64,000 nt of DNA from Bacteroidota bacterium. GTDB taxonomy: Bacteria > Bacteroidota > Ignavibacteria > Kryptoniales > JAKASW01. Within the stretch, counting starts at the first letter, position 1; each line of letters opens with the position of its first letter. Positions 1-64,000 of this stretch are shown one piece after another. Both the position numbers and the translations under genes were made by a program. The DNA lies in assembly GCA_021845665.1 (NCBI GenBank), contig JAJZVO010000018.1:1-64000 (forward strand), read 5' to 3'. The notes under the pieces were generated by a model. It had not been told where the DNA came from and searched no databases. It saw nothing but the letters and a program-made list of their open reading frames with translations.

Positions 1-205
1 CTGTACCATCAAACGCCTTCTATTCCGCCCGTCTATTTAAAATACTCACATACCACTGCGCCTATGAAACCCGCTCCGACAGGCTGAACCACCATCAAAA
101 ACTCACCTCCTTAGGTTGACGCCTATGTGCCTTCGCGGGAGCCGCAATCACGTGCAAATCATGGGTCGTTGCACGAAGCCTCTTTGGCGCCCTTCCAAAT
201 AAATC

Positions 206-260
206 TGTCATCGCGAGGAGACACGACTCGCACAGCGAGGCGGACGACGTGGCGATCCCC
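206..260. repeat. Palindromic dispersed repeat, copy 1 (orientation A)
   Basis: Begins TGTCATCGCGAGGAG and ends GGCGATCCCC, so its ends form an inverted pair (TCATCGC with GCGATC). It is followed by a spacer (GAAACCTCCATCCGGGCAA) that recurs in changed form after the copy at 946-1004. It belongs to a set of at least five related elements around the small GIY-YIG gene. Confidence 0.6.
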
Positions 261-310
261 GAGATGAAACCTCCATCCGGGCAATCCTTTGGTTGCAGGA
301 CTTCAAAGCA

Positions 311-351
311 GGGGATTGCCGCGTGGCGCCTGCGGCGCCACGCGCAATGAC
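311..351. repeat. Palindromic dispersed repeat, copy 2 (orientation B)
   Basis: Runs from GGGGATTGCC to GCAATGAC and has an inner perfect palindrome at 321-343 (GCGTGGCGCC, a 3-base loop, GGCGCCACGC). The tail that follows (GTGTGTTATAGTTTTCTGCAA) recurs in changed form after the copies at 852-892 and 1056-1095. Confidence 0.65.
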
Positions 352-537
352 GGGTGTGTTATAGTTTTCTGCAAAGGGTTGCCTGGGGCTCGAGACTACA
401 ATGAATGGGATTGTTCCGCGAAGGCGGGATTTCGTCTGCCTTTTGGGGCGGACTCAACCGCGTCCCGATCAAGGATTCACACGGTTGGGACTCGCGATGA
501 CGTGTTTTCCTTAAGGCATTACTATATTTGTTTCGGC

Positions 538-837
538 ATGCGAAAAGTGTTCCACGTCTACATGATGACCAACAAGTACAACACCGTGCTTTATACCGGT
601 GTCACCAGTGCCCTGCCGCAGCGGGTGAGGCAGCATAAAGAGAAAGCGTTCGAAGGATTCACAAAGAGATACAATCTCGGCAAGCTGGTGTGGTACGAGG
701 AACAACCGGATGCCTACAGAGCAATATCGCGCGAGAAACAAATCAAGTCGTGGTCGAGAAAGAAGAAGGAGAAACTGATAAACAGCATGAACCCTGATTG
801 GAAGGACCTGGGTGACCAGGTGCTTGAGTGGGCATAG
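538..837 (+). CDS. Small GIY-YIG endonuclease domain protein
   Basis: A 99-residue protein consisting of a single GIY-YIG nuclease domain. The motif is VYMM...LYTGVT (about residues 6-22). It is followed by the helix QRVRQHK carrying the catalytic arginine, and by ISREKQIKSW with the metal-binding glutamate. The fold cuts DNA, but stand-alone versions of this size have no settled role. The frame is open back to 289, but homology begins only at the ATG at 538; the longer frame is made of repeat sequence. No strong ribosome binding site precedes the ATG. The gene lies between palindromic repeats whose tails are near-copies of each other, suggesting that nuclease and repeats travel or are maintained together (inference). 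The call to the family is firm; the biological role is open. Confidence 0.85.
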   Translation: MRKVFHVYMMTNKYNTVLYTGVTSALPQRVRQHKEKAFEGFTKRYNLGKLVWYEEQPDAYRAISREKQIKSWSRKKKEKLINSMNPDWKDLGDQVLEWA

Positions 838-851
838 TAGAGGTGTGTGAA

Positions 852-892
852 GGGGATCGCTACTTGTCGCCTGCGGCGCCACTCGCGATGAC
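852..892. repeat. Palindromic dispersed repeat, copy 3 (orientation B)
   Basis: GGGGATCGCT...GCGATGAC, with the inner segment GTCGCCTGCGGCGCCACT closely matching copy 2 at 311-351. The tail GTGTGTTTTAGTTTTTTGCAA is also shared. It starts 14 bases after the stop of the GIY-YIG gene. Confidence 0.65.
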
Positions 893-945
893 CGTGTGTT
901 TTAGTTTTTTGCAAAGAGGTGCTTTGAGGCCATCTCAAATTAACC

Positions 946-1004
946 TGTCATTGCTTCGTCGTCCCGGTCACGCATCTGCGTGATCGGGACGACGAAGCAA
1001 TCCC
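946..1004. repeat. Palindromic dispersed repeat, copy 4 (orientation A)
   Basis: TGTCA followed by a near-perfect 50-base palindrome at 951-1000: two 24-base arms with one mismatch around TC, beginning TTGCTTCGTCGTCCCG and ending CGGGACGACGAAGCAA. It could fold into a very stable hairpin or cruciform. The spacer after it (AAACCTCCACCTGGGCAA) matches that after copy 1. Confidence 0.75.
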
Positions 1005-1055
1005 CTGAATCAAACCTCCACCTGGGCAAGCCTTGGCACGTGGGACTACTAAGAA

Positions 1056-1095
1056 GGGGATTGCCACGGCACGCTTCACGTGCCTCGCAATGACA
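1056..1095. repeat. Palindromic dispersed repeat, copy 5 (orientation B)
   Basis: GGGGATTGCC...GCAATGACA with an inner inverted pair (GGCACG...CGTGCC). It is followed by GTTTGTTTCAGGTTTCTGCTAA, a variant of the tail seen after copies 2 and 3. With copy 4 it forms an A-spacer-B unit equivalent to copies 1 and 2. Confidence 0.6.
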
Positions 1096-1282
1096 GGTTT
1101 GTTTCAGGTTTCTGCTAAGGGCCTACCTTTATTCCCTCCCCATTCTCATCCAGTCTGTCCACCATGCGCTGCAACCTTTCGAAGGTAGCAAGGGATGTCC
1201 CCAGGAACCTTCGAAAAGTAGCTAAGACCAAGGGGAGATGAAGTGGGCTGGAAGAGAATGAGGAGATCGTTATATTTAAGCT

Positions 1283-3115
1283 CTGAAAACAAAGACATTA
1301 CACACATTTCATATTCCGGTCCTTGGGCTGGCTTATTCCGTCGATACGCCGCTGAAGGTCGCGAGGTATGGTATCTCGTCCGTGATATCTGTCGTCGACG
1401 ACGTGCTGATCGAGCGCATGCGCAAACACCACGCTCTTCTGAACGGCGAACCGTTCGCACCCATCTCGTTACGCGAGCACGATTACCGCGCAAAACGGAT
1501 TACCGCATACCTTAACCTCATCGGCCGCCTTGTAGACCGGCAAATCACCAAACTCAAATCATCGCCGTTTGAGAAGGGAAGCGAGATCGTCAGATATTTT
1601 GAAATGCTTCCCGACTTCTCTCCCGTAAAGGAACTCTATAACCGGATGCTGCAGACGGCAGATGCCGGGAAGAGGTCGGCCATGGAAGACGAACTCCGGT
1701 CGCATGTATTCGCGGGCGACATCGATGTGAATGTTATGACGAAGGTCGACAAGACAAACGCAGGGAGAGACAGGAAGCCGCTCCCGCCGGAGTTTTCCGA
1801 TGCGGTTGCGGCGATGCGCGGGTTTGTCGGCAGCGAGCTGAATTCTTCGGTCGTCCTGTCTGCCGGTCTGAACATGCGCCTCTTCGGCTACATGGAAAAG
1901 TCGGCAGGTTTTCTCCCCGGCTCCGACGGCAGACTGAACAAGAAAGTCATCTTGAAAGTGAGCGACTTCCGGTCGGCATCCATACAGGCGAAGATGCTTG
2001 CAAAGAAGGGGATCTGGTGCTCGGAGTTTCGGGTCGAGTCGGGATTGAACTGCGGCGGCCATGCGTTCGCGACGGACGGCTATCTGCTCGGGCCGATCAT
2101 GGAAGAATTCAAATTGAAGCGGGAGTCTCTCCGCGAGGAGCTTTCGGACCTTTACTCGGCGGCGCTGCGGGAAAAAGGAATACGGATAAACGAAGAGGCG
2201 ATGGAATATATCATCACTGTCCAGGGCGGGATCGGCACGGCCGCGGAAGACGCGTTCCTCCGCGAACGCTACGGCGTCGAAGGCACCGGCTGGGGATCGC
2301 CGTTCCTGCTTGTTCCCGAGGTGACGAATGTGGACGACGGGACGCGCGACCTGCTCGCATCGTCGGGCAGGGAATCATTTTATCTCAGCGATGCGTCACC
2401 GCTCGGAATTTCTCTCAACAATCTCAGGAATACCTCGAGCGAGAGACAGATCCGTGAGCGGGTGGAAGCCGGTAAACCGGGTTCGCCGTGCACAAAGAAG
2501 TATCTCGTGTCGAATACGGAATTTACGAAGGATCCGATCTGCACCGCGTCGAATGAGTACCAGACGTTGAAGATAGCGGAGTTGAAATCCCTCGGCATGC
2601 CGCCGGCAGAACTGGAAGAGAAGATCGGAAAAGTGCTCGAGAAGGAATGTCTTTGCGAAGGGCTCTCCGCGACGGCGCCGTCCCGCGGGAAATCGAAGGA
2701 GCGCGCGGTGGCCGCGTGTCCCGGTCCGAACCTCGCATACTTCTCTAAGATAGCCTCGCTGGAGGAAATGGTCGGACACATTTACGGTCGTCTGGATATT
2801 CTCGGCGCAGGTCATCGTCCCAACATGTTCATTCAGGAATTGGGTTTGTACGTGGAATACCTGAAGAAGGAGGTCCGGAAGCGGCTGGACTCGCTGACCG
2901 CGAAGGACCGGAAATACATCGAAGATTTTGCCGCGAACCTTAAGGAAGGTATCGCATATTACAAGTCGCTGATTCCCGGGCTGGTAAACGAAACGGAACG
3001 TTACCGGGATGAGATGCTCGGGGAGCTGATGGGGTTCATGGAGGAATTGTCGGCCATAATCGTTCCGGTGCAGGCGAATGTACTTCTCACGGTGGCCAAT
3101 ACGAACGGGGGTTAG
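1283..3115 (+). CDS. Conserved protein with TIM-barrel/FMN-enzyme-like motifs, start codon obscured
   Basis: I do not recognise this protein by name. Starting at the first standard codon (GTG at 1382) gives 577 residues but cuts into what looks like a first beta strand. The frame is open from 1280, and upstream residues read FHIPVLGLAYSVDTPLKVAR then YGISSVISVVDDVL, a plausible native N-terminus. The only codon giving a natural start is CTG at 1283 (M-K-T-K-T), with AGGAG about 17 bases upstream, rather far. Visible motifs are GLNCGGHAF in the first half, a glycine-rich GGIGTA, GWGSPFLLVPE, and later a cysteine-rich stretch (KECLCEG, AACPGPN). The GGIGTA/GWGSPF pattern recalls flavin-dependent TIM-barrel enzymes of the nitronate-monooxygenase type; this is a resemblance, not an assignment. 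The gene stands alone. Confidence 0.7.
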   Translation: MKTKTLHTFHIPVLGLAYSVDTPLKVARYGISSVISVVDDVLIERMRKHHALLNGEPFAPISLREHDYRAKRITAYLNLIGRLVDRQITKLKSSPFEKGSEIVRYFEMLPDFSPVKELYNRMLQTADAGKRSAMEDELRSHVFAGDIDVNVMTKVDKTNAGRDRKPLPPEFSDAVAAMRGFVGSELNSSVVLSAGLNMRLFGYMEKSAGFLPGSDGRLNKKVILKVSDFRSASIQAKMLAKKGIWCSEFRVESGLNCGGHAFATDGYLLGPIMEEFKLKRESLREELSDLYSAALREKGIRINEEAMEYIITVQGGIGTAAEDAFLRERYGVEGTGWGSPFLLVPEVTNVDDGTRDLLASSGRESFYLSDASPLGISLNNLRNTSSERQIRERVEAGKPGSPCTKKYLVSNTEFTKDPICTASNEYQTLKIAELKSLGMPPAELEEKIGKVLEKECLCEGLSATAPSRGKSKERAVAACPGPNLAYFSKIASLEEMVGHIYGRLDILGAGHRPNMFIQELGLYVEYLKKEVRKRLDSLTAKDRKYIEDFAANLKEGIAYYKSLIPGLVNETERYRDEMLGELMGFMEELSAIIVPVQANVLLTVANTNGG

Positions 3116-3746
3116 CTGCTGAACCGGAAGTCGAAAGCGAAAGCCACGCGTTGTTCGGCACGTTGGGTACTGTCAGGGGATCTTTTCGATTTGACACACG
3201 GTAACTGTTCGTTGCCGTGACGGTTTTGCAGAGAGACACCGAGCAAAGAGAGAGTTCCGCAGAGAATCTTCTTTTCCGCGTATCAACCTTCTCGATGTTT
3301 GTGTGTGAGTCATTGAGGACTCGAACGGGACACATTGACAAGGTTTGCGTGTCAGTCCTTCGCTCCCCCATCGGTCGGCAATTTTCCTCCCCCCACGAAA
3401 GCTGTCTCGTCGCGACTTTCAGCCCGTGCCATACGTTGATGGAGGCGATGTGTACCAAAAGCCGGACAAGGAGCATCGAACACAAGAATCTATTTCCGAA
3501 TCGACATCGATCCTCTCGTTCGCTTGACATTCACCACCTCACCTCATAAACTTCAATCGTGCTTCGTTTCTTTTAACCCTTTCTTATACAATTAACAACG
3601 GTCTCAGCGGATGTGAGAACTTCCGGCAGCCGACCGTTGTCACGAACGGCGCATCCTGCATTCTGCAGAGTAGACGCCGGCGTCGGTAACGCACCTTGAT
3701 TCGAATATCAATTCATTTCATTTCAAACAAGACAAGGAGGTGTAAC
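3116..3746. other. Intergenic stretch with no recognised gene
   Basis: Short open frames on both strands here have no recognisable motif, are rich in Arg/Ser/Cys and lack good ribosome binding sites. I see nothing firm apart from the AAGGAGG site at 3734-3740 serving the next gene. Confidence 0.5.
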
Positions 3747-4172
3747 TTGAAACGCAAAAATCCGACTCTCATGGCCATCATGGTCCCGCTCTGCTTCGCC
3801 GCGGCGGGATGTGCCACTGGGGGAATGTTTGTCGCCGGAAACCTTACCGACGTACAGCTGCAGAAGGGGAACTACAAGATTATCGCGCGCGGCGTGACGG
3901 GCGAAGCCACCGCGGGATATCTGCTCGGAGCTTCCATGCCGATGGGCGTGACGACCAACACGTTTGCAGTCGTTCGAGTGGACGGCACCGGGATGCTCTA
4001 CAAAGAGGCGATGGACAATCTGTGGAAGAACTTCGAGTCCGCCCACGGCTCGGCGGAAGGGAAGAAGCTTGCACTGATCAACGTGCACTACGATTCCGAA
4101 GCGCTGAACCTCTTCTTCCATACGCAGCCCAGGATTATCGTCAGGGCCGACGTGGTGGAGTTCACCGAATAG
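3747..4172 (+). CDS. Small predicted lipoprotein
   Basis: The start is a TTG at 3747, chosen because AAGGAGG ends six bases upstream and because translation from it gives a classic lipoprotein signal: MKRKNP, a hydrophobic stretch, then the lipobox AAGC with Cys22 as the lipidated residue. The mature part of about 120 residues has no motif I can name. It includes GEATAGYLLG, VRVDGTGMLYKEAMDNLW and a strand-rich C-terminus ending RADVVEFTE. It resembles small Bacteroidota lipoproteins of unknown function seen in envelope contexts. It is monocistronic and is followed by a strong hairpin at 4201-4249. Lipoprotein export is well supported; the function is unknown. Confidence 0.8.
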   Translation: MKRKNPTLMAIMVPLCFAAAGCATGGMFVAGNLTDVQLQKGNYKIIARGVTGEATAGYLLGASMPMGVTTNTFAVVRVDGTGMLYKEAMDNLWKNFESAHGSAEGKKLALINVHYDSEALNLFFHTQPRIIVRADVVEFTE

Positions 4173-4200
4173 ACAGGTGATGGTCTGGTTCACTCTCACT

Positions 4201-4249
4201 CTTCGGCTTGCAGTCCGTCTTCAGCTCGTGGAGACGGACTCTTCCGAAG
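4201..4249 (+). terminator. Two-level hairpin after the lipoprotein gene
   Basis: Perfect 9-base inner stem AGTCCGTCT (4212-4220) with AGACGGACT (4232-4240), enclosed by an outer pair CTTCGG (4201-4206) and CCGAAG (4244-4249). There is no T-run after it, so it is either a weak intrinsic terminator or a transcript-stabilising structure. Confidence 0.5.
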
Positions 4250-4699
4250 CATCTCCTGGTCGCTGTTGCCATCAGCGTCATCGCCGGTAAACACGATGAA
4301 GTCCTGGAGCTTACCAAATGAAACACTTTATCGACAGACAGTATCCCCTGCTTTTGCCGCTAGGGACGTGGCCGAAAACCCGCTGCAAAACTATTCAACA
4401 TACGAGGTCACGAAGAAAGGGCGCAAAGAGCACAAAGAAAGAGCGATAAATGAATAGAGATCTTCGTGAAAAATCTTCGTGCTCGTGGTTGGACTTTTCG
4501 GTCGCGTCTCTAGCGGGACTTTTTATCCCATGTCATAGACGTTCCCAGTCGTGTAATCGGGTTCAGTTTTCGCCGGTTGAGCCGATAAATAAGAGGAATG
4601 GCAAGTCCCGATCCGACGAAAGGAGATCCAATGACCGTAGACATAATGCAATGGTTTCTTGTTCCGTATCTTACGCAGGAGTAAAAGGAGAGGCTCGCC
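4250..4699. other. Intergenic stretch with a degenerate CACGAAG-type repeat
   Basis: No gene is supported. At 4408-4469 a purine-rich segment (TCACGAAGAAAGGGCGCAAA, continuing AGAGCACAAAG) is followed by its inverted partner CTTCGTGA. Degenerate repeats of this kind are common in bacterial intergenic DNA. The end of the stretch carries AAAAGGAG before the next start. Confidence 0.45.
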
Positions 4700-5251
4700 A
4701 TGTCGGGCGATCCGGTGAGATATGGGACGATTTACCTGGCGCTCAGACAGGTGTTCGAGAACCGGGTTACCGGGGAGACGGCAGAATGCGGAGTCTACAA
4801 AGGGACTACGAGCAAGTTTCTTCATGAGATCTTTCCGGACCGCAAACTGTGTTTGTTCGATACCTTCGGGGGATCCGATACTCGCGATTCGGGCGGAGGC
4901 ATGGACGATCGATTCGACGATACTTCAGAAGAAATCGTGCTTGCCAACATAGTGGATACCAGTAACGCCGTCGTGCGGAAGAGATATTTTCCGGAAACCG
5001 CGGAAGGTCTTGAAGGCGAACGCTTCTGTCTTGTGATGATTGACTTCGACAAATACGAACCGACCCTGGCAGCACTCAGGTTTTTCTACCCGCGAGTGAC
5101 CAGTGGAGGTTTCATCTTCGTGCACGATTACAACAGCCCCGAATCGGGCTGGGCCTGTTCCAGGGCATTGAATTCCTTCCTCTCTGATAAACCGGAAAAG
5201 CCCGTTACGATACCGGATGCATGGGGGACAGCCCTCTTCAGGAAGATCTGA
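4700..5251 (+). CDS. TylF/MycF-family class I methyltransferase
   Basis: A 183-residue protein with the TylF (macrocin-O-methyltransferase-like) signature. It has ECGVYKGTTSKFLHE (residues about 29-43) as the SAM-binding loop, LCLFDTFGG at the next strand, and MIDFDKYEPTLAALRFFYPR plus GGFIFVHDYNSPES near the metal-binding aspartates. Family members methylate sugar or other hydroxyl groups in antibiotic and polysaccharide pathways. This one is shorter than the usual 220-260 residues at its N-terminus, and no sugar-biosynthesis genes adjoin it, so the substrate is unknown. AAAAGGAG lies 9 bases before the ATG, which supports the start. It is convergent with the broken DoxX-like gene 41 bases downstream. 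Confidence 0.85.
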   Translation: MSGDPVRYGTIYLALRQVFENRVTGETAECGVYKGTTSKFLHEIFPDRKLCLFDTFGGSDTRDSGGGMDDRFDDTSEEIVLANIVDTSNAVVRKRYFPETAEGLEGERFCLVMIDFDKYEPTLAALRFFYPRVTSGGFIFVHDYNSPESGWACSRALNSFLSDKPEKPVTIPDAWGTALFRKI

Positions 5252-5292
5252 CCCCCCGAAAGAACTGCGGAAAATTCTGAGAGCCGGCCTGT

Positions 5293-5970
5293 TTACGTCA
5301 GCAAACTTTCTTGAGACCCTGCCGGTGTGGGTGATACTTTCAGGTTGAGGTAATCCATAACGATCCAGGCCGAGCCGGCTATCGCGAAGTTCTCCGCGTT
5401 GGCAGCCCAGCTGATCATCTCGTGTGAATGTGCAAAAGGTGCTGGAATCCAAATCAATAATCCGAATAGCACGATCATTGCAGTGAGCAGTCTGGACGCT
5501 GTGATGGCCCACCGCCCTGAGAGCAGCGCGATTGCCGCCAACGCGAAGGTTATGGTGGTCGCAACCGACCAGAACATCTGACCCGGAGGTATCCATTTGG
5601 GGACGAGGCTCGCTGTGCCATGAAGGCAGAATAGCTGTTCGAGCGTGAAAGAAATGACGCAGATCCCGAAAGAGATATATCCTACGCGGGCTATTTTTGT
5701 CATTAGTTTCGGATTGCTCTTATTCGATAGCGCGAAAACGATTAGCGCGCCCGAGACGAGGGAAAATTGCTCGAAGAAATTTCCCCAGCGGTCGTAGACC
5801 AGCGGCGTCGCGACGATGAACGGAACCCAGAGCGATGCGAACGCAAGATAGATCAAACCCAATGCGATCGCTCCGGCTCTTGCCGATCTCTCCCATTAGA
5901 TCGCAACCCCTCCGAGGATTTCGAGAACGGCAACGGTGCATGTGAAGATTTCACGATGCGGAAGGTGATC
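5293..5970 (-). pseudogene. DoxX-like membrane protein gene with an in-frame TAA
   Basis: Reading the minus strand, the frame runs FTCTVAVLEILGGVAI, stop (TAA, complement of 5896-5898), then WERSARAGAIALGLIYLAF and on for 189 residues to 5293. The segments on both sides of the stop join smoothly as a transmembrane protein of DoxX type. Several hydrophobic helices follow, ending NFAIAGSAWIVMDYL. Upstream of about 5970 the frame loses meaning, so the N-terminus is missing. The downstream part alone could be made from an internal TTG but would lack the first helices. I call it a decayed gene; a sequencing error at one base would only partly rescue it. Confidence 0.6.
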
Positions 5971-6325
5971 TGTAAAGTGCGACCTTTCTCAGCTCCGGGA
6001 GTGCGGTGACGTACCTCTCCAGATGGCCGTTTATGACGAAGTTGTCGTCTACGCCCTGAAGGGAATGAGATGTCATAAAGATATTGCCGAAGTTACGGCC
6101 TTAGGTGCACTTTTCTGGTGAAAGGTGGCACCCGCCATTCCGGCGGGAGTAGCTAATTTTTTATAGCAGCTCTACTGAACGTGTTGCCATTTGGCCCTGA
6201 TGGTGACGGCAGCCGGTGCAATCCGCAGTTATGATCGGTAGAATGACACCCGGGAAGTCCGGGAGTCCCTGGAAGTAGCCAGAAACGCCATTCCTTTTTG
6301 CGCCGTCCCTGCCTTAAATTGAATC
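5971..6325 (-). other. Decayed sequence upstream of the DoxX-like remnant
   Basis: On the minus strand a short frame reads NIFMTSHSLQGVDDNFVING then HLERYVTALPEL, and further upstream ADCTGCRHHQ, which resembles a damaged haem-binding motif. Neither can be assigned. This looks like the remains of one or two secreted protein genes that stood before the DoxX-like gene. Confidence 0.3.
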
Positions 6326-7108
6326 ATGTCGATAGAAAAAACCGAGGCAGTCGTCCTCCGCGCAGTCAATTTCCGCGATACATCGAAAATCGTGACCTTC
6401 TATACCAAGCGTTACGGTAAAATGAGCGCTATCGCTAAAGGAGCTCGTAACCCGAAGAGCAAGTTCGGATCGGTCCTCCAGCCGCTCAATTATCTTCAGA
6501 TCGTATTCTATCGGCGGGAGAACCGTCAGCTTCAGACAGTCTCGTCGAGCGAGTTCGTGAAATATTTTAAGTCGCTTGCCGGCGACGTCGACCGCTTTTC
6601 CATTTCAATGTCTCTCATCGAAATCATCAACAAGGTGATGCACGACGAGGAAGAGAACGAGACCGTCTTCAATCTCCTTGCGGACTCCCTTATCGCGCTC
6701 GACACGCCGGAATCGTTCCCGCGTAACACATTTGCTCATTTCGGGCTCAACCTCGCGATCAGGCTTGGATTTACGCCGGATCTCAGTCGATGCCTCGTTT
6801 GTAGGAATCCGATAGACCTTGAGAGGGAGAAGAAAGTTTACTATGTTGTCGAAAAGGGCGGCCCTGTATGCGAGAAGTGTTCGGTAAATCTTAACGAGGG
6901 TTTTCTGCTCTCTAATTGTGCCCTTTCGATTCTGCAGAGTTTCGTTCGACTCAGTCCGGCAGCCGCAGCTAAAACCGAAATAGAGCCGGTACTCCGGAAC
7001 GAACTCGCGAATTTCTCATTCGTTTATCTGAAGAGACATCTGGATACACTGAAGGAGATCAAGTCGTTGCGATTTCTCTCTTCCACTCCGCAGGAAACCG
7101 CCCGGTAA
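6326..7108 (+). CDS. recO: DNA repair protein RecO
   Basis: A 260-residue protein of normal RecO length. RecO helps load RecA onto SSB-covered single-stranded DNA with RecF/RecR in gap repair. The N-terminal OB fold is visible (EAVVLRAVNFRDTSKIVTF, then GKMSAIAKGARNPKSKF), followed by the helical domain. A zinc-finger-like four-cysteine site sits at Cys156/Cys159 (CLVC) and Cys182/Cys185 (CEKC). The ATG lies about 30 bases after a diverged upstream region with no strong Shine-Dalgarno sequence. It is followed 38 bases later by the HtrA gene on the same strand, possibly co-transcribed. Confidence 0.95.
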   Translation: MSIEKTEAVVLRAVNFRDTSKIVTFYTKRYGKMSAIAKGARNPKSKFGSVLQPLNYLQIVFYRRENRQLQTVSSSEFVKYFKSLAGDVDRFSISMSLIEIINKVMHDEEENETVFNLLADSLIALDTPESFPRNTFAHFGLNLAIRLGFTPDLSRCLVCRNPIDLEREKKVYYVVEKGGPVCEKCSVNLNEGFLLSNCALSILQSFVRLSPAAAAKTEIEPVLRNELANFSFVYLKRHLDTLKEIKSLRFLSSTPQETAR

Positions 7109-7146
7109 GTCGGGCATCATATAGAAAAAATCAGGAGGAAATAAAT

Positions 7147-8673
7147 ATGGGCAAGCGAACGATAATCGGCGCAGCACTGCTGGTTATGGTTGGAGTCGTG
7201 TTCGGGGCACTTCTTGTAATGAGCTTCGACGGCGTCGGCGAGACATTCGGGTACACCGGAATGGAAGTCAAGCTCGGCGGACCAGCGCCGATTCGGTCGT
7301 CGAACATGGGTATGAACATGCTCTCCCTGCAGAACGCATTCATCGAGATATCGAAGGCGGTCACTCCGGCCGTCGTCAGCGTGACCGTTATATCCACGCC
7401 GAAGAATAGGATGCCGGACCTTCCTTTTTTCCATGACTTCCAGTTTAATATTCCGAATCCGCAGCCGGAAAAGGGAATGGGATCTGGCGTGATAGTGACT
7501 TCCGACGGTTATATAGTTACGAACAACCACGTCGTCGAGGATGCCGAGAAGAACGGAATAAAGGTGAAACTCTATGACAAGCGTGAATTCCAGGCTCAGC
7601 TTGTGGGCAGGGATCCGACGACGGATGTCGCGGTGATTAAGATCAGCGCTTCAGGTCTTCCTGTGGCGTCTATCGGAAACTCGGACAGCATCGAGGTCGG
7701 GCAGTGGGTGCTCGCCATCGGCAACCCGCTCGGTCTGACGTCGACCGTCACCGCCGGTATAGTAAGCGCACTCGGCAGGGACATCGATGTCTCCGCCGAC
7801 AGGTGGGGAATACGCAACTTTATCCAGACGGATGCGGCAATCAATCCGGGCAACAGCGGCGGCGCGCTGGTAGACATCCGAGGCCAGGTCATCGGGATCA
7901 ATTCCATGATCGCGACGCGGACCGGGTACAATGAAGGTTACGGCTTCGCCATACCGATCAATCTCGTGAAGAAAGTCGCCGAGGACCTGATCGCATACGG
8001 GAAGGTGAGACGTCCTATGCTCGGCGTGCAGCTGAAGTCCACGATCGACGAAACCGACGCTCGCGCTCTCGGTCTCCCGAAACCGGAAGGCGTGCTGGTC
8101 CAGGATGTGGTTGCCGGGAGTCCGGCCGAGTCCGCGGGAGTCAAGGCGGGCGATGTAATACTTACCATCAATGGTAAAGAAGTGGACGCAGCAAACGAAA
8201 TACAGACTCTCATAGCCGAGATGCAGCCGGGCGACGTGGTTACACTGGGAATCTTCCGGGGCGGCGAGACCATTTCGAAGAAGGTTACTCTTGCCGAAGT
8301 CTCGTCGAGGGATCTGGCGAGCGGAGCCGGAAACGCTCAGCCGGAGACCGCTCAACCCGACAAATCAGGCCGTACCGACATCGCCAAACTCGGAATAGCC
8401 GTCATGCCTCTTGACCAGAAGACCATGAGAGAAGCCGGCACCGACCACGGTATTCTCGTCGCAAGCGTAACCCCCGGAGGACCCGCGGCGGAACGGACAC
8501 TTCTCAAGAACGATATCATTACGGCGATCGATCATGAGAAGGTGAATTCGCCCGCCGATCTCGTGAATGCACTCAAGGACAAACAAAACGGCGACGCGAT
8601 CATGCTTAGGGTACTGTCGAAGCAGGGAACTTCGTACATATCGAGATTCGTCGCCGTCCAGATCGGCGGATGA
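7147..8673 (+). CDS. HtrA/Deg-family periplasmic serine protease
   Basis: A 508-residue trypsin-like quality-control protease of the DegP/DegQ type, with an N-terminal membrane or signal segment (residues about 5-26), a protease domain, and two PDZ domains (about 285-375 and 410-505). The catalytic triad is visible as His128 (NNHVVED), Asp160 (DPTTDVAVIK) and Ser237 (NPGNSGGAL). It acts in the periplasm on misfolded envelope proteins. AGGAGGAAATAAAT precedes the ATG. It is transcribed with recO upstream, a chance pairing as far as I can tell. The two-PDZ layout fits DegP/DegQ better than DegS; I leave the exact symbol open. Confidence 0.93.
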   Translation: MGKRTIIGAALLVMVGVVFGALLVMSFDGVGETFGYTGMEVKLGGPAPIRSSNMGMNMLSLQNAFIEISKAVTPAVVSVTVISTPKNRMPDLPFFHDFQFNIPNPQPEKGMGSGVIVTSDGYIVTNNHVVEDAEKNGIKVKLYDKREFQAQLVGRDPTTDVAVIKISASGLPVASIGNSDSIEVGQWVLAIGNPLGLTSTVTAGIVSALGRDIDVSADRWGIRNFIQTDAAINPGNSGGALVDIRGQVIGINSMIATRTGYNEGYGFAIPINLVKKVAEDLIAYGKVRRPMLGVQLKSTIDETDARALGLPKPEGVLVQDVVAGSPAESAGVKAGDVILTINGKEVDAANEIQTLIAEMQPGDVVTLGIFRGGETISKKVTLAEVSSRDLASGAGNAQPETAQPDKSGRTDIAKLGIAVMPLDQKTMREAGTDHGILVASVTPGGPAAERTLLKNDIITAIDHEKVNSPADLVNALKDKQNGDAIMLRVLSKQGTSYISRFVAVQIGG

Positions 8674-8779
8674 TGGCATGGGATACCTTGCGAAGGTGGC
8701 ACGGGAATGGCCCGGCGACTTTCGTGAGGTATCGTGGGTGCTTTCATTTTAGATACTTCTTTATGACATTGTCAACATC

Positions 8780-9163
8780 ATGAAAGCAAAAGAAGACACA
8801 CTCAACAAACCCTACATTGTCGAATATTACTACAAGACGAGGTGGGGATATGCCGACGAGTTCGTCAGGCTATACAAGAAAAACCACGAGCCTATCCTGA
8901 AGAAGCAGATGGAGATGGGAAGGATACTGAAGCTTTCCCTCGTTCGTCCGAGGCTTCATGCCACGGAAGACGGGAGATGGGACTTCAGAGTGACCATCGT
9001 CTGGAAGAACATCCAGATGACCGATGACGGTTTCGACGAGCATAGGCTCGCCGTCGAAATGTTCCCGGACCAGGACGCTTTCAGGAAAGAGGAACAAAGG
9101 CGGTTCGAAATACTCGCCGGACATTGGGACCTGCCGGTGATCGAGATGGAACCCGGAGAATAA
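8780..9163 (+). CDS. Conserved protein of unknown function, alpha/beta-barrel-like
   Basis: A 127-residue soluble protein with no signal peptide. It opens with YIVEYYYKTRWGYADEFVRL, continues KNHEPILKKQMEMGRI and WDFRVTIVWKNI, and ends in charged residues. The alternation of a strand, a long helix with a conserved Tyr-Trp-Gly turn, and a WDFRV strand resembles dimeric ferredoxin-like alpha/beta-barrel proteins (NIPSNAP/YCII-like folds). I cannot name a family. No strong ribosome binding site precedes the ATG. It stands alone between htrA and decayed sequence. Confidence 0.7.
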   Translation: MKAKEDTLNKPYIVEYYYKTRWGYADEFVRLYKKNHEPILKKQMEMGRILKLSLVRPRLHATEDGRWDFRVTIVWKNIQMTDDGFDEHRLAVEMFPDQDAFRKEEQRRFEILAGHWDLPVIEMEPGE

Positions 9164-9253
9164 ATGTCAGGCCTGCCAGGGACCGACCGGTTTCTCGAAC
9201 GGTTGATATAGAAGTGAGCACTGAGATTCTCTCGTAAGCCCGGAAGGTTTGTT

Positions 9254-9620
9254 ATGAGAAAGATCCATCTCTTTCTATCGCTGCCTTAATGTGGTTTTGT
9301 TATTCACCGGCTCTTTGCCTGTAAAGGCCGACTCGTTATGGTCAAAGCAAGATTCGTCCCGGCATTCACTCGAACACTGTGTCACCTCCTTCAACAAACG
9401 GATCTCCACTGTTCTTCAAACGGGGAGCATGGCATTCGGAAAGCAGGCGATACGGAGTTTGAGTATCCGGTCATCAAGAAATACCAAACGCAGTGAAGGG
9501 AACCCAGTGTACATGATATTTCTCTCTCAATGGTACGGCTACGATCCTGGCCGGCCGTTGGAAGCGTGCCAGGTGTGGGAGAAGAAATGGGTGCTGCGGA
9601 AGAAAGAGCCGGAACGATGA
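9254..9620 (+). pseudogene. Possible remnant of a secreted protein gene
   Basis: From an ATG at 9254 preceded by GGAAGG the reading is MRKIHLFLSLP then a stop. Shifting one base gives LNVVLLFTGSLPVKADSLWS. Joined, the two frames form a convincing signal peptide ending in an Ala-Asp cleavage region. The following sequence to 9620 has no recognisable domain. I read it as a frameshifted and decayed gene, with low confidence. Confidence 0.3.
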
Positions 9621-9693
9621 GACGCCGAGGCGGAAGTGATTTCCAGGAACTGAAATGCCGGGTAAGCACCTTTTGACAGAGAGGAGAAATCAG

Positions 9694-10575
9694 ATGAGAC
9701 AAACAGCAATACTGATAGGGATGATCGTGCTCTTCGGCGCAGGTACTTCCTTTGCGCAACGGAGTATAAACATCTGGCCGGGACTTGCGCCCGGTACAGG
9801 CAACGAAAAGAATAAGGAAAAAATTGTGAACGAAAGAATATATGATGTCTACCAGCCCGACCTGGAAGTCTTTCTTCCCAAACGGATCGATGCTAATCGC
9901 CCAGCCGTGATCATTTGTCCCGGCGGTGGGTACAATCACCTGGCGATCGAGCTCGAAGGGACAAGCGTCGCGAAATGGCTGAACGAGAACGGCGTCGCAG
10001 CGTTCGTTCTGAAGTACAGGCTTAAACCCGAGCAGGCATTTGAAGATGCGAAACGAGCGTTGAGTTTGATCCGCTCCCAATCGAAGAAGTACGGCATCAA
10101 CTCAAACATGCTCGGGATAGCCGGCTTTTCGGCAGGAGGGCAGGTCGCCGCTGAAGTCGCCACTCATTACAAAGATGCTCCTGCCCGGGATCTTGTAGAT
10201 GGCGCATCATGCAAACCCGACTTCATGATACTCGGTTACCCTGCGCTCGACTGGCTCCACCCGGACGCCGACGAAGAGTATGCGCGTCTCGGTTCGAAGG
10301 CGAGCTTCATACCTTATTATAATCTTGTCGACAAGGACACCCCGCCGACATTCATCGTTCACGCTGCCGACGACAGGACTGTCCCCGTAATACAGAGCAT
10401 ACAGTTCTTCACCGCGCTCGAGAAGGCGGGCGTGCCGTGCGAGCTTCACGTCTTTGAAAAAGGGGGACACGGCTTCGGGCTCGGAAGCGGACGTAGTGCC
10501 GTCGACAAATGGCCGGGACTTTGCATAGACTGGATGAGGACGGAGGGAATACTGAAAGCTGAACAACTCCTGTAG
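9694..10575 (+). CDS. Secreted alpha/beta-hydrolase, acetyl-esterase-like
   Basis: A 293-residue hydrolase with a signal peptide (residues 1-21, cleavage after SFAQ). The start is the ATG at 9694, with GAGAGGAG upstream; the longer frame from 9655 adds only charged residues. The fold is the esterase/lipase type of COG0657/BD-FAE. It has an oxyanion-hole turn CPGGGY (75-80), nucleophile Ser146 in GFSAGG, acid Asp226 or Asp227 in HAADDRTVP, and catalytic His259 in KGGHGFG. Proteins of this layout deacetylate xylan or other sugars in the periplasm or outside; the substrate here is inferred from family resemblance only. A strong hairpin at 10652-10679 probably ends its transcript. Confidence 0.85.
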   Translation: MRQTAILIGMIVLFGAGTSFAQRSINIWPGLAPGTGNEKNKEKIVNERIYDVYQPDLEVFLPKRIDANRPAVIICPGGGYNHLAIELEGTSVAKWLNENGVAAFVLKYRLKPEQAFEDAKRALSLIRSQSKKYGINSNMLGIAGFSAGGQVAAEVATHYKDAPARDLVDGASCKPDFMILGYPALDWLHPDADEEYARLGSKASFIPYYNLVDKDTPPTFIVHAADDRTVPVIQSIQFFTALEKAGVPCELHVFEKGGHGFGLGSGRSAVDKWPGLCIDWMRTEGILKAEQLL

Positions 10576-10651
10576 GATCCTGCGGGAAAAAGTGGAGTAT
10601 TGGATTGATGGAATATCGGGATGTTTACCCTGCCATCGTTGAGAATCGAAA

Positions 10652-10679
10652 GTAGCCATCCGATAAATCGGACGGCTAC
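10652..10679 (+). terminator. Hairpin downstream of the esterase gene
   Basis: GTAGCCATCCGAT, loop AA, ATCGGACGGCTAC: a 13-base stem with one mismatch. There is no long T-run after it. Confidence 0.5.
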
Positions 10680-10709
10680 CAACAGCGCATCCCGGCAAGT
10701 TTAACCGAC

Positions 10710-11093
10710 TTATCGGGATATGTGTTGAGAGGCATCGATTTCAACATTGTGCTTCATCTCAATCACGGTCGCTTCTGAAACCTTTTTCCAGTCCGCGGTG
10801 GCGGCAGATTTGTGCAGAAGCTTCACCAGGTCCATTTCGCGGTAGTCCGACCAGTATACCTGTACTTCGACCGGCCCCTCGCGGCCAGTGGTCCGGTACG
10901 ACACGCCTGCGGGAAGATATGTCTGGGGGTCGAAGTAAAGATGGGACGCCTCTTCCCCGGACGAGACAAAAAGTTCAAGCGGCTTTATACCGCCGAATTC
11001 CTTTTTACCGGGCGATTGAATCTGCGGCTCGTCTGCGTGTGTAAAAAAGTGCGAGGCCTCGCGGAAGATATCGCCGCGCAGCTGCTTCATCAT
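10710..11093 (-). pseudogene. C-terminal fragment of a LolA-like/outer-membrane-lipoprotein-sorting-type domain
   Basis: The minus-strand frame gives a 127-residue segment with the pattern of the LolA-like beta-sandwich: ELFVSSGEEASHLYFDPQTY, LPAGVSYRTTGREGPVEVQ, then VYWSDYREMD. There is no signal peptide and no N-terminal half; upstream sequence is unrelated in every frame. In related bacteria such domains close off secreted metalloprotease or lipoprotein genes. I take it as the truncated end of such a gene, stranded in a decayed region. Confidence 0.45.
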
Positions 11094-11254
11094 CGATTCC
11101 TACTTTGGCGTTTTTTCCCGTTGAGTGGCCATCCATCCTTTCTCGCCGGCGCTCCTCCATGATCACATTCCTCTCTTCTCACCAATTCATTAGTTGTCTG
11201 CGGAAGTATTGCAAAAAGGGCGGCGAAATGTTTAAGAGACGGGTCGGGATTTGA

Positions 11255-11897
11255 CCTTACGGATATCTTCCCATCGGTACGGCGGCAGCTCTGATCTTCG
11301 GGTCGTTTTTCGGTTACGAGAATGTCTCCAATGTGGCGGAAGAATTCAGACACACGGAGCGTGACTTCAGACGAAGGGTCGCGATAAGCGTCGTGCCGGT
11401 CGGCGCACTGTACGTATCCGTTGCCGTGGTTACGGTCGGCACGCGGGCGTACGCGGCAGGAAGCGTAGCGCCGATAGCCGAAATCATTTCGAGATTACTC
11501 GGCAAATACGGTGCGGTCGGGACGGCTCTCCTGGCATTTTTCATCATATTCGGTGCGCCGAATGCATAGACCGCTGGCGCATGTAAATCGGACCACAAAC
11601 GTCCCTGACCGCAGCCTGATCATGCTTTCGTCTCTCGCGATGGTTATGATCATTGTGTTTTACATTTTCAACGCTGACCTTCAGACTGCATTGCTAATTC
11701 AGAGCGGGGCTGCTATCATCGTCTACATCATAGGTTCGTCGGCCAGTATCAGGCTATTCGAAACCAAAGGATGGAGGAGAGCCCTGCCGTAGATAGCCCT
11801 CGCTATTTCGGTTATCGCGCTGCCGTTCGTCGGCCCGCTTATCGTACCGGCAGCGATAGCGAGCATCGCCGGATTCGGCTGCAGTCTTAAATCATAG
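11255..11897 (+). pseudogene. Amino-acid permease (APC family) pseudogene
   Basis: The frame from 11255 reads PIGTAAALIFGSFFGYENVS, NVAEEFRHTERDFRRRVAIS and on to IIFGAPNA, where TAG (11567-11569) stops it. The homology resumes in another frame with PLAHVNRTTNVPDRSLIM, a hydrophobic helix and GSSASIRLFETKGWRRALP. There a second TAG (11790-11792) interrupts before IALAISVIALPFVGPLIVPA, ending at 11897. The N-terminal half of the transporter is absent. The gene thus carries a 5' truncation, a frameshift with a small deletion, and two nonsense codons. It cannot make a working permease. Confidence 0.85.
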
Positions 11898-11946
11898 CAG
11901 CGTCAAGTAATCACAGAACAAGAATAACATTGAGGAGGAATAGTTT

Positions 11947-12387
11947 ATGGCTAAGATCGTAGACAAATGGGAGAGTATTTCGCCGCAATTACGGAGCGTT
12001 CTTCGAATTCTGGCGGCTTTCACTTACATGTCGCACGGCACTATGAAGCTATTCGCCTTTCCGGCGGCGATGATGCCGGGAGCCGGAGGAGTCCATTTGT
12101 TTTCCGAGCTCGGGCTGGCCGGTGTAATCGAAACCTTCGGTGGAGCCCTGCTGCTGCTCGGCCTCTTCACGCGGCCCGTCGCGTTCATAGTGGCTGGCGA
12201 GATGGCGGTTGCATTTTTTCAGGTCCACTTCCCGAGAAGCTTCTGGCCTGTCATCAGCGGTGGCGAGCTCGCATATCTTTACTGCTTCATCTGGCTGTAC
12301 ATTTCGGCTGCGGGCGGCGGTCCGTGGAGCATCGATGCCTTGATAAAGAAGAACCGGAAACATAAAGGGAATGAAGCGGCTGCCTGA
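11947..12387 (+). CDS. DoxX family membrane protein
   Basis: A 146-residue protein with four hydrophobic helices and the DoxX pattern: RSVLRILAAFTYMSHGTMKL near the N-terminus, GVIETFGGALLLLGLFTRPVA in helix 2, and a conserved ISGGELAYLYCF before the last helix. DoxX proteins are small inner-membrane proteins linked to redox or thiol stress, with poorly defined biochemistry. TTGAGGAGGAATAG precedes the ATG, an excellent ribosome binding site. It sits intact between two decayed loci. A second, broken DoxX-like gene lies at 5293-5970. Confidence 0.88.
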   Translation: MAKIVDKWESISPQLRSVLRILAAFTYMSHGTMKLFAFPAAMMPGAGGVHLFSELGLAGVIETFGGALLLLGLFTRPVAFIVAGEMAVAFFQVHFPRSFWPVISGGELAYLYCFIWLYISAAGGGPWSIDALIKKNRKHKGNEAAA

Positions 12388-12941
12388 CCGGGAAAGGAGG
12401 AGATAATGACATAGGCTTCGCGCGTTCTTATCTCCTATTTTCAACCCCGTGACAGTGCCGATCTTGTTCGCCTCCCGATTGCGTGTCAACCCGATTACCT
12501 GAAACAGGGGATCGGAACGACGTTTCACGTCGAACTGGAGAACGGTTCAAGGAAATGGGATGTAAGCAAATCAGGCCGGACATCCGGTATGGCAACGAGC
12601 CGAGCATCGTAACACACGTGAGAATGAGATTCTTCATGTCCGGGACACAATTTGCGAAGAAAATCTGATCGGCATCTGGAATTCCATCCCGATGCCGACA
12701 CATTTCACAGTTGTCTCCAGGCGGGCCTGAATAGGGAATTGGCGATTGACAAAACAACCAGTATCAGGGCCCGGGAAACCAGGTCCGAACAACCGCATCA
12801 TCGAACCCGGTCTGCAAACGATAGCGTTTGATATTAACCACCTCTCATGTGTCTTCTAAGATTCCGGTCGCCTTGTGCACTTCTCTACCCCCTTTCAAAT
12901 CGTCACGTATGAACGCTCGAATGTGGAAATGCGTTCCAATA
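12388..12941. other. Intergenic stretch, no gene supported
   Basis: All open frames here are short, Arg/Ser-rich and without motifs or ribosome binding sites. The right boundary is the terminal repeat of the IS remnant. Confidence 0.5.
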
Positions 12942-14058
12942 AGTTCTCACTGAAGAAGTCATGAGGTATTGTGAACGCAAGATGGATATAGGCGTCAAAT
13001 GTTGCAGTAGGAACGAGACAAAGGTTAGAGAATGCGTGGAAAGACAACAGAGCAGCTAAGCTTCGCGGATTGATTTCTGGATCCATCGTTTTTTGAGCCT
13101 GATGACGAACTGAAGAAAGTAGACCAGTTACTGTCGAATCGTGGGTTCCTTCAGCCGTTTGAGGCGGTGTTCGATGAGACGATGGGGCGTCCCGGAACTC
13201 CGGTTGATGTCTATCTGCGCATGATGTATTTAAAGTTCCGTTGGGGATTGAGTTATGAAGAAGTCGAGACGGAAGTTCGTGAACGTATACCTTGGCGATT
13301 GTTTTGTCATCTTTCATTGATGGATCGTGTCCCTGATTCGACGACACTCATAAAGCTGAACCAACGGTTTGGTGAGGAACTGATAGCAACATTGAACAAG
13401 AAACTGGTGAAACATCTAATAAAGACGAAATCTATCAAACCCCGGAAAATCCGTATCGATTCCACGACCGTTGAGGCGAATATCATTTATCCAACCGATA
13501 TAGGTCTAATCCATCAGACGGTGAGGACACTGACCCGGACAGTGAAGAAACTTGGAGTGACAATCACCGATCACACGCGCGCAACGAAGAAAGCCTTGGC
13601 ACGTTTAGGAGCATCACTGAAGTCCAAGAGAGGCCAAAAGAAGGAACGGGCACAGAAAGCGCTGAAATCTGTCAAAAGGCTGGCTGAAGATACAGTATCA
13701 CAATGCCGCAGTGCATTAGGGTCGCTCAAGAAAAAGCATACTGGCGGGACAATCGAACGGTTCACCGGGCAGATCGAGCTGGGGAAAAAGATTGTGGAAC
13801 AAACTGAGCAGAAGCTCGATGGAGTCGAATCGATTCCTGAGCGTATTGTCTCCTTCCATGATCCTGAAGCCCGAGTGATTCGGAAAGGTAAACTCAGTAA
13901 GCCGAATGAATTTGGGCGAACGGTGCAGCTGGTGCAGGATGAATCCGGATGAAGGTCCCGTGGATATACCAATGCTGATCTAAAAACCAACTGCTATCTC
14001 AATGAACTTCGACCGATCCCACAAATACTTTCTATACAACACTTTTTCAGTGAGAACT
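12942..14058 (+). mobile_element. Insertion sequence remnant, ISNCY/IS1182-like
   Basis: About 1.1 kb bounded by terminal inverted repeats: AGTTCTCACTGAAGAAGTC at 12942-12960 and its partner at 14040-14058 (16 of 19 bases matching). The transposase inside is interrupted and truncated (see 13032-13952). With the C-terminal catalytic part missing the element cannot move on its own, though the ends could still be mobilised by a full relative. Confidence 0.75.
13032..13952 (+). pseudogene. Truncated DDE transposase with an in-frame TGA
   Basis: The natural start is ATG at 13032 (MRGKTTEQLSFAD). TGA at 13071-13073 follows, and then the same frame continues FLDPSFFEPDDELKKVDQLL into MGRPGTPVDVYLRMMYLKFR. 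The first catalytic aspartate is visible in IRIDSTTVEANIIYPTD. A coiled, lysine-rich linker follows, and the frame ends at KPNEFGRTVQLVQDESG, before the second and third catalytic residues. The family looks like the ISNCY/IS1182-type transposases. It carries one nonsense codon and a 3' deletion. Confidence 0.8.
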
Positions 14059-14087
14059 ACTTAGTGAACAAAAAAGGAGTAACGACA

Positions 14088-14558
14088 ATGAGATTTATGC
14101 TGTTCATGATTCCGCCGGAGTATCAGCCGAACGCATCGCCTAAGCAAAAAGCTGACGCCAATTTTGCACCTCCCAAAGAAGCCGTCGAGGCAATGATGAA
14201 GTACAACGAAGAAATGGCCAAAGACGGGATTCTCATCTCTCTCGACGGACTTCATCCGCTCCTGAATGGAGCCCGCGTCACCTATAAGGGTGGTAAAACA
14301 ACCGTTACCGACGGACCGTACGTCGAGGCGAAGGAAGTGGTTGGAGGCTACTGGTTGATCGATGTGAAGTCGAAAGAAGAAGCTGTCGAGTGGGCAAAGC
14401 GCTGCCCAGCAGTTAAAGTCGACAGCGGTGCGGTGATTGAAGTGAGACAGATATTCGAAATGTCCGAGATGCCGGAGGATGTCCGGAAGGCTGGTGAAAG
14501 TAAAGTGGTGCAGGAAGCGATCCAAAAGCGCGAACATTCACCCGCATCCAGGCCATGA
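14088..14558 (+). CDS. YCII/DGPF-family protein
   Basis: A 156-residue YCII-related protein. The family signature is DGPYVEAKEVVGGYWLIDV (residues about 74-92), preceded by MRFMLFMIPPEY and GGKTTVTDGP. YCII domains form a dimeric ferredoxin-like barrel with a possible His-Asp active site. DGPF versions are typically controlled by ECF sigma factors, but none is present in this window. The start is ATG 14088, since AAAAAAGGAG (14068-14077) lies just before it; the longer GTG frame from 14064 covers that ribosome site. It begins 29 bases outside the IS end and heads an island of related small genes. Confidence 0.85.
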   Translation: MRFMLFMIPPEYQPNASPKQKADANFAPPKEAVEAMMKYNEEMAKDGILISLDGLHPLLNGARVTYKGGKTTVTDGPYVEAKEVVGGYWLIDVKSKEEAVEWAKRCPAVKVDSGAVIEVRQIFEMSEMPEDVRKAGESKVVQEAIQKREHSPASRP

Positions 14559-14621
14559 AGCCCTGATACGCGACAAGTCAAAGCTGAAAGCTCAAAAAGA
14601 GTGTCGATTATCGGCCTGAGG

Positions 14622-14745
14622 AAAAATGGCGTTAAGAAAATTTCGGAGCGGAGCGTTGAGAAACGAATATTCACCTCCAGTGCGCTTTAAGGATAAGACG
14701 TATTTTATTCGTCTTAGCTCCGCGAAGAACTTTTTAGCCATTTTT
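14622..14745. repeat. Long imperfect inverted repeat, possible miniature element
   Basis: The left arm AAAAATGGC...TTTCGGAGC (14622-14649) pairs with the right arm GCTCCGCGAAGAAC...GCCATTTTT (14717-14745), roughly 70 percent by eye. A nested perfect 7-base stem TAAGACG/CGTCTTA lies at 14694-14716. It could be a small non-coding transposable element; whether it recurs in the genome cannot be seen here. Confidence 0.35.
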
Positions 14746-14769
14746 TCTCTCGCCTTGACCTTCTCTTTG

Positions 14770-14803
14770 GTTCTTTCTCTTGTGTCAAGACAAGAGAAAG
14801 AAC
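14770..14803. terminator. Perfect 14-base-pair hairpin
   Basis: GTTCTTTCTCTTGT, loop GTCAAG, ACAAGAGAAAGAAC. The stem is perfect but AT-rich, and no T-run follows. It may be a terminator for the YCII gene or part of the neighbouring repeat element. Confidence 0.4.
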
Positions 14804-14897
14804 GTTCCAACAACTCATGCTTGCCGCAGATTCTTTCGGCATGGGACCGATTTAGAATATTAAAATCCCGATGCGATCAAAAAGGAGGATTTAAGAG

Positions 14898-15509
14898 ATG
14901 GGTAATTTGATTGTTTACCTGAACGTCACTCTCGACGGCGTCATGCAGGCGCCGGCAAGGTCCGACGAGGACACGCGTGGCGGTTTCAAACACGGCGGCT
15001 GGGCGGTGCCGTACGTCGACTCTGTAAGCATGGCAGTTGCCTCAGAGGGAATGTCGAAGAAGGGCGGCGCTCTATTGCTCGGCCGTCGCACCTACGAAGA
15101 CTTTTACGAAGTGTGGCCAAAGCGCAACGACGGCAACCCGTTCACTGACCGGTTGAATCAATCCAGGAAGTACGTTGCCTCGACCACGCTGAGCGAACCG
15201 CTACCATGGATGAACTCCACGCTTCTCAAAGGCGACGTGCCATCAGCGGTAACGGCACTCAAAGAGGAGTTGGACGGAGATATCGCTGTTCTCGGAAGCG
15301 GGATTCTCATCCAGTCGTTGATGAAGCACAATCTGATCGACGAGTACCACCTTTCAATTCATCCGCTGGTTCTCGGTTCGGGAAACCGCCTGTTCCGTGA
15401 AGACAGCCCCTATGCCACCCTCGAACTTGTCAAGAGTACTATCTCGACCACAGGAGTGGTGATTGCGACATACATCCCGATTACAGCCCAAACTAAGGAG
15501 TCACGGTGA
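14898..15509 (+). CDS. RibD C-terminal/dihydrofolate-reductase-like protein (copy A)
   Basis: A 203-residue protein of the RibD_C family, the NADPH-binding reductase fold shared with dihydrofolate reductase. The N-terminal strand NLIVYLNVTLDGVMQAP matches the family, as do LLLGRRTYEDFYEVWP and the nucleotide-binding turn IAVLGSGILIQSLMKHNLIDEY followed by HPLVLGSG. Stand-alone members are very common, but their substrates are unknown. AAAAAGGAGGATTTAAGAG precedes the ATG. This is the most divergent of four copies in the island (others at 15656, 19190 and 21345). Confidence 0.88.
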   Translation: MGNLIVYLNVTLDGVMQAPARSDEDTRGGFKHGGWAVPYVDSVSMAVASEGMSKKGGALLLGRRTYEDFYEVWPKRNDGNPFTDRLNQSRKYVASTTLSEPLPWMNSTLLKGDVPSAVTALKEELDGDIAVLGSGILIQSLMKHNLIDEYHLSIHPLVLGSGNRLFREDSPYATLELVKSTISTTGVVIATYIPITAQTKESR

Positions 15510-15655
15510 AATATGGTTGTATCGGATTTACGAACGCGAGATTTGTTGTAATTCATTCCGCGAGTTACGCATCATGCCGCGCCGCCGTGCTTGGTAATTG
15601 GACATTCGCTCGGGCGGTGCTTTGACTTTTTATATAACATCATAAAAGGAGGTCT

Positions 15656-16213
15656 ATGAGAAAGGTGGTTTTTGCGTTCAATTATTCCGCTGACGGATAC
15701 TGCGGCCACACCGACATGAGCCCCGACGACAAGATACTTAAGTACTTTACCGGTGTGCTGCGTAATGCGAGCGTCCTCCTCTACGGCCGGACCACTTATC
15801 AGCTCATGGTGCCGTATTGGTCCGACATCGCCAGGAGCCAATCCGAGATAGAAGCGGAAAACGAGTTCGCTCGAGTATTCGACGCGCTCGACATAGTCGT
15901 ATTCTCTACGACATTGAAAGACGCCGGAAGAGCCAGGACGAGAATCGCCGGCGGAAACCTTGCGGAAGAGGTGCTCGCGCTGAAACAGCAGCCTGGAAAA
16001 GACATTTTAGTCGGCAGTTTGAGCATCGCGTCCCAGCTTTCAGAGCGCGGTTTGATCGACGAGTATCATTTCGTGGTTCACCCGGTTCTCGCCGGCAAAG
16101 GGCCGAGGTTATTTGAAACCGCGAAACTGTCGGAGAGGCTTCCGCTCGACCTCACCGGTTCGGAAACATTTCCTTCCGGCGTCGTTGCCCTTCACTACAA
16201 AAAGCATACGTGA
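15656..16213 (+). CDS. RibD C-terminal/dihydrofolate-reductase-like protein (copy B)
   Basis: A 185-residue RibD_C-fold protein: [17 protein letters not shown] at the N-terminus, [27 protein letters not shown], the dinucleotide-binding segment [21 protein letters not shown], and [13 protein letters not shown]. It resembles copy C at 19190 closely in layout and motifs, suggesting duplication in this lineage. ATAAAAGGAGG precedes the start. Reductase chemistry with NADPH is inferred from the fold; the substrate is unknown. Confidence 0.88.
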
Positions 16214-16396
16214 GTAAACCCTGTGCGACACTTAACGGATTCTGCCGTATCTCACTTGGCAACTGCTTTGCCAATTAACATACGACACGACGAATGGATC
16301 ATTATAGGAATAGGACTTTGTCGATCCATGAAATCTGCGTGTCATATGTCGAAGCGGTAGTCTGCCAAACGGTTATTATAAAAGGAAGGATAAGCT

Positions 16397-16804
16397 ATGA
16401 AGTACATTTGTCTCGGTTACATGGACGAAAAGATCTTCGAAAGCTTTTCGGAAAGTGAGCGGAACAACTTCGTCGATAAATGTTTCGCGTATGACGAGGA
16501 GTTAAAGAAGACCGGGCACTACATAGGCGGTGAAGCTCTTCAGCCTGGAATCAATGCGGTTATTTTGCGAATTCAAAACGGTAAAGTATCTGTAACCGAC
16601 GGTCCTTATGCCGAAACGAAAGAGCAGATCGGCGGGATCATGATACTCGAAGTCGACGACCTGAACCACGCGATACAGCTGATGTCGAAACATCCGTCGC
16701 TTGTTTTGAGCAAGGGCGGCGGAAGCTGGGAGATCAGACCGGCTGCCGACCTGACCGCCATGCTGGAAACCAGCGAGCAGAGACGCTCGGCGGCAAAGAA
16801 ATGA
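16397..16804 (+). CDS. YCII/DGPF-family protein
   Basis: A 135-residue YCII-domain protein beginning MKYICLGYMDEKIFES and containing GKVSVTDGPYAETKEQIGG, the family core, then LSKGGGSWEIRPAADL. It is close to the Proteobacterial and Acidobacterial DGPF proteins that accompany ECF sigma factors. AAAGGAAGGATAAG precedes the ATG. The next gene (16857) starts as another member of the same family but is cut off. Confidence 0.87.
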   Translation: MKYICLGYMDEKIFESFSESERNNFVDKCFAYDEELKKTGHYIGGEALQPGINAVILRIQNGKVSVTDGPYAETKEQIGGIMILEVDDLNHAIQLMSKHPSLVLSKGGGSWEIRPAADLTAMLETSEQRRSAAKK

Positions 16805-16856
16805 ATGCCATGGTGACGGCAGCAAACGAAACGACCGGCATGGTTCGGGGGTTAGC

Positions 16857-16977
16857 ATGAAATATGTTTGCCTCGCGTACGAAGAAGAAAGTAAACTGAA
16901 CTCGCTGACAAAAAGCGAGTGGGATTCGTTGCGTAATGAGACGATTGCATATGTTGATGAGCTCAGGCGCCAGCCGC
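16857..16977 (+). pseudogene. 5' fragment of a third YCII/DGPF gene
   Basis: MKYVCLAYEEESKLNSLTKS, EWDSLRNETIAYVDELRR is an ordinary YCII-family N-terminus. After about 39 residues homology ends abruptly where the HigA gene, read from the other strand, begins its last codons (stop at 16980). The frame stays open to 17213, but only as a shadow of higA. No 3' half of the YCII gene is found beyond higB. The event was therefore a replacement or an insertion with deletion, not a clean insertion. Confidence 0.7.
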
Positions 16978-16979
16978 TA

Positions 16980-17267
16980 TCAAGGTATTACCCGTTGGAC
17001 GCGGGGGGCTTTCCGGCTGTTTCTTGTTTTCCAAAGATCATACTTCGACTGGAGATCGAGCCAAAATTGAGCATCAATACCGAATCCCTGCTCCAAACGC
17101 AGGGCCATTTCAGCGCTTATGCTCGCGGTTTCGTTGACTATCTCGGACAGGTGTTTACGGCTCACCCCCAATTTGTCAGCAGCTTCAGTGATGGAAACAC
17201 TTATCTCTTTTAAAATATCTTCGCGAAGTATCGCGCCTGGATGGGCGGGTTTCATGGTACGCTTCAT
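16980..17267 (-). CDS. higA: HigA-type antitoxin, XRE family
   Basis: A 95-residue helix-turn-helix antitoxin. The N-terminus KPAHPGAILREDIL is the classic HigA signature. The HTH spans about residues 28-55 (ITEAADKLGVSRKHLSEIVN), and the tail GIDAQFWLDLQSKYDLW is also typical. It binds and neutralises the RelE-fold toxin encoded just upstream and represses the shared promoter. GAGGTGATGAATC precedes the ATG, and 14 bases separate it from the toxin stop. Toxin-first order is normal for HigBA. Confidence 0.93.
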   Translation of the reverse strand: MKRTMKPAHPGAILREDILKEISVSITEAADKLGVSRKHLSEIVNETASISAEMALRLEQGFGIDAQFWLDLQSKYDLWKTRNSRKAPRVQRVIP

Positions 17268-17281
17268 GATTCATCACCTCG

Positions 17282-17563
17282 TTAATGGTAATCTATATAG
17301 TCAAGATCGTAAACGTTTTCATTCTCAAACCGGAATATGATACGAAAATTTCCAGTGACCGCAATTGACCAAAAACCTTTGAGGTCGCCTGTTAGCCGGT
17401 GTAGCTTGTATCCGGGAAGGCGCCGGACCGGTTCCAAAGTTCTGATCGTATCCAAAACGGTCATTATTCGTCTGATTTTATCCACTTGCGTCGGAGGCAG
17501 CTTTGAAGGGTCGTCTTTCTCCCAAAGAAGCTGTAATCCTTTGTGCGTTATGGATTCAATCAC
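17282..17563 (-). CDS. higB: HigB-type toxin, RelE/ParE superfamily
   Basis: A 93-residue protein of the HigB/plasmid-maintenance-killer family: GLQLLWEKDDPSKLPPTQVD, RLPGYKLHRLTGDLKGFWSI, and the C-terminal NFRIIFRFENENVYDLDYIDYH. HigB toxins cut mRNA on the ribosome. The start is GTG at 17563-17561; there is no good Shine-Dalgarno sequence, as is common for weakly translated toxins. The promoter region at 17571-17598 contains a palindrome. The pair looks intact and probably functional. Confidence 0.93.
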   Translation of the reverse strand: MIESITHKGLQLLWEKDDPSKLPPTQVDKIRRIMTVLDTIRTLEPVRRLPGYKLHRLTGDLKGFWSIAVTGNFRIIFRFENENVYDLDYIDYH

Positions 17564-17570
17564 GCATTAA

Positions 17571-17598
17571 ATTTAACGTGTAACCTATACGGTTACAA
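17571..17598 (-). promoter_or_regulatory. higBA promoter with palindromic operator
   Basis: On the minus strand TTGTAA (17598-17593) and TTAAAT (17576-17571) stand 16 bases apart, a plausible -35/-10 pair. Between and overlapping them lies the perfect palindrome TGTAACC-GTATA-GGTTACA (17597-17579), placed as expected for autorepression by HigA. Confidence 0.6.
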
Positions 17599-17689
17599 GT
17601 GAAATGTCGATGGCGATTGATTTTCAATGGGAAATATACATGTCGATCCATGCAGTACTCAATCGACTATTCATAAAAGGAGAATTAAG

Positions 17690-18160
17690 ATGGCAACTGT
17701 GCAAAAGGTAACCCCCTTCCTCTGGTTCGACAAGGAAGCCGGCGAAGCCGCGAAATTCTACGTGTCGGTTTTCAAAGGTTCGAAGATAAAGGAATCGAGG
17801 ACGCTGCAGAATACGCCTTCAGGAGCGGTCGAGATCGTCACAGTCGAGCTGCTCGGCCAGGACTTCACGCTCATGAGCGCCGGCCCGCTCTTCAAGTTCA
17901 ATGAATCCGTCTCATTCGTGGTCCCGTGCGAGACACAGGAATAGATAGACTACTACTGGGAGAGACTCTCCGCCGATCTGAAAGCCGAGCAGTGCGGCTG
18001 GCTGAAGGACAAGTACGGACTTTCATGGCAGATAGTCCCGACGAGCCTGGCAAAGATGCAAAGTGACAAAGACCCAAACAAAGTGGCGCGGGTAACTGAG
18101 GCTTTCCTGAAAATGAAGAAGTTCGATATCGCCGCATTGAAAAAGGCATACGAAGGTTAG
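17690..18160 (+). pseudogene. PhnB-type VOC protein gene with one in-frame TAG
   Basis: The frame starts MATVQKVTPFLWFDKEAGEA with AAAAGGAGAATTAAG before the ATG and reads to VVPCETQE. There TAG (17942-17944) interrupts. The same frame continues [20 protein letters not shown] and [15 protein letters not shown] to the normal family end at 18160. The family (PhnB-like, vicinal oxygen chelate fold) normally has EEIDYYWEKL here, so a Glu codon GAG changed to TAG would explain the lesion. Everything else is conserved, so the break is recent, a sequencing error, or read through. Without read-through the product lacks the second half of the fold. Confidence 0.8.
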
Positions 18161-18167
18161 AACTCTA

Positions 18168-18220
18168 AATGTTAAATTCTCAATTTTGAATTAAGGATCG
18201 GCAATTCAAAATTTAACATT
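18168..18220. repeat. AT-rich inverted repeat between two VOC genes
   Basis: AATGTTAAATT (18168-18178) and AATTTTGAATT (18182-18192) together match the reverse of AATTCAAAATTTAACATT (18203-18220), with a short internal duplication. It can form a hairpin just before the ribosome site of the next gene. Confidence 0.5.
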
Positions 18221-18237
18221 AACAAAGGGAGATACTC

Positions 18238-18669
18238 ATGGCCAAAATGAATCCATACATAAATCTTTCCGGAACAACCGAGGAGGCATTCAACTTCTAC
18301 AAATCCGCATTCGGCGGAGAGTTCACCGCGATCCAGCGATTCGGCGAGACGCCGGCAGCCGACAAGCTTTCCGCAAATGAGAAGAACAAGCTCATGCACA
18401 TAGCCCTGCCCATCGGAAAAGGGAACGTGTTAATGGGCACCGATGCGCTCGAATCTATGGGCCACAAGCTGACCTTCGGAAACAATTTAAATATATCCAT
18501 CGAAGCGGAAAGCAAGGAAGAAGCGAAGAGAATCTTCGATAAACTTTCCGCCGGCGGAAAGATTGAGCGACCCATTAAGGACGAATTCTGGGGCGCTTAC
18601 TTCGGCATGTTCGCCGACAAATTCGGAATCAGGTGGATGGTAAATTACACTTACCCGAAGCAGAAGTGA
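18238..18669 (+). CDS. PhnB-type VOC (glyoxalase-fold) protein
   Basis: A 143-residue protein of the PhnB/DUF1338-like VOC group: MNPYINLSGTTEEAFNFYKS at the start, FGGEFTAIQRFGETPA, then HIALPIGKGNVLMGTDA and EFWGAYFGMFADKFGIRWMV near the C-terminus. Family members are metal-binding proteins of unknown enzymatic role. ACAAAGGGAG precedes the ATG. It lies directly after the interrupted paralogue at 17690-18160 and is itself intact. Confidence 0.9.
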   Translation: MAKMNPYINLSGTTEEAFNFYKSAFGGEFTAIQRFGETPAADKLSANEKNKLMHIALPIGKGNVLMGTDALESMGHKLTFGNNLNISIEAESKEEAKRIFDKLSAGGKIERPIKDEFWGAYFGMFADKFGIRWMVNYTYPKQK

Positions 18670-18801
18670 CTCATAAGAATACGATTCTAAAAGATGGCAC
18701 ACGGATGACCTGGAACGGATTGTGATTGATAATTGATCTGCGCAAATCTGCCTCCTGCGCAACCGGTGTGCCATGTTATTGTGCCAAAAGGAGCAGTGGC
18801 T

Positions 18802-19174
18802 ATGAAGGCTAAGGCGAAGACGTTAGACGGGTATCTTTCCGCGCTCGATGATGACAAGCGGGCCGCACTGGAGAGACTCCGTAGGACCCATCAAGACTGT
18901 TGCCCCGGGGGCGGAGGAGTGCATCAGCTATCAGATGCCCGCATTCAGGATCGATGGAACGGTGCTTCTTTGGTTTGAGGCAGGCGCAAATCACTGCACG
19001 TTTTATCCCGGGGGCATTGTAGAGCGCTTCAAGAGTGAGCTCAAGGCCTACAAGACAAGCAAGGGCACCATCCAGTTCCGGCCCGATAAGCCTATCTCGG
19101 CAGCGGTAGTACGGAAAATAGTGAGGTACCGGATCGTCGAAAACGCGAAGCGGCGGTCGCGGAAAGAAGATTGA
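18802..19174 (+). pseudogene. DUF1801 (YdhG-like) gene with a frameshift
   Basis: Frame 1 gives MKAKAKTLDGYLSALDDDKR, AALERLRRT. The homology then continues one frame over as IKTVAPGAEECISYQMPAFR, DGTVLLWFEAGANHCTFYPG and on to the end at 19174. One extra C in the CCC run at 18887-18889 explains the shift. DUF1801 proteins are small frataxin-like/YjbR-type folds of unknown function. Only this base separates the gene from an intact one, so sequencing error, recent mutation or slippage are all possible. A ribosome site (AAAAGGAG, 18786-18793) is present. Confidence 0.8.
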
Positions 19175-19189
19175 CCGCAGGGGCGTGAC

Positions 19190-19744
19190 ATGAGAAAGTT
19201 GGTGTTCTCGATAAACATATCGCTCGATGGGTTCGCCGACCACACGGTTGCGATCGCTGACGATGAATTGCATGATTGTTTCAGCGGATTGCTGGACAAT
19301 ACCGGTATCGAGTTGTTCGGCCGGGTAACTTATCAAATGATGGAGAGCTATTGGCCGTATGCGCACGACGATCCGGTCGCTTCAATGAGCACCCTAAACT
19401 TCGCGGACAAATTTAATTCGATACCGAAGATCGTATTTTCCGGCACTCTCGAGAAGGCAGAATGGAATAACACGACACTAATCAGAAGCAATGCGCTGGA
19501 ATACGTAGCCGGGTTAAAAGAAACGGAGGGGAAGGACCTTTTTATCGGCGGAATAGAGCTGGCCGGTTCGTTCATGAGCCATGATCTTATCGACGAGTAC
19601 TGGCTGCTGGTTCATCCGGTTGTGGCCGGTAAGGGAAGGCGGCTCTTCGAGAGCGTGAATGAGAAGTTGAAACTCAGGCTCGTGGAATCAATGGTATTTA
19701 AGCCTGGGGTCGTCGCGCTTCACTACGTTTCGGTCCGCAGTTAA
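19190..19744 (+). CDS. RibD C-terminal/dihydrofolate-reductase-like protein (copy C)
   Basis: A 184-residue RibD_C-fold protein: RKLVFSINISLDGFADH, ELFGRVTYQMMESYWPY, KIVFSGTLEKAEWNNT, the nucleotide turn DLFIGGIELAGSFMSHDLID, and HPVVAGKGRRLFE. The layout matches copy B. It starts 15 bases after the DUF1801 gene, so the two may share a transcript. Reductase function is inferred from the fold only. Confidence 0.88.
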   Translation: MRKLVFSINISLDGFADHTVAIADDELHDCFSGLLDNTGIELFGRVTYQMMESYWPYAHDDPVASMSTLNFADKFNSIPKIVFSGTLEKAEWNNTTLIRSNALEYVAGLKETEGKDLFIGGIELAGSFMSHDLIDEYWLLVHPVVAGKGRRLFESVNEKLKLRLVESMVFKPGVVALHYVSVRS

Positions 19745-19948
19745 GGTGTGACGACATGGATGGGTTCGGGCGCTCCCGAGCCCGCCCGGAAGCTTGCTTT
19801 TCGGATGGGAAACGCATAAAATCAACATATGAAATCAGCTGACTAATACCCACCTCCTGGCTGCCCGATCTGTAAGGGGCTAATGAAGCAACTTACGGAT
19901 CGACATTAGCCGTAGTCTCAATTATATGACTGTAACCGACCAGTGACG

Positions 19949-21328
19949 ATGACAACCGCTAAGGATATCATATCTACAATTCGGGAATCTCTCCGCAGCG
20001 AGGAACAGGACTACACGCAGCTGAGTGTGCCGAGGGCCGTGGTCCTCCTCGCCATTCCTATGATATTGGAGCTGAGCCTCGAAAGTGTTTTCGCACTTGT
20101 GGACATGTTCTTCGTCGGTAAACTCGGCCGGAATGCAATAGCGACGGTCGGTTTGACAGAATCGGTGTTGACTCTTGTTTATTCGATTTCGTTCGGGTTG
20201 AGTTCGGCCGCCACAGCTATCGTCGCGCGCAGGATTGGGGAGAAGAACCATGAAGGCGCGGCACACGCCGGCGCGCAATCGCTCATCGTGGCATTGATAG
20301 TCGCAGTCGCTTTAAGCATCGCGGGGGTCAGCCTTGGCGGGAAAATACTGTCACTCATGGGAGCGACCGAAGACGTCGCGAGAGACGGAGCGGTTTTCAC
20401 GAGAATAATGTTCGGTGGGAGTCTTTCGATCGTGCTGCTGTTTCTCATAAATGGGATATTCCGCGGAGCGGGAGATCCGGCTATGGCGATGAAGAGTCTC
20501 TGGATTGCAAGCGGCGTCAACATCGTTCTCTGCCCGGTATTGATCCACTTCTTCGGGCTGAAGGGCGCCGCGATAGCCACGGTAGCGGGGAGAAGTTCCG
20601 GCGTGATCTATCAATCCTACCATCTGTGGAGAGGCAGCGGATTTCTCAAATTGCGGGCGGTACATTTCAGGTTCGATCCGGGTGTCGTAGGTTCCATGGC
20701 CCGAATTTCGTGGCCTGCCGCTTCACAGTTCATAATTTCCAGCGGGAGCTGGATAGTACTTGTGCGTCTCGTTGCCGAGACCGGGGGCACGACCGCCTCC
20801 GCGGGCTGTCAGATCGCCCTACGCAACTTCATCTTCTTCATCCTCCCCGCATGGGGACTCAGCAACGCAGCCGCGACGCTGGTCGGACAAAACCTCGGGG
20901 CCGGAAAGGTTCAAAGAGCGAAAGAAAGCGTCATGCTCATTGCGAAATACAACGTGGTATTTATGAGCTTCGTAATGCTTCTATTCCTCTTCTTCTCGCA
21001 TCCGATCGTGAGTTTCTTCACTCAAGACCAGTCCGTGATTGATCATGGGGCACTCGCGCTGCGCATTTTCGGATCGGGATTCATTTTCTACGGCATCGAG
21101 ATGGTGATGGTGCAGGCTATGAACGGTGCGGGGGACACAAGGACCCCGACGATCGTAAATTTCGTCGGCTTCTGGATGTTCCAAATACCCGTCGCATACT
21201 TACTCGCTATCTGTTTTCATTTGAACTCGACAGGAGCGCTCGTCGCGGTACCGGTCGCGGAGACTGCTATCGCGCTCGCGATGTGGTACTACTTCAACAA
21301 GGGGAAATGGAAAGAGATAACGATCTAA
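19949..21328 (+). CDS. MATE-family efflux pump
   Basis: About 459 residues with twelve hydrophobic helices in two matching halves. The MATE pattern is clear: AIPMILELSLESVFALVDMF, FVGKLGRNAIATVGLTES in helix 1-2, GIFRGAGDPAMAMKSLWIAS in the first half and AMNGAGDTRTPTIVN in the second. Such pumps export cationic drugs or metabolites using sodium or proton gradients. I prefer ATG 19949 over GTG 19943; neither has a strong ribosome site. The next gene starts 16 bases after its stop. Confidence 0.92.
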   Translation: MTTAKDIISTIRESLRSEEQDYTQLSVPRAVVLLAIPMILELSLESVFALVDMFFVGKLGRNAIATVGLTESVLTLVYSISFGLSSAATAIVARRIGEKNHEGAAHAGAQSLIVALIVAVALSIAGVSLGGKILSLMGATEDVARDGAVFTRIMFGGSLSIVLLFLINGIFRGAGDPAMAMKSLWIASGVNIVLCPVLIHFFGLKGAAIATVAGRSSGVIYQSYHLWRGSGFLKLRAVHFRFDPGVVGSMARISWPAASQFIISSGSWIVLVRLVAETGGTTASAGCQIALRNFIFFILPAWGLSNAAATLVGQNLGAGKVQRAKESVMLIAKYNVVFMSFVMLLFLFFSHPIVSFFTQDQSVIDHGALALRIFGSGFIFYGIEMVMVQAMNGAGDTRTPTIVNFVGFWMFQIPVAYLLAICFHLNSTGALVAVPVAETAIALAMWYYFNKGKWKEITI

Positions 21329-21344
21329 AATGTAAGGAGTCGCC

Positions 21345-21896
21345 ATGAGAACACTGTACGTCTTCAACCTTCTGACGCTCAACGGTTACTTCGAGGGAAT
21401 GAACCACGATATAAGCTGGCACAAGGTCGATGAGGAGTTCTAGGGGTTTGCCACCGACCAGCTGAATGAGACGGACATTCTACTGCTTGGGCGCATCACT
21501 TACGAAGGTATGGCAGGCTACCGGACTACACCGGCCGCGATGAAGAACGACCCGATCGTGGCTGGACTTATGAATTCGTTGCCCAAGATCGTCTTGTCGA
21601 GAACGCTAAAAGGGGCTGCCTGGAGCAACACTACGCTAATCAAGGAGAATGCTGCCGAGGAAATGATGAAGTTGAAAGCGCAGAAGGGAAAGGACATCGG
21701 AATTCTCGGGAGCGCGAACCTGGCAGCGAGCCTGATGCGGCAAAACCTGATCGACGAGTACCGTATCATGGTCAACCCAATCGTATTGGGAGAAGGGAAT
21801 CCTCTGTTTGGAAAAGTCGACGAGAGGATTCGGCTGAGACTCCTCCGAACCAGGGACTTCAAATCGGGAAACGTGTTGCTCTGCTATATGCCATGA
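21345..21896 (+). pseudogene. RibD_C/dihydrofolate-reductase-like gene (copy D) with one in-frame TAG
   Basis: With TAAGGAG eight bases upstream, the frame opens MRTLYVFNLLTLNGYFEGMN, HDISWHKVDEEF. TAG at 21441-21443 then intervenes, and the same frame goes on GFATDQLNETDILLLGRITY to the normal family end at 21896 (NLIDEYRIMVNPIVLGEGNP is intact). A restart at an internal ATG (21510) would lose the first strand of the fold and the conserved GRxTY segment. As in the VOC gene at 17690, a single amber codon is the only visible defect. Confidence 0.8.
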
Positions 21897-21974
21897 CCAA
21901 TCGGGCTGGAGATTTCGTACCTCTCGAGTTTTGAAAAAAGGGAATGTCAGGCGATGAAGCGGGAGGTATCAAAC

Positions 21975-22361
21975 ATGAGTCGCAGATTGCCGGATAAGCC
22001 GCGAAAAGAATTCAGGCGTGTGGGTCCGGATCAGGCAGTCCTGAATCTTCTTTCTCAAAGCAGCGCAGATTTTAAGCGGAAAAGACCGATGACTTTCTGG
22101 CTGTACTTCCCGACCAGAAAAGGGGCGGGAAGTGCCGGAAAGAAGCTTGCGGAGCTTGGTTTTTCATGTGAATGCGTGAAATCCGCCGGCTCGAAGAAAT
22201 GGCTCTGTCTCGCTTCAAAAGATGTCGTCCCGCGGATCGGGAGTCTAATCTCGATTCACAGATCCATGGAAAGAATTGCAAAACAATTCGGCGGGAAGTA
22301 CAACGGCTGGGAAACCGGACTAAGCACGGAGGAAGGGAGAGGACTGCCGGACGTCGACTGA
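21975..22361 (+). CDS. RraB-like protein (regulator of RNase E activity B family)
   Basis: A 128-residue protein whose central part, MTFWLYFPTRKGAGSAGKKL followed by AELGFSCECV, has the RraB pattern of a strand, a helix with AAxxL and a short second strand. The tail KQFGGKYNGWETGL also matches that family. RraB of gammaproteobacteria binds and restrains RNase E; the role in this lineage is unproven. I choose ATG 21975 because GGGAGG stands eight bases before it, rather than ATG 21954. Confidence 0.7.
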   Translation: MSRRLPDKPRKEFRRVGPDQAVLNLLSQSSADFKRKRPMTFWLYFPTRKGAGSAGKKLAELGFSCECVKSAGSKKWLCLASKDVVPRIGSLISIHRSMERIAKQFGGKYNGWETGLSTEEGRGLPDVD

Positions 22362-22378
22362 ACTTTCTCGATGATTTT

Positions 22379-22711
22379 TCATAAGGATATGAGCAGTAAG
22401 AAAAACCCGACTGCTGCGATCACTGCGTGAATTGCCGGAAGCCATTTCGGAAATGCTTGGTTTCTTCTGCCGAGCATGAAAAGCCTTGCCCCGAGTAGAG
22501 CTGCGATGATTATTACAGACATGCCTGCGACCTGTGGAACGGAGCGGTAAAGTGCCTCCGATATTATAACCAGCAGAAGCGCTATGATGGCTATAACGCC
22601 GTGGATTCTGGCTAAAGTGCGAGGCGTTTTCCCATCCATTAGAAAGAGTGTCAGCAGGATAATTCCCACGAGTATGGCGATTGCGAAAAGGGCGATTGCG
22701 GTCGATAACAT
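22379..22711 (-). CDS. Small four-helix membrane protein of unknown function
   Basis: A 110-residue, very hydrophobic protein with four predicted helices: MLSTAIALFAIAILVGIIL, IHGVIAIIALLLVIISEALY, MSVIIIAALLGARLFML and WLPAIHAVIAAVGFFLLLI. The repeated RIHGVI/AIHAVI sequences suggest an internal duplication of a two-helix unit with a conserved histidine in each half, as in small haem- or quinone-associated membrane proteins; that link is inference. The start is ATG 22711 (AAGGAATCAG upstream); the longer frame adds polar residues that do not look native. Confidence 0.65.
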   Translation of the reverse strand: MLSTAIALFAIAILVGIILLTLFLMDGKTPRTLARIHGVIAIIALLLVIISEALYRSVPQVAGMSVIIIAALLGARLFMLGRRNQAFPKWLPAIHAVIAAVGFFLLLISL

Positions 22712-22911
22712 TTCTACTGATTCCTTATATGTGTTGCTGATCCCCGGGGGTTTGAAGCCCACCGGTGAAGGCGCCGATTCAACCGGTATATACTTCCGTT
22801 GCTTCGGCATGCATGATCAGGATTTTTCAATCAAGACTTCGCATGCTTCAAGCATATTAACGGGCCTTACTATCCATCGAGTTCCATAACTCCCTGGTGA
22901 CGGTCACCAGC

Positions 22912-23760
22912 TCATCTTACAGTATACGAGATTGTCAGCATCACGTACCTGGTCAACACTTCGTTATTTGTCGTCGATGTACGTGTCGGTCACGATGCGG
23001 TTGCGCGCTTGTTCTGACCGAGGATGTCGTTGACAGAAAGTTGAAGCTCTCCGTAATGTTCTGATCGTACAGACTCGTGGAGTCTCCGCCGAGAAGATAA
23101 ATTCGATGGTCGGTTTGTATGTTTTGATCATTAACCTGGTTGAAGAAAGTAGCTGGCCTGCGAAAACAGACCTTTTGCCAGACAGTCGGATGCGCTCGTA
23201 CCTATCATGCTTGTTATATTTATACCTTGGTGCTGGCCGACAAGCTGATTGTTCGGGTTGACGGCGCCTGATGCCCCGAATGGGGCCGCACGTCCCGGTC
23301 CCCGCCCGCCGACCGGACCCATACCCGGCATGAATACGCGATTCTTCGTGGAAATGACTCCAAGAATATTCTGGGTCGAGAAGTCCTGCCGGTTGACGTT
23401 GTTGGAGGAACCAATTAGAGAGAGCCTCCTGCTCCCTTCGAAGAGGTTTATGTTTCCGGAAACGTCATAACAGTAGTTCTCGCCGTAGTCGCCCGCAATT
23501 TTGCCGAAGTCCACCCTCCTCCTGCGCCAGCGTGTAAGTACATTTATCGTCTTGATGTCGTTTCCGTCATCGAATCCGGTGAAGCGCGACTGATCGCTCA
23601 TCTGGTCGTAGACCTGAATCTTTTCGATTGCGCTTGCCGGTATGTTGCGAAGCGCGATCGTGGGGTCGTCTCCGAAATACGGCTGGCCATCGATCAGCAC
23701 TTGTTGCACTTGTTCGCCGCCGACCACCATGCCAGGCATCGAGGAACTGCATGATTCTGA
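22912..23760 (-). pseudogene. Remnant of a TonB-receptor-like outer-membrane beta-barrel gene
   Basis: The minus strand carries a plug-domain segment (MPGMVVGGEQVQQVLIDGQP, YFGDDPTIALRNIPASAIEK, IQVYDQMSDQSRFTGFDDGN) and the start of a barrel. After a gap of missing sequence the C-terminus appears: ELQLSVNDILGQNK, then a short out-of-frame stretch, then NNEVLTRYVMLTISYTVR and a stop at 22912-22914. These are the signatures of the large Bacteroidota outer-membrane beta-barrel family (carboxypeptidase-regulatory-like domain plus TonB-like receptor). A full gene would be about 2.5-3 kb; most of the barrel and the N-terminus have been deleted. Confidence 0.8.
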
Positions 23761-23874
23761 ACCGTTTCACGCTTAAATCACCGTGTTTGATAGACAAATT
23801 TTCTCCATGGTCTAAAGGATGGCCCACCTTTTTTATTCTTTCCTGCCCCGTAGTTAACTTGACTGGAAATTTTT

Positions 23875-25116
23875 ATGGAGCCTCCTCTAAACAAAAGCGA
23901 CGCCTATTCTTCATTGCGGATAAAAGATTTCCGCAGCTTCATAACCGCTTACTTTTTTCTGACTTTCGCGCTGCAGATGCAGTCTGTCGTCGTGGGATGG
24001 CAGGTCTATCAACTGACGCACGATGCACTCTCTCTCGGACTCATCGGGTTTGTGGAGGTAGCCCCCTTTTTCAGCATAGTCCTTTTCTCCGGTCATGTCG
24101 CCGACGTGTACAGCCGAAAGAAGATAATCGTTTTTGCGACTCTTGTATATCTGCTTTCCGGGTTATCGCTCCTGTTGCTTTCGACAGTGTTCAAATCCGC
24201 TCTCAGCGTTCATGGTGCTTTCCCGATCTACTGCATCATATTCGTGACCGGGATCGCCCGAGGATTCCTGTCGCCCGCCATACTGGCACTCATGCCGCAG
24301 CTTGTCCCGAGGAATATTTTCGGCAATGCCTCTACATGGAACAGCCTCGTCGGGCAGATCGGGGAAGTTACGGGCCCGGCTGTGGGGGGCTTGATTTACG
24401 GCTTCTCCGGAGTCGGCAGTGCGTATGCGGTCGTTGTGATCATAAGCGCCCTGACTTTCATCGCATTTCTAATGGTCTCGGACAAGCCCTTGCCGAAAAG
24501 GAGCCATGAATTGTCCATAAGGGAAAGCCTTGCCGAAGGCGTCGGATTCGTTTTCAAAACTGAGGTCATACTAAGCGCAGTGTCGCTCGACATGTTCGCG
24601 GTCTTTTTCGGCGGCGCCGTCGCCGTGCTGCCTATATTTGCCGACAGGATTCTCCATGCAGGTCCGGAAGGACTCGGTATACTTCGGGCGGCTCCTGCGG
24701 TCGGAGCTATTGTCATGTCCGTCATTCAGGCCCACCGACCGTTTCTTGACAGGGCAGGGCGGAGTCTGATCGTCAGTGTCTTTGGTTTCGGAATATCCAT
24801 CATCGTATTTGCACTCTCGAGGAACATCTGGCTCTCTTTGGCGGCCCTCTTCATGAACGGATTATGTGACAACGTAAGTGTCGTCTTGCGCACCGCAATA
24901 ATACAGCTGAATACTCCGGACGAGCTTCGTGGGCGGGTGTCGGCGGTGAACGGCATCTTTACGGGAGCTTCGGATGGCCTCGGCTCGTTCGAATCGGGTT
25001 TCGCTGCGAGGCTGCTCGGCTTGGTCCCTTCGGTTGTTATCGGCGGAGGGATTACTCTTGCCACTGCGGTTACAACGCGTGCGCTCTCCCAGAAGTTGTG
25101 GAACCTTAAGATGTAA
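23875..25116 (+). CDS. MFS exporter (TM_effector/EntS-like), first of a tandem pair
   Basis: A 413-residue transporter with twelve hydrophobic helices. MFS landmarks are GWQVYQLTHDALSLGLIGF, the loop 2-3 motif GHVADVYSRKKII, ARGFLSPAILALMPQLVPR, and TPDELRGRVSAVNG between helices 10 and 11. This pattern is that of the TM_effector/EntS group, which exports siderophores, drugs or metabolites. The following gene is a close paralogue starting 13 bases after the stop. A divergently oriented outer-membrane receptor remnant lies just upstream, so the pair may once have belonged to a siderophore-type locus; that is inference. Confidence 0.92.
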   Translation: MEPPLNKSDAYSSLRIKDFRSFITAYFFLTFALQMQSVVVGWQVYQLTHDALSLGLIGFVEVAPFFSIVLFSGHVADVYSRKKIIVFATLVYLLSGLSLLLLSTVFKSALSVHGAFPIYCIIFVTGIARGFLSPAILALMPQLVPRNIFGNASTWNSLVGQIGEVTGPAVGGLIYGFSGVGSAYAVVVIISALTFIAFLMVSDKPLPKRSHELSIRESLAEGVGFVFKTEVILSAVSLDMFAVFFGGAVAVLPIFADRILHAGPEGLGILRAAPAVGAIVMSVIQAHRPFLDRAGRSLIVSVFGFGISIIVFALSRNIWLSLAALFMNGLCDNVSVVLRTAIIQLNTPDELRGRVSAVNGIFTGASDGLGSFESGFAARLLGLVPSVVIGGGITLATAVTTRALSQKLWNLKM

Positions 25117-25129
25117 GCGGGCGAAGGAA

Positions 25130-26371
25130 TTGAGCGCTTCTTTGAATGATCGGGACGCATATGCCGTCCTGCGGGTACGTGACTTCAGGTGGTTCGTCGC
25201 CGCCCGGTTCGCGATGACCTTCGGCATCAGGATGCAGTCGGTGATAGTCGGCTGGCAGATCTACGAGCTCACGCATAGCGCACTTTCGCTCGGGCTGATC
25301 GGCCTCGCGGAGGCGCTGCCTTTCTTCGCGATATCACTCTTCGGTGGGCACGTCGCGGATCTCGTGAGCAGGAAAAAAATAATACTTGTGTCCAGTGCTG
25401 TCTATTTCGTCTGTGCCGCGGCGCTCCTCCTGGTGTCTACCCGTCTCGTCTGGCTGCTGAGCCTTCACGGCGTGTTTCCGATATACGCGATTATCTTCAT
25501 GACGGGACTTGCGCGCGGTTTCCTATCGCCTGCGCAGACCGCTTTCATGGCACAGCTGGTGCCGCGGGAGCTGTACGGAAATGCATCGACGTGGAGCAGC
25601 GTTGCATGGCAGCTCGCGGATGTTACCGGCCCTGCCACCGGCGGATTGGTATACGGATTTTCCGGAGTCGGCTCGGCTTACAGCCTCGTCGTTCTCTCGA
25701 CACTGGTGGGAGTCGTCTGTTACACGATGGTCAGAAAGAAACCCGTGCCGGGACGCAAAGCCAGGGAGTCGATCCTGAAGAGCCTTTCCGGCGGTTTGAG
25801 GTTCGTCTTCAGCGACCAGATCATACTCGGCGCGATATCGCTCGATATGTTCGCGGTGCTTTTCGGCGGCGCGGTGGCGGTCCTTCCTGTCTTCGCGGAC
25901 CAGGTGCTTCATATCGGCGCAGAGGGACTCGGCTTCCTGCGAGCCGCGCCAGCGGTGGGAGCGGTCATTATGTCGGTTATCCAGGCCCACTATCCTTTTT
26001 TCAAGCGCGCGGGGAGGAATCTTCTCCTTTGCGTCTTCGGCTTCGGAATAGCAATGATCGCGTTCGCGCTCTCTAACAATTTCTACCTGTCGCTTTTCAT
26101 CCTGGTGATTAGCGGCATGTTCGATAATGTCAGCGTCGTCATCCGGAACACCATCATACAGCTTCAGACACCGGACGAAATGCGCGGACGTGTAGCTTCC
26201 GTCAATGGTTTGTTCGTCGGTTCATCGAATGAAGTCGGGGCGTTCGAGTCAGGAGTCGCGGCGCAGCTGATGGGGCTTGTCCCATCAGTCGTGTTCGGAG
26301 GTGTCGTGGCGCTTCTGGTTGTGGGAGCGGTAAGGAAGTTTGCGCCGGAGTTGAGAAGGCTGGTTCTATGA
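25130..26371 (+). CDS. MFS exporter (TM_effector/EntS-like), second of a tandem pair
   Basis: A 413-residue paralogue of the preceding transporter, similar along its whole length (GWQIYELTHSALSLGLIGL, GHVADLVSRKKII, TPDEMRGRVASVNG). The start is taken as TTG 25130. From there its N-terminus (LSASLNDRDAYAVLRVRDF) aligns residue for residue with the first copy (MEPPLNKSDAYSSLRIKDF), and the spacing after the upstream stop is 13 bases. The open frame extends back to 24974, but that part overlaps the first gene. The two may act as a heterodimer or be a simple duplication. Confidence 0.9.
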   Translation: MSASLNDRDAYAVLRVRDFRWFVAARFAMTFGIRMQSVIVGWQIYELTHSALSLGLIGLAEALPFFAISLFGGHVADLVSRKKIILVSSAVYFVCAAALLLVSTRLVWLLSLHGVFPIYAIIFMTGLARGFLSPAQTAFMAQLVPRELYGNASTWSSVAWQLADVTGPATGGLVYGFSGVGSAYSLVVLSTLVGVVCYTMVRKKPVPGRKARESILKSLSGGLRFVFSDQIILGAISLDMFAVLFGGAVAVLPVFADQVLHIGAEGLGFLRAAPAVGAVIMSVIQAHYPFFKRAGRNLLLCVFGFGIAMIAFALSNNFYLSLFILVISGMFDNVSVVIRNTIIQLQTPDEMRGRVASVNGLFVGSSNEVGAFESGVAAQLMGLVPSVVFGGVVALLVVGAVRKFAPELRRLVL

Positions 26372-26773
26372 CCAATATCCCGCAAGCGGCCGGATTGCAT
26401 CTTGAAACCCTTTAGAAAGAGGAACGGTGAAACTATCTGAGCAAAGAGATCCTGACGAGCTCGATAGAGACAAGAATCGGGAAAACAGGGAAAGACGGCG
26501 TCCAATGAGGCTCAGTTGTGACTGGTCAACGCAGGTTCTGTCCTTTAACGAACTGGGGGAAGTCGCCGAACTTACATCAGGCAAAACGCCCAGATCGTCG
26601 CGCCTTCGCTCCGGTGACTCGCGCATCTGCCGTTGATGCCGGTTCTGCCGGTCCGATGCTGTCCCTCTCTGGAACCAGCTGCTCGGCAACGGTGATATTC
26701 ATCAGCTTCACGCGCGACCACGTATCAGCGCCGTTACGACGAGCGATGTGGCCCCATATCAATCGATAACTTT
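26372..26773. other. Stretch without a recognised gene, ahead of a strong terminator
   Basis: Short frames on both strands lack motifs. A plus-strand terminator at 26774-26797 implies a transcript crosses this region: either a long 3' end of the MFS pair or a small RNA. Confidence 0.4.
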
Positions 26774-26797
26774 GGCTTCCGTACAGGAAGCCTTTTT
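26774..26797 (+). terminator. Intrinsic terminator
   Basis: Perfect stem GGCTTCC (26774-26780), loop GTACA, GGAAGCC (26786-26792), followed by TTTTT. This is a textbook rho-independent terminator for plus-strand transcription. Confidence 0.8.
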
Positions 26798-26898
26798 ACT
26801 ATAAGCTTTGATCTACCTGCCGGCAGCTAATCCAATTTCTGCCTTTACAGATGTGACCGCCACAGCGAGTCTACCGCGATGACGGTCATAATCAGAGG

Positions 26899-27897
26899 CT
26901 AGTCTCTGCCTTTTATCAGCTCTTCGGCAATCTGAACTGCGTTAGTCGCGGCGCCTTTTCTTATGTTGTCGGAAACGATCCACATGTTGAGCCCGTTCGG
27001 AACGGTGTCGTCGCGCCGCAAGCGGCCGACGAATGTCTCGTCCTTATCATAAGCATTTATCGGCATCGGGTAAACGTTGTTTGCAGGATCGTCTTCCACG
27101 ATAATTCCGGGCGACTTCTTAAGTAAAGCGAGCACGTCCTTGAGATCGTACGGCTTCTCGAACTGGAGGTTCACGCTCTCGCTATGTCCACCGAAGACGG
27201 GGACACGCACGCAGGTCGGGCTGACCTTTATCGAATTGTCTCCCATGATCTTCGTAGTCTCGAAAATCATCTTGAACTCTTCCTTTGTGTATCCGTCTTC
27301 GCGGAACACGTCGATGTGTGGGAGACAGTTGAAAGCGATCCTATGGGGAAACTTGTGAGTGTCGCCCTGCTTCTTGCCGAGCTCCTCGTCGAGCTGGTCG
27401 ACACCTTTCTGACCTGCTCCGGTCACCGACTGGTACGTCGACACGACAACCCTCTTTATCCTATACCTGTCGTGGAGAGGCTTTAGAACTACAACCATCT
27501 GGATGGTTGAGCAGTTTGGGTTTGCGATTATTCCGTGATGCTTGAATATGTCCTCACGGTTGACCTCCGGGACGACGAGTGGAATCTCCGGGTCCATCCG
27601 CCAGGCGCTGCTGTTGTCGATCACGACCGTTCCGGCCTTAGCGGCAATCGGAGCGAATTCTTTGCTCACTGTCGCGCCAGCGGAAAACAGCGCAATCTCT
27701 ATTCCCTTGAAGCCCTCCGGCGTGAGTTCCTTCACCTTTATCTTCTCGCCCTTGAAAGTAATCTCTTTGCCCACCGATCTCTTAGACGCCAGCGGCGTCA
27801 GCGTCTTCACGGGAAAATTATGTTCCTCTAGAACCTGCGTCATCTTTCGTCCAACAAGTCCTGTCGCACCTACTACTGCTACATCGTACGCTTTCAT
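26899..27897 (-). CDS. asd: Aspartate-semialdehyde dehydrogenase
   Basis: A 332-residue enzyme that reduces aspartyl phosphate to aspartate semialdehyde with NADPH, the branch point to lysine/diaminopimelate, threonine and methionine. The N-terminal Rossmann motif is VVGATGLVGRKM (residues 8-19), the catalytic cysteine is Cys129 in NPNCSTIQ, and STYQSVTGAGQKGVDQL is the substrate-site helix. The length is normal. It is the last of three aspartate-pathway genes on this strand (lysC, lysA, asd), separated from lysA by 255 bases. Confidence 0.96.
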   Translation of the reverse strand: MKAYDVAVVGATGLVGRKMTQVLEEHNFPVKTLTPLASKRSVGKEITFKGEKIKVKELTPEGFKGIEIALFSAGATVSKEFAPIAAKAGTVVIDNSSAWRMDPEIPLVVPEVNREDIFKHHGIIANPNCSTIQMVVVLKPLHDRYRIKRVVVSTYQSVTGAGQKGVDQLDEELGKKQGDTHKFPHRIAFNCLPHIDVFREDGYTKEEFKMIFETTKIMGDNSIKVSPTCVRVPVFGGHSESVNLQFEKPYDLKDVLALLKKSPGIIVEDDPANNVYPMPINAYDKDETFVGRLRRDDTVPNGLNMWIVSDNIRKGAATNAVQIAEELIKGRD

Positions 27898-28152
27898 CTT
27901 GCTGCTGATCCTAATTTAGTTTCATCGTTATGTTTGTCGATATTTGTGACTGTCTTATTGAATTTGCCGTCCGGGAACCTAAAGTCAGCGCCCCTTCTTT
28001 TCAAAGTCAAGCATCGTGAAAATGTACCTGGCGAGATCCACTGCTATCTCGAAACATCTCGGAACCGTTAGCGAAATCCCGGCCCTCGGGATGGTGCCCT
28101 GTCTTTGTCTCCGGCAGTACCTGATCGGAATTAAATAACGAAAAAATCGGCT

Positions 28153-29424
28153 CTAAATCAAATCCTCGTAGGTCTCTCGCTCTCTTATTACGCGGGAGGA
28201 ACCTTTGTCGACGAGGATTTCCGCGGGTTTGGGACGCGAATTGTAGTTCGAGGCGATTGAATATCCGTATGCGCCGACGGTCATTATACCTACGAGATCG
28301 CCCCTCTTGAGAGCAGGAAGCTCCCGTTGAACCGCGAACGCATCCGTTGTTTCGCAGACCGGGCCGACGACATCTACAAGTGAAAACTCCGACTTCTCGA
28401 GCCGGAGCGGAACTATCTGGTGATATGCCGAATAGAGCGCGTGGCGCATCATATCGTTCATGCCTGCATCCACCACTATGAATGTCCTTTCGGCAGACTT
28501 CTTCTTGAATAGGACCCGGGTAAGGAGCACTCCGGATTCCGCGACGATGAACCGACCGGGCTCGAGGGCGATATCGCATCCGGGGAAGGAGAGCTTCTCC
28601 TTGATTACGCGCGCAAGCGTATTCAAATCGATGAGCGGTTCCTCTTTCTTCTCCACAGGGAGGAGATCGTGTTTGATCGCGTTCCGGTACCGGACGCCGA
28701 TTCCTCCGCCGAGATCTATCTGGTTTATCTTAATCCCTTCCTTCGCGAGGCCAAGGACGAAGTTCCTGATGGATTCTGCCGCTTCCTCGAAAGGGGAATG
28801 CTCGGTGATTTGCGAGCCGATGTGAGAATGAATGCCTACGAGTTCTATGTTCTTCATTCGGACCGCACGCTTCGCAGTCTCACCGGCGCGGTCTATGTTG
28901 ATGCCAAACTTGTTTTCCTTGAGGCCCGTCGAGATGTGCGGGTGAGTGTGCGCGTCGACGTCCGGATTTATCCTGAGAGAGACACGCGCAGTTTTTCCAA
29001 GCGCTACGGCCCGTTCCGAGATGACCTTGAGCTCTTCATTGGACTCGACGATTATGACGCCTATCTCGCGAGAGAGTGCAAAATCGATATCGCGGTCGGT
29101 CTTGCCGACGCCGGCGAGCGAAATCATGGGGGGAGGAAAACCGCTTTTCAATGCGACGAATATTTCGCCGGCCGAAACGGTGTCGGCACCGGCACCCATC
29201 GAACTTATTAACCTGAGGAGTTCCGGGTTCGAGTTTGCCTTTAGGGCATATAAAATCCGCGTACCCGGGATTACGCTGAATGCTTTTTGAAGCTGTTTGA
29301 GATTCCTTGATATTTGATTTCCGCTGTATACGTAAAGCGGTGTACCGTATTTTTCGGCAAGATCCGTTGCCGGTATTTCCTCAACGAAAAGTTGATTTCC
29401 TTCGTATTTGATTTTTTCCGTCAT
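28153..29424 (-). CDS. lysA: Diaminopimelate decarboxylase
   Basis: A 423-residue PLP enzyme of fold type III that makes lysine from meso-diaminopimelate. Lys62 in YALKAN carries the cofactor. IHSHIGSQI, the phosphate-binding DLGGGIGVRY, EPGRFIVAESG, and VVGPVCETTDAFA (cysteine from the partner subunit) are all present. It lies 45 bases after lysC and is very likely co-transcribed. A 255-base stretch between lysA and asd contains no further gene. Confidence 0.96.
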   Translation of the reverse strand: MTEKIKYEGNQLFVEEIPATDLAEKYGTPLYVYSGNQISRNLKQLQKAFSVIPGTRILYALKANSNPELLRLISSMGAGADTVSAGEIFVALKSGFPPPMISLAGVGKTDRDIDFALSREIGVIIVESNEELKVISERAVALGKTARVSLRINPDVDAHTHPHISTGLKENKFGINIDRAGETAKRAVRMKNIELVGIHSHIGSQITEHSPFEEAAESIRNFVLGLAKEGIKINQIDLGGGIGVRYRNAIKHDLLPVEKKEEPLIDLNTLARVIKEKLSFPGCDIALEPGRFIVAESGVLLTRVLFKKKSAERTFIVVDAGMNDMMRHALYSAYHQIVPLRLEKSEFSLVDVVGPVCETTDAFAVQRELPALKRGDLVGIMTVGAYGYSIASNYNSRPKPAEILVDKGSSRVIRERETYEDLI

Positions 29425-29469
29425 TGTATTTGCTTTTTGAGTTAGTCAAAGTGAGTTAAGCCCCTTGAC

Positions 29470-30861
29470 TCAATCGAAAATCTCGTGGAACGATCCCTGT
29501 GAACCGGCGTCGGCGAACAGCTCATCGTGCAGCATCTGGACGGTCCGGCTGATGTCCTTCTCGTCCACCACGAATCCGACATTTATTTCCGATGCGCCCT
29601 GGGATATCATGTTGACCCTGACCTCTTTTAGCGCGGAAAAAATCCTCCCGACTACGCCGGGACTATACCTGATATTCTCGCCCACTATGCAGACGATTGC
29701 CTTCCCGCCAGACTCGGATACTTCAGCAAACTCGGAAATGTCCCTCTTCAGCTCTTCGAGATGTGTCGTGTCCTCGATCGCGATCGTAACGCTCACCTCG
29801 CTTGTCGCGACGGCGTGCGCAATCGTCTGGTACTTGCTGAACACAGAGAACACCGCTTCCAGAAAATTGGGTGCGAGAAACATCCGGCTCGATTCGATAT
29901 TCAGGAGAGTTATACGTTCCTTGTACGCTATCGATTTCGCCACGCACTCTTTGTTGCCGTCGCCCTTCGTGATCAGAGTACCGTTGTGGGAGGGATTGCG
30001 CGAATTCCGCACGTAGACCGGTATGCTCTTGTCTATCGCGGGTAGAATCGTCTTCGGATGCAGGACCCGGGCGCCGAAGTAAGCAAGCTCGGATGCTTCG
30101 TTGAACGACATCTTCTTTATCCGCCTTGCACCCTTTACTATTGAAGGATCAGCCGTGAGAACGCCATCGACATCGGTCCATATCTGGATCTCCTCCGCAT
30201 CGAGAAGCGAACCGACGATGGAGGCGGAATAATCTGATCCGCCCCGTCCGATGGTCGTGGTTATCCCGTTCTCAGTTGAGCCGATGAATCCCTGTGTTAC
30301 CACGACATACCCGTCACGGACGAGAGGGAGGAGGAGTCTTTTCGATCTCTCCTCTACGATATTGAAGAGGGGGACGGCGTTCGAATAGTTGTCGTCCGTG
30401 ATCATGAATTCTCTCGCGTCGACAAACATCGATTTCATGGAGGACTCTTCCATCGCCTGCGCAATGATCATTGATGAGAGCCTCTCGCCGTATGACGCGA
30501 TTGTGTCGCGTGACCTGCCGGTCACTTCACCGAGCACGGATATCGCCTGGGAGAGATTCTTGAGCTCGTGGGCGTAGACGGATATCTTACCTTTCAGGTA
30601 GTTCTTGGGGAGTTCTGAACCTATGAGCTCGTCGACGAGTCTCTCGTGTCTTGAACGTATCGCTGCGATTAAGTCGTTCGCCTGGTCTTTCTTCCCTGTC
30701 GCCGAAAAATCTGCGATTTTGAGAAGCTGGTTCGTCACACCTGCACAGGCGGAAACGAACACTAAAGGTCTTCTGGGTAATTCGGAATTGACGATTTCAA
30801 TTAGTTTGCATATTGCAGCGGAATCCTCCACCGAAGTTCCGCCAAATTTCATTACAATCAT
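29470..30861 (-). CDS. lysC: Aspartate kinase
   Basis: A 463-residue aspartokinase catalysing the first step of the aspartate family. The kinase motif KFGGTSVED is at residues 5-13, GRGGSDYSASIVGSLLDAEE contacts aspartate and ATP, and two ACT domains fill roughly residues 310-463 (for example GVVGRIFSALKEVRVNMISQ), so feedback inhibition is likely. Its length and single-domain type fit a monofunctional LysC rather than a ThrA fusion. The gene precedes lysA, so transcription of the pathway begins here. Confidence 0.95.
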   Translation of the reverse strand: MIVMKFGGTSVEDSAAICKLIEIVNSELPRRPLVFVSACAGVTNQLLKIADFSATGKKDQANDLIAAIRSRHERLVDELIGSELPKNYLKGKISVYAHELKNLSQAISVLGEVTGRSRDTIASYGERLSSMIIAQAMEESSMKSMFVDAREFMITDDNYSNAVPLFNIVEERSKRLLLPLVRDGYVVVTQGFIGSTENGITTTIGRGGSDYSASIVGSLLDAEEIQIWTDVDGVLTADPSIVKGARRIKKMSFNEASELAYFGARVLHPKTILPAIDKSIPVYVRNSRNPSHNGTLITKGDGNKECVAKSIAYKERITLLNIESSRMFLAPNFLEAVFSVFSKYQTIAHAVATSEVSVTIAIEDTTHLEELKRDISEFAEVSESGGKAIVCIVGENIRYSPGVVGRIFSALKEVRVNMISQGASEINVGFVVDEKDISRTVQMLHDELFADAGSQGSFHEIFD

Positions 30862-30908
30862 CGTGGATCGTTGTGTCCGGTTGTTGTGGTCAGTGAGTTT
30901 GAGTGGTT

Positions 30909-30924
30909 GCCCGAATAGGCGGGC
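30909..30924. terminator. Short GC hairpin between site-2 protease and lysC
   Basis: GCCCG, loop AATAGG, CGGGC, followed on the plus strand by CTTTCT. A weak terminator candidate; on the minus strand it would sit just before lysC. Confidence 0.3.
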
Positions 30925-30951
30925 TTTCTAGAATCTATATCCATTGCGATT

Positions 30952-31614
30952 CTATGCGAAGGCGACTACAAGTCTATAAAGCGGATCGTAGAAGAAATTG
31001 ATGATCGAATTGAAGATCGCTAAGAATGCCGGAATCTGCATCAAGAGTATGATAAGTATAATTCCCATGAAGCCGATTCTGCTGTAAGTCATCGCTGCCG
31101 AATCGGGAAGAAATGATGCCAGGACGTGCGATCCGTCAAGAGGCGGTATCGGAACCAGGTTGAAGACGCCGAGTATCACGTTCAGGTAGATACCACCGGA
31201 AAACATTTTCAACAGGAAAACGTAAAACTCCGAGTTTGTCGCGGCGGGACCGATAATGGGTTGAAGCTGAAGCAGGCCGATCGTTATGAGTGAGCAAAGC
31301 AGGGCCAGGGCCAGATTGGAAAGTGGTCCGACCGCCGAGACGATCACCTCGTCCCGCTTGTAGTCGGAAAAATTCATCGGGTTCACCGGCACCGGTTTGG
31401 CCCAGGCTATAAGGACCTGGCCGACAGTAAGCAGCGAAAAGAGTGGTATGATTATCGACCCCATGAGATCGATATGGGGTATCGGATTGAGCGTAAGGCG
31501 TCCGGAGTCGCGCGCGGTCGGATCGCCGAGCTTCAACGCGGCATAGCCATGAGAAATCTCGTGTATGATTACCGAAAACAGCAGTATCGGGAGTATATAT
31601 AATTCACGAAGCAT
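30952..31614 (-). CDS. Site-2 protease family (M50) membrane metalloprotease
   Basis: A 220-residue, multi-helix protein of the short M50B/Rip-type group. The zinc motif HEISH (His18, Glu19, His22) lies in the first helix and the third ligand region NLVPIPPLDG (about residues 158-167) in a later one. Such enzymes cleave within membranes in regulated proteolysis, but these minimal versions have few known substrates. It overlaps the end of xerD by 11 bases, so translation is coupled. There is no PDZ domain. Confidence 0.9.
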   Translation of the reverse strand: MLRELYILPILLFSVIIHEISHGYAALKLGDPTARDSGRLTLNPIPHIDLMGSIIIPLFSLLTVGQVLIAWAKPVPVNPMNFSDYKRDEVIVSAVGPLSNLALALLCSLITIGLLQLQPIIGPAATNSEFYVFLLKMFSGGIYLNVILGVFNLVPIPPLDGSHVLASFLPDSAAMTYSRIGFMGIILIILLMQIPAFLAIFNSIINFFYDPLYRLVVAFA

Positions 31615-32551
31615 ATTTTCCTCTTGGGTGAAACTTGTCGAGAACTTCTTTAAGATAACTCCTGTCGAGGTGCAGGTAAACCTGTGTCGTTCCTATGTCG
31701 CTGTGTCCGAGCATCTCCTGCACGGCGCGAATATCGGCGCCGCCCTCGAGAAGGTGTGTTGCAAAGGTATGTCTCAAAGTATGTGGGTGTATTTCCTTCT
31801 TGATGTCGGCTTCTTTCGAATATTTTCTGAGCATTCTCCAAACGGAGACCCGCGACAGTCTTCCTCCGCGGAAGTTCAGGAAAATCAGATCACTTCCCGG
31901 TGACATGTCGGTGCCGGGACGGCTTTGTCCGGTTTTCGACCGCACCGACGAGTTATACCTCTCGATCCACTCGATTGCCACTTCGCCGATTGGGATAATC
32001 CTTTCCTTGGATCCCTTCCCGAATACTCTGATCACATTCTCGCTTTTAATTAAATCTCTTTTCCTGAGATTAACAAGCTCACTAACTCGCATTCCCGTCG
32101 CGTAAAGAGTCTCGATAATGGCACGGTCCCGGATACCGAGCTCGGATGATGTATCGGGAGCCATGATCAGCCGTTCCATCTCCTCCCGGGTGAGCACGAC
32201 GGGTAGCTTTTTCGACGGTCTTGGACGATCAAGATTTGCGGTCGGGTCGACCTCCGACATCTTTCTGAACACCAGAAATCTGTGGAGATTCTTGACGGCC
32301 GAGAAATTCCGTGCGATGCTGCTCTGTTTCAGGCCGAGGTCGAAGAGCGCCTTGAAGTAAGTCCGGACATCGGCCCTCGATATCTCGTTCAATCCTTCCT
32401 TGCCGTGAGACTCCATGAACTCGGCGTATCGGTTCAGATCGTTGTGGTAAGAAACGAGGCTGTTGTCTGCCAACCCCTTTTCGAATTTCATGAACTCGAA
32501 AAAGAGTTCGAGCTGGCCGGAAATCTTCCTGTTCAGTTCGGGCGCGGACAT
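31604..32551 (-). CDS. xerD: Tyrosine recombinase XerD-like
   Basis: A 315-residue site-specific recombinase of XerC/XerD type that resolves chromosome dimers at dif with FtsK. The SAM-like core-binding domain covers residues about 12-95. The catalytic residues are Arg155 (GMRVSEL), Lys182 (GKGSKER), His257 and Arg260 (HPHTLRH), His283 (LGHSDIGTT) and the nucleophile Tyr292. The start is ATG 32551 (MSAPELNRK); the longer frame overlaps the pgpH stop. No integrase-like cargo is nearby, so this is the housekeeping enzyme. I prefer XerD over XerC on general layout but cannot exclude XerC. Confidence 0.9.
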   Translation of the reverse strand: MSAPELNRKISGQLELFFEFMKFEKGLADNSLVSYHNDLNRYAEFMESHGKEGLNEISRADVRTYFKALFDLGLKQSSIARNFSAVKNLHRFLVFRKMSEVDPTANLDRPRPSKKLPVVLTREEMERLIMAPDTSSELGIRDRAIIETLYATGMRVSELVNLRKRDLIKSENVIRVFGKGSKERIIPIGEVAIEWIERYNSSVRSKTGQSRPGTDMSPGSDLIFLNFRGGRLSRVSVWRMLRKYSKEADIKKEIHPHTLRHTFATHLLEGGADIRAVQEMLGHSDIGTTQVYLHLDRSYLKEVLDKFHPRGKYAS

Positions 32552-32573
32552 CTGATTTGATCTTGGAAGGACC

Positions 32574-34994
32574 CTATTTCTTCCGCGGCCGTCTGGCGGC
32601 GGGAGACCGCCGGGCCCGCTTCTTCGCCGCTTGTTTCGGCTTCGAAGCAGGAGGCGCAAGTTCATCCAGCTCTTCCTGGCTCAGTTCGCTGACCGGCTCG
32701 GGTATTTCTTCTGCTTCGGCCGGAGGGGGAGGTTCGTCCCTGGTGATGGACTTCTGTCCCGGATACTCGATGCGCTTGTGATATATTCCTGAAAGAACCG
32801 CGACGAAACTTTCTTTTATCCTGGTCAGGTCGACGAAAGTAAGGCTCGTTTCGTCCAATTGCCCCTCCTCGTACCTGCTTTTCACGATGGCATCGATCAT
32901 CGAGACGATGTTTCCCATCGACTTCTCTTCGAGCGATCTTGTCGCAGCTTCTACCGAATCGGCGAGCATGACGATGGCCGCTTCTTTCGAACGCGGCTTC
33001 GGCCCGTCGTACCTGTAGTCGTCTTCGCTAACGTCGCCGGTGGCGAAAGGTCGCTTGAGCGCTTTCCCATAGAAATAAGCCACGAGGGTTGTGCCATGAT
33101 GCATCGGTATGAAGTCCAGTATGCGCTGAGGGAGGTGATATTTCTTTCCGAGCTCGATGCCGTCGGAAACGTGAGACATCACCATCTGCACGCTTATGTC
33201 GGGAGGGAGCCAATCATGTTTCGACTTATTGGAATCCATGGTGTTTTCGATGAAATATTCGGGCTTCAGGGTCTTTCCAATGTCGTGATAATACGCTCCA
33301 ACGCGCGCCAGTATGGAGTTTGCGCCCACTGCCTCGGCTGCCTTCTCGGCGAGCGTCCCCACGATGATGGAATGATGGAACGTCCCCGGCGCTTTCTGTG
33401 ACAGCTCGCGAAGAGCGGGCTGGTTGAAATCCGAGAGCTCCAAGAGTGTCAGGTCGGTCGCGATGTTGAATACCCTCTCGAAGAAGATGAGCAGTCCGAA
33501 GGTTATTATCGGCGAAAGGACAGAATTGACGGCAATCAGGGAGAAGCTGGCCAGCATCGTCGAAACGTCCTCAGCACGTTGGAACGATATGGCGAGCGTC
33601 GCCAGAGCATATCCGAAGAAGATGAATACGAGACTTCTGAATATCTGAGTCCGGTTTTTTATGTCGCGCACGGTGTAAACCGCAAGCGCCCCGGCGCTGA
33701 GTGCGGTAAACGCGGCTCCGAAGTCGTTACCCTTCATCGCACCCACCATGAGTGCGATCGCCACGGTGGCCTGAAACGCCAGTCTCGAATCGAAAATGAC
33801 CGTGAGTATCATCGAGGCGACGGGAACAAGGATAAGGTATTGGACCGGGAGAGTCGTCTGAGCGGTGAAAGCGAAATGCATGAGCAGCCCCTCAAAAATG
33901 ATGAGGACTGCAATCAGCAGAAGCATCTTATTGTTGAAGAAGACCTTCTTCCTGAAGAGGAAGAGGTAGATGCAAAGTAGCCCGATTATAATGAGCATCA
34001 TCAGGAATTTTCCTCCAAACTGGAGGAGCATGCTTGCGGCACCGGTCCTCTCACGCAGGGCCTTCTCCAACGAATCAAGCTTTAGCTTTATTTCGTTTGT
34101 TATCTTGTCGTGTTTCCCGATAATGCGTTCGTTTTCCTTGACGAAGCCGACGGTCTTCGGGACCAATTCGACGGCTGCGTTGATTTCACGCTGTGTCTGG
34201 GACCTGTTGTATGTGAGGTTCGGAAGGACCTGTGAAGCTATGGCACTCGAGAGTATCTGCGCGCTCGCGGTGTCACCCTTGAGAACGCTGAGGGAAGCGG
34301 CATCCAGCTGTCTTCCAACATCGCGAATTGTCAGGACCTGCTCAAGCGGGACCGGCGTCTCGGAATTTCCCTGCCTCACAACAATCACCGCCGATCCCAC
34401 CTGGTCGCGCGGCCTGTCTATGACCCCCGTCTGGTAATCGCTCGCGAGTATCGGCGTGATAGTATAGGAAAGCGAGCCGATCCTCCGAAGAAGCATCGGA
34501 TTCCTGTAAATGTTGACGAGGAGTTGGTGCCACTCGGAAGTCGAGAATCTGTACGGAAGGTTCTTCATTATATTCGTAAGAGCCGAAGAGTCTCTCTGGA
34601 ATATGCGACTATTTCGTTCGCGTTCCATCCTGAGCTGCAGTTCAAGCGCCGTCCTGATCTGAGACATAAACGCCGCAGTGGAATCAAGCCGGTACCTTTC
34701 GATCTCGACCCGGTCGAACACGGGCTTCACGTTTTCAACCGCTTGCTTGACCTCTCTCTTGTATTCGGCGGGGTCTTTGTAGATGGGGAAGGAGAACGGT
34801 GCTATGACGTCCTCGTGGGTCCAAATCGTACCGACGTCGTAATGAATCTTGAGCTGATTCTGCGATGGAGCAAGGAGTGTTATTGCCAGGACGAGTCCGG
34901 CAAGAAGAAGTATCTTAATCGTCATGCTTTTTTCGAAGTCAATCCCTTTTAGTCTCCGAAACGCATGCCTGAGCCGAGCGAGTATATCTTTCAT
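32574..34994 (-). CDS. pgpH: 7TM-HD family cyclic-di-AMP phosphodiesterase (PgpH-like)
   Basis: An 806-residue protein with one N-terminal helix (about 25-45), a long extracytoplasmic 7TMR-HDED domain (about 50-320), seven helices (about 325-505) and a cytoplasmic HD domain with the catalytic pair His570-Asp571 in YYHDIGKTLKPEYF. PgpH-type enzymes degrade cyclic-di-AMP, linking it to osmotic and cell-wall control. The C-terminus has a Pro/Glu-rich stretch and a strongly basic tail (KKRARRSPAARRPRKK), unusual and perhaps nucleic-acid or membrane-binding. It lies 5 bases after the HAD gene and starts a pgpH-xerD-protease run. Confidence 0.93.
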   Translation of the reverse strand: MKDILARLRHAFRRLKGIDFEKSMTIKILLLAGLVLAITLLAPSQNQLKIHYDVGTIWTHEDVIAPFSFPIYKDPAEYKREVKQAVENVKPVFDRVEIERYRLDSTAAFMSQIRTALELQLRMERERNSRIFQRDSSALTNIMKNLPYRFSTSEWHQLLVNIYRNPMLLRRIGSLSYTITPILASDYQTGVIDRPRDQVGSAVIVVRQGNSETPVPLEQVLTIRDVGRQLDAASLSVLKGDTASAQILSSAIASQVLPNLTYNRSQTQREINAAVELVPKTVGFVKENERIIGKHDKITNEIKLKLDSLEKALRERTGAASMLLQFGGKFLMMLIIIGLLCIYLFLFRKKVFFNNKMLLLIAVLIIFEGLLMHFAFTAQTTLPVQYLILVPVASMILTVIFDSRLAFQATVAIALMVGAMKGNDFGAAFTALSAGALAVYTVRDIKNRTQIFRSLVFIFFGYALATLAISFQRAEDVSTMLASFSLIAVNSVLSPIITFGLLIFFERVFNIATDLTLLELSDFNQPALRELSQKAPGTFHHSIIVGTLAEKAAEAVGANSILARVGAYYHDIGKTLKPEYFIENTMDSNKSKHDWLPPDISVQMVMSHVSDGIELGKKYHLPQRILDFIPMHHGTTLVAYFYGKALKRPFATGDVSEDDYRYDGPKPRSKEAAIVMLADSVEAATRSLEEKSMGNIVSMIDAIVKSRYEEGQLDETSLTFVDLTRIKESFVAVLSGIYHKRIEYPGQKSITRDEPPPPAEAEEIPEPVSELSQEELDELAPPASKPKQAAKKRARRSPAARRPRKK

Positions 34995-34999
34995 TCTTA

Positions 35000-35869
35000 T
35001 CAGTACCGGTTGTTTTTTCTGGTTTCGTACAAGAGTTCGAAAAACTCCGCCGCCCCGTCGCCGTCGTTTGTCGATTCCGTAATCAGGTCTGCCCGTTCTT
35101 TCAGCTCAGGAACCGCGTTCTTCATCGCTATCCCTGTGCCTGCGTGCTTGAAAGCCTCGATGTCGTTCCTGAAATCACCCAGGACGGCCACTTCCTGCCT
35201 GCCAATCCCAAAGTATCTTTCCAGGTGTGCCAGGCCTGTGGCCTTTGAGCAATTCTTGTTTCGGAACTCGAGATACCACCGACCGTTGTGGGCAGTACTG
35301 CGGTATGAGCTGGTTTCAACTTTTGAGAAAAGGCCTGACGCAACTCTTCTAATCGCCTTTAAAGCCTCACGATGCTCTCCCCCTGCGATTATTCTGACTG
35401 TCTTGTTAACGTAGGGTGAGAGATCCTCGACGACCTCGCTCTCCAAATCGAGGCTTTCGATGTAACCTGGAAGTGTGGCCGCGGATTCAAGCTTGACAAG
35501 TCTGTCGTCTACGAGGAGTGCTATACTCGTCAGTCTTTTCTCAGCTTCTTCGAGAGCACTCCTTACTGTCGAAGGCTTAATAAAGCTTGCGAAAATATTT
35601 CCCTCCGTATGAGGAAGGCGTACGAGGGCTCCATCAAGAGAGATTATTGGCGAAGTGAGTCCAAGTCCGTCGGCAATTCGTTCGGCCGACGAATGCGCTC
35701 TGCCGGTCATTATGGCCAGGTTAATATCGAGTTCAGCGAGTTTCCGAACCTCTCTTCTCGTTGTTTCAGAGATTTTTCCCTCGTCGTCGAGTAACGTCCC
35801 GTCCAAATCAGTGACGACAAGTCTAATATGTCTGAGTTTTCCGGTTAAGTTGCGAGAAAGAGTGTACAT
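35000..35869 (-). CDS. HAD-superfamily hydrolase, Cof type
   Basis: A 289-residue Cof-type sugar-phosphatase-like protein. The nucleophile motif is DLDGTLLDDEG (Asp21 and Asp23), motif II sits in LAIMTGRAHSS, and motif III/IV is VAVLGDFRNDIEAFKHAGTG with the metal-binding aspartates. The canonical GD(G/S)xND is here GDFRND, a small change at the third position. Family members dephosphorylate hexose phosphates, flavin or cofactor precursors; the substrate cannot be told. It is transcribed towards pgpH with 5 bases between them. Confidence 0.9.
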   Translation of the reverse strand: MYTLSRNLTGKLRHIRLVVTDLDGTLLDDEGKISETTRREVRKLAELDINLAIMTGRAHSSAERIADGLGLTSPIISLDGALVRLPHTEGNIFASFIKPSTVRSALEEAEKRLTSIALLVDDRLVKLESAATLPGYIESLDLESEVVEDLSPYVNKTVRIIAGGEHREALKAIRRVASGLFSKVETSSYRSTAHNGRWYLEFRNKNCSKATGLAHLERYFGIGRQEVAVLGDFRNDIEAFKHAGTGIAMKNAVPELKERADLITESTNDGDGAAEFFELLYETRKNNRY

Positions 35870-35947
35870 TGAAGTTTCGTTTGTAGTTTAATGATTACGC
35901 AAATCATAATAAAATTACAAGTCGAACCTCATGTCCGCCAGATTGGA

Positions 35948-35976
35948 TTGCATTTCGGTGCTATAAATGATAAATT
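35948..35976 (+). promoter_or_regulatory. Candidate promoter of pfkA
   Basis: TTGCAT (35948-35953) and TAAATT (35971-35976) are 17 bases apart, placing a transcript start a little before the AAAGGAG of pfkA. Confidence 0.4.
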
Positions 35977-35998
35977 TATGCGTTTTTTAAAGGAGAAC

Positions 35999-36970
35999 AT
36001 GAGTAAAATTAAGAAAATTGGTGTTTATACGAGCGGCGGGGATGCGCCGGGTATGAACGCAGCATTAAGAGCAATCGTAAGAACGGCAGCGTATCGGGGC
36101 ATAGATATCGTCGGGATTCAGCATGGTTACAACGGCATGATAAAGGGGGACTTTGTACCACTTGGTCCCCGTTCCGTCTCGAACATCATCCAGCGTGGGG
36201 GCACGCTTCTGAAGACTGCGCGCTCTCAGGAATTCATGACGCGAGAGGGGAGAGCGAAAGCAGCTGCGAACCTGAAATCTCAAGGGATCGAAGGTCTTGT
36301 GGCAATCGGAGGCAACGGCACGTTCCAGGGTGCGACTCTCCTTCACGATGAGCACATGATTCCCACCGTCGGAGTTCCGGGAACGATCGATAACGACTTG
36401 TACGGGACGGACTTCACCGTCGGGTACGATACAGCCATAAACACGGCTGTTGAAGCAATCGACAAGATTCGTGATACTGCAGACGCCCATGACAGGGTGT
36501 TTTATGTGGAAGTCATGGGACGCGATGCCGGTTTCATAGCTCTCGACGTAGGCATAGCGGGAGGAGCGGAATACATCGCGATCCCAGAGATCGAGGAGAA
36601 CTTTGAGGCGATCAGGCAGAAGCTAACGTCAGGGGGGCGCCAGAGAAGCAGCATTGTCGTTATCGCAGAAGGATGTTTCAAAGGTGGCGCGGTAGATCTT
36701 GCCAGGAGGATGAGCGAGTTTGTCCACCTGCACTACCGGGTGACAGTTCTCGGCCACATTCAGCGCGGCGGGAGCCCGACGGCCCGCGATCGCGTACTTG
36801 CGGCCAAACTTGGATCGGCCGCCGTCGAAGCGCTGCTGCACGCCGAAACAAACGTGATGGCGGGCGAAATAAACGGCAATGTCGTTCTCACACCGATGCG
36901 TGACACTTGGGAAAAGAAGAAAGCCGTGGACAATAGCCTCGTTGAATTATCCCAGGTGCTTTCAATCTGA
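35999..36970 (+). CDS. pfkA: 6-phosphofructokinase
   Basis: A 323-residue phosphofructokinase that phosphorylates fructose 6-phosphate in glycolysis. SGGDAPGMN at residues 12-20 binds phosphate, PGTIDND (127-133) holds the catalytic aspartate, and VEVMGRDAGFIAL lies in the sugar site. The start is ATG 35999 after AAAGGAG. The nucleotide loop reads GGNGTFQGA with Asn106, where the well-studied ATP enzymes have GGDGS and pyrophosphate enzymes have GGDDT; the glycine after it argues for ATP. It is followed within 58 bases by a TRAP transporter set, likely in one transcript. Confidence 0.92.
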   Translation: MSKIKKIGVYTSGGDAPGMNAALRAIVRTAAYRGIDIVGIQHGYNGMIKGDFVPLGPRSVSNIIQRGGTLLKTARSQEFMTREGRAKAAANLKSQGIEGLVAIGGNGTFQGATLLHDEHMIPTVGVPGTIDNDLYGTDFTVGYDTAINTAVEAIDKIRDTADAHDRVFYVEVMGRDAGFIALDVGIAGGAEYIAIPEIEENFEAIRQKLTSGGRQRSSIVVIAEGCFKGGAVDLARRMSEFVHLHYRVTVLGHIQRGGSPTARDRVLAAKLGSAAVEALLHAETNVMAGEINGNVVLTPMRDTWEKKKAVDNSLVELSQVLSI

Positions 36971-37028
36971 CGGAGGCGCGTCGGTTGTCCTCATCCCGCC
37001 GACGGTAAAAGACCGGAGAAACATTTTG

Positions 37029-37910
37029 ATGACAAGTCCGAAAACAATTCTCGTTGCTACGACCCTTGCCGTTGCAACGTCGTTCTTTGTCCAGGGATGC
37101 AGCTTGACTCAGCTTACAATAGGAGCGACGAGCGGGATCATCAACGGAGGCTTCAAGGCAATTAATCGCGAGACGGACCTGGAGTTGGCATCGCAAGCGA
37201 TCCCTGCCGATCTAAAACTGCTGGACGGTCTCATCATCGAGGCGCCTAACAACGAGAAGCTCCTTCTCCTCGGGGCGCAGGGATACACAAGTTATGCACT
37301 CGGCTTCGTTCAGGATTCGTCAATACCACGCGCGAACCTTTTCTATCTGCGCGCGCGTGATTACGGGCTGAGGATTCTGTTCAGGAACGGAAATTTCAAA
37401 AAACATTTCCATGGGGACGTTGCGGACTTCGACAAGGCTTTGAACGAGTTCGGCAAGAGCGACGTTCCGGCCATCTTCTGGACAGCCAATGCGTGGGGGA
37501 ACTATGTCAATCTCAACCGTGATAACGTCAATGCCCTGTCGGACCTGCCGAAAGTGGAGGCCATGATGAAGTTTGTCCTGAAGTACGATCCGTCCTATTT
37601 CTACGGCGGGGCACACCTGTTCTTCGGGACTATACTGGGAAGTCTCCCTGCGATGTTCGGAGGGGATACGACGGCATCAAGGTTGAATTTCGAGAAGGCA
37701 ATTAAATACTCTGACGGCAAATTTCTTATGACTTACTATTATTATGCCAAGTCGTATGCCGTAATGACTCAGAACAAGGAGCTGTTCGTCTCGCTCCTCA
37801 AGAAAGTGATAGACGCGCCGGGAAATTTGCTCCCGGATGAGAATCTCGCTGATGAAATCGCCAAAGAGAAGGCGAAAGAGTTGTTGAAACACGAAAGTGA
37901 TTATTTCTGA
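37029..37910 (+). CDS. TRAP transporter TatT-component family lipoprotein
   Basis: A 293-residue protein with a lipoprotein signal (FVQGC, Cys24). Its helical-repeat body follows the TatT (TRAP-associated transport protein T) pattern: DLELASQAIPADLKLLDGLI, AQGYTSYALGF, FYLRARDYGLRIL, and IFWTANAWGNYVN. TatT forms trimeric solenoids thought to pass ligands to the TRAP binding protein in the periplasm. The start at ATG 37029 is backed by GGAGAAA. It leads directly into dctP (stop-to-start distance 10 bases). The open frame back to 36879 overlaps pfkA and is not used. Confidence 0.9.
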   Translation: MTSPKTILVATTLAVATSFFVQGCSLTQLTIGATSGIINGGFKAINRETDLELASQAIPADLKLLDGLIIEAPNNEKLLLLGAQGYTSYALGFVQDSSIPRANLFYLRARDYGLRILFRNGNFKKHFHGDVADFDKALNEFGKSDVPAIFWTANAWGNYVNLNRDNVNALSDLPKVEAMMKFVLKYDPSYFYGGAHLFFGTILGSLPAMFGGDTTASRLNFEKAIKYSDGKFLMTYYYYAKSYAVMTQNKELFVSLLKKVIDAPGNLLPDENLADEIAKEKAKELLKHESDYF

Positions 37911-37920
37911 AAGGTTGAAA

Positions 37921-38940
37921 ATGTCAAAGTTTGCAAAGAGTTTTTATGTGATGTTGTCGGTGTTGCTGCTTTCGAGTATTTCTGTCTACGCGCAGCAATA
38001 TACGATTAAGTTTGCGACTGTTGCCCCGCTCGGGAGCACGTGGATGAATGTCATGGAACAGTACAACGCGGCTGTCATGAAAGAAAGCGGTGGAAGGCTC
38101 GGCTTCAAATTTTACGCTGGCGGCATCGCTGGCGATGAAAAAGATGTCCTGAGAAAGATCAGGATCGGCCAGTACCAGGCAGGTGGTTTCACCGGCGTGG
38201 GGATGGGTGAGATCGCTCCTGAAGAGAGAATCTTGGATACACCTTTTCTGTTTCGCGATACTTCCGAGATCAACTATGTCTATAAAAAGTTTACGCCGCA
38301 GTTCAGCGAAGCGTTCGAGCGCGGCGGTTTTGTTTTCCTCGGCTGGGCGGAAGTCGGCTTCGTCTACGTCTTCACTCAGAAACCGATCTATACCGTGGAA
38401 GACATGAACGACGTGAAAGCGTGGATGTGGGAAGGAGACCCGATCGCCCAGGTATCATTCAAGGTCCTGCATCTCGCCCCGATCCCGCTCTCGGTAACCG
38501 ATGTCAACCAGGCTCTTCAGACAGGGATGGTAAACTGCGTTTATTCATCCCCGCTGGCAATGATCGCGCTTCAGTGGTTCACGCAGGTGAAGTATATGCT
38601 CGATGTTCCTCTCGCAAACGCAAGTGGCGCTGTGCTCATATCGAAGAGGTATTTCGATACGCTCCCGCCCGACCTTCAGCAGATCCTGGTGAAGAATGGC
38701 CAGATATACCTGAAGGAACTTACAGAGATGAGCCGGGTTGAGAATAACAAAGCGATCAAGACGCTTCAGTCCAAGGGGATAATCCTGACCAGTCCGAAAT
38801 CCAAGGAAGCACTTGCCAGGTACTACAAGACCGGGGAAGAAGCGCGACAGATGCTCGTCGGCAAACTGTATTCTCAGAATTTACTCGATGAGGTTCAGTC
38901 GGCCCTGGCACAGTATCGCAAGGAGCATCCAGGGAAGTGA
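37921..38940 (+). CDS. dctP: TRAP transporter substrate-binding protein (DctP family)
   Basis: A 339-residue periplasmic protein with a signal peptide (cleavage near VYAQ, residue 25). Family motifs include TIKFATVAPLGSTWMN at the mature N-terminus, the substrate-arginine region about DEKDVLRKIRIGQYQAGGF, and VKAWMWEGDPIAQVSFKVL. It captures a substrate (usually an organic acid) for sodium-driven uptake through DctQ and DctM; the ligand cannot be predicted. Family members are usually near 330 residues. Its stop overlaps the dctQ start. Confidence 0.93.
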   Translation: MSKFAKSFYVMLSVLLLSSISVYAQQYTIKFATVAPLGSTWMNVMEQYNAAVMKESGGRLGFKFYAGGIAGDEKDVLRKIRIGQYQAGGFTGVGMGEIAPEERILDTPFLFRDTSEINYVYKKFTPQFSEAFERGGFVFLGWAEVGFVYVFTQKPIYTVEDMNDVKAWMWEGDPIAQVSFKVLHLAPIPLSVTDVNQALQTGMVNCVYSSPLAMIALQWFTQVKYMLDVPLANASGAVLISKRYFDTLPPDLQQILVKNGQIYLKELTEMSRVENNKAIKTLQSKGIILTSPKSKEALARYYKTGEEARQMLVGKLYSQNLLDEVQSALAQYRKEHPGK

Positions 38941-39449
38941 ATACTATTCGAAAGATCGAAAACGCACTTGGTATTCTTGAGAATGCACTTCTCGTTCTGT
39001 TCCTGACCGTTACAGTCGTACTGGCGTTTCTTCAGGTTATCCTGAGAGAATTCTGGTCGACGGGTATGGTGTGGGCCGATGTATTTCTTAGACACCTTGT
39101 GTTGTGGATCGGGTTCTTCGGTGCCGCGCTTGCGGCGAAGGAATCGCGACATTTTTCGATCAACATCATAACGAAGAGACTTCCGCCCATTGCCCAGCGC
39201 ATAGTGCAGGCCTTCCTGCACGCGATTTCGGCGGTAGTCTGCTACTTTCTCTTCCATGCCGGGATGTCCTTTCTCAGGGATGAGATAAAATACGACACGG
39301 AGCCGCTCTTCACTCTTATGGGGAAGAACGTGATGCCGTATTACCTCGAAGTCATTATTCCTATCGGCTTCGCTTTGATCGGGCTGCATTTCCTGTTCAG
39401 AGCGATAGAGACCGCGGTGTCGGGCCCGCAATCTGCAGAGGTAATTTGA
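38937..39449 (+). CDS. dctQ: TRAP transporter small permease (DctQ family)
   Basis: A 170-residue inner-membrane protein with four hydrophobic helices. The DctQ pattern is VLAFLQVILREFWSTGMVWA, then VFLRHLVLWIGFFGAALAAK with ESRHFSINII after it. The start is GTG at 38937, overlapping the dctP TGA (GTGA), so the two are translationally coupled. It forms the membrane complex with DctM. Confidence 0.9.
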   Translation: MNTIRKIENALGILENALLVLFLTVTVVLAFLQVILREFWSTGMVWADVFLRHLVLWIGFFGAALAAKESRHFSINIITKRLPPIAQRIVQAFLHAISAVVCYFLFHAGMSFLRDEIKYDTEPLFTLMGKNVMPYYLEVIIPIGFALIGLHFLFRAIETAVSGPQSAEVI

Positions 39450-39526
39450 CGTTGTCAATTTCCCGGGAACCGAATTCACCGATCTTCTTAATACCGTCTT
39501 TATCAGGACTGGGGGGTATAAGTTAA

Positions 39527-40804
39527 ATGTTATACGTCGTCATCGGGATCGCCGTACTTTTGCTCGTACTTCTCGGCGAGCCGGTGTTTATTCTCATCGG
39601 AGCAGGTGGCCTTCTTTTATTCAATTCCATCGGAGTAAGCACGTCGGCAGTCATAGTGGAACTATATCGTCTCGCAAGCCTGCCGGCGCTCATCGCTATT
39701 CCTCTTTTTACTTTTGCCGGTTACCTGCTTGCCGAGAGTGAAGCTCCGAAGCGACTGGTACGCCTGGCGCAGGCGTTCTTCGGCTGGATGCCGGGAGGAT
39801 TGGCGATCGTATCTTTAATTTCCACCGCGATATTCACCGCGTTTACGGGCGCTTCCGGCGTCACAATAGTCGCGCTCGGCGGCCTCCTTTATCCTATACT
39901 TGTCAAGGAGTCTTACCCCGACAGGTTCGCCACGGGACTCATGACGACCTCCGGTAGCCTCGGTCTTCTTTTCCCGCCGAGCCTGCCTATCATTCTTTAC
40001 GGCATCGTTGCCGGGATTAGCGTCGACAAGCTTTTCGCCGCGGGCGTTCTCCCCGGAATACTCCTGATCGTCATGCTTTCGGTTTACAGCATTTACACCG
40101 GCGTCAGGTCCGGAGTGAAACGGCAGGCGTTCTCGTTGAGAGAAGCGCTGAGGGCTCTTAAAGGCGCAATCTGGGAGCTCCCGCTTCCGTTCATCATTAT
40201 CGGCGGAATTTACGGAGGCTTCTTCACGGCTTCGGAAGCCAGCGCCATCATGGCATTCTATGTCCTTGTCGTCGAAGTCTTCCTACTTCGCGATGTAAAA
40301 TTCTTCAAGGACCTACCGAGGATCACTAAGAAGAGCATGATGCTTGTGGGCGCGATATTCGTTGTCCTCGGCACCGCGCTCGGTCTGACGAACTACCTGA
40401 TTGATCAGCAAATCCCGATGGTGATGTTCCAGTTCATTCATCGATTCGTATCGAGCCAGTTAGTCTTCCTGATACTCTTGAATTTGTTCCTCCTTGTCAT
40501 AAACATGGTCGAGATATTCTCCGCCATCATAATAGTTGTCCCCCTTATCGTTCCCATCGCCATGCAGTACGGAATAAATCCAGTGCATCTCGGCGTTATT
40601 TTCCTTCTCAACCTGGAAATCGGCTATATGCTCCCGCCGCTTGGGTTGAACTTATTCATATCGAGTTTGCGTTTTGAGAAAGACATAGTGAAGATTTACC
40701 GGGCAGTACTGCCGTTCCTGGCGATCGCGCTCATCGCTCTTTTGATTGTCACCTATTTACCCGACCTGAGCTTGTATCTGACGAGGGTCCTCAGGGTACA
40801 ATAG
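39527..40804 (+). CDS. dctM: TRAP transporter large permease (DctM family)
   Basis: A 425-residue integral membrane protein with about twelve helices. Visible features are LPALIAIPLFTFAGYLLAES, FTGASGVTIVALGGLLYPIL, and SGSLGLLFPPSLPIILYG, the sodium/substrate-binding loops of the DctM family. Near the end LLNLEIGYMLPPLGLNLFIS is also typical. It lies 77 bases after dctQ and ends the pfkA-tatT-dctPQM run. Uptake is driven by a sodium gradient in characterised systems. Confidence 0.94.
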   Translation: MLYVVIGIAVLLLVLLGEPVFILIGAGGLLLFNSIGVSTSAVIVELYRLASLPALIAIPLFTFAGYLLAESEAPKRLVRLAQAFFGWMPGGLAIVSLISTAIFTAFTGASGVTIVALGGLLYPILVKESYPDRFATGLMTTSGSLGLLFPPSLPIILYGIVAGISVDKLFAAGVLPGILLIVMLSVYSIYTGVRSGVKRQAFSLREALRALKGAIWELPLPFIIIGGIYGGFFTASEASAIMAFYVLVVEVFLLRDVKFFKDLPRITKKSMMLVGAIFVVLGTALGLTNYLIDQQIPMVMFQFIHRFVSSQLVFLILLNLFLLVINMVEIFSAIIIVVPLIVPIAMQYGINPVHLGVIFLLNLEIGYMLPPLGLNLFISSLRFEKDIVKIYRAVLPFLAIALIALLIVTYLPDLSLYLTRVLRVQ

Positions 40805-40960
40805 GGGCGACTTTTCGTCGGACATGGGAGTACCATCGGCGCGCCGAATTGCCGCGAATAGTTAAGAGAAAGAAGGCCGGATAATGAACACAATCGGAAA
40901 TAGATGTGAATCGGTTTCGATCGACCGTCGACTTTCGTTAACATTGTATTTCACATAAGA

Positions 40961-41575
40961 ATGAATACCCACCTTTTAGTCGCTTCACTTTACGATGCTT
41001 TGATGGTGCCAGCCGATAAGCTCGGTTTCGAACAGGTTCGGCGAATGGTCGTCAGGAACGCAAAAGGAAAGGTGCTGGAGATTGGTGCGGGTACGGGCTT
41101 GAACTTCAAGCACTTCGACGGGACAGATTGCGTTTTCGCGACCGAACCCGATCCGTACATGCTAAGCCATGCTGTCGCCAGGCTCCGTGATTGTTCCGCG
41201 CTCACAAGGGCAAAGGCTGAAGAACTACCATTTCCCGACGATTCATTCGATACTGTTGTATCCACGCTGACATTTTGCACTATCGGCGATCCGTTGAAAG
41301 CCGCGGAGGAGATAAGGAGAGTGCTCAAACCAGACGGATGCTTCTACTTTGCCGAACATCCTGTTGCCGAAAATCCCATGCTCGCGAGGGCGGAAAAGAT
41401 TGCTACTCCGATTTGGAAGCAGCTCGCCGGCGGGTGTCACCTCGACAGGGATATCCTCTCATACTTCAAGTCGGCTGGACTTATTGTCTCGGATATCATA
41501 AGGCTCGATTCGTTCTTCGTCGCGGGAAAGGCTGCGAAGTCCGAAGCATGCGCTAAGCCGGGGCTGGCAGCATGA
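40961..41575 (+). CDS. Class I SAM-dependent methyltransferase
   Basis: A 204-residue methyltransferase of the Methyltransf_11/UbiE-like group. Motif I is VLEIGAGTGLNFKHF (residues about 38-52), an acidic residue follows in FATEPDPYML, and LPFPDDSFDTVVSTLTFCTI with RVLKPDGCFYFAEH marks motifs II and III. Its N-terminal MNTHLLVASLYDALMVPADK resembles METTL7-like lipid or thiol methyltransferases; the substrate is unknown. Its stop overlaps the start of the next gene (ATGA), pointing to joint expression. Confidence 0.88.
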   Translation: MNTHLLVASLYDALMVPADKLGFEQVRRMVVRNAKGKVLEIGAGTGLNFKHFDGTDCVFATEPDPYMLSHAVARLRDCSALTRAKAEELPFPDDSFDTVVSTLTFCTIGDPLKAAEEIRRVLKPDGCFYFAEHPVAENPMLARAEKIATPIWKQLAGGCHLDRDILSYFKSAGLIVSDIIRLDSFFVAGKAAKSEACAKPGLAA

Positions 41576-42261
41576 AATACGCTGTCATATCGGACATCCA
41601 CTCGAACATCGAAGCCCTCATGGCCGTAATGTCGGCGATCCGGAAAAAACATGTCGACGAGATCATATGCCTCGGCGACATCGTAGGCTACGGTGCGAAC
41701 CCGGACGAGGCCGCTGAGATCGTCAGGAATGAAGTCAAGCATGTCGTGCGAGGTAACCACGACGACGCACTTTTCGACGAGCGGACATACTCCATGATTA
41801 ACCCTTACGCCCGGACCGCGATAGAGTACGCCCGGACCGTCCTCTCACCGGATAGTCTGAATTGGTTGAAGGAAATCCCGCTTACTCTAAAGCTCGGTGA
41901 TGTTCTGCTCGTGCATGCGTCGCCGTCGCAGCCTCACGAATGGAAATATGTGCTTTCGCAGAACGACGCCCTGGTCGAGCTGTCTGCGTTCGAAGAAAGG
42001 GTCTGTCTCATCGGACATACACATGTGCCAGGCATATTCAAACAGGAAATCGGGCACGAACGAGTCAGAGAGCTGATCAACGTCGGCAGCGTCGGCCAGC
42101 CGCGCGACGGCGATAACCGGGCAAGCTTCGGGATAATCGACACGGATAATTTCACCTACAGGAATTTCCGCGTCGAGTACGACTGCAGGATGGCAGGGAA
42201 CAAGATAATCGCAACAGGCTTGCCTGCCTTTCTCGCTGAGCGGTTGGAGAAGGGAAGATAG
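41572..42261 (+). CDS. Calcineurin-like metallophosphoesterase
   Basis: A 229-residue YfcE-like phosphoesterase. The metal ligands are visible in order: Asp8 and His10 (SDIHSN), Asp36 (LGDIVGYGANP), Asn62-His63 (RGNHDD), a histidine in VLLVHASPS, and GHTHVPG. The insert GYGANPDEAAE is typical of a widespread bacterial subgroup acting on phosphodiesters or protein phosphate; the substrate is not known. It is co-translated with the methyltransferase and convergent with typA. Confidence 0.9.
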   Translation: MKYAVISDIHSNIEALMAVMSAIRKKHVDEIICLGDIVGYGANPDEAAEIVRNEVKHVVRGNHDDALFDERTYSMINPYARTAIEYARTVLSPDSLNWLKEIPLTLKLGDVLLVHASPSQPHEWKYVLSQNDALVELSAFEERVCLIGHTHVPGIFKQEIGHERVRELINVGSVGQPRDGDNRASFGIIDTDNFTYRNFRVEYDCRMAGNKIIATGLPAFLAERLEKGR

Positions 42262-42271
42262 GTTCAGACGA

Positions 42272-42302
42272 ATTGCGACTCACCTTCGAGGCGAGTCGCA
42301 AT
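42272..42302. terminator. Bidirectional hairpin between convergent genes
   Basis: ATTGCGACTC (42272-42281) pairs perfectly with GAGTCGCAAT (42293-42302). It sits between the ends of the phosphoesterase (plus) and typA (minus). Confidence 0.6.
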
Positions 42303-42358
42303 GGGGGAATTCAGGATTGAAAAGTTGATGCGGTCAACCGCTGCCGCCGGGGAGGCGG

Positions 42359-44179
42359 TTACGCGACCGCCGTCTTCTTCCGCGACTTGTACCGCTCGTC
42401 GTGATCGAGTATTCGCTCGCGAAGGCGGATAGATTTCGGCGTGAACTCGACATATTCGTCTTCGTTTATCCACTCGATCGCTTTCTCGACGGTCATTATG
42501 ATCGGCGGTTCGAGGCGGATGGCCTCGTCGGCTCCCGAAGCGCGCATGTTCGTCAAATGTTTCGTCTTGCATACGTTCGCAACGATCGTATCTTCACGTG
42601 CGTTCTCTCCCACGATCATGCCTGCGTAAACTTCGGTTCCGGGTTCGAGGAAGAACGTCATCCTTTCACCTAACTTCCACATCGCATAGGCGACGGCTAT
42701 CCCGGTTTCGAGCGCGACGACGGCGCCTTTGTTCCGCCCCTCGATCTCGCCCTTGAACGGCTCATAACCGTGGTAGTTGTGGTGAAGAATCCCCGTACCC
42801 TTGGTCTGAGTCATAAACTCTGTCCTGAAACCTATGAGCCCTCTTGCGGGCACGATGAACTCAAGTCTCGTATTGCCATGGCTGGGCAGCAGATTCTTCA
42901 TCTCGCCTTTTCGCCTGCTGAGATTGTCAATCACCGTGCCTACGAATTCGTCGGGCACATCAATGATAACGTGCTCGACGGGCTCGTGCAGCTCATGGTT
43001 GATGGTCTTGAATATTACCTGCGGCTTGCCGACCTGGAATTCATATCCCTCCCGGCGCATCGTCTCGATGAGTATGGCGAGATGAAGCTCACCTCTCCCG
43101 CTGACGCGGAAAACATCTGGAGCGTCTCCCACTTCGATGCGGAGACTGACATTGGACCTTAACTCGCGCGCAAGGCGTTCCGCAAGGTTTCTGGTCGTTA
43201 CGAACTTACCTTCCTTGCCCGCGAAGGGAGAATTGTTGACAACAAAGTTCATCGAGAGCGTAGGCTCTTCTATGTTGACGAAGGGAAGCGGCGTGACGTC
43301 GGCCGGATCGCAGATCGTCTCGCCGATATCCACGTCTTCCATCCCTGCGAGCGCGATTATCTCTCCGGCGCTCGCGTCAAGCGCCTCGTTCCTTTTAAGC
43401 CCTTCGAATGTGAATATCTTGGTGATCTTGGCGTCCTCGACTTTACCGTCCTTGTGGACAACCCGCATAGGCGCACCGTCCTTGATTGTCCCGCGGAATA
43501 TTCTCCCAATCCCGAGGCGTCCGATGTAGTCGTTGTATTCGATGTTCATGACGAGCATCTGGAAGGGAGACTCCGCATCGGCGGGCGGCTCCGGAATTGT
43601 CTTGAGTATTGTTTCGAATAGAGGCGAGAGATCTCCGTTTTCTTGATCGAGAGAATACTGGGCGATTCCCTGCTTCGCGATCGTGTAAATGACAGGGAAG
43701 TCTATTTGCTCGTCGTTCGCACCGAGCGAGATGAACAGGTCATAGACTTCGTTCAAAACTTCCGACGGACGTGCGTCCTTCCTGTCGATCTTGTTTATCA
43801 CGACAATCGGCTTAAGGTTCAGCTCCAGCGCTTTGCGCAAAACGAACTTTGTCTGCGGAAGCGGACCTTCCGCGGCATCCACGAGGAGAAGAACACCGTC
43901 GACCATCTTCAGCGTTCGCTCCACCTCTCCGCCGAAGTCGGAGTGACCGGGCGTATCTACGATGTTTATTTTGACATCCTTGTAACGTACCGATGCATTC
44001 TTCGCGAGGATTGTGATTCCCTTTTCCCGCTCGAGGTCGTTCGAATCGAGGATGCGGGTTCCCATATTCTGGTTTTCCCTGAACGTCCCGGTTTGCTTGA
44101 GCATGTGGTCGACAAGCGTTGTCTTTCCATGGTCAACGTGAGCAATTATGGCTATGTTTCTAAGTTTATAATCTCTCAT
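42359..44179 (-). CDS. typA: Ribosome-associated GTPase TypA/BipA
   Basis: A 606-residue translational GTPase of normal length, close to EF-G in the GTPase and beta-barrel domains. G1 is AHVDHGKTT (residues 13-21), G3 [12 protein letters not shown]4 [12 protein letters not shown]. The C-terminal TypA-specific domain includes [20 protein letters not shown] and [19 protein letters not shown]. TypA binds 70S ribosomes and is needed for ribosome assembly and stress growth. Upstream on its strand lies a structured palindrome at 44222-44287. No other gene shares its transcript. Confidence 0.97.
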
Positions 44180-44221
44180 TTCAAATACTCTTTTCCATCA
44201 GATCTCATTCCATATCGGGTG

Positions 44222-44287
44222 ATTGCACCGCGGTGAGCTTGCGCGCCCTGCCTTTGCGGTCCGCCGCGCAGGCAGACGAGGTGCAAT
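44222..44287. repeat. Structured palindrome upstream of typA
   Basis: Outer arms ATTGCACC (44222-44229) and GGTGCAAT (44280-44287), with a nested pair CTGCC/GGCAG and GCGG/CCGC inside. It lies 43 bases before the typA start on the minus strand, so it could be a 5'-leader hairpin or an inserted repeat. Confidence 0.45.
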
Positions 44288-44934
44288 GGCATCTACGCAA
44301 TTTTGTGCTTCGTCCGGGGAACATCTCTGATTGAAGTCAACCCGGGACGGGAACCTTTTTTCTCTGCAACAAGATAACACAATCGGGCCAAATAGAAAAC
44401 GACCATGTGCGATGGCATTGCCAACCTGTTGACTTCGTTGGAGTTACGTCCGCGGTCAATTCAGCCGCGAAACAAACACCGGAACGGGTCCGAATGAAAC
44501 GATATATCGGACTATGAAAGATATTAGATGGTTCATGTCACTCCCTAAGTAAATGTGACGCCAGCCTGCCGGCAGACAGGAGGACAGAACCGCCACTTGA
44601 ATCCCTAACTCGAATCGAACCGCCCGATGATTTACCCGAACAATGCCGTGGTAGAGAACAGGCAAATGCTTTCTTGGGTGCCGTTCTTGTCGCCCGAGAG
44701 ATTGAAGCCCTTCATATCGCAGGACATCGGCAGCTTCACCTTGACAGAGCACCTTCTCCCGCGAAACTCGAATGACTTCGCGTCACGAATTTCCCGATCG
44801 ACGGGCCATTATTCTGAGATCGTCACTTTGAACTATTCGGGTACCGGCTATGTTGAGGTTTTAAACGCCGGACGGTCGAAGAAAGGTGTGTCATATAAAG
44901 TATATGGTGGTAATTCCGTCCGGCATTTTTCTTT
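44288..44934. other. Stretch without a recognised gene
   Basis: A plus-strand frame at 44627-45028 contains PFLSPERLKPFISQDIGSFT and LTEHLLPRNSNDFASR, but has no ribosome site, runs into the minus-strand methyltransferase gene, and matches no family I know. A GCCTGCCGGCAG-like palindrome lies near 44566-44580. Confidence 0.4.
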
Positions 44935-45444
44935 TCAAGTTATTGATCTTCGAAGAGCTTGCGTTTCAATCCTTATCCTTCTCCAAAGGACGGCGGCATT
45001 AATTATCGTAAAAAGTGAGGCGGTGTAGTAACATGAAAACACCAAAGGCACTGCCGCTATTTCCGTCGCGACTGCCAGGTAGTTCGGATGCCTTATGAAC
45101 CTGTACGGACCGCGCCTCACGATCCGATGTCCAGGGGCGATAAGTATTTTTGTGTTCCAGTATACACCGAGGGAAGAGATCGCCCAGTATCGCAGGCCTT
45201 GCGCTGAAAGGAAGATCGCGACTAATATCTGCCAGTAGCCACTAATGGAGCGCCGGAAGATAATGTATTCGGCGAGGATCGATGCGAAAAACGCCGCGTG
45301 CATTACTACAATGAAACGGTAGCCAGTTCGGTCGATCTCGATAGCATCCAGCTTCTTGAGGACGATTTCGTGACGACGTGCGATGACGAGTTCGGCGATC
45401 CTCTGTGCCAGGATAAATATGAGGGAAACAATGAGTGGAATCAT
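44935..45444 (-). CDS. Isoprenylcysteine carboxyl methyltransferase-like membrane protein
   Basis: A 169-residue membrane protein of the ICMT/PEMT fold. The signature RIVRRGPYRFIRHPNYLAVA (about residues 109-128) binds SAM, and the C-terminus ends in hydrophobic helices followed by RIRIETQAL. It overlaps the type III polyketide synthase stop by 4 bases. In Bacillus subtilis the BpsA/BpsB pair has the same make-up: the methyltransferase O-methylates alkylpyrones made by the synthase. I infer the same role here. The usual C-terminal acidic pair is largely kept (RIETQ). Confidence 0.88.
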   Translation of the reverse strand: MIPLIVSLIFILAQRIAELVIARRHEIVLKKLDAIEIDRTGYRFIVVMHAAFFASILAEYIIFRRSISGYWQILVAIFLSAQGLRYWAISSLGVYWNTKILIAPGHRIVRRGPYRFIRHPNYLAVATEIAAVPLVFSCYYTASLFTIINAAVLWRRIRIETQALRRSIT

Positions 45445-46505
45445 TCTATCCTGAAGAGAATGAGTTCTGAGCTGAAGCCGGGGCCGAGTGCAGAGATCAG
45501 GCCGTACTCGCCAGGGCTGAACTCGCCCCTGTCCGTGAATTCCTTTAGAACATAAAGCACCGTGGGCGAAGACATGTTCCCGTGTTTTCGAAGGACGTTC
45601 CGGGTAAATTTCATCTCATCCTTTTTCAGACCGAGCGCTTCTTCGTAGGCATCAATGACCTTCGGCCCGCCGGGATGTACCACGTAATGTTTTATTTTCC
45701 CCAGGCCGATGTTGTTTTGGTCGGCGAGCTCTTGAATGTTTTCTCTGACACTCCCGTGAACGATCGTAGGTATGTCTTTGCTGAAGATGACCTTGAGGCC
45801 GCTGTCCTTGACGTCCCATCCCATGACGTCGAGTGAATCGTCATATATTGTCGAGAGGGAATTGAGGAGTGCAAGTCCTTGCCGACCGGCGAGCGGATGT
45901 TTGTCTCCGACTACCAGTACTGCTGCAGCCCCGTCTGAGAAAAGCGAGGTGCCTATGATATTACTCTTGCTGTAATCGTCCTTTTGAAAAGTGAGTCCGC
46001 AGAGCTCGACAGCTATTACAAGGGCGGCATGCGAAGGGAAGGCGGAAGTATACTCGAGCGCGCGGCTTAATCCTACTGCGCCGCCGGCGCACCCAATCCC
46101 CCATATCGGACTCCTGCGGACGTGCCGGTCGAACCCGAGTATGTTGTGCAATCTGGCGTCAATGCTGGGAGTCGCGATGCCGGTGCTTGATACGAAGATT
46201 ACATGCTGGACCTCCCTGCTCTCTAACCCGGCCGTAGAAAGGCATCTTAGGGCGCAGGAGGCAGACATCCTGACCGCGTTTTCCACGTAAAGCGCATTCC
46301 TCTCGGCGAATCCGTGAAGCTCGCCATACCACTCTTTGGATTCGGTGAAATGGCGCGATTCGATCGAAGCGTTGGTAAAGACACTCGCAAGACGGTCGAA
46401 ACCGGCTCTCTCTTTAGAGAAAACCTGCCGGGCAAATTCCTTCACTTCATCTTGTCCGACTATGGTTGGTGCATCCTCGGTTGCGACTGAAATTAGCTTT
46501 GACAT
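45441..46505 (-). CDS. Type III polyketide synthase (alkylpyrone-synthase-like)
   Basis: A 354-residue chalcone-synthase-fold enzyme that extends an acyl-CoA with malonyl-CoA and cyclises the chain to pyrones or resorcinols. The catalytic triad is Cys139 (GIGCAGGAVG), His277 (VVHPGGPKV) and Asn310 (KHGNMSSPT). The start is ATG 46505 with AAGGAG upstream; the longer frame begins from a GTG that overlaps that ribosome site. With the ICMT-like partner it forms a compact pathway for methylated alkylpyrones, lipids made by some Gram-positive and Gram-negative bacteria. It faces away from amt across a 244-base shared upstream region. Confidence 0.93.
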   Translation of the reverse strand: MSKLISVATEDAPTIVGQDEVKEFARQVFSKERAGFDRLASVFTNASIESRHFTESKEWYGELHGFAERNALYVENAVRMSASCALRCLSTAGLESREVQHVIFVSSTGIATPSIDARLHNILGFDRHVRRSPIWGIGCAGGAVGLSRALEYTSAFPSHAALVIAVELCGLTFQKDDYSKSNIIGTSLFSDGAAAVLVVGDKHPLAGRQGLALLNSLSTIYDDSLDVMGWDVKDSGLKVIFSKDIPTIVHGSVRENIQELADQNNIGLGKIKHYVVHPGGPKVIDAYEEALGLKKDEMKFTRNVLRKHGNMSSPTVLYVLKEFTDRGEFSPGEYGLISALGPGFSSELILFRIE

Positions 46506-46749
46506 TCGAGACTCCTTATTCGACACGGATTTCTTGACAGTTCATTCCTGCTCTCGTTGGCAGGGGCCAATTGTTGAGGAATTTAACTCCGCTTAGCCAT
46601 AATCCATAAAAAGCTTTGTTTATGAGACTGGAAATATTATTTTCTAAAGTTAATTCTGTTCTTATATGCTCACTGTTTAGGCGGATATCGCTCCAGACAG
46701 GGCGCTGCTCTAACACAATCAAGAAACAACAAGCTTTTGAGATCAAGCG

Positions 46750-48117
46750 ATGAAGAAATACATGCTTCTCGTTACACCTGCGACACTTCTTGTATTTGCA
46801 CGGCTTGCCTTTGCACAATCAGCGGAGGGAGGGGCAAATCAGGCCGCCATTGCACAGACGGTTCGGCACGCCCACCAGATGGTAACCGTCAATTCGGGAG
46901 ATACCACCTGGATGCTGATATCGACCGCACTTGTCATGCTGATGACTCCAGGTCTGGCGCTTTTCTACGGCGGGATGGTTCGCCGGAAGAACGTGCTTGG
47001 CACGATAATGCAGAGCTTCATAGCCATCGGAGTGATTACGGTGCAGTGGGTTCTGTTCGGCTACTCGCTTGCCTTCGGTCCCGACATCGATCATGTCATT
47101 GGGAGCCTCAAGTGGTTCGGGCTTAACGGCGTCGGGCTCGCTCCAAACCCGGAGTATGCCCCTACGATTCCTCACGAGGCATTCATGCTTTTTCAAATGA
47201 TGTTTGCCATTATCACTCCTGCTTTGATAACAGGCGCGATTGCCGAGAGGTTCAAGTTCAAGACCTATATCGTGTTTCTTCTCTTGTGGGCAACATTCGT
47301 TTATGATCCTCTGGCTCATTGGATCTGGGGAGTGGGAGGGTGGATGAGAAACCTCGGTGCGCTCGACTTCGCCGGCGGTCTGGTCGTGCATGTGAGCTCG
47401 GGCGTCTCTGCACTCGTTGCAGCAAAGCTTATCGGAAGAAGGAGAGGGTACGGCCAGGAGCCGATGCCGCCCCACAATCTCACGATGACCCTTATTGGAG
47501 TTGCGCTTCTTTGGTTCGGATGGTTCGGTTTCAATGCCGGAAGTGCACTCGCTTCTGGTGCGCTTGCGACTTCGGCATTTCTTGCGACTCAGATAGCGGC
47601 TTCCTCCGCTGCGCTGTCATGGACGATTGCCGAGTGGTACACCCGGGGGAAGCCCACGGTTCTCGGTGCGGCATCGGGAGCGGTAGCCGGACTTGTCGCC
47701 ATCACTCCCGCATCCGGTTTCGTCGGGCCTATGGCGGCATTGATCATCGGCTTTCTCGGCGGGCTGATATGTTTCTCCGGTATAAGGCTGAAGGAGAAGT
47801 TCGGTTACGACGACTCTCTCGATACCGTCGGTGTGCACGGCGTCGGAGGTGCCTGGGGAGCTATTGCCACCGGGCTCTTCGCTTCCGTCATGATTAATCC
47901 CGCCGGTGCGAACGGACTCTTCAACGGTAATGTCAAGCTCCTCGGTGATCAGCTCATCGCGCTTGTTGTCGTGATCATTTATGCCTTCACAATTACCTGG
48001 GTAATTCTGAAGCTTCTCGACAAGACTATGGGGCTCCGCGTTTCACCAGAAGATGAAATTGATGGACTCGATCTGGCTCAACACGGAGAAAGCGGGTATG
48101 TGTTCGAAGAACTGTGA
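46750..48117 (+). CDS. amt: Ammonium transporter
   Basis: A 455-residue Amt protein. A signal-like helix (residues 1-22, ending AFAQ) precedes eleven membrane helices. DTTWMLISTALVMLMTPGLA and LFYGGMVRRKN are the conserved start, and the pore histidines are His190 (DPLAHWIWG) and His363 (VGVHGVGGAWG). The phenylalanine-gate and SGVSALVAAK regions are in place. It lets ammonium into the cell under nitrogen limitation. A glnK/glnB gene, usual next to amt, is not in this window; the C-terminal tail ends GESGYVFEEL. Confidence 0.95.
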   Translation: MKKYMLLVTPATLLVFARLAFAQSAEGGANQAAIAQTVRHAHQMVTVNSGDTTWMLISTALVMLMTPGLALFYGGMVRRKNVLGTIMQSFIAIGVITVQWVLFGYSLAFGPDIDHVIGSLKWFGLNGVGLAPNPEYAPTIPHEAFMLFQMMFAIITPALITGAIAERFKFKTYIVFLLLWATFVYDPLAHWIWGVGGWMRNLGALDFAGGLVVHVSSGVSALVAAKLIGRRRGYGQEPMPPHNLTMTLIGVALLWFGWFGFNAGSALASGALATSAFLATQIAASSAALSWTIAEWYTRGKPTVLGAASGAVAGLVAITPASGFVGPMAALIIGFLGGLICFSGIRLKEKFGYDDSLDTVGVHGVGGAWGAIATGLFASVMINPAGANGLFNGNVKLLGDQLIALVVVIIYAFTITWVILKLLDKTMGLRVSPEDEIDGLDLAQHGESGYVFEEL

Positions 48118-48502
48118 GCTGCATTCAATCCCCGGAGGTCGGTGGAGCAGCAAAGATCGGCGCACCGATACAGCATGTGGTGGTACGCATCTCTGCGAGA
48201 GCCATCCCTTACCGGGACAAAATGCTGCAGATGGAAATAACCGTCGGAATGAGGACTACCGCGGAACTCTTATTTGTTTCACTTACCATGTGGGAATATT
48301 TCATAACCTCGAAAGTCTGTATGTCGGTTCTGAATTGGACTCACTGGCAGCAATTCTGAATTTAGAAACGCGGGTGCTAAGCTGCGGGTCTCGTCCAAGT
48401 CCGTTAGTTTCTTAAAGAAACCCGGAAGGGGACATCCTCGAATATTGACACCCCGGTCCCTCAGGAATATATTGAATCGTGTTTCAGAACAGGAGAAGCG
48501 GG
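48118..48502. other. Intergenic stretch after amt
   Basis: Only short frames without motifs are seen. I looked specifically for a GlnK/PII gene (TxGxxPyxG-type motifs) and did not find one on either strand. Confidence 0.5.
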
Positions 48503-48676
48503 ATGTTTCACAAGGAATCGCAATGGGAAGTCGTCTGCGATGTATGCAGCGGGACTCGCTTTATCGGAGTAGCCCAGCAGGGCGATGAGTACGAGTTAAT
48601 AGAATGCGAAAAATGTCACGGCACCGGATATATCTCCGTTATACAATTCGGTTTCTCCGGTGACGACGAAGAGTAA
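48503..48676 (+). CDS. Small zinc-ribbon protein
   Basis: A 57-residue protein with two DnaJ-like Cys-pair motifs: CDVCSGTRFIG (about residues 12-22) and CEKCHGTGYI (about 35-44). These make a single zinc-binding ribbon of the kind found in DnaJ cysteine-rich repeats. The C-terminus is acidic (GDDEE). The start is ATG 48503, with AGGAGAAGCG before it. Function unknown; possibly a zinc-dependent chaperone accessory. It stands alone. Confidence 0.75.
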   Translation: MFHKESQWEVVCDVCSGTRFIGVAQQGDEYELIECEKCHGTGYISVIQFGFSGDDEE

Positions 48677-48771
48677 ATCCGGAGTCCGTGAGTTCCTATT
48701 GCGTTCAGCGAACGCTGCCACTTCGGGTGTGAACCTTCAGTCACGAAGATCAAAAGCTTGAGCATTATCAC

Positions 48772-49203
48772 ATGAAGACACAAAGCCTCGCAATACTACC
48801 CGGCATCACGATTCAACTCTCGGAACTGGAGTTTCGCACGTCACGCAGCGGAGGCCCCGGCGGGCAGAACGTCAACAAGGTCGAGTCGAAGGTCGAACTT
48901 CTCTTTGACGCGGCGAACTCTCCTTCGCTGACCGATTCTCAGCGGTCGCGTCTGATGGAGCGGCTCCGGGGCAGGATCGACACTTTAGGAGTACTTCACC
49001 TGGCGTCACAAGTCTCGCGGAGCCAGCTGGAAAACCGGCAGATTGTGGTCGAGGAATTTGTCCGTCTGGTCGGGGCAGCTCTGAAACCTCGCAAGAGAAG
49101 AATTAAGACGCGTCCCTCAGGAGCTTCAAAGGAAGAGAGACTGAAAAGGAAAAGGATCCGGTCGGAGAAAAAGAGGTTCCGAGGCGTTCGCGGCGTTGAA
49201 TAG
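48772..49203 (+). CDS. arfB: Ribosome-rescue hydrolase ArfB
   Basis: A 143-residue protein with the release-factor motif GGQ (residues 30-32, in RSGGPGGQNVNKVESK) and a basic C-terminal tail (RKRRIKTRPSGAS..., ending EKKRFRGVRGVE) that sits in the mRNA channel of stalled ribosomes. It hydrolyses peptidyl-tRNA on non-stop complexes. The length is normal for YaeJ/ArfB. It is convergent with the broken dehydrogenase gene ending 4 bases away. Confidence 0.95.
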   Translation: MKTQSLAILPGITIQLSELEFRTSRSGGPGGQNVNKVESKVELLFDAANSPSLTDSQRSRLMERLRGRIDTLGVLHLASQVSRSQLENRQIVVEEFVRLVGAALKPRKRRIKTRPSGASKEERLKRKRIRSEKKRFRGVRGVE

Positions 49204-49206
49204 CCT

Positions 49207-49954
49207 TCAGATATAATCTTCCCGGCGCTGGACGTTTCTCAGGGGATCGCCGTGAAGAAAACGGAGGATGTTGTCGAGATCCCGGTCTAGCGCCATGACG
49301 AGTGCTCCTTCGGTCAGGAATGAATTGTGAGGCGACCCCAGTAGATTATCGAGTTCAAAGAACGGGTAATGCACCTCGAACTTGGGATAATTAAAGGGTT
49401 CGATCCACCATGCCTCTATGCCCGCCTTGAAATGCGGATGCGTCTTCAAGTGTTCATATAAGCTTCGCTCATCGATCAGGTCGCCGCGTGCAACATTTAT
49501 CAGTACGGCATCAGGTTTCATCAGTTCGAGTTCTCTTTTCCCGATGAGCCCGCGTGTGTTTCGGTTGAGGCCGATCGACAGCAACATGAAGTCGGATTCC
49601 GCGAGTACCTTGTCGAGATCCGAAAGAGTGCCGATGAAATCGATCTCCCGATCTGTTCTCCCGCTGGAATTTATCGCCATGATTTTCATTCCGAATGCTC
49701 GAGCGAGTTCTGCGGTTTTCCTGCCGATGCCGCCGAAACCGACTATGCCAAGGGTCGAACCCGACAGCGAGCTCTTTATCTTTTATGTCTCTTCTGAAAT
49801 TCATCGCGAGCAATACATCCGCTTCCTCCAGGAGGCGAGCTCGACGTTAATCGTCCGCGCCCGAGAGTAGGTCCACCTCGATTACTCCGTGGAGCTTTCC
49901 CATTATGAGCTCGGTCATCTCGCGATTCAGTTTTTGTGCTGCCACTAGTTTCAT
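49207..49954 (-). pseudogene. D-isomer-specific 2-hydroxyacid dehydrogenase, broken
   Basis: The minus strand begins MKLVAAQKLNREMTELIMGK, LHGVIEVDLLSGADD at 49954 and then hits a stop. The next piece RRARLLEEADVLLAMNFRRD runs in another frame, and the Rossmann core SLSGSTLGIVGFGGIGRKTA continues in a third. From there 49689-49207 is intact, through SSGRTDREIDF and KPDAVLINVARGDLIDE, and finishes normally. About 60 residues between the two halves are missing. At least one frameshift and one internal deletion make it non-functional. The C-terminal part alone could be translated as a 160-residue product. Confidence 0.8.
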
Positions 49955-50005
49955 CGCTTATTCTCTTTTATCTCTGGTGGTAATTTAAATTCCTGGTCGA
50001 ATTGG

Positions 50006-51952
50006 CTACTCAGCGCCTCCTGGCCGTATTCTGTTCAGGAGATAGTTCATATCATCTTCATTCGAAGTGATGAAGATGAATGTCTCAATTCTCACTGGTA
50101 ATCTGATTTCCAGCACTACCCTGGCCGATTTGGCAGGGTGGCGCCCGTCGCTTCCATTTGAGACTTCCCATTCCTCGAGCGTGAAGGGATGTTGGAACTT
50201 CATAAGAGCGAATTCTTCTCCTTCAATAGCGAGAAAATTGCGGCCGAGGTCCAGAACCTGCAGTCCCGATGCAAAGTGGAACGCCATATCGATAACGTGT
50301 TCACCTTCGCCCAGAATGTCGTCCTCGACCCTGAATGTCCTCTGGTGTTTATTGAATGTTATGTTCCTTTTGTGAGTCAGTATTCCGGCGTTTCTTGCTC
50401 GGAGGTGGTACTGTGCTTCAATGGAGTCCTGTTCTTCGCTTGTTAGCCACCCGAGGAGTTCGGGCCGGACAGAACTCCGACCGTCGGGGCCGGTGAGATC
50501 ACCCTGTTCGATTCCGTCTATCAGTAAGGTATTGTGAGCGATTGTCGAATAGGGTCTGGCCGGGATGGTTGAGCCCGGCGAACTGCAGTACCATCGATCT
50601 ACCACGAACGGATTTTTGCCGGCTATAGTGAAACTGAGCAGATGATTGTGCGAGGTTTCGTCCTTGAAGCTGCGAATCTGCCCGAAGTTAAACGACGCGA
50701 AGTCTTTTTCGCTTCTCATGAAAGCATAGCCACTCTTCGGGTAGATCGCCGAAGGAATGGCCGTTCCCTCTGCGATTGCGGAATATTTCTCGAAACCTTC
50801 GCCGCCTAGAAAGAGAAGCGCAAGCTCGCTGAAGTCGCCTGCCGCCGCCCGGGCCTCTGCACTTCCGAAGATGGCTGCGCCTGCGGCCAAAAGGTCGCGG
50901 TGGTCTTTGGGTAATATCTTTGAGCTCATTCTGAAGATTCGCTCGTCCGTCGCCTCGCCAATTTGTGGGAGCGTTCCGTCGCGCATTGTCGCCGATGATA
51001 GAAAGTGGAACATCCTTTCCAGTCTGTTTGAAAAGGAATCAGATACCGGAAAGCCGTTCAATTTATGAAGAACATAGGCACATGTGAGAGATTCAGTCGC
51101 CAGGCAGTGCCGGCTTATCCAATTATCGGAGAGTGAACCGTCTTTAGATACCTTGTCACGGATCTCGAAATCCAGTTCTCTACGGGCAAAATCGGCCCAT
51201 CGCTTTCCATCGCGAGTGTCGTAAAAAAGAATGCCGAGATAGAGAAGTCCAGTGAGGCATAAGATGGTCATCCTGCCGGGGTCGCTGCGACGTCCGATGG
51301 TGGAGCGTATAAACACCCCGTGCTCGTAAAGGAGCGATAACAGTCTGAGGAGAAAGCCCTCGTCGATTCTCGCAGAGCCTGAGAAATAGAGCAGGCCGAC
51401 GATGAGATTCATCGCCCTTATAGAAGACTCCTCCGGCGAGGTCCGGTTGATGTCGGATCGTGCCGGATTGCCGGTGATCCAGCGGTCGACGATCGTCTTG
51501 AATTTATCAGCGTGCGCCTCGCTGCGGCTTATCCAGTACGCCTTCCCGAGCCAGATCGCCTGGTGAAACCGGCCTGCTTCCCACGCCGGCGAACCCGGGG
51601 AGGAGAACTTATCCTCGTGTACGAGGTCGGCGTCGTCGAGTATGGAGTCGAAATTGCCGAGAGAAGTCATAAGGTCCAGATAGAAATCCTTGTGGTTAAG
51701 CTCGCTGATAAAGAACCGTTCCCGAAGTTTTTGTCCGATCGATGTGACGAAAGTGCCAGACCCGCGAAATGAATCGGGGAATTTTCGGATCAGTCGTTCG
51801 GGGAAACCGTCACTGCGGATGAACCTGGCTCTTAGTTTATATTCAAAAGGGAAAAAAATTCCTCCGAACAAACGTTCTACATATTGAAATGCGGACGACC
51901 GCAGAAGAACCTCCTTGTGGTCAAAAGCTATCGACAGAAAATAAACGGCCAT
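50006..51952 (-). CDS. Heparinase II/III-family protein
   Basis: A 648-residue protein with a helical (alpha/alpha) N-terminal domain (about 100-380; EAGRFHQAIWLGKAYW, SIRAMNLIVGLLYFSGSARI, WISRHCLATESLTCAYVL) and a C-terminal beta-sandwich of heparinase II/III type (about 420-600), including GYAFMRSEKDFASFNFGQIR and HNHLLSFTIAGKNPFVVDRW with catalytic-region histidines. Members with no signal peptide and no glycosaminoglycan genes nearby are common in capsule or exopolysaccharide loci. The first residues do not form a signal peptide, so cytoplasmic or anchored location is open. Lyase activity is inferred from the family. Confidence 0.87.
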   Translation of the reverse strand: MAVYFLSIAFDHKEVLLRSSAFQYVERLFGGIFFPFEYKLRARFIRSDGFPERLIRKFPDSFRGSGTFVTSIGQKLRERFFISELNHKDFYLDLMTSLGNFDSILDDADLVHEDKFSSPGSPAWEAGRFHQAIWLGKAYWISRSEAHADKFKTIVDRWITGNPARSDINRTSPEESSIRAMNLIVGLLYFSGSARIDEGFLLRLLSLLYEHGVFIRSTIGRRSDPGRMTILCLTGLLYLGILFYDTRDGKRWADFARRELDFEIRDKVSKDGSLSDNWISRHCLATESLTCAYVLHKLNGFPVSDSFSNRLERMFHFLSSATMRDGTLPQIGEATDERIFRMSSKILPKDHRDLLAAGAAIFGSAEARAAAGDFSELALLFLGGEGFEKYSAIAEGTAIPSAIYPKSGYAFMRSEKDFASFNFGQIRSFKDETSHNHLLSFTIAGKNPFVVDRWYCSSPGSTIPARPYSTIAHNTLLIDGIEQGDLTGPDGRSSVRPELLGWLTSEEQDSIEAQYHLRARNAGILTHKRNITFNKHQRTFRVEDDILGEGEHVIDMAFHFASGLQVLDLGRNFLAIEGEEFALMKFQHPFTLEEWEVSNGSDGRHPAKSARVVLEIRLPVRIETFIFITSNEDDMNYLLNRIRPGGAE

Positions 51953-52170
51953 ACAGATAGATTCAACGAGGAGCCTCCTGTGGTAGCCGGCTGTTATTGG
52001 CTTGTGGTGTGTCTTTTGCCGGGATGCATCTTGGCGCGGAATTCACAGAAGAGACGTGGATTGCTACGGAGCCGGATTAAATGATCGAACTTAGACTTCA
52101 TTACGCAGTTCCTTACATAAATTCCCTCGGGGTGTTAAATTTACGGGCAAATAGAAACCGATTAAAGTTT

Positions 52171-53016
52171 ATGATTGAAGATAGATACACGATGAACGGA
52201 CTGGCAGATAAATTTCAGACACTGAAGGTGTCTCTCGGAGAATATACGGCAGATGGTCTTGTCGTCGCATTTTCCGGAGGTGTGGATAGCGGCTTTCTCC
52301 TTTGGGCAGCCGAAGAGGCCAGAAGAGAATTCGGCGGGAAGGTCATCGCACTCACGACGAACAGCGAAAGCATGCCGAAGCACGACAGGGAAGATGTGGA
52401 CCGGTTCATAAGCAGGATCGGCGTGGAGCATGTTTGGAAGAAAAGCTCCGAGACCGAGGATACCGACTATCTGAAGAACGACTCCCTCCGTTGCTATTAC
52501 TGCAAGAGCGAGCTCTTCACGATAGCCAGGCAGGTCGCGGCTGAGAACGGCTGCAAAAGGATCGCCTACGGTTACAGCGCTTCCGACACTTCCGACGTCC
52601 GCCCGGGACACAAGGCTGCGCTGGAAAACGATATACTTTACCCGCTGGCGACGCACGAGTTAACGAAATCGGAAATACGAGAGCTAATGCGGATGAACGG
52701 CTTCGATCTTCACGACAAACCCTCAAGTCCTTGCCTCAGTTCCAGGATTATGAGAGGAGTACAAATCACGAAACGGGATCTGAGAAACGTCGACGAGCTT
52801 GAGGACATCCTTCGTGAAGGAGGAATGAATATCTTTCGCCTGAGAGTTCACGAAATCAGCGACAAACATTTCCTGAGGCTCGAAACCGCGCCGGACGAGA
52901 TGATGCTTGCACTGCAACTCAGAGATAAGTTGACAGCGGAGGCGAAAAATCGCGGATATATTTGGGTAACGCTCGATCTTGTCGGATATCGAACGGGGGG
53001 CGGCACGGTCGAATGA
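52171..53016 (+). CDS. larE: Sacrificial sulfur transferase LarE
   Basis: A 281-residue PP-loop enzyme that gives up cysteine sulfur to build the nickel-pincer nucleotide of lactate racemase. The PP-loop is FSGGVDS (residues 34-40), LTTNSESMPKHDREDVDRF continues the AMP-binding site, and Cys188 in SSPCLSSRI is the candidate sacrificial cysteine. CYYCKSE (Cys108, Cys111) is also present. The start is ATG 52171 (the frame from 52081 carries no homology). Its TGA overlaps the larB ATG. Confidence 0.92.
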   Translation: MIEDRYTMNGLADKFQTLKVSLGEYTADGLVVAFSGGVDSGFLLWAAEEARREFGGKVIALTTNSESMPKHDREDVDRFISRIGVEHVWKKSSETEDTDYLKNDSLRCYYCKSELFTIARQVAAENGCKRIAYGYSASDTSDVRPGHKAALENDILYPLATHELTKSEIRELMRMNGFDLHDKPSSPCLSSRIMRGVQITKRDLRNVDELEDILREGGMNIFRLRVHEISDKHFLRLETAPDEMMLALQLRDKLTAEAKNRGYIWVTLDLVGYRTGGGTVE

Positions 53017-53825
53017 AAAGAGAAACGCTGAAGAAAATACTCGACGACTTGCAAAACGGTAAGCTCGATGCGCGTAGCGCGTACGAAAAAATAAGATTCA
53101 CGCCGTTCGAAATGGAGGAGCTCGGATACGCAACTGTCGACCATGGCAGGGCGCTCAGACTGGGGCTGGGCGAGGTAGTTTATGGTGAGAACAAAACCAC
53201 TAGGCAGATTATTGGAATTGCAGAGAAGCTTTCCGCGTCCAAGGGGCCGATATTGATCACGCGTCTCTCCGACGACAAGCTAAAGGCGCTCAAGAACCGC
53301 TTCCGGAAAGGAAGGGCGAATGTCGTTTCAAGGACATTCACTGTAAATCCGATCCAGCCGAAAGATGGTGGAAAGGATGAGCCGTACGTTTGCATCATAA
53401 CGGCGGGAACGAGCGACATTCCTGTCGCGGAAGAAGCGGCGGAAGTTTGCACCGCCATGGGGGTAGCTTTCGTCAAGCTGAATGACATTGGCGTTTCTGG
53501 AATTCACCGCGTCATGAAGCATGTGGAGATAATGGAGAATGCTTCGGCGCTTGTGGTGATTGCAGGTATGGAGGGCGCTCTTCCAAGCGTGATAGGCGGC
53601 CTGATATCAAAACCAATTTTTGCAGTACCGACGGATGTGGGGTACGGCGCAAACCTGAAAGGGATTACCGCACTCCTCAGCATGCTATCGTCATGCGCCC
53701 CTGGAATCGCGGTGATGAATATCAACGGCGGGTTCTCAGCGGCGTACGCTGCGTGCAGGGTGGTCAACGGGATAAATTCCCCTCAGCCCGTGGAGCTCGG
53801 CCATAAACCGAAAGGCAGGCATTAA
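53013..53825 (+). CDS. larB: Nickel-pincer cofactor carboxylase/hydrolase LarB
   Basis: A 270-residue protein of the PurE-like LarB family, which carboxylates nicotinic acid adenine dinucleotide in nickel-pincer cofactor synthesis. The N-terminal helical part (KRETLKKILDDLQNGKLDA) is followed by the PurE-type core: CIITAGTSDIPVAEEAAEVC, VVIAGMEGALPSVIGGLISK, then PTDVGYGANLKGITALLSML. The start overlaps the larE stop (ATGA). larC, the nickel-inserting partner, and larA itself are absent from the window. Confidence 0.93.
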   Translation: MKRETLKKILDDLQNGKLDARSAYEKIRFTPFEMEELGYATVDHGRALRLGLGEVVYGENKTTRQIIGIAEKLSASKGPILITRLSDDKLKALKNRFRKGRANVVSRTFTVNPIQPKDGGKDEPYVCIITAGTSDIPVAEEAAEVCTAMGVAFVKLNDIGVSGIHRVMKHVEIMENASALVVIAGMEGALPSVIGGLISKPIFAVPTDVGYGANLKGITALLSMLSSCAPGIAVMNINGGFSAAYAACRVVNGINSPQPVELGHKPKGRH

Positions 53826-53880
53826 GCCCGTTTCCGGCTCACAGCCAAGATAAAACCGGTTCGATGGTTACCGAAAAGTC

Positions 53881-54570
53881 TCAGTCGGCAATCTCGCCGA
53901 ACACCGTTATCGGCTCGTCTTCGATGCTCGCTTTCCCGCCGCAGGGTAGAACAAACTCAGAGTGCGTGTATACGAACGAGAAGACCAGGTCGTCTGGGTT
54001 GTTGACGCCGTGTACTTTCATGAGATCAGAATCGGATACCTGCGTGAGCCCGTCGGCCCTCTTGTGCGGTGTTGTGCTACGCTCGACGGTCCATGCGGGT
54101 TCTATTATCAAACCGAACATGGTTTCGTCCTCAAAGTCCCAATGCACAGCCTTGACGTAATGACCGATCCTCACGATGTACCCGTTACGAAGCGCAAATC
54201 CCGAATCGGGAATCATCTTACAGCAATTTCTGTAGATCCCGAAGTAATGCCGCTCCCTTGTCCTCGCTTCGTCAACCAGCCCCTCAATTATCAGGCCTTC
54301 CGCAAGTTCGGGGGAATCTCTCAGCACCAGCTTGGTTTCGGAAAATCCGTCGTCGGCGAACTTCTCCATGCCGTTTCCATAACCGAAAGCGCGACCTCCG
54401 AACGTGAATACCGAGCTTTCCGATTTTGAAACCCACTTCTGATACTTCAAACGATCTATATCTGCAACCTTCTTGACGTCTGCCGTCATGAACGTTATAG
54501 GTTCTTCGGGCAGTTGAACCGGAAAAGCACGATGAAAAATACCGAGAGTCTTACTCTTGTCTTCCATCAT
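53881..54570 (-). CDS. Conserved protein of unknown function
   Basis: I do not recognise this 229-residue protein. It has no signal peptide or membrane segment and is rich in aromatic residues and charged turns: ITFMTADVKKVADIDRLKYQ, FTFGGRAFGYGNGMEKFADD, a central ERHYFGIYRNCCKMIPDSGF with a double cysteine, then HWDFEDETMFGLIIEPAWTV and a beta-rich end FVLPCGGKASIEDEPITVFG. The alternation of strands suggests a beta-sandwich or barrel enzyme. GGAGGG precedes the tandem ATG codons. It lies convergent with larB and stands apart from its other neighbours. Confidence 0.72.
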   Translation of the reverse strand: MMEDKSKTLGIFHRAFPVQLPEEPITFMTADVKKVADIDRLKYQKWVSKSESSVFTFGGRAFGYGNGMEKFADDGFSETKLVLRDSPELAEGLIIEGLVDEARTRERHYFGIYRNCCKMIPDSGFALRNGYIVRIGHYVKAVHWDFEDETMFGLIIEPAWTVERSTTPHKRADGLTQVSDSDLMKVHGVNNPDDLVFSFVYTHSEFVLPCGGKASIEDEPITVFGEIAD

Positions 54571-54805
54571 AAACCCTCCGTTTTATGTCTATTGAAGATA
54601 ATTCTTCTTTTGAAAACTCCTAATGCCATCGGTCCTCCCCGAACATCCGTGTCGACGCGCCAATCACAAAAAGGAGTTATGGGTGAGTCATTTGTCAATG
54701 ATTGGTCATCGTTCCTCGAGAAACGCGTCTGAGCTGACGGTTTTGGATCCGGAACGATGACGTGCAGTTGAACCGTTAGTTGTAATGAGCGTCCAAGTTT
54801 GTGAT

Positions 54806-54834
54806 TTGACATTTACTCGGGTTTTGTTTAAAAT
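54806..54834 (+). promoter_or_regulatory. Strong sigma-70-type promoter
   Basis: TTGACA (54806-54811) and TAAAAT (54829-54834) with an ideal 17-base spacer. The start would be near 54841, leaving a short leader with GGAGG before the secreted protein ATG at 54858. Confidence 0.7.
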
Positions 54835-54857
54835 TTCTTCAGAATGCGGAGGAAACG

Positions 54858-55337
54858 ATGAAAAAAGTAGCCGTTTTGTTGACGTTGATGCTGGTTTTTA
54901 GTTCGGCCAGCTTTGCCCAATTCAAGAGTCAGTTGTCGGATGGTTCGAGCGTTGACAACTCCCTCTTTCGCTCGAACGACAATGGCGGCGGTTCACTTTT
55001 CAGCTTTTTCAATCCGGCGAATTTCTCCATGCATCAATCGATATCGATGAATTATATGACGATGGGTAACCAGTCGCTGTCGTTGGCAACGTATACAAAC
55101 AGCATGTCCTACAGGATAAGCCAGCCGCTGACGCTCAGCGCGGATGTCAGCGTGATGAGTTCTCCGTACAACACCTTAGGCAACAGTTTCTCTAAGAGCA
55201 TCAGCGGCATCTATCTCACGCGCGCTGAGCTCAACTACCGTCCGACGAAGGACTTCTCGGTCGACGTTCAGTTCAACCAGAACCCGTTGTACAGGTACTT
55301 TAATCCGTACATGTACTATGGTCCTATGGGATGGTAG
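54858..55337 (+). CDS. Secreted protein of unknown function, beta-rich
   Basis: A 159-residue protein with a clear signal peptide (residues 1-20, ending SSASFAQ). The mature chain is rich in Ser, Asn and Tyr and alternates short strands: SFFNPANFSMHQSISMNYMT, LATYTNSMSYRISQPLTLSA, TRAELNYRPTKDFSVDVQFN. This looks like half of an outer-membrane barrel or a fibre-like protein. I know no named family. It is driven by the strong promoter at 54806-54834 and lies just before the LytR_C-rsfS-argS genes. Confidence 0.78.
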   Translation: MKKVAVLLTLMLVFSSASFAQFKSQLSDGSSVDNSLFRSNDNGGGSLFSFFNPANFSMHQSISMNYMTMGNQSLSLATYTNSMSYRISQPLTLSADVSVMSSPYNTLGNSFSKSISGIYLTRAELNYRPTKDFSVDVQFNQNPLYRYFNPYMYYGPMGW

Positions 55338-55452
55338 GGGCTTATCACCTTAAGTTGAAAAGCACTCCCGTTTCACCTGTTCCACGTAGTTTCCGGCCTG
55401 ACGGAATATCTTCCATTTGCCGAACAATATATTTTGGTTTTCCCCGTAGTTG

Positions 55453-55941
55453 ATGAAGAGGTCAAGGGACAAAAGCGAGTCTTCTTCCATCGCCCGAAAG
55501 TTGTTGTCAGCATTCGCGCTGGCGGGTGTAATTGTTTTTGCTGCCGTCCTTCTTTATTCACTGGCAGATCGTTTTCTTATAAACCCGCCGGTAAGTCCTC
55601 TAAGAGCAGACGCCGATTCTCCCACAAAAGTCGAAAAGATAATTCAGATCACTGTCAAGAACGAGTGTGGCAAAAATGATGTGGCCATGGATTTCACATA
55701 CTACCTCCGGAGGAGGGGCTTTGACGTGGTCGAGACCACAAACGGGGACAGGTTCGACAGGAAGCACACTGCGGTGGTGAACACCTCAGGCAATTACGAG
55801 AACGCTTTGAGGGTCGCCGAGGCATTGGGAGTCAATAAAGAGTACGTCATCACACGCATCGACCCCAAAAGTTACGTGGATGTGGAAGTGCTTGTCGGAC
55901 AGGACTATCAGAATCTAAAACCAAGAATGGGCATAGAATAA
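55453..55941 (+). CDS. LytR_C domain protein
   Basis: A 162-residue membrane-anchored protein. The N-terminus has a basic patch and one helix (about 20-42, SAFALAGVIVFAAVLLYSLA), followed by a LytR C-terminal domain (about 64-155; IQITVKNECGKNDVAMDFTY, LRRRGFDVVETTNGDRF, ITRIDPKSYVDVEVLVG). Such domains bind cell-wall polymers or peptidoglycan in other bacteria. It ends one base before rsfS and is clearly in its operon. The in-frame TTG just upstream is less likely as start than ATG 55453. Confidence 0.88.
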   Translation: MKRSRDKSESSSIARKLLSAFALAGVIVFAAVLLYSLADRFLINPPVSPLRADADSPTKVEKIIQITVKNECGKNDVAMDFTYYLRRRGFDVVETTNGDRFDRKHTAVVNTSGNYENALRVAEALGVNKEYVITRIDPKSYVDVEVLVGQDYQNLKPRMGIE

Positions 55942-55942
55942 T

Positions 55943-56362
55943 ATGGCACAAACAAAAACTCTCCAGCGTCAGATAGCCGAATTAACATTGTCCAGGAAAG
56001 CCAAGGATGTCGTAATCATGGACCTCAGGAAGGTCACGACGATGGCGGATTACTTCGTGGTGTGCACGGGGGAATCTGAGACGCAGGTGCGCGCTATAGC
56101 CGACGCGGTAATGGAGGGAATGTCGAAAGTAGGAGAGAAGCCGTGGCATTCCGAGGGGTTGCAGAACCTGCAGTGGGTTCTGTTGGATTATGTCGATGTC
56201 GTGGTACACGTATTTCACAAGGAAGCCAGAGCTTTTTACGGGCTCGAAAAACTGTGGGGCGACGCGAAGATACAGAAAGTGGCTGACAGGAAGCCCAGGG
56301 GAGTAAAGACCGCATCGAAAGACGGCGGGGCTCGCCGGGACAGGAAACAGACAGAAGTATGA
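55943..56362 (+). CDS. rsfS: Ribosomal silencing factor RsfS
   Basis: A 139-residue protein that binds ribosomal protein L14 and blocks subunit joining when nutrients are short. The family core is VVIMDLRKVTTMADYFVVCT, GESETQVRAIADAV, KPWHSEGLQNLQWVLLDYVD, VVVHVFHKEARAFYGLEKLW. The C-terminus is a basic, probably disordered tail. Its stop overlaps the argS start (ATGA). Confidence 0.95.
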   Translation: MAQTKTLQRQIAELTLSRKAKDVVIMDLRKVTTMADYFVVCTGESETQVRAIADAVMEGMSKVGEKPWHSEGLQNLQWVLLDYVDVVVHVFHKEARAFYGLEKLWGDAKIQKVADRKPRGVKTASKDGGARRDRKQTEV

Positions 56363-58029
56363 AGGACTATCTCAAGTCACAAATAATTTCAGCGTTGAAT
56401 AAGAGCGGACTCTCCGCCCCGTCTTTAGCGGAGACCGGGATCGATATAACCTTTGAAAAGCCGAAGATCGAGTCGCACGGCGATCTCTCCACCAATGTTG
56501 CCCTCCTTGCCGCAAAAGTGTTGAAGATGAAGCCTCGCGACGTCGCTCAGAAGATTTCGGATTCCCTTGATCTCGATTCAAAGCTTGTCGAGAAAGCCGA
56601 GGTCGCCGGGCCTGGATTCATCAATTTCAAATTCACCGACGGTTACTTCCTCTCTTTCATCGAACAGGTCCTTGAAGCTGGAGAGAATTTCGGAAGATCG
56701 GAAGTCGGCGGACGGAAGAAGACCCAGGTGGAGTTCGTCAGCGCGAACCCGACAGGCCCTCTGACCGTCGGACACGGGAGGAATGCCGTCTTCGGCGATA
56801 CGATAGCGAATGTTCTTCAGTGGACCGGCCACGACGTTACAAGGGAGTATTACTTCAATAATGCCGGACGACAAATGCGTGTTCTGGGGGATTCGGTTAG
56901 GCTGAGATACAAAGAGATCCTTGGAGAGAAGATCGATTTCCCCGATGACCATTACCAGGGAGAATACATACGCGAGATAGCCCAACATCTCTACGATGAG
57001 CTTGGTTCATCTCTCGCGGACGTTCCCGCGGAAGGAATTTTCAAAGACAGGGCCGAAAAGGAAATTTTCGAGGACATAAAAAAATCGCTGGGCAGGCTGG
57101 GAATTGCCTTCGATGTTTTCTACAACGAGAATTCGCTGTACGAGACGGGGAAGATCAAGGAAGTTATCGCCGCGCTCGACAAGGCCGGACTTACGTATGA
57201 AAAGGATGGAGCGAAATGGTTCAAGACGACTGCCGTCGGCGGTGAGCAGGACAAGGTAATCGTCAAGAGTACCGGCGAACCGACTTATCGTTTGCCCGAC
57301 ATCGCCTATCATATAGAGAAATTCCGGCGCGGCTTCGAACTCATTATCGATATCTTCGGGTCGGATCATATTGCCACATACCCGGACGTACTCCTTGCGC
57401 TCAGATCGCTTGGCCACGATACAGAGAGGGTCAAGGTGCTGATACACCAGTTCGTCACGATTTTCCAGAACGGCGAAATCGTAAAGATGTCGACTCGGAA
57501 GGCCAACTTCATTACTCTCGACGAGCTCATCGATTGGGTGGGTGCCGACGCGGTCAGGTTCTTTTTCCTCATGAGAAACATCGGGACACATTTGAATTTC
57601 GATATCGACCTCGCAAAAAAGCAGAGTGAGGAAAATCCCGTATTCTATCTCCAGTATGCCCACGCGAGGATAGCGAGTATTTTGAGATTCGCGGAAGAGG
57701 AAGGAATCCCGGTCGGCAGGATACGGCAGGGCGATAGAAGCGAATTCGACATTTCGCTCCTCAAGGAGAAGGAAGAGATAGAGCTTTCCAAGACTCTCGG
57801 GAATTTCCCGGAGATCGTAGAAGCAGCCGCATCGACTTACGAACCTCACCGGATAATCAGTTATCTTCAGGAAGTGGCGGAGTCTTTCCATCGTTTCTAC
57901 CATGTCCAGCGCGTCGTGATCCCTGACCGAAAGCTCGCGGCCTCAAGACTTGCAATCTGCCTGGCCGCCAAGACCGTGCTGGCAAACGGGTTCCGGATAC
58001 TAGGCATCTCCGCCCCGGAGAAAATGTAA
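56359..58029 (+). CDS. argS: Arginyl-tRNA synthetase
   Basis: A 556-residue class I synthetase that charges tRNA-Arg. The N-terminal Add1 domain (about 1-110) precedes the catalytic core. The HIGH-like motif is VGHGRN (residues 137-142, in SANPTGPLTVGHG) and the KMSKS-like motif is KMSTRK (in the segment IVKMSTRKANFITLDELIDW). The DALR anticodon-binding domain ends the protein (YLQEVAESFHRFYHVQRVV). It is the last gene of the LytR_C-rsfS-argS run. Confidence 0.97.
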   Translation: MKDYLKSQIISALNKSGLSAPSLAETGIDITFEKPKIESHGDLSTNVALLAAKVLKMKPRDVAQKISDSLDLDSKLVEKAEVAGPGFINFKFTDGYFLSFIEQVLEAGENFGRSEVGGRKKTQVEFVSANPTGPLTVGHGRNAVFGDTIANVLQWTGHDVTREYYFNNAGRQMRVLGDSVRLRYKEILGEKIDFPDDHYQGEYIREIAQHLYDELGSSLADVPAEGIFKDRAEKEIFEDIKKSLGRLGIAFDVFYNENSLYETGKIKEVIAALDKAGLTYEKDGAKWFKTTAVGGEQDKVIVKSTGEPTYRLPDIAYHIEKFRRGFELIIDIFGSDHIATYPDVLLALRSLGHDTERVKVLIHQFVTIFQNGEIVKMSTRKANFITLDELIDWVGADAVRFFFLMRNIGTHLNFDIDLAKKQSEENPVFYLQYAHARIASILRFAEEEGIPVGRIRQGDRSEFDISLLKEKEEIELSKTLGNFPEIVEAAASTYEPHRIISYLQEVAESFHRFYHVQRVVIPDRKLAASRLAICLAAKTVLANGFRILGISAPEKM

Positions 58030-58323
58030 GGCTGGCGGTGGCGAGCAGTTTATGAATAAATGCGCCGGGATAACGCGGAAGAAACACGGATTCCAACAGG
58101 TAAGAACAGTGACCATTATCGGGCTGACCACGGCAAAAAGCAGTCAACCGTTGAGAACGCACTCTATCCACAGGGTCATAGAGACCGCGTTCGTGGTTCC
58201 CATGCTACGTTTCTTCGCGCTCGAGTGGTTGCCCAAAAATTGCCTTTTATCGCACGTGTTTTTTGTCTAAATTTTAGTCCGATTTCGCCCTAATGCTAAG
58301 AACGTACTAATAAGGAATACCGC
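58030..58323. other. Gap after argS without a gene
   Basis: No frame here has homology or a ribosome site. I see no tRNA-like cloverleaf. Confidence 0.45.
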
Positions 58324-59037
58324 ATGCTCAAGCCGAGAAAAAGGATTACCAAGAAGGAACTCAAGCAGGATAAACTTGTCACGTGGTATTTCGCCGTGAC
58401 AGAGTATTTGCGGAACAATAGGAAGATAGTAAGCGGTGTGGTAACCGGCTTGGTAATAGCGGCAATCGTAGCGGTTGCTTATATGAACAATGTTCGTTCG
58501 AATAACAACAAGGCGGCCACGGAGCTGTCCCAGGTTCTGGACGCCTTCAACGGCGGCGCGTACCAGGTCGCCATAAACGGAGATCCCACTCACAACATTC
58601 GTGGGCTTAAGTATATTGTAGAAAACTACGGCGGCTCTGAGACCGGTGAGCAGGCAAAAGTGTATCTCGCCGATTGCTATTACTACCTCGGTGATTATGC
58701 GGATGCGATGAAGTATTTCAAAGACTACGACGGAAGCGACAGGTTCTTGCAAGCGAGCGCGTATGCAGGCGTGGCCGAAGTTTACGCGATACGGAAAGAT
58801 TATTCAAAGGCTGCCGAATACTACGAGCGTGCAGCTGCAAGCGACTCTAAGAATTTCATGGCGCCCCAATACCTTGTGGGTGCGGCAAGGAATTACATGA
58901 TGACCGGCCATAACGAAAAAGCTGTCGCCCTTCTCACCAGAGTCAAGAAGGATTTTCCAAATTCTCAATATGCCGACAATGTCGACTTTTTAATGGCGAA
59001 GGCGAAGCTTCTACTCTCTGAAAAACAGTCGGGGTAA
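58324..59037 (+). CDS. Membrane-anchored TPR protein
   Basis: A 237-residue protein with a basic N-terminus, one helix (about 38-56, VSGVVTGLVIAAIVAVAYMN), and about four TPR-like helical pairs (about 90-230; for example AKVYLADCYYYLGDYADAMK, YAGVAEVYAIRKDYSKAAEY, YERAAASDSKNFMAPQY). This layout is that of YfgM/TPR_21-type envelope proteins, which act as chaperone-like partners at the Sec machinery or in cell-envelope upkeep. The partner here is unknown. It is convergent with the hydrogenase operon. Confidence 0.88.
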   Translation: MLKPRKRITKKELKQDKLVTWYFAVTEYLRNNRKIVSGVVTGLVIAAIVAVAYMNNVRSNNNKAATELSQVLDAFNGGAYQVAINGDPTHNIRGLKYIVENYGGSETGEQAKVYLADCYYYLGDYADAMKYFKDYDGSDRFLQASAYAGVAEVYAIRKDYSKAAEYYERAAASDSKNFMAPQYLVGAARNYMMTGHNEKAVALLTRVKKDFPNSQYADNVDFLMAKAKLLLSEKQSG

Positions 59038-59259
59038 ATTTCGCAGCTTGATCGCGGTTGGCAGCCCGTCGCCCACCGGCTACGGTGAATCGCCCTTCAT
59101 TCGGTCGCATTCTATCCGTTTCAACATTCGAGCTGGACTATTCTGCGGCTTAGTTGCCGAGGCGATGTCTCGGCATAGGCGGGTATGATCAAGCGCGGAT
59201 ACGAAATTAGGATCTTAAGATTGTGGACCGTGGATTCGACTGCCACGAGATTGAGCCTG

Positions 59260-59790
59260 TCACTTCCAGACGTTTTGATGTGCGCGGACGGAATCGAGCT
59301 CTTCGATAATTTTCTCCTCGATTACATCTATTGCGTTTTCGACTTCCTCTGCCAATCCAATCTTGTGTGAGAAATCTTTTCCCACTATTCCGTATAGAAG
59401 CATGCAACGGGGAAGATGTCGGAGCGTTCTAGCCGTTTCGATTGCATCCAGTGAGCCGAAAGAGTGAGTCGAGAAAAACATGAGGTTTTCCGGCACACGC
59501 TCCTTGCCGGCGTCCATCCTGAATATGGTACCGGCAGGTGCGGACGATTGAACCGCGTCGACGATGATCAATGCGTCTGTGGAACACATTAACTCAAGGA
59601 GATGAGATTGATCGCCCGTAAGCTCGATCGTTCTCACGCCGGCCGGCTTGCTGATTTCAAGCCTACGCACGACCTTTAGTCCGACAGCATCGTCGCCACG
59701 AAACTCGTTCCCAATCCCGACTATTGTGACCAGGCTACCATCAACAATCGTGCTGGATGAATAGCCGAAATTTGCTGCATCCTTTTTCAT
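59260..59790 (-). CDS. [NiFe] hydrogenase maturation protease
   Basis: A 176-residue HyaD/HycI-type endopeptidase that trims the C-terminus of the large subunit after nickel insertion. The metal-binding motif GIGNEFRGDDAVG is near the N-terminus (about residues 25-37), DALIIVDAVQSS holds the second acidic ligand, and the conserved histidine lies in FFSTHSFGSLDA. I take ATG 59790, because the longer frame would begin at a TTG inside hydA; the gap to hydA is then 13 bases. Its target is presumably HydA just upstream. Confidence 0.92.
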   Translation of the reverse strand: MKKDAANFGYSSSTIVDGSLVTIVGIGNEFRGDDAVGLKVVRRLEISKPAGVRTIELTGDQSHLLELMCSTDALIIVDAVQSSAPAGTIFRMDAGKERVPENLMFFSTHSFGSLDAIETARTLRHLPRCMLLYGIVGKDFSHKIGLAEEVENAIDVIEEKIIEELDSVRAHQNVWK

Positions 59791-59803
59791 ATTTATCTTC
59801 AGC

Positions 59804-61135
59804 TCACCGTTCCTCGGATATGTCAAGTCTCAGGAAATGTGTCGCGCACGAAATGCACGGATCATAATTTCTCACTACTTGCTCACACCTAAGCGTCAGA
59901 TCCTGCTTCGACATCTTGATGTTTGAAGAGACAAAGTTTCTGAGATCGGACTCGATCATCCTCTGATTTTGTGCCGTGGGAGGAACAATCTTGGCGTCTT
60001 TGATTAATCCGTCTTCGCCGATAAGATATCTGTGATAGAGTATGCCTCTCGGGGCTTCGGTGCATCCGAATCCGAAGCCGGGCCTTACCTGGTAATCCAC
60101 GGCGGATTCCAGAGGAGGTTTGTAGGACTTGATTATCCTGATCGCTTCATCACAGGCATAGAGTGTCTCTATTGCTCGCACAACAATACTCTTGAAAGGA
60201 TTCAGAATAGGAGGGCGCATGTTTGCTTCCTCGGCCGCTTTCCGGGCGAGCGGAGACAATTTCTCGAAATTAAGATTGAGTCTTGCGAGCGGCCCCGTGA
60301 GGTAAGCCCCACGGTTATGTTGTGCGGGTGTTCTTTGGTCGGAGCTCCTCGGGTTCCTGAGAGTCGATTGGAGAGCGTTAGAATACGGGATATGGCTTTC
60401 ATGGAACACAAGCTCGTAGTCTCGTACGTCGATATTCAATCCTTTGTTGGAGACGAGCTTTCCCTCGTTGAAGGGATATTCGTCTGGATGGCTCAACGAG
60501 ACGAATTCGTAATCTGAAACGAAATCCGGGAAGTTGAGCTTGCTGGTCCAGAGTACGGTCTCGTAGGCCTCATCCCTTGCGCGCTTCAGGCTCTCGAGGA
60601 CTTCATCAAAGTCGCTCTTGTCGGGCAGTCTATAAAAACCGCCGACCTTGACGTTTATCGGATGAATTTCCCTGCCGGCAAGAACCGCCACCAGGTCATT
60701 TCCAGTCTTCTTGAGGCGAAGTCCCCGCTGCACGGCGTCGGGATGGTCGCCTGCCAGCTGAATTGCATCGTCGTATCCCAAGAAATCGGGAGCATGGAGC
60801 ATATAGATGTGGAGGGCATGGCTTTCTATCCACTCACCGCAGTAGAGAAGACGCCTCAGCTCCCGCAGCTGCCCTTCGACTTTTGCCCGGAAAAGACTCT
60901 CCATCGCGTGCACCGAGCTCATCTGGTAAGCGACCGGGCAGATGCCACAAATACGTGCTGTGATATCCGGAGCTTCAGAGAATTTTCTTCCACGCAGAAA
61001 TGCTTCAAAGAACCGGGGCGGCTCGAAAATTCTGAACCTGACATCGCTTACCTGACCGTCCTTTGTCTTCACGGTTAAGGCTCCTTCTCCCTCGACACGA
61101 GCGATGTAATCGACCTTGATCACTCTATTGTTCAT
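59804..61135 (-). CDS. hydA: [NiFe] hydrogenase large (alpha) subunit, group 3b type
   Basis: A 443-residue catalytic subunit. Cys63 and Cys66 (RICGICP) and Cys427 and Cys430 (DPCISCATH) are the four nickel ligands. His433 is followed by ten residues ([10 protein letters not shown]), which the maturation protease should remove. The gene order hydB-hydG-hydD-hydA and the sizes fit sulfhydrogenase-like group 3b enzymes, which use NAD(P)H to evolve hydrogen or the reverse. The start is ATG 61135 ([20 protein letters not shown]), overlapping the hydD stop by 11 bases; the longer frame adds residues that match nothing. Confidence 0.96.
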
Positions 61136-61913
61136 TCGATTCGCTCTCTTTTCTGAAAGCATCGGCGTAAGCATTGAATGTGCGGAACGCCAGCTTGATG
61201 TCGTGTTTAGTCTGGCCGAGCTCGTGGAGGCGTGCAGAGAGCGCGGGAGCGTTGGGCGATTCCATGGGACCGAAACAGCCGTAACAGCCGCGGTTAAAGG
61301 AGGGGCAGATCGCGCCGCAGCCGGATTGGGTCACCGGGCCGAGGCAAGGCTCGCCGCGTGCGACCATGATACAGTTGTTTCCCTTTATCTTGCATTCCAT
61401 GCAGACGCTGTATGTATGAATATTCGGCTTCCTCTTGTTGAGGAAGGCATTGATAATTTCCAGCAATTGAAACTTGTTTATGGGACAGCCGCGGAGCTCG
61501 AAATCGACATGTACGAACGAGCCGACGGGAAGCGACCTGTCGAGAGTCGAGATATATTCCGGCGATGCGTAGACGACATGGACGAAATTTCTGATATCTT
61601 TCCAATTCCGCAGCGCCTGTATTCCTCCTGCGGTGGCGCAGGCGCCGATTGTGATAAGCGCACCGCACGATTTTCTAATCGCGCGGATGTGTTCCACATC
61701 GTGCGGAGTCGTGATGCTCCCCTCAACGATCCCGATGTCATACGGTCCCCTAAGCATGCGCCTGCTCGCCTCCGGGAAGAAGGCGATATTTATCGCACCT
61801 GCTACGTCGAGAAGCTCTTCTTCCGCGTCCAGGAGAGAAAGCTGACAACCGTCGCACGATGCAAATTTAAAGACCGCAACTTTTGGCTTGCCGGCATTCC
61901 TTCTTTGCGGCAT
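61125..61913 (-). CDS. hydD: [NiFe] hydrogenase small (delta) subunit
   Basis: A 262-residue small subunit carrying iron-sulfur clusters. The proximal cluster site starts with Cys20 and Cys23 (FASCDGCQL), with [12 protein letters not shown] and [20 protein letters not shown] following. The C-terminal cysteines are in [31 protein letters not shown] and RGCYGCFGP. The start is ATG 61913 with AGAAGGAAAT just before it. The gene starts one base after the hydG stop and overlaps hydA, so the three are coupled. Confidence 0.95.
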
Positions 61914-61914
61914 A

Positions 61915-62781
61915 TTAGATTTCCTTCTTATCAAGCAAATTTTTGATTTGCGGGAGCCTGAAGACGGGACCGTCTTTACAGATGAATTTCGGTCCGAACT
62001 GGCAGTGCCCGCAGAGTCCGATACCGCACTTCATATTCCTTTCCATAGAGAGGTAAATCTGTGCCGCCGACAGTCCGCGACGTTCCAGCTCTTCGCATGT
62101 ATATTTCATCATCACTTCCGGGCCGCAGACCATCGCCAGCGTCGATGGTGTATCCATTTTCAAGTAGGAAAACAGACTGGTAACGACACCTATATGGCCC
62201 TTCCAGCTTGAGTCGCCCCTGTCCACTGTTATTATGACTTCGGTATTCGGAGCCTTGCTCCATTCTTCGAGCTCTACCCGGTAAAGAATGTCAAGAGGGC
62301 TGCGGGAACCGTACAGAATCATGATGCGTCCGAATTTCTCTCTCCTGCGCAGGAGAGTATAAATCACCGGTCGCAATGGAGCCAATCCGATACCTCCGGC
62401 AGCAATGCAAATATCCTTCCCGACTGCTTCTTCTATTGGCCACGAGGTACCGAATGGGCCGCGTAGCCCGATCGTGTCGCCACGCCGCAGCCGCGAAAGT
62501 GCCGACGTCACGGTGCCGACCCTGTGGATAGTGTGCGCAAGGATGTTCATCCTGAATGGATCTGAGCTGATCGATATTGCGGATTCTCCGGTTCCGAACG
62601 CGTAAACCATATTGAACTGTCCCGCGTTGAAGGCAAAGGTTCGACCGTCTCCCCGTGGTGGGTCGATAAGCAGCGTGTACGTGTCGTCGGTTTCCCAGAT
62701 CACACGGCGGACAATCGCGACTGAGGGGACCATGGATGGGGAGGATCCAATTCTCATTTCGATGTTGCTTGTGCCGGTCAT
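61915..62781 (-). CDS. hydG: Hydrogenase gamma subunit, FAD/NAD(P)-binding
   Basis: A 288-residue ferredoxin-reductase-like subunit that passes electrons between NAD(P)H and the hydrogenase. The FAD-binding barrel covers about residues 15-115 ([20 protein letters not shown]), and the NAD(P)-binding half has [20 protein letters not shown] and [20 protein letters not shown] [2Fe-2S] cluster site is Cys252, Cys257, Cys260, Cys268. Group 3b and dihydroorotate-dehydrogenase electron-transfer proteins share this design. GGAG precedes the ATG. Confidence 0.95.
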
Positions 62782-62817
62782 TTAACGTTGCTCCAGTATG
62801 TAAGAAGGAGTGAGTTC

Positions 62818-63306
62818 CTAATAGTTCTCACCTCTTTCACCTATAGCCGAACCATAGACATCGAGGAGTTGCAGGCGCGTTGCTTCAAGCCTGCGTTCCA
62901 GCACTTCGGAGAAACGCCGCAGCATTTCATAGCCGAAGTGACAATCGGTTTCACACTTGCTGACAAGGCAGGAGGCGTCGATCGCGAAGGCGTGGACTTG
63001 CTCGAGAGCGAACGCGTCGAAGTGCCATTTGTAGGGTGAAATCAGCCACGACCACCCGAGCACCTCGCCCGCTCCAACGGTCTGAATCCTTATTTGTCCG
63101 CGTTCGCCGCCGCGGACTTCCAGTACAACCCTCCCACTGCGAAGAAGATAGAAGGTCTTTGCGTCCTCACCTTCGTGGAACAGGTAAGTCCCTTCATTGA
63201 ATATCACATTTGAAGCGCATGAGGTCAGCGTTCTCAAAAGTTCCTCGTTCATATTGCTGAGGAACGGATGCTTGTGTAACGATTCCGTCAAGTCCTGTGG
63301 TTTCAT
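62818..63306 (-). CDS. CRP-like cyclic-nucleotide-fold protein in the hydrogenase operon
   Basis: A 162-residue protein that is a single cNMP-binding-type beta-roll (about 10-125) followed by a C-terminal helix, with no DNA-binding domain. The beta-roll is recognisable in [30 protein letters not shown] and [13 protein letters not shown]. In cAMP-binding proteins that last segment is GExFGExALL followed by an Arg in the next loop. Here Trp replaces the key Glu, and HFDAFALE stands where the Arg should be, so classic cAMP binding is unlikely. The start overlaps the hydB stop (ATGA). A regulatory or electron-sensing partner of the hydrogenase is the simplest reading; the role is unproven. Confidence 0.88.
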
Positions 63307-64000
63307 CGCGAACCTCCACTTTCTTGTTTGGTTGATCCTCTCTTGATCGCGCCGACTTCGGCGGTCAGGTCGATTCCTACGGGGCACCATGTTATGCATC
63401 GCCCGCACCCGACGCAGCCCGAGACTCCGAACTGCTCTACCCACGAGGATAACTTGTGAGTCAACCACTGTCTGTATCTAGACTTCCCCGATATACGGAA
63501 GTTCCCTCCGGACACTCTTGCGAAGTCCATCGTGAAACAGGAATCCCATGTCCTGGTGCGCCCTGCGATCCGGCCTGCAAGATCTGTCCTGTCTTCTACC
63601 GTTGAGCAGAAGCACGTCGGACAAACCATCGTGCAATTCCCGCAAGTCAGACATCGCTTTGCCACGTCGTCCCACTGAGGATGGTCTGTATTTTCTGCAA
63701 GGAGCTCCGGCAAGTCTGAAGTATCCATGATTCTTGTAACGGCGGCCGAGGCCTTCCTGATGGTTTCGTCCGCCGCACCAACGTCACTTTCATCGGCTCC
63801 TCCTGCGCCTATACCTTCCATCAACGACGTGCCTGCGTCGCTTCCCGCTTCAGCTACGAAATAATGACTTTCTCCATTTATGATTTCCGTAAGAACGATA
63901 TCGAACCCCGCCCCCGCCTTCGGACCGGTCCCCATTGATGTGCAGAAGCAAGTCTCTGCGGGTTGACTGCAATTGACTGCTATTATGAAATTGCGTCTTC
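63303..64000 (-). CDS. hydB: Hydrogenase beta subunit, [4Fe-4S] dicluster protein (partial, runs off the right edge)
   Basis: The visible 232 residues are the C-terminal part of the iron-sulfur subunit of a group 3b-type hydrogenase. The frame is open to the window end and already shows [20 protein letters not shown] near the edge, a conserved cysteine motif of this family, so the true start lies beyond 64000. Downstream are two [4Fe-4S] motifs: [16 protein letters not shown] and [16 protein letters not shown]. It passes electrons between the FAD subunit HydG and the HydD/HydA core. It is the first gene of the operon seen here. Confidence 0.95.

Follow-up and report, generated by a model that had tools for sequence, protein, structure and literature searches.

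A CNB-fold gene with a replaced phosphate-binding cassette is a standing part of one clade of group 3b hydrogenase operons and probably encodes a regulatory partner of the enzyme

What does a CRP-like protein that lacks a DNA-binding domain do in a hydrogenase operon? The question is raised by the end of a 64,000-nucleotide stretch of Bacteroidota DNA (the window), where a minus-strand ORF at 62818..63306 encodes a CNB-fold protein of 162 aa (P0001, referred to below as the cNMP protein). The ORF is a real gene: a GGAGG resembling a ribosome-binding site (63313..63317, minus strand) stands with the cNMP start 6 bases downstream of it, and the start ATG overlaps the hydB stop TGA in an ATGA (63303..63306, minus strand). 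In four of six congener pairs dN/dS is 0.009–0.030, synonymous sites being saturated in the other two, and the gene is under strong purifying selection. The initial annotation had the gene coupled by this overlap between hydB and hydG, which is correct on the hydB side; hydG starts at 62781, 36 bp past the cNMP stop, and does not take part in the overlap.

The operon, assigned from ORFs and profiles, runs on the minus strand in the order HydB – CNB – HydG – HydD – HydA – maturation protease. HydB (4Fe-4S, Fer4_22) has only its 3' part in the window (63303..64000) and is 378 aa when complete, running beyond the window end (L003:1304-2440) on a contig that extends to 72286. HydG (61915..62781) is the FAD/NAD(P)-binding subunit with a DHODB-type Fe-S part, HydD (61125..61934) the hydrogenase small subunit (Oxidored_q6) and HydA (59804..61174) a [NiFe] large subunit of group 3b type, the last also placed by the HydA tree described below; a HycI-type maturation protease (59260..59826) ends the operon. 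On the plus strand beyond it lies a TPR-like protein (58324..59037), which in this genus constantly flanks the operon on its downstream side and served as the synteny marker. HydB, HydG, HydD and HydA occur together with sulfhydrogenase-type profiles, as expected of group 3b, the best or near-best NCBIfam models being those of sulfhydrogenase HydABGD/ShyABCD at scores under their strict cut-offs.

Pfam, structure prediction and comparison with solved structures agree with the earlier description of a CNB fold without a DNA-binding domain. PF00027 is the sole Pfam family in the protein (residues 36-120, E 4.9e-13; 49.3 bits against a curated cut-off of 27.5), and Pfam finds no HTH family in its 162 aa, so that it does not qualify as a CRP/FNR transcription factor; operon-borne copies range from 151 to 189 aa. 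An AlphaFold2 model made from 12 window-type sequences (pLDDT 84.3, pTM 0.77) has a CNB barrel followed by a terminal helix (122-154) and a disordered tail. Its top solved match is Gmet_1532 (3MDP; Z 19.4, rmsd 1.9 Å over 132 residues), and cAMP- or cGMP-binding domains and CRP/FNR proteins follow at Z 16–17. Because the long last helix of the model resembles the CRP dimer helix, it is likely that the protein dimerizes through it.

The phosphate-binding cassette is where the protein departs from its structural neighbours. The motif ending in HFDA given by the initial annotation is exact and corresponds to residues 80-98 (codons at 63013..63069, minus strand), and across the family the phosphate-binding Glu and Arg give way to G-W-S-W-x3-P-x2-W. 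We aligned 60 members (49 operon copies and 11 lone copies) to the family profile, the Glu and Arg places being assigned by sequence alignment rather than from a ligand structure. Position 85, the Glu place, is W in 54 of the 60, as it is in the window protein, and A or V in the others, never Glu; position 94, the Arg place, is W in 56, again including the window protein, and Arg in none. The cassette also keeps S86 (58 members), W87 (59) and P91 (59). By comparison, 22 of 29 other CNB proteins have Glu at 85 and 18 have Arg at 94; most of the 29 were chosen by family-profile score, a bias that would, if anything, favour likeness to the family. That the canonical cassette has been replaced is therefore confirmed throughout, but the description of the pocket as degenerate does not stand, as S86, W87, P91 and W94 are kept in 56–59 of the 60 members; judged from the alignment, the pocket is rebuilt around a different conserved cassette rather than decayed. 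Related cassettes with Tyr or other residues occur in 3MDP and in the first CNB domain of proteins of about 660 aa (L095:496-2472 and L113). Of the two CNB domains in these proteins the first carries the related cassette GWSAFR.P.RYM, and the C-terminal region is acyltransferase-like in appearance.

These data bear directly on whether the protein could be a conventional cAMP or cGMP sensor whose pocket is merely unusual. Its fold is near that of cAMP-bound domains, and the overlap with hydB could place H2 metabolism under cAMP control. Because the cassette Glu and Arg are replaced throughout the 60 members, however, classical cAMP binding by the family appears unlikely, and we regard such a sensor as highly improbable.

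To see whether the gene is peculiar to this operon we turn to its distribution. A search of relatives returned a match of at least 157 bits in 32 of 61 genomes, including all 13 of the window's genus, and in all 30 of the relatives' loci read (of the 32 genomes) HydB is immediately upstream and HydG immediately downstream. The same arrangement is present in 10 of 11 loci from a contig scan (the exception, L013, is taken up below), and every one of the 40 operon loci read at first matches has the cNMP gene between those for HydB and HydG. Scoring 296 Bacteroidota genomes with a HydA profile (A2) separates 22 at 656–834 bits, above our high-score threshold of 650 bits, from 59 at 295–362 and two at 206–228; because the profile was built from six operons that carry the cNMP gene, the HydA score is not independent of its presence. 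Strong CNB matches (166–256 bits) are found in exactly the 22 high-HydA genomes, 1601–1803 bp from HydA (hypergeometric p 1e-33, shared ancestry ignored); the sole match in the remaining genomes is a weak one (G330, 70.8 bits).

The figure for the Bacteroidota has to be weighed alongside that for the Pseudomonadota, where nine of 299 genomes have HydA above 530 bits and only three of the nine have the cNMP gene in place; in the other six, HydB is followed directly by HydG with no cNMP gene between. The gene is likewise absent from all three middle-scoring Bacteroidota operons read and from all six lower-scoring Pseudomonadota operons read (L130-L135), though HydB, HydG, HydD and HydA are present in each. 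The three Bacteroidota operons (L073, L074 and L087, from families f27 and f29) belong to a distinct 3b-like HydB-HydG-HydD-HydA clade without the CNB gene, which by HydA score covers 59 of the 296 genomes, three operons having been read. Among plasmid records, all 13 with a 3b HydA have a CNB relative. Six of these operons were read fully (Burkholderia, two Rhodococcus, Pandoraea and two Streptomyces), and the HydB-cNMP-HydG order recurs in Burkholderia, Rhodococcus, Pandoraea and one Streptomyces. On both Streptomyces plasmids (L143 and L144) a CNB copy lies about 10 kb away from the 3b operon; on L143 this is a second copy in addition to the one in place, while the L144 operon has none between HydB and HydG. 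The Pandoraea vervacti plasmid (L152:4866-9892) carries a decaying 3b operon with a frameshifted hydA, and its CNB protein has lost the cassette (EIVFAGEPMSPCSWLFDARA) although the remainder of the protein still reads through.

Far from being a local oddity, the cNMP gene is thus a regular component of the operons in one large group 3b clade. The implication of the initial annotation that other group 3b operons would share the gene holds for all 22 high-HydA Bacteroidota genomes but for only three of the nine Pseudomonadota, and for none of the nine operons read outside the clade; absence from most related operons, which the same annotation considered the outcome adverse to its view, is not what the Bacteroidota present, as all 22 carry the gene. 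A HydA tree of 45 rows gives the same division, with 29 rows that have the gene and seven that do not in one fully supported clade and nine other 3b-like rows, all without it, in a separate clade. At least three changes in the presence of the gene are needed on this tree, and they would fit one gain, which we infer together with the root, and two losses. One of the losses would fall in a clade of six (100/96), the other in the Streptomyces with the detached gene.

A position between the genes for both electron-transfer subunits, kept in 40 of 40 operon loci read, is also what one would expect of a structural or assembly subunit, that is, a ligand-free CNB domain with a filled or dead pocket that joins HydB to HydG or stabilizes the complex, and the bulky tryptophans in place of the pocket Glu and Arg point the same way. 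However, the sister operons without the cNMP gene still encode HydB, HydG, HydD and HydA, and lone copies of the gene, described next, have preserved precisely the pocket cassette, for which a pure scaffold would have no use. We therefore regard a purely structural role as distinctly unlikely, though a good deal less so than classical cAMP sensing.

The operon occupies a constant place in the window's genus, with the gene order LexA – Acs – GNAT_ACD – operon – TPR, where GNAT_ACD is a GNAT/acyl-CoA-synthetase-like gene. In one genome of the genus (G005) the ancestral site (L013:5861-9417) reads GNAT_ACD – CNB – TPR, with the CNB ORF and its cassette intact, and tblastn finds no trace there of HydB, HydG, HydD, HydA or HycI. 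The complete operon, with its own CNB copy, is on another contig of this genome, which has a single HydA. Between the lone copy and its two closest relatives, 0.105–0.119 of nonsynonymous and 0.77–0.82 of synonymous sites differ, and the copy has been kept by selection, the time it has spent alone being undated. The contig has a coverage of 1.2x and could derive from a second species in the bin, but with either origin some genome retains the cNMP gene where the hydrogenase genes are absent. In a second congener (G008:C4, L072:6034-9736) an additional CNB copy shares about 70% identity with the window protein. Its gene is convergent with a cluster that encodes a 3c-like [NiFe] large subunit and a 1490-aa HdrA-like protein; the domains here were assigned by eye and, for the large subunit, also through its similarity to HydA.

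Each cassette residue is kept in at least 10 of the 11 lone copies (from Streptomyces and Embleya, and including two from Bacteroidota), where lone means that no hydrogenase gene lies beside the copy and says nothing on the rest of the Streptomyces and Embleya genomes. The actinobacterial lone copies retain W85, S86, W87 and P91 together with R139, L140, R144 and L147 of the last helix, and some of those in Streptomyces and Embleya adjoin GAF-domain proteins or kinases, response regulators, a globin, and universal stress or CBS proteins. These copies argue that the cNMP protein is not solely a cis-encoded structural subunit. Residues that the lone copies have lost (H13, P14, F15, C30, N33, K117, Y126, E127 and R131) were considered as a docking surface and rejected, as the operon-linked actinobacterial copies L046 and L151 lack several of them too and the losses follow lineage rather than loneliness.

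A further explanation suggested by the lone copies is that the protein signals in trans within a redox or hypoxia network: it would be co-expressed with the hydrogenase yet act on another partner, or several, and not be a subunit of it. The selected copy at the ancestral site, the retained cassette and helix residues of the actinobacterial copies, and the kinases, response regulators and stress proteins near some of them may all be accommodated in this way. Set against this, none of the 296 Bacteroidota genomes has a strong copy without a 3b hydrogenase, the gene is nearly always between two structural genes, and both lone copies of the window's genus occur in genomes that carry the operon as well. 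On the whole we regard this explanation as unlikely, although a role in trans must be taken seriously given the lone copies, and we rank it above the structural subunit.

Because the cNMP protein is co-made with the hydrogenase across distant bacteria and has its cAMP-gripping residues replaced, it is probably a regulatory partner of the hydrogenase, and one not controlled by cAMP in the usual manner. From a distribution, a motif and an orphaned copy that are solid, and from analogy for the mechanism, we put forward a fuller proposal, to which we give about even chances. In this proposal the cNMP protein, which is translationally coupled to HydB, would most likely use its long last helix to form a CRP/HoxI-like dimer and, as HoxI suggests, would dock on HydB/HydG, the electron-transfer and NAD(P)H side, where binding of a ligand might set the activity or activation of the hydrogenase. 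The ligand would not be classically bound cAMP; by analogy with HoxI, the first candidate is NADPH or another nucleotide. In the decayed Pandoraea operon loss of the cassette coincides with the frameshift in hydA, a single case that we count in favour of a hydrogenase partner. Several observations count against the proposal: the gene is missing from six of the nine Pseudomonadota operons in this clade, lone copies with no adjoining hydrogenase gene still keep the cassette, and HoxI, on which the mechanism is modelled, is no ortholog and, in the accessible parts of the published accounts, the Cupriavidus soluble hydrogenase functions without it.

It also counts against the proposal that neither of two comparisons of the subunits singles out a docking partner. 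A partial mirror-tree of 29 operons favours HydG in 27 of 29 leave-one-out runs but in only 253 of 500 random half-sets, and the preference is gone once Actinobacteria are dropped. Columns conserved in operons with the gene and released in six without it number 7 of 95 in HydB, 11 of 76 in HydG, 9 of 104 in HydD and 7 of 141 in HydA (HydG against the rest, p 0.036 uncorrected, with one clade making up the minus side). What appeared to be a HydB-cNMP fusion in G282 proved to be a long open frame over two separate overlapping genes and was discarded. More tentatively, and with chances well below even, the family may be a separate Trp-cassette subclass of CNB proteins, recruited independently of HoxI as a redox or nucleotide sensor by 3b enzymes, the other large family of soluble NAD(P)-linked hydrogenases, and also acting in trans, the last because the cNMP gene survives where adjoining hydrogenase genes were lost.

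Bacterial group 3b hydrogenases are widespread and biochemically little studied, and to our knowledge archaeal SHI, the usual 3b model, has no such CNB gene. If the CNB protein does set the activity or direction of the enzyme, it would be a missing control element in the exchange between NADPH and H2, bacterial 3b enzymes reconstituted without it may mislead, and CNB-fold regulators would have joined soluble hydrogenases twice. The available text of one source notes NADP dependence of bacterial 3b hydrogenases as not yet tested (PMC6688271). The family's motif is also a clear one, and CNB proteins of this subclass should be annotated neither as cAMP sensors nor as HoxI.

CNB genes in 3b clusters are already in print. 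The 3b cluster of Rhodococcus equi 103S has a CNB-domain gene between the FAD/NAD(P) and 4Fe-4S genes (PMC13332983), and that of 'M. acidophilus' 29 has one named HoxI (PMC12319191); in the portions available to us neither report goes into the motif, family, distribution or mechanism of the gene. RefSeq names the family by domain only, and in the literature within our reach, which leaves out most subscription journals, we found no account of the motif, distribution or function beyond the HoxI analogy. The cNMP gene is thus a real, conserved and under-described accessory gene. The name HoxI is unsuited to the family on sequence grounds, the 'M. acidophilus' gene being known here from its published naming alone.

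Several known systems resemble the cNMP protein in part. Gmet_1532 (3MDP) is likewise a stand-alone CNB protein and has a partly similar cassette (GVSSLIKPYHYTSSARA), but is only 24% identical. GlxR and Mycobacterium CRP, of the CRP/FNR group, have the sensor fold in common with it (Z about 16), whereas the cNMP protein is without their DNA-binding domain and has the cassette Glu and Arg replaced. A full CRP/FNR-type regulator does occur in the window's genome, in a second hydrogenase region (L002:1465-2175 in G000:C2; G000:C2:22539-23879); a large-subunit match lies about 5 kb away from it, with a NuoE/HoxE-like ORF between the two. Trypanosoma PKA regulatory subunits (6FTF, 6HYI, 6HYQ and 6H4G) have the CNB fold and, going by the titles of these entries, are cAMP-independent with inosine or guanosine ligands, a precedent for a CNB domain leaving cAMP; their cassette and organisms are other than those of the cNMP family and the likeness is an analogy only. 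The CNB domain of Family 2B encapsulin (NF041163) is the top-scoring NCBIfam model for the family at 28–43 bits, far below its curated cut-off of 400 bits, and the cNMP protein has no capsid domain. In the available part of its description (PMC8346489) this encapsulin is a case of an enzyme system to which a CNB domain is joined.

The closest parallel in supposed role is HoxI of Cupriavidus necator, a CNB-domain protein of the group 3d soluble NAD-reducing hydrogenase for which Burgdorf et al. 2005 is said to be the source, and the sole characterised precedent known to us. As far as the accessible parts of four papers go, HoxI is a homodimer on the diaphorase HoxFU and is itself described as the site of NADPH activation, the Cupriavidus enzyme is active and easier to produce without it, and the Hydrogenophaga enzyme has no hoxI (PMC3702609, PMC3189943, PMC12281615, PMC12809855). 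Its partner is group 3d HoxFUYH and its gene is placed after hoxH and hoxW, whereas the cNMP gene lies between the electron-transfer genes of the group 3b HydB-HydG-HydD-HydA enzyme. HoxI is 20% identical to the cNMP protein over 101 residues, and it retains the cassette Glu and lacks W85, S86, W87, P91 and W94. It scores 32.8 bits against the family profile, where members reach at least 125; that it falls under the comparison proteins is partly a selection effect, because 28 of those 29 (L070 included) were preselected by family-profile score. The CRP/FNR regulator of the window's own genome (L002), which was found with P0001 as the query and not with the family profile, scores 39.0 bits. The HoxI branch is too long to be placed in a CNB tree, but on the low identity, the absent cassette and the different gene place we reject orthology. 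The best reading of the comparison is that the cNMP family is HoxI-like in its supposed role, was separately recruited, and is not HoxI by sequence.
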